Assembly (NCBI GenBank): GCA_021399405.1
Contig: JAAFKL010000057.1
Span: 1-8,429, forward strand
Length of the DNA: 8,429 nt
Direction of reading: 5' to 3'
Origin: Candidatus Heimdallarchaeota archaeon
GTDB taxonomy: Archaea > Asgardarchaeota > Heimdallarchaeia > Heimdallarchaeales > Kariarchaeaceae
A program made the position numbers and the translations under genes. The notes beneath the pieces were generated by a model. That model had not been told where the DNA came from. It did no database searches and saw only the letters and a program-made list of their open reading frames with translations. The number at the start of each line of letters is the position of its first letter. Position 1 is the stretch's first letter. This document shows, piece after piece, positions 1 to 8,429 of this stretch.

Positions 1-386
1 GCTCAATCTTTGAGATTATTGATGATTCTGAACTTGAAGCAATTCTTATTCATGAGTATTACCATATCAAAGAACATCGTTCACTTATTTTTAATGTTAT
101 AGCAATATTTAATTCGATGTTTTTCTTTATCCCTAAATTCAGGATAATACAACAATTAATTTCTAACAATGAAGAACTAGAAGCGGATAGATTTGCTATC
201 GCCAGTATTTCGAATCCTTTATCACTTGCAAGAGCTCTGTATAAAATTTTTATTGTGCCTAGCAAAAATCTCAGTCTAAATAAGCTAGGCAACTCTCGTT
301 TAAACTTTTCAGGGAACAATATCTTTGCACAAAGACTAACTCAGATCATTCAGTATTCTGACGAGAAAAGAAATTTGAATAGATAA
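1..386 (+). CDS. M56/BlaR1-like (or M48) membrane zinc metalloprotease, C-terminal part
   Basis: This is the 3' end of a gene that begins left of the window; the frame is open from base 3 and stops at TAA 384-386. It shows the zinc-binding HEXXH motif as HEYYH (bases 51-65), preceded by the typical lead-in SELEAIL. The third-ligand region follows as NEELEADRFAI, about 40 residues later, after a hydrophobic stretch ending FFFIPKF. This order (HEXXH, membrane segment, ExxxD) is typical of M56 (BlaR1/MecR1) and M48 (HtpX/Ste24) proteases. In M56 systems the protease cleaves or inactivates a BlaI/MecI-type repressor. Only about 60 residues follow the third ligand, so there is no C-terminal penicillin-binding sensor domain. 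The TACA-N3-TGTA palindromes in this window resemble BlaI/CopY operators and favour M56 over M48. A repressor gene would be expected just upstream, outside the window. Confidence 0.75.
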   Translation, partial: SIFEIIDDSELEAILIHEYYHIKEHRSLIFNVIAIFNSMFFFIPKFRIIQQLISNNEELEADRFAIASISNPLSLARALYKIFIVPSKNLSLNKLGNSRLNFSGNNIFAQRLTQIIQYSDEKRNLNR

Positions 387-405
387 TTAACTGCCTTTCA
401 ATTCC

Positions 406-422
406 TTCTACAATTTGTAGAA
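406..422. promoter_or_regulatory. Operator-like palindrome, copy 1
   Basis: TTCTACAATTTGTAGAA is a perfect 17-bp inverted repeat around a central T. It contains TACA-N3-TGTA, resembling the BlaI/MecI and CopY operator core (TACA-N2-TGTA in the classical cases). It lies 20 bp after the metalloprotease stop and about 54 bp upstream of the TATA-like box of cupredoxin 1. Two further copies occur at 5664-5678 and 7213-7227. Binding by a BlaI/CopY-like repressor is inferred. Confidence 0.7.
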
Positions 423-475
423 TTTTGTTTCGAATTAGCACTTAAATTTTCTGTTCTAAATTGTAAATTCGAAGA

Positions 476-486
476 AAATATATATA
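476..486 (+). promoter_or_regulatory. TATA-like box of the cupredoxin 1 operon
   Basis: AAAATATATATAC lies about 40-50 bp before the ATG at 526. An archaeal transcription start about 25 bp downstream would leave a leader of roughly 20 nt. No clear Shine-Dalgarno site precedes the ATG, which fits a short leader. Confidence 0.45.
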
Positions 487-525
487 CAAAAATATTGAAG
501 GAATCAACAAGATTTGTGAATTATT

Positions 526-1047
526 ATGAGTAAATCAACTTCAATAATAGTATTTGGAATTTTGGTTTTTGCAATAGCAAGCACTACTATTCCCTTAACA
601 AATGCACAACCAACTCCTGGGTCTCAATGTGAAAATTCCACGTTTGAGGTCACAATCAAGGCCATCCCCACAATAAAATATGATAAATCAAAAATTGAAG
701 TCCCTCCTGCGACTTGTGTAAAGATTACACTTACAAATGAAGATAGTGTCCTTCATGATTTTGCCATTGATGGATTGCCAGGAGATGATGGAATTGAACA
801 AGTATACATTTTAGTAGAAGCTGGTGAAACCGCATCCTTCAATATTATGACTCCAGATGCAGATAAAACGTTTGAATTTTATTGTTGGCAACCAGGTCAT
901 AAAGCAGCAGGTATGGTAGGTGATTTCATTGTAGGTGAGGGATCAAAGGAAGAAGATGCCCCTGGATTTGAATTCACTCTTACCATCTTCGCTTTTCTAA
1001 CCTTAATTATATTCTATCCCAAATTGAGAAGTAGAAACAAGTCATAA
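526..1047 (+). CDS. Membrane-anchored type I blue-copper cupredoxin 1
   Basis: A 173-residue plastocyanin-like protein expected to carry electrons or copper on the outer face of the membrane. Residues 1-28 form a signal peptide ending near TNAQ. Residues 36-136 are the cupredoxin fold. Type I copper ligands are visible: H77 (in LHDF), then C120, H125 and M130 in FYCWQPGHKAAGM. Residues 148-165 are a hydrophobic C-terminal anchor followed by a basic tail (KLRSRNKS). C35 and C64 are 29 residues apart and could form a disulfide; the same pair and spacing occur in cupredoxin 2 at 7317. It is the first gene of an operon, with SCO protein 1 starting 29 bp after its TAA. The exact electron donor and acceptor are unknown; auracyanin- or halocyanin-like function is possible. 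Confidence 0.9.
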   Translation: MSKSTSIIVFGILVFAIASTTIPLTNAQPTPGSQCENSTFEVTIKAIPTIKYDKSKIEVPPATCVKITLTNEDSVLHDFAIDGLPGDDGIEQVYILVEAGETASFNIMTPDADKTFEFYCWQPGHKAAGMVGDFIVGEGSKEEDAPGFEFTLTIFAFLTLIIFYPKLRSRNKS

Positions 1048-1076
1048 CTAACTCAAATAACATAATTGGTGTAAAT

Positions 1077-1775
1077 ATGGTAAATCAATATTTTACTGGA
1101 GTTTTAATAGGTATAATTGTAATAGGTGGAATAGGCTACTATATCACTTCTTTGAACGATGAGAATAGTCCAGATTTCAATTTTGAGGATTATGGCCAGG
1201 CACCTGATTTTACATTAAATAACATGTACCAACAACCTATAACGTTTAAAGATTATGATGATAAAGTCAGGGTGCTGACCTTTGTCTATACTAAGTGTAC
1301 AGCAGGATGTAGCACTAATGTAATAAGAATGTTGAATATATTATTTTCATTGAACAATCAGAATTATTCTGATGAAATTCAATTCTTCACAATTGATTTT
1401 GATTATATTCATGACAATTATACCTCATTGCAGGAATATGCGTCAATTATGCTTGGAGAAAATCCGCTACCAACTAATATGGAATTTTTATTTGGTACTG
1501 AAACCGAAATTAACCAAACGGCTAAGGACTGGGATTTTTATTTTGAACTCTCTGAAAGTCCATTATTGAACACAACCGAAACTGGGGGAGGAATGGATAT
1601 GGAACTGAACAATACAATGCATATGGGTGATGAGGAACATCCTGCTCATGAGGTTGTTTGGACTCATCCTTTTGTGGTATATCTAATCGATAAAAATGGA
1701 GATATTCGAAAAAAAATTTGGGGATTAGAGTGGGAACAGGATCTTCTCGAAGAGATGATACGTGAATTAATTTAA
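1077..1775 (+). CDS. SCO1/SenC-family copper chaperone or thiol reductase, SCO protein 1
   Basis: A 232-residue SCO protein with an uncleaved N-terminal membrane anchor (about residues 7-23) and an outward thioredoxin-like domain. The conserved pre-motif YGQAPDFTL is at 39-47. The copper or redox cysteines are C74 and C78 (YTKCTAGC, the usual CX3C), and the distal histidine is H197 in THPFVVYLIDKNG. SCO proteins insert copper into, or reduce the cysteines of, the CuA site of cytochrome oxidase. Unusual is a loop at about 172-197 rich in Met and His (M173, M175, M181, H182, M183, H188, H191), which looks like an added copper-binding segment. The start has a GGTG Shine-Dalgarno-like site at 1068-1071. 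The gene sits between cupredoxin 1 and the thioredoxin-CcdA fusion, a natural set for copper loading. Confidence 0.9.
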   Translation: MVNQYFTGVLIGIIVIGGIGYYITSLNDENSPDFNFEDYGQAPDFTLNNMYQQPITFKDYDDKVRVLTFVYTKCTAGCSTNVIRMLNILFSLNNQNYSDEIQFFTIDFDYIHDNYTSLQEYASIMLGENPLPTNMEFLFGTETEINQTAKDWDFYFELSESPLLNTTETGGGMDMELNNTMHMGDEEHPAHEVVWTHPFVVYLIDKNGDIRKKIWGLEWEQDLLEEMIRELI

Positions 1776-1807
1776 ATTATTTAAATTATTAAAATTATTA
1801 AAATTGG
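1772..1807. repeat. Short tandem repeat, 9-bp unit
   Basis: Four consecutive 9-bp units: TTAAATTAT twice, then TAAAATTAT, then TAAAATTGG. They begin in the stop codon of SCO protein 1 and end in the GGAG ribosome-binding site of the next gene. It fills the whole spacer and could vary in length by slippage, changing spacer length without moving the Shine-Dalgarno distance. Confidence 0.75.
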
Positions 1808-1814
1808 AGTTCAC

Positions 1815-3023
1815 ATGATTAAGCTAAAATATATTTTAATTGGAGTTTTACTTCTAATATCCCTCAATTTTGTTAGAGATACAACAGGTCTATCTTATGG
1901 GTTAACTGGATCTTACCTATCGACTAATGGAGAAAAATACGAATTTAATCGCTTTTCAGGAAAACCCGTTTTAATTGATGCAACTGCAACATGGTGTAGT
2001 CCATGTAAAGACCAAATTGCTAATTTGAAAAGAGTATTTATCGATCATTCCGACGATATTCAAATATTAACTCTCAGTGTTTCCCCGTTAAGTGATACGA
2101 TAGAAAAAATGGACGATTTACGAAGTGAGACACAAACAGATTGGGAATATGGGGTTGACGCCTCCTCAGAATTCATGAATAAGATGAAAATAATCAGCTT
2201 ACCAACAATATACATGTTTGATGAGTTCGGTTACTTGTTACAAAAGTGGGAGGGTTTGACATCAAGTCAAGTGATCGATAAATCAATTGATGAATACTTA
2301 GAATTCGGGAAAGTAATAAGTCGCAATACCGGTATTGACATGTCAATTTGGAGTATAGTTTCACTTGCATTGTTATTTGGTATACTCACTGCCATTAGCC
2401 CATGTTTATTCCCATTATTTCCGAGTTATATTGCAATCAGCATAAAAAAGAAAACGGGTTTTCTCGGCTCGATGAGTTCTTCTTTACTCGTTATACTTGG
2501 TATCCTCTCAATTCTGCTAGCCTTCTCTCTTATTATAAGTTACACACTTACATCTTTTCTAATCCAGAATTATTTGTATTTTGCTTTGTTCCAAGCTATA
2601 ACCCTAATTTTAGGAGGGATGATATTAATTAAAACACCCAATATTTTCTATAAAATTAAACTCCCTCATCGTATAGAAGAGTGGGTTTTTTCAGAAGGTA
2701 GTAATAGAAATTATTTTGGAATAAGTTATGTTTTTGGTCTAATATTCACCCTAATAGCCGCACCTTGTGCTTCAGGATATTTCTTATCTATAATGGTACT
2801 AAGTTTATCAAGATTGTTTGTAGAGCAGTTGATAATCCTCCTCAGCTACAGTATTGGTGCAGGCATTCCAATTCTAGTGTTTAACATTTTTAATGTCAAA
2901 ATGGGTAGTAAGTCGATTGGTAATATCCATTTAATTAATAAAAGATTATCTTTGATTGCTGGATTATTAATTATTGGTATGGGAGTTTGGATTTGGGTTA
3001 AAATAATCATTCCAGTAATGTGA
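1815..3023 (+). CDS. Thioredoxin-CcdA fusion, transmembrane thiol-disulfide carrier
   Basis: A 402-residue two-domain protein. Residues 1-20 are a signal anchor. Residues 30-165 are a TlpA/ResA-like thioredoxin domain with the active site ATWCSPC (C61, C64) and cis-proline P130 (SLPTIYMF). Residues 178-400 are six membrane segments of the CcdA/DsbD-beta type, with the paired carrier cysteines C197 (AISPCLFPLFPSY) and C318 (IAAPCAS). CcdA moves reducing equivalents from cytosolic thioredoxin across the membrane; here the outer acceptor domain is covalently attached. The order is reversed relative to DsbD, where the thioredoxin-like gamma domain follows the membrane part. The likely substrates are the cysteines of SCO protein 1 or its target (inference from the operon). 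The start is supported by GGAG at 1806-1809, five bases before the ATG. The stop is TGA. Confidence 0.9.
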   Translation: MIKLKYILIGVLLLISLNFVRDTTGLSYGLTGSYLSTNGEKYEFNRFSGKPVLIDATATWCSPCKDQIANLKRVFIDHSDDIQILTLSVSPLSDTIEKMDDLRSETQTDWEYGVDASSEFMNKMKIISLPTIYMFDEFGYLLQKWEGLTSSQVIDKSIDEYLEFGKVISRNTGIDMSIWSIVSLALLFGILTAISPCLFPLFPSYIAISIKKKTGFLGSMSSSLLVILGILSILLAFSLIISYTLTSFLIQNYLYFALFQAITLILGGMILIKTPNIFYKIKLPHRIEEWVFSEGSNRNYFGISYVFGLIFTLIAAPCASGYFLSIMVLSLSRLFVEQLIILLSYSIGAGIPILVFNIFNVKMGSKSIGNIHLINKRLSLIAGLLIIGMGVWIWVKIIIPVM

Positions 3024-3219
3024 GATATCATTCGAAATACTTTATTTTATTATGTTAATATATTGAACCAGAGAATAAACGATCTTTGATAAACCTAAAC
3101 AGCCCAATTACCCAATCAAGTCTTATAGTTGAAAAAAAGGTAGTTTGAGCAAAATCTATTTCTAAACCAACCCGAAATATTATTCCTTGGACATTATGAA
3201 TCTGTTGGTATTTCTAAAA

Positions 3220-3624
3220 TTAATAATATCTACCATCTGAAGGTTTGCGAACTGTTCCTCCAATAACTATCCCTCCGCTGATTAATACAAAATTTTTGAT
3301 AATGTACTGTCCATCGAGAGTAAGAACAAAAGGAAATGTGACGTAACATACCTCAGGAAGAAATATTAATGGAAGCATTGTACCTGGTATTTGTAGAAAA
3401 AGAAGGAATATGGCTATACGATTGAATCTTCGAACGATAAGTCCTATTCCTATCATTACTTCCCATACCCCTAAAATTGGTATGAATATCTCGGAAGGGA
3501 TAAACACAATAGTATTCTCAACCAAATCATTAGCCGGACTTTTATCAAATGGTTTCAAAGCACCAAACCAGATAAACACTATCCCGATTGAGTACCTGAG
3601 TAGAATGAGACCATATTTATCCAA
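3220..3624 (-). CDS. DoxX/DUF417-like four-helix membrane protein
   Basis: A 134-residue integral membrane protein with four predicted helices (about 5-23, 46-63, 68-90 and 106-123). The motif FIWFGALKPF at 17-26 and the later LDGQYIIKNFVLI at 103-115 match the DoxX/DUF417 (YkgB-like) superfamily. This superfamily includes the DoxD-type subunit of thiosulfate:quinone oxidoreductase and many uncharacterised membrane proteins; the specific role here is unknown. The start is TTG at 3624; an in-frame TAA lies six codons upstream and there is no ATG between. It converges on the thioredoxin-CcdA gene, 196 bp away. No palindrome of the TACA-N3-TGTA type is seen in front of it. Confidence 0.7.
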   Translation of the reverse strand: MDKYGLILLRYSIGIVFIWFGALKPFDKSPANDLVENTIVFIPSEIFIPILGVWEVMIGIGLIVRRFNRIAIFLLFLQIPGTMLPLIFLPEVCYVTFPFVLTLDGQYIIKNFVLISGGIVIGGTVRKPSDGRYY

Positions 3625-3995
3625 AAAGTGTGTTATTCTTTAATCCAGTTGATCCAAATAGGTATTGTTTGAAATGAGTTTTTCAATTGAAAACATTCTG
3701 CTTGATTATTAGAAAATTAATATTACTTACCAATGTGATTATTAAGGAAAATAATTGAGATTAAAAACGAATTTCCCTCTTCATAAAATGATAATTTCTT
3801 TATTTTGTCGAGAAAAATCCCCAATGATCTAATTCAGAAATTTAAATAATTTTCAATGTAAATTTATTAAATCAACTGAAAGAGACACTACTCAAAATTG
3901 AGTTAGTGATATTGAAAGATGAATGATACTGGTGGTACTTTCTCGAGCATTCTAATATAGTTTCAGTAGATGCAATAAAGGAAAGGTGTTCGATA
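3625..3995. other. Intergenic region, no convincing gene
   Basis: This 371-bp AT-rich spacer lies between the DoxX-like gene and the small membrane protein cluster, both leftward. It should hold the DoxX promoter on the minus strand and the 3' end of the cluster transcript. The one notable structure is ACTCAAAATTGAGT at 3890-3903, two 6-bp arms around AA, possibly an operator or a weak hairpin. Only very short open frames occur. Confidence 0.5.
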
Positions 3996-4193
3996 TTATA
4001 TAATATGGAAAAATACATCAGTAAGGATGTGTAGAAGTGTCATCACAATAGCTATCCAAAGAAATACAGATGATACTCTTTGAAAATTAGAATAGTTAGA
4101 TATTTTTTCTTCGAGTAATTCAACTTTTTCCAGAGACATCCATATTCCGTTTTGCTCTCCTACTGGGCTTTCGTCATTTGATTTTTCTATCAT
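3996..4193 (-). CDS. Small single-helix membrane protein D of four-gene cluster
   Basis: A 65-residue protein from the ATG at 4193; a TTG at 4199 would add two residues and overlap the previous stop as TTGA. I do not recognise a family. The N-terminal half is charged and helix-prone (MSLEKVELLEEKISNY), followed by one C-terminal membrane helix (about residues 42-62) that carries two histidines (in TLLHILTD and VFFH). This layout, cytosolic helix then a tail helix with a histidine, recurs in proteins A and B of the same cluster. It is the last gene of the cluster, two bases after the stop of protein C. The context with copper and redox proteins suggests a respiratory or metal-related complex, but this is inference only. 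Confidence 0.6.
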   Translation of the reverse strand: MIEKSNDESPVGEQNGIWMSLEKVELLEEKISNYSNFQRVSSVFLWIAIVMTLLHILTDVFFHII

Positions 4194-4195
4194 TG

Positions 4196-4510
4196 TCAAA
4201 CTTCAAGATACTCAAAACTGAGGAGAGCTAAATTTATTATCATTGTTACAAAAATTATTACTGTTAATTTCTTAATGGAAATTTCCTGGTTTATAAACTC
4301 ATTTTTTCTTAACATCAAAATCAAAACACTAAGTATGATACAGATGAAAAGAACCACTAGACTATACTCGACAAGGTTGTGGGTTGAATTCGATTGATCT
4401 GAGTTTTGGGGTTCCGAATGTGCTGATGTGGGAAAAATTACTTTGATCAAGCTAAGTATGCCTAAATAGATGATGTACCGTATAATGTTTCGATTAATTG
4501 TCATTATCAT
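4196..4510 (-). CDS. Small three-helix membrane protein C of four-gene cluster
   Basis: A 104-residue protein of unknown family. Residues 1-30 are a signal-like hydrophobic segment ending PTSAHSEP, which may be cleaved. A short polar, Asn/Ser-rich outer loop follows (about 32-46), then two membrane helices (about 48-67 and 82-99) joined by a charged cytosolic loop (RKNEFINQEISIKK). Its ATG overlaps the stop of protein B in TAATG (4508-4512), so the two are probably translationally coupled. It is the only multi-helix member of the cluster and has no histidine inside its membrane helices. Confidence 0.6.
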   Translation of the reverse strand: MIMTINRNIIRYIIYLGILSLIKVIFPTSAHSEPQNSDQSNSTHNLVEYSLVVLFICIILSVLILMLRKNEFINQEISIKKLTVIIFVTMIINLALLSFEYLEV

Positions 4511-4707
4511 TATTCACCAGGAAGAATGAAAATTGAAATTGTTAAGACAACATGAATAAAAATTGTTACACTAAGAATAAGTAGCACGACAAAGTATTCT
4601 TTGGTTGTAAATCCTGCAGCTGCGAGTTGATCAAAAAGTGAATCTAATATCTCTCTCTTCTTTTCTTCATTTGAATTGGGTATCCGCTTCATTTTGTATC
4701 CCACCAT
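4510..4707 (-). CDS. Small single-helix membrane protein B of four-gene cluster
   Basis: A 65-residue protein from the ATG at 4707; an in-frame ATG at 4722 would add five residues. I prefer 4707 because it overlaps the stop of the 46-residue upstream gene as TGATG, a classic coupling junction. The N-terminus is highly charged (KMKRIPNSNEEKKREILD), followed by an amphipathic segment (SLFDQLAAAGF) and one C-terminal membrane helix with a central histidine (TIFIHVVLT). No family is recognised. The layout parallels proteins A and D, suggesting that three of the four are distant paralogues. Confidence 0.6.
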   Translation of the reverse strand: MVGYKMKRIPNSNEEKKREILDSLFDQLAAAGFTTKEYFVVLLILSVTIFIHVVLTISIFILPGE

Positions 4708-4847
4708 CAACCCTGAATCCAATGAAGGATCGGCGTTATTATCATATGAAGAAACAATAAACTAAACAAAACTATTGTCCAAATAAGGAGATTCTTTTGT
4801 TTACTTATAAGAATTTCAAATCTTTCTATGTAATAATTTTTCTCCAT
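4707..4847 (-). CDS. 46-residue single-helix membrane protein A, first gene of small-protein cluster
   Basis: A 46-codon frame starting at ATG 4847 and ending at TGA 4709-4707; an in-frame TAA lies eight codons before the ATG. It begins with a short charged segment (MEKNYYIERFEI), then a membrane helix at about residues 20-41 containing H34 (LFLHMIIT), and ends LHWIQG with H42. The stop overlaps the start of protein B as TGATG, which together with the shared H-x3-T pattern in the helix (compare FIHVVLT in protein B) argues that it is real. No family is recognised. TATA-like stretches about 34 and 54 bp upstream could start the cluster transcript. It follows the membrane thioredoxin by 112 bp on the same strand, so co-transcription is also possible. 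Confidence 0.55.
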   Translation of the reverse strand: MEKNYYIERFEILISKQKNLLIWTIVLFSLLFLHMIITPILHWIQG

Positions 4848-4959
4848 ATCTGAAACAAAATAGTTGCTAAATTAAATATTAGGATGATTGACAATTTATA
4901 TTCTTGGCTAAAACTCGTTTAACAATAGAATGCAATAAAAATATCAGTTTCACAAATTG

Positions 4960-5613
4960 TTACACAGTTTTTGGTGTGGATAGTTTCATGTATACCATGA
5001 TAACCAGCAAGCTAAAAAATGCAATACGGAAAAAATTTGAAGCAAATAAATCTTCAATTAGGGAACCTGAATTATCATTGCCTTCAAAACTATCAATTGT
5101 GTTAGAAGGTCGAGGATTTGAAATTGCTAAATATCCACTGACCATTTGTGAGAGTTCTGAAAATTCAGTAAATCCCACCTTTTGTGTCAACAATCTCCCT
5201 TCTTGATTAAATAATAACATAGTTGGGGTACTCCTGATATCAAAATCTTGTTGAAACTTTGAACCATAGTCCAATCCAATTTCCCAACCCATCGGATAAT
5301 CGTTTACAAATTGAGTTAGTGTATCTATATTATCATTGCTATTTATCGAAAGGCTAAGCATGTAGATTTGATTTCCGTATTCATCATATAATTTCACCAA
5401 TTCATCATGTTCTTGGATACAATAAACACAGGTTGTTGAAAAAGCTTCGACAAACAAGAGAGAGCCATCAAATTTCTCAAAGAAAATATTCTGGTTAGAT
5501 AGGTTTGTGTAACTATTGGTCAAAAGATAAGCATTCGCACTAGGTGCCGTTACAAATATAAGAATACCTAGTAACAGGATTAATTTCCTAAGAGTAATTG
5601 AAAATCTTAACAT
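4960..5613 (-). CDS. Membrane-anchored TlpA/ResA-like thioredoxin
   Basis: A 217-residue exported thiol oxidoreductase from the ATG at 5613 (a GTG immediately before it is an alternative). An N-terminal signal segment covers about residues 8-27, ending PSANA. The thioredoxin-like domain follows, with the active site TTCVYC (C62, C65 from this ATG) and a cis-proline in STPTMLLF. A C-terminal membrane helix (FFRIAFFSLLVIMVYM) anchors it, so the domain faces outward. The usual Trp before the CXXC is Thr here. The domain is clearly related to that of the thioredoxin-CcdA fusion (shared LSLS or LTLS strand, W-E-x-G-x-D, cis-Pro region), but a plain anchor replaces CcdA. It may act on SCO cysteines or accept electrons from the fusion protein. 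Its promoter contains operator copy 2. Confidence 0.85.
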   Translation of the reverse strand: MLRFSITLRKLILLLGILIFVTAPSANAYLLTNSYTNLSNQNIFFEKFDGSLLFVEAFSTTCVYCIQEHDELVKLYDEYGNQIYMLSLSINSNDNIDTLTQFVNDYPMGWEIGLDYGSKFQQDFDIRSTPTMLLFNQEGRLLTQKVGFTEFSELSQMVSGYLAISNPRPSNTIDSFEGNDNSGSLIEDLFASNFFRIAFFSLLVIMVYMKLSTPKTV

Positions 5614-5644
5614 CACTGTTTCTTATGATATATTAGTAATGTCT

Positions 5645-5653
5645 TTATTTAAT
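5645..5653 (-). promoter_or_regulatory. TATA-like box of the thioredoxin gene
   Basis: On the minus strand this reads ATTAAATAA, centred about 35 bp before the ATG at 5613. A start about 25 bp downstream would give a leader of about 10 nt, consistent with the absence of a Shine-Dalgarno site. The operator at 5664-5678 ends only 10 bp upstream, where a bound repressor would interfere with TFB/TBP binding. Confidence 0.45.
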
Positions 5654-5663
5654 TTTTTGTACC

Positions 5664-5678
5664 TCTACAATTTGTAGA
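5664..5678. promoter_or_regulatory. Operator-like palindrome, copy 2
   Basis: TCTACAATTTGTAGA is a perfect 15-bp inverted repeat, identical to the inner 15 bases of copy 1 at 406-422. It sits directly upstream of the TATA-like box of the leftward thioredoxin gene, its centre 58 bp from that gene's ATG. Its position suits repression by a BlaI/CopY-like protein (inference). Confidence 0.7.
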
Positions 5679-5901
5679 AGCATTAAATTACTAAAACTGA
5701 ACTAGAGAGATTCATTATTTGGATTGATGAAGCGAGAAATTTACTAATTATCCGAGTATAAATTAAGTGTTGAAGGGTTCATTGATTAAATCTTATTTTT
5801 ATACAAATTATTATTCAACAATTTATACGACAGGGTTTAGAATTATGCTCCATACCATATAATTTCAAAGTAACTTTTGTAAAATTAACTGAATTAGTTA
5901 C

Positions 5902-5909
5902 ATATAAAA
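5902..5909 (+). promoter_or_regulatory. TATA-like box of the CopD-like gene
   Basis: ATATAAAA lies about 50 bp before the ATG at 5956. Transcription would start near 5930, leaving a leader of about 25 nt. No operator-type palindrome is next to it, so this gene may lie outside the proposed regulon. Confidence 0.45.
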
Positions 5910-5955
5910 ATCACTAAGTTTTCAATACAATCCTCCTCTGATTGAATAGATTTTA

Positions 5956-6342
5956 ATGATATTTGAATTTGATTTCCTACTAAAATTGATACTCCCACTC
6001 CTTCATAGGTTATCTGTGTTTATACTTTTAACATCCACAATTGTGTATACAATACTTCCTGATGTATTTCACTTAGAAGAGGAAAACCAATTTGCGCATC
6101 AAGTTAGTAAAATATTGGATCATATTATCTCAGTTTGTTTTACAACCTTAGTTTTGACTGGGATACTGAGGCTTCAATTTGGAATTCCAAATTTGATTGA
6201 GGTTAAAATTATATTAGTATTGTGCACTTTATTTGTGAATTTTAATTGGAGACCGGATTTATTCAGTGATCAATTTGTACGAATTCAAATCGGTAAGTTA
6301 TCCTTGATAATTATCACTACTATCGTGGGTCTTCTCTTGTAG
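5956..6342 (+). CDS. Four-helix membrane protein, possibly CopD-like
   Basis: A 128-residue integral membrane protein with four predicted helices (about 10-34, 52-72, 81-96 and 110-128). Histidines H17 (LPLLHRLSVF), H39, H48 and H56 (ILDHIISVCF) lie in or near the membrane, and the second helix ends LVLTGILRL. The TG motif after a His-bearing helix, the compact four-helix size and the later VKIILVL resemble CopD-family copper-uptake proteins and DUF2269-like proteins. I infer copper or haem handling from this and the neighbours, without certainty. The ATG is the first start after an in-frame TAG at 5947-5949. It ends with TAG, showing that TAG can serve as an ordinary stop in this genome. Confidence 0.6.
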   Translation: MIFEFDFLLKLILPLLHRLSVFILLTSTIVYTILPDVFHLEEENQFAHQVSKILDHIISVCFTTLVLTGILRLQFGIPNLIEVKIILVLCTLFVNFNWRPDLFSDQFVRIQIGKLSLIIITTIVGLLL

Positions 6343-6414
6343 ATAATATTACAAACTAAGGAATTTGAACTCCATAAATATATATTTGAATAGAACTAAG
6401 TGATTTATATTTCA

Positions 6415-6424
6415 TTTTTTTTTT
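6415..6424 (+). terminator. T-tract terminator candidate
   Basis: Ten consecutive T residues on the plus strand, 73 bp after the stop of the CopD-like gene and before the converging SCO gene. Archaeal intrinsic termination uses such T-rich tracts without needing a hairpin; none is obvious here. Confidence 0.45.
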
Positions 6425-6502
6425 AAGCATTTAAGCAAAATCATATTAAAACGTGAAGCAACCAATGATAAATTCATGGATTAAAGATGGATTTATAATG
6501 TA

Positions 6503-7180
6503 TTATTCTGAGCTATCAGAAATACTGATTAATAATAAAACTATAGTATCAAACGCTTCATTGATATCCCAGTCTGTTCCCAGTAGGAATTTTCGAATGT
6601 TGGAATTTTGATCAACAACATAAATTACGAATGAATGATTATATGGGTCTTCACCTCCGTCTGGGTGATGATTGAGTGATAGTTGAGTACTTCCATTGTT
6701 TACTTCAAAGTAGAATCCCCATTCATTGGTTACAGTATCAATTTCAGACTGATTCCCAATTAAAAATTGCCAATTCTCGGTATCAGTTGTATATAAAGAC
6801 GCATATTCATCTAAATCAGCTACAGTATCATTAATATAATCAAAATCAATAGAAACAAATCTAACTTTATCCAAGTACTCACTTTGTCTAACTTTGGAAA
6901 ATAACTGTGCTAATTTCAATGTAACGAGTGAACACCCCTCTTCACCTGGACATTTAGTATAAAAGAAATTTACAATTCGAACTTTCCCATTGTCTTGAGA
7001 TAAAGTATAACTTTCGTTGCGAGAATTTGTCAATGTGAAGTCGTTTACTTGACCATAATATGGTAAATCAGTAGATGTTGAGTTTATCGGATCTTCATTT
7101 TTTAATGATAGGGACTAGAAGATTAGTGAACTTAAAATCAAAATCATTAAGGAGGTTGCAAAAATCTTTTTGTTTCTTAC
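6503..7180 (-). pseudogene. SCO1/SenC-family protein 2, 5' end disrupted
   Basis: The minus-strand frame encodes a second SCO protein, but an in-frame TAG at 7117-7115 interrupts it. The intact part from TTG at 7033 is 176 codons, yet homology begins earlier: YYGQVNDFTL, matching YGQAPDFTL of SCO protein 1, lies upstream of that TTG. Reading on past the TAG gives a signal-anchor-like segment (VRNKKIFATSLM, then ILILSSLIF just before the stop). Counting from the GTA at 7180 gives 225 codons and places the first cysteine at about 77, close to C74 of SCO protein 1. There is no ATG, GTG or TTG between the TAG and 7034, and upstream of the TAG only an ATG (7147) and a TTG inside the hydrophobic segment. 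The cysteines form CPGEEGC (CX5C) and the distal histidine is in YNHSFVIY. Options are a decaying gene, a sequencing error, TAG readthrough, or an unanchored product from TTG 7033. Confidence 0.75.
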
Positions 7181-7212
7181 ACTAATCTGAATTTGGGTTA
7201 ATTTTTCAGCTA

Positions 7213-7227
7213 TCTACACGTTGTAGA
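7213..7227. promoter_or_regulatory. Operator-like palindrome, copy 3
   Basis: TCTACACGTTGTAGA is a 15-bp inverted repeat with one mismatched pair beside the centre. It keeps the TCTACA-N3-TGTAGA frame of copies 1 and 2 with a different spacer. It lies in the divergent region between SCO gene 2 and cupredoxin 2. Its centre is 97 bp before the cupredoxin 2 ATG, against 112 bp for copy 1 and cupredoxin 1. It could control either or both genes. Confidence 0.65.
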
Positions 7228-7270
7228 AGAATCAGAAGAATATTAATGATGTGTTGTAGTAAAATTCAAA

Positions 7271-7280
7271 GTATTTATTA
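7271..7280 (+). promoter_or_regulatory. TATA-like element before cupredoxin 2
   Basis: GTATTTATTA lies about 40 bp before the ATG at 7317. A start about 25 bp downstream would give a leader of about 15 nt. Its complement (TAATAAATAC) could also serve the leftward SCO gene, in which case operator copy 3 would lie in that gene's leader. Confidence 0.35.
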
Positions 7281-7316
7281 ATCGACATCTAAATTTGCAA
7301 TTGTTAGGATTTTGAG

Positions 7317-7925
7317 ATGATTAGACGTTATGACTCATTAATTAAAACCATCTTTCTTACTTTAGTTCTGATAAGCTATTTAAATTATCAAATATCAAAT
7401 GTGGTTGATGGACATACAAATGAAAATGATCAAGAAACCTTCTCTAATTCAAATGATCATTGTTCAAATCCAACAATGGAAATTACGATTGCAGTAACAG
7501 GTCCACTTTCATATGATAGAGATGTTATTGAGGTCCCTATGGATACATGTATTACCGTTTGGTTTTTAAACACAATTGACATTCCGCATAGTTTCGCTAT
7601 CGCCCCTGTGGAAAGTAATAATGGGATAGACGCGGTTTATATGAATTTAGAAAATGCAACCGCAGTTTGTGGTCAAGCCAGTTCTGACTCTGCAGATATA
7701 CCTGGAGCTGCAAGATTCAACATAAAAACTCCAAACGAGGTTGGTGATATTGCATTCTATTGCAGTTATCCTGGTCATCATGAATCAGGTATGGAGGGTG
7801 TATTAAGAGTTATTGACGATCAACATGATCCAGATTTAGAAAATTCAGTTCTCCTATTTGTATCCCTATTCATCACTGTAATCGCTCTTTTAGTAGTACT
7901 TAAAGTTACAATTAAAAAATTGTGA
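7317..7925 (+). CDS. Membrane-anchored type I blue-copper cupredoxin 2
   Basis: A 202-residue paralogue of cupredoxin 1. An N-terminal signal segment covers about residues 8-30. The cupredoxin domain has ligands H91 (IPHSFAI), then C149, H154 and M159 in FYCSYPGHHESGM. A C-terminal anchor (about 177-195) is followed by a lysine-rich tail. C49 and C78 are 29 residues apart, exactly as in cupredoxin 1. It differs by an insert of roughly 15-18 residues before the last strands (ATAVCGQASSDSADIPGA), which brings an extra cysteine, C118. An in-frame TAG at 7305-7307 precedes the ATG, so the start is well bounded. It is transcribed away from SCO gene 2, with operator copy 3 between them. It is probably an external electron carrier, the partner unknown. 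Confidence 0.9.
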   Translation: MIRRYDSLIKTIFLTLVLISYLNYQISNVVDGHTNENDQETFSNSNDHCSNPTMEITIAVTGPLSYDRDVIEVPMDTCITVWFLNTIDIPHSFAIAPVESNNGIDAVYMNLENATAVCGQASSDSADIPGAARFNIKTPNEVGDIAFYCSYPGHHESGMEGVLRVIDDQHDPDLENSVLLFVSLFITVIALLVVLKVTIKKL

Positions 7926-8429
7926 GTTACTTTAGTTTCGAGATTAACCGGGGATGATGTGAATTTATTTGTTTGGATTTTATTGTTGTGAAAAATTTTC
8001 TCCCAACATGATCAAGATTGTGGGATTGTGAAAAAACCAAATTGAAAAACCGAAGCTTGATTGTAATCAATATTTTAGCAGATATTAGTCATTTAAGAAG
8101 AATATGAACATTATGACTATAAATATCAATTCAAATTGTGGGGGGCTATTATTTTTAATGACAAATATTAATTAGATTGATCCAATATTTATCAAAAGAT
8201 TACAAATATTGTACATTAGGATAAATAGAGACCCTATCAATTTACTTTGTGAAAAACAAAAGTAACAAGTTATTACAACTTCTTTTAAATAATAAAATCC
8301 TAGCAATTAGAAACTACTTAATAGGGTTCAACACGATCTAAACTGAAAAATTGTTTTTTTCTGCGTAGTCTATAAGTAAGTTTATTCGTTTAATAATGAG
8401 TTTATTTCCTTTAGAAAATAATCCATTAA
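7926..8429. other. 504-bp region without a convincing gene
   Basis: No long open frame or RNA gene was recognised. T-rich stretches after the cupredoxin 2 stop (about 7970-7985) may end its transcript, and a T7 run lies at 8354-8360. At the right edge two short frames run off the window: a plus-strand ATG at 8396 (MSLFPLENNPL), with TATA-like CTATAAGTA about 24 bp before it that would suit a leaderless start, and a minus-strand frame of 29 codons ending at TAG 8340-8338. Both are too short to judge. Confidence 0.5.

Follow-up and report, generated by a model that had tools for sequence, protein, structure and literature searches.

The window, by which we mean the whole 8,429-nt stretch analysed here, comes from a Heimdall-like archaeon; archaea of this kind stand near the origin of eukaryotes. 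At the window's left edge lies the 3' part of a gene for an M56-type (BlaR1-like) membrane metalloprotease (3..386, + strand), with HExxH (HEYYH) and NEELEAD motifs. On the same strand follow genes for a membrane-anchored, copper-binding cupredoxin (cupredoxin 1, 526..1047; Pfam Copper-bind, E 3.6e-6) that shares 58% identity with a protein of Heimdallarchaeota LC_2, a SCO1/SenC-like protein (SCO 1, 1077..1775; Pfam SCO1-SenC, E 2.1e-13) and a thioredoxin-like domain fused to DsbD_TM/CcdA (1815..3023; Pfam DsbD_TM, 2.4e-8; AhpC-TSA, 5.5e-8). The minus strand encodes a DoxX/MauE-like membrane protein (3220..3624; Pfam MauE, 1.7e-4, and DoxX, 0.0014, both below cut-off), a membrane-anchored ResA/DsbE-like thioredoxin (4960..5616; Pfam Redoxin, 1.9e-9; NCBIfam ResA, 2.8e-11, below cut-off) and a second SCO1/SenC-like protein (SCO 2, 6503..7033; Pfam SCO1-SenC, 2.3e-13), whose frame runs on upstream but contains a TAG at 7115-7117. 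Another membrane-anchored cupredoxin (cupredoxin 2, 7317..7925, + strand; Pfam Copper-bind, 3.2e-6) lies to the right. Among the ten window proteins scanned against Pfam, no regulator was recognised, whether BlaI or Lrp/AsnC type. A protein search with the thioredoxin-CcdA fusion gave five other proteins at E<=0.001, of which four are relatives over the full length, and its alignment matched 29 of 141 genomes related to a DPANN genome, none closely (best E 8.1e-15). The plasmid search gave one weak DoxX match; the phage search and two viral-contig scans gave no matches.

The protease is present only as a fragment, and its profile scores are to be read as such: 29.6 bits for Pfam M56 (E 5.2e-7; cut-off 31), 21.9 bits for Pfam M48 (E 1.7e-4; cut-off 20.3) and 1.4e-7 for NCBIfam BlaR1, far under the cut-off. 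Among the loci compared, phmmer places it closest to M56 proteins from BlaI loci of Chloroflexi and Patescibacteria. The HExxH-bearing partner of a BlaI-M56 pair is found here, just under the Pfam cut-off, and the sequence-only reading had rightly placed an M56-type protease at the left edge. The coding sequence stops shortly beyond the HExxH region and includes no C-terminal sensor domain.

A motif scan of the whole window found exact TCTACA-N3-TGTAGA arms at three sites, to none of which a strand is assigned. Site 1 has its core at 407-421, TCTACAATTTGTAGA, and extends over 406-422 as TTCTACAATTTGTAGAA; site 2, at 5664-5678 on the promoter side of the thioredoxin gene, is the identical 15-mer; site 3, TCTACACGTTGTAGA, lies at 7213-7227 between the divergent genes for SCO 2 (-) and cupredoxin 2 (+). 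There is no fourth copy in the window, even allowing up to two mismatches, and the promoter of the DoxX/MauE-like gene has no palindrome of its own. The inverted repeats and their placement upstream of cupredoxin, thioredoxin and SCO/cupredoxin genes, both proposed from the letters alone, hold up: all three lie outside the genes recognised in the window annotation. Site 1 lies 20 nt past the stop codon of M56 and is followed 104 nt later by the cupredoxin 1 ATG; sites 2 and 3 are 50 nt upstream of the thioredoxin ATG at 5613 and 89 nt upstream of the cupredoxin 2 ATG. Dinucleotide shuffling of the window (1000 shuffles) gives an expectation of 0.002 exact motifs per shuffle, against three observed; in a wider look-elsewhere test, at least three copies of any palindrome with 6-base arms and a spacer of 0-10 arose in 11 of the 1000 shuffles. 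On these statistics we dropped a chance origin.

The TACA and TGTA half-sites, arranged as an inverted repeat, are those of classical BlaI/MecI/CopY operators. The spacing is not: all three sites have a 3-base spacer in place of the classical TACA-N2-TGTA, and the N2 pattern TACANNTGTA has no exact occurrence in the window. The promoters are predicted, not mapped, and rest on weak consensus matches, by which the best TATA-like octamers lie 57 bp from site 1 (55-59, register ambiguous), 10 bp from site 2 and ~46 bp from site 3 (44-50), near the ~54, 10 and 43 bp first estimated. Site 3 has a second, equally good octamer at 60 bp, and site 1 has further ones 19-40 bp away. Because the register is ambiguous, we dropped an argument from helical phasing based on these gaps.

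BlaI-M56 pairs have been described in beta-lactam resistance. We found them as well in at least three of 38 cupredoxin loci obtained by a cupredoxin-alignment profile search of genome contigs (L008, L017 and L020), and in a further one (L028) BlaI is divergent from the cupredoxin gene, with no M56 seen; none of the 38 loci bears an Asgard label. L008 and L017 both run BlaI, M56, a palindrome and then genes including a CcdA-Trx-Trx-cupredoxin fusion. The palindrome thus follows M56, as does site 1 in the window, and there CTAC(A/G)-N3-TGTAG fills the 17-bp spacer of a TTTACA-TATAAT (-35/-10) promoter. Each of these two genomes contains CTACRNNNTGTAG once, at this post-M56 promoter. N3 palindromes lie ~20 to 65 nt after M56 in L017, L008, L160, L164, L167, L170, L177, L267 and L268.

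Over 22 patescibacterial BlaI loci, 20 of which include M56, exact CTACA-N3-TGTAG occurs at the pair in 10 and a form with at most one mismatch in 16, leaving 12 loci with no exact site and six with not even a one-mismatch site. The classical N2 form is found at 0/22, exact or with one mismatch. Control DNA from the same genomes (20 regions, 239,320 bases) contains no N3 site, exact or with one mismatch. Spacers of 6 and 8 with one mismatch also score, in 10 and 6 patescibacterial loci; we read these as probable shifted registers of N3 palindromes. Relatives of thioredoxin, CcdA, cupredoxin or the protein L017_215 (E<1e-5) adjoin 17 of 35 BlaI loci, a count that excludes the selection loci L008, L017 and L020, and 0 of 20 controls (Fisher p 1.3e-4); at a looser E<1e-3, two of the 20 controls have one. 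At the patescibacterial and DPANN loci the search turned up no neighbouring SCO relative. These comparisons of relatives strongly support a predicted link between BlaI, M56, a TACA/TGTA palindrome and copper/thiol genes.

Spacing differs between lineages. Our scan of Bacillota and Chloroflexi covered only the DNA upstream of BlaI. Upstream of 15 Bacillota BlaI genes, which served as a positive control, N2 appears at three, all of the classical branch, and exact N3 at two, in a separate BlaI branch with M56; in Chloroflexi exact N3 lies upstream of BlaI at 3 of 26 loci. Within the N3-type Bacillota branch DoxX directly follows M56 in L217, L218 and L221, and DsbA-like genes adjoin L216 and L218. 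The DPANN loci, all 16 with M56, have exact TACA-N5-TGTA in five, N6 in three, N1 in one and none in seven; N3 occurs in 0 of 16. Exact N5 sites are absent from the controls and carry the claim; one-mismatch N5 sites, in 10 of the 16 loci, are weak because the controls hold 12 of them. In alignments, the recognition helix of BlaI proteins at N3 loci is of the [FY][NT]xVMTxM type, which is not kept in every one. Together, the loci strongly support the view that operator spacing (N2, N3, N5, N6) sorts by predicted BlaI subfamily, which places the window in the N3 class and bears out the suggestion that its spacer of 3 marks a distinct binding geometry. Site 1 has the features of that class, with CTACA-N3-TGTAG in non-coding DNA at the protease gene, and thiol-disulfide or copper genes, presumably under the control of the palindromes, adjoin all three sites.

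How does such a system compare with those described? The Staphylococcus BlaI/BlaR1 and MecI/MecR1 systems share with the window the TACA/TGTA half-sites, an M56 protease and a repressor gene expected upstream of that protease. Their operators are described with an N2 spacer (PMC7253601, PMC5772342), where the window has N3, and the window M56 lacks the beta-lactam sensor domain of BlaR1/MecR1; the system here probably acts on copper/thiol proteins. The CopY/CopR repressors of copper genes, with the consensus RNYKACANNYGTMRNY (PMC7253601), resemble the proposed regulator in their BlaI-type fold family and copper-related targets. They differ in an N2 spacer, direct Cu/Zn binding by a C-terminal CxC and control of copper exporters, and their mechanism as described includes no protease partner (PMC7253601). 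The window has M56. We rejected CopY membership, as a CopY operator requires N2. Of the earlier proposal that a BlaI/CopY-like repressor and the M56 protease control this locus, the link of BlaI, M56, palindrome and copper/thiol genes stands, in relatives, and CopY proper is not supported; the comparison supports an M56-linked BlaI, probably of another subfamily. BlaI_0696 of Clostridium thermocellum, whose operon contains BlaR1 genes, would have the geometry of the window's TTCTAC-N5-GTAGAA and share its TCTA if the published count and orientation hold; that protein is bacterial, its authors propose a beta-lactam response, and the EMSA was done on single half-sites (PMC8457756). The N3-class loci of Patescibacteria and Bacillota themselves (L017, L160, L167, L170, L177, L218 and L219) combine CTACA-N3-TGTAG with a BlaI-M56 pair, as proposed for the window; the site is often right after M56 and several have thiol/copper neighbours, while their promoters are bacterial, unlike those of the window. 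A literature search for the N3 motif in several spellings found no paper, and as it left most subscription papers uncovered, novelty is unproven; by titles and the beginnings of abstracts, no BlaI-M56 operon with CcdA/thioredoxin came up.

Our data are consistent with a model, to which we give a probability of about 0.76, in which the palindromes are operators of an N3-class BlaI, a winged-helix protein that would read CTACA-N3-TGTAG and work with M56. We favor it because the sites are exact, intergenic and non-random, the M56 fragment adjoins site 1, and N3 sites recur at BlaI-M56 loci. We infer that this genome encodes such a BlaI, most likely immediately to the left of the truncated M56 gene, and that it binds these sites. 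The protease would sense a cue from outside the cytoplasm (copper, oxidant or thiol/disulfide imbalance) and would then cleave the repressor, in the way that BlaR1 acts on BlaI. Release of site 1 would then allow expression of the cupredoxin-SCO-Trx/CcdA operon, release of site 2 that of the ResA-like thioredoxin and release of site 3 that of the cupredoxin 2/SCO 2 pair, so that the three units would form a single regulon that serves extracytoplasmic copper delivery and disulfide chemistry. Counting against this model are the absence of a BlaI gene from the window, the lack of N3 at every DPANN locus, the patescibacterial loci with no N3 site and the small share of Bacillota and Chloroflexi loci with exact N3; among the 120 listed of 974 matches to 11 BlaI queries, few of them organism-named, none is named as Heimdallarchaeota.

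Of repression as the presumed sign of regulation we are less sure than of the identity of the operators. Judged by the predicted promoters, sites 1 and 3, 46-57 bp upstream of a TATA-like box, do not look like simple steric repression, and only site 2 is adjacent to one. The same BlaI-type sites might therefore serve an activator or a roadblock, or act on other promoters, in a regulon that is real and not simply repressed. This version, which overlaps with our own, is unlikely but deserves weight; the TATA calls are weak, site 1 has the alternative octamers noted above, and the palindromes of two Patescibacteria lie within the promoter, as a repressor's would. The upstream position in two promoters would also suit an activator of another family. 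Archaeal regulators of the Lrp type recognise 15-bp 6-3-6 palindromes, and the family includes archaeal copper regulators; XRE-type repressors, too, bind 15-bp palindromes. An XRE-type protein, or one of the Lrp/AsnC type, some of which carry a TRASH domain that binds copper, could own these sites, with M56 an unrelated neighbor. We consider this improbable, given that CTACA-N3-TGTAG is tied to patescibacterial BlaI-M56 loci and present at Bacillota and Chloroflexi BlaI genes, that control DNA lacks it up to one mismatch, and that the window and its relatives share the post-M56 placement. Arms of 6-8 bp could also fold in RNA, and site 1 follows a stop codon and precedes TTTT, as a terminator might. 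Yet sites 2 and 3 lie upstream of genes, the latter between divergent ones, the L008 and L017 copies are within promoter-like sequence, and the core is kept across loci while spacers vary, which makes hairpins, terminators or a mobile repeat very improbable indeed.

If the palindromes are BlaI operators, the window offers a concrete candidate regulator for copper/thiol handling in a Heimdall-like archaeon. Beyond it, BlaI-M56 recurs with extracytoplasmic thiol/copper genes in Patescibacteria, DPANN and Bacillota, and operator geometry goes with repressor subfamily in these lineages. Tentatively, and at somewhat under even odds, this may reflect an old and widespread form of membrane-protease signalling, separate from the sensing of antibiotics, by which Heimdall-like archaea as well as DPANN, Patescibacteria and Bacillota follow extracytoplasmic copper and thiol redox state. 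It would include a spacing code, every BlaI subfamily recognising the shared TACA/TGTA half-sites at a distance of its own (2, 3, 5 or 6 bases), and in Asgard archaea would control the SCO/cupredoxin genes for oxygen respiration. Such a regulon should be findable by sequence alone, for instance by a genome scan with TCTACANNNTGTAGA. Bare pattern counts we dropped as evidence, the reversed controls being commoner or similar: nine patescibacterial genomes hold 17 exact N3 sites against 33 reversed-control matches (29 of them in one genome), and five Bacillota genomes hold seven sites of a longer pattern against nine. Of those seven, six are at the BlaI locus, so that only the place of the longer pattern is specific, not its abundance. 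Eight N3 sites in the nine patescibacterial genomes lie off the locus. Three are at most 80 nt upstream of a DsbA-type (two) or rhodanese/beta-propeller (one) gene, two are upstream of unknown or DUF1573 membrane-protein operons, one is upstream of dprA and two fall within long ORFs.

The sequence-only reading had placed three TCTACA-N3-TGTAGA palindromes in the window, and a motif search recovered all three, exact, at 406-422 (site 1), 5664-5678 (site 2) and 7213-7227 (site 3). Two share one identical 15-mer, and the palindrome of site 1 is 17 bases long when extended. The exact motif is expected 0.002 times per dinucleotide shuffle of the window, and any palindrome family with six-base arms and at least three copies appeared in 11 of 1000 shuffles. 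All three sites are non-coding, each adjoining genes of copper or thiol chemistry. The left end reads M56 3' end, site 1, cupredoxin 1, SCO 1 and a Trx-CcdA fusion, the last three genes with short gaps and probably one operon. A DoxX-like gene and small ORFs lie on the strand opposite this group, a ResA-like thioredoxin gene stands behind site 2, and SCO 2 and cupredoxin 2 diverge around site 3. As families, cupredoxin, SCO, Trx-CcdA and ResA-like proteins belong to copper delivery and disulfide reduction on the outer side of the membrane, for example when cytochrome oxidase is assembled. By its cupredoxin, which shares 58% identity with a Heimdallarchaeota archaeon LC_2 protein, the window comes from a Heimdall-like host. 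The left-edge M56 fragment carries HExxH and a downstream acidic motif and ends without a sensor domain.

BlaI-M56 pairs were found at cupredoxin loci elsewhere. A scan with cupredoxins, not the regulator, as query gave 38 loci of named genomes, none from an Asgard archaeon; at least three hold such a pair: L008 and L017 are patescibacterial, and L020 comes from a DPANN archaeon. Their BlaI proteins match Penicillinase_R in Pfam (L017 7.1e-24, L008 3.2e-22, L020 2.1e-14) and their proteases are M56/M48-type, the M56 score of L008 falling under the cut-off. In L017, BlaI and M56 are followed by the palindrome ACACTACATTATGTAGTGT, then by a pair of smaller genes and a CcdA-Trx-like-Trx-like-cupredoxin fusion of 693 aa; L008 has the same order with palindrome ACACTACGTGATGTAGTGT. 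Such fusions of about 700 aa lie at L017:3639-5720 and L008:7293-9428. In both loci the palindrome follows M56, as site 1 does, and takes up all 17 bases that separate TTTACA from TATAAT, where repressors commonly bind; in each of the two genomes CTACRNNNTGTAG occurs at this place alone. In L020 (159-4951), BlaI-M56 diverges from a cluster with a Trx-cupredoxin fusion, with two TACA-N5-TGTA palindromes in intergenic DNA. A Chloroflexi BlaI diverges from a cupredoxin gene (L028:3449-4398) across an imperfect palindrome, TTACGACA-N3-CGTAGTAA.

We then surveyed BlaI loci in relatives of the L017 genome (L159-L178), picked by similarity to its BlaI and hence biased toward alike neighbourhoods, and of the L020 genome (L143-L158), picked by Pfam family score. 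From 350 nt upstream to 60 nt inside the BlaI frame, plus 200 nt after M56, exact CTACA-N3-TGTAG was present in 10 of 22 patescibacterial loci (L008 and L017 included) and in 16 with one mismatch; the N2 form was present in none, exact or with one mismatch. Control DNA of these genomes, 20 regions in all (9 DPANN, 11 patescibacterial; 239,320 bases), held no N3 site, exact or with one mismatch; at two mismatches it held 56, and the test loses discrimination. The same zones of 16 DPANN loci, L020 among them, gave exact TTACA-N5-TGTAA in five, N6 in two and N3 in none, and the shorter TACA-TGTA core gave N5 in five, N6 in three, N1 in one and nothing in seven. M56 accompanies BlaI in 20/22 patescibacterial and 16/16 DPANN loci; in the two exceptions (L171, L175) the contig ends within about 400 bases of BlaI. 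Leaving out the three selection loci, and with the window's or L017's proteins as queries, relatives of Trx, CcdA, cupredoxin, SCO or L017_215 (a protein of L017) neighbour the pair in 17/35 loci at E<1e-5 (8/20 patescibacterial, 9/15 DPANN), against 0/20 controls (2/20 at E<1e-3; Fisher p 1.3e-4). No SCO relative was among these neighbours.

Nine patescibacterial genomes chosen for an exact N3 site at BlaI contain 17 such sites, nine at that locus by selection and eight elsewhere. Two of the eight lie upstream of DsbA-type genes (L282, L278), and one each upstream of a rhodanese/beta-propeller gene (L285), of dprA (L280) and of an operon that includes DUF1573 and a seemingly CcdA-like membrane protein lacking a Pfam match (L287). 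Another stands just ahead of an unnamed membrane operon (L288), and two fall within long ORFs (L281, L283). At L288:1544-2521 the membrane protein has a CCAHH motif and is accompanied by a DUF5643-like gene (below cut-off).

As a positive control, DNA upstream of 15 Bacillota BlaI genes gave the classical N2 spacing in three (L207, L211, L214), N3 in another two, with a pair of sites in each (L218, L219), and single matches to N5 (L213) and N7 (L211); in L216 and L217 the N3 geometry is kept but for one broken inner base. Among 26 Chloroflexi regions, three had N3 and one N0. These counts cover the upstream DNA and are lower bounds. In the N3-type Bacillota branch, M56 is followed directly by DoxX in L217, L218 and L221, and in L219 by a protein without Pfam match; DsbA-like proteins are encoded at L216 and L218, in the latter beside BlaI-M56. 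Further loci from the genomes of L218 and L217 (L267, L268) have an N3 site about 20 nt after M56, just before DoxX, a placement resembling site 1. In five Bacillota genomes ACTACANNNTGTAGT occurs seven times, six of them no further than 1.3 kb from the N3-type BlaI gene; the genome of L221, one of the five, has none.

A single midpoint-rooted FastTree tree (79 BlaI proteins, 130 columns, topology only; exact site labels for 26) places the N2 proteins in one Bacillota clade and those of N5 and N6 in the DPANN clade, while N3 proteins fall in the remaining branches of Patescibacteria, Bacillota and Chloroflexi. Helices differ likewise, with examples such as FNAVMTVMNRL and YTTVMTVMSRL for N3, PNTIHTMLARL for N2 and LSSVAVILDRL for N5. 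Operator geometry thus appears to sort by BlaI subfamily, which favours the earlier suggestion that a three-base spacer reflects a distinct binding mode.

The window's M56 fragment matched best, by phmmer, the M56 of Chloroflexi L241 (3.7e-12), a locus with no exact palindrome upstream of its BlaI, then Patescibacteria L169, L172, L177 and L170 (1e-10 to 6e-10) and DPANN proteases from 2.3e-7. Classical Bacillota loci, short and perhaps not holding a complete protease, gave no match at E<0.01. Because the fragment is short, this comparison supports the M56 link without deciding it.

CopY/CopR operators have N2 spacing, with consensus RNYKACANNYGTMRNY (PMC7253601; PMC5772342). A DAP-seq motif of C. 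thermocellum BlaI_0696 is an inverted GTCTAT five nucleotides apart; this is the N3-class geometry, the window site being written TTCTAC-N5-GTAGAA, so N3 probably has one experimental precedent. BlaI_0696 is BlaR1-linked, and the authors assign it to beta-lactams (PMC8457756). A literature text search for the N3 motif strings returned no paper.

Most likely, an N3-subfamily BlaI dimer would hold the three window promoters down until M56 cut it upon an extracytoplasmic signal. The sites, gene content, co-occurrence elsewhere and geometry by subfamily were observed; the repressor gene, its binding and cleavage, the signal and the sign of regulation are inferred. Sites 1 and 3 speak against simple repression: each precedes a best TATA-like box, by some 57 bp and 46 bp respectively, and at such a position an archaeal activator would be at least as natural.

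In the SCO 2 gene an in-frame TAG (7115-7117, minus strand) separates the SCO domain from an N-terminus that resembles a signal peptide; the gene may be broken, the codon may be read through, or the TAG may be a sequencing error. Three consecutive small ORFs (67, 104 and 70 aa) at 3996-4722, minus strand, have hydrophobic stretches; the 104-aa ORF has no match in Pfam.
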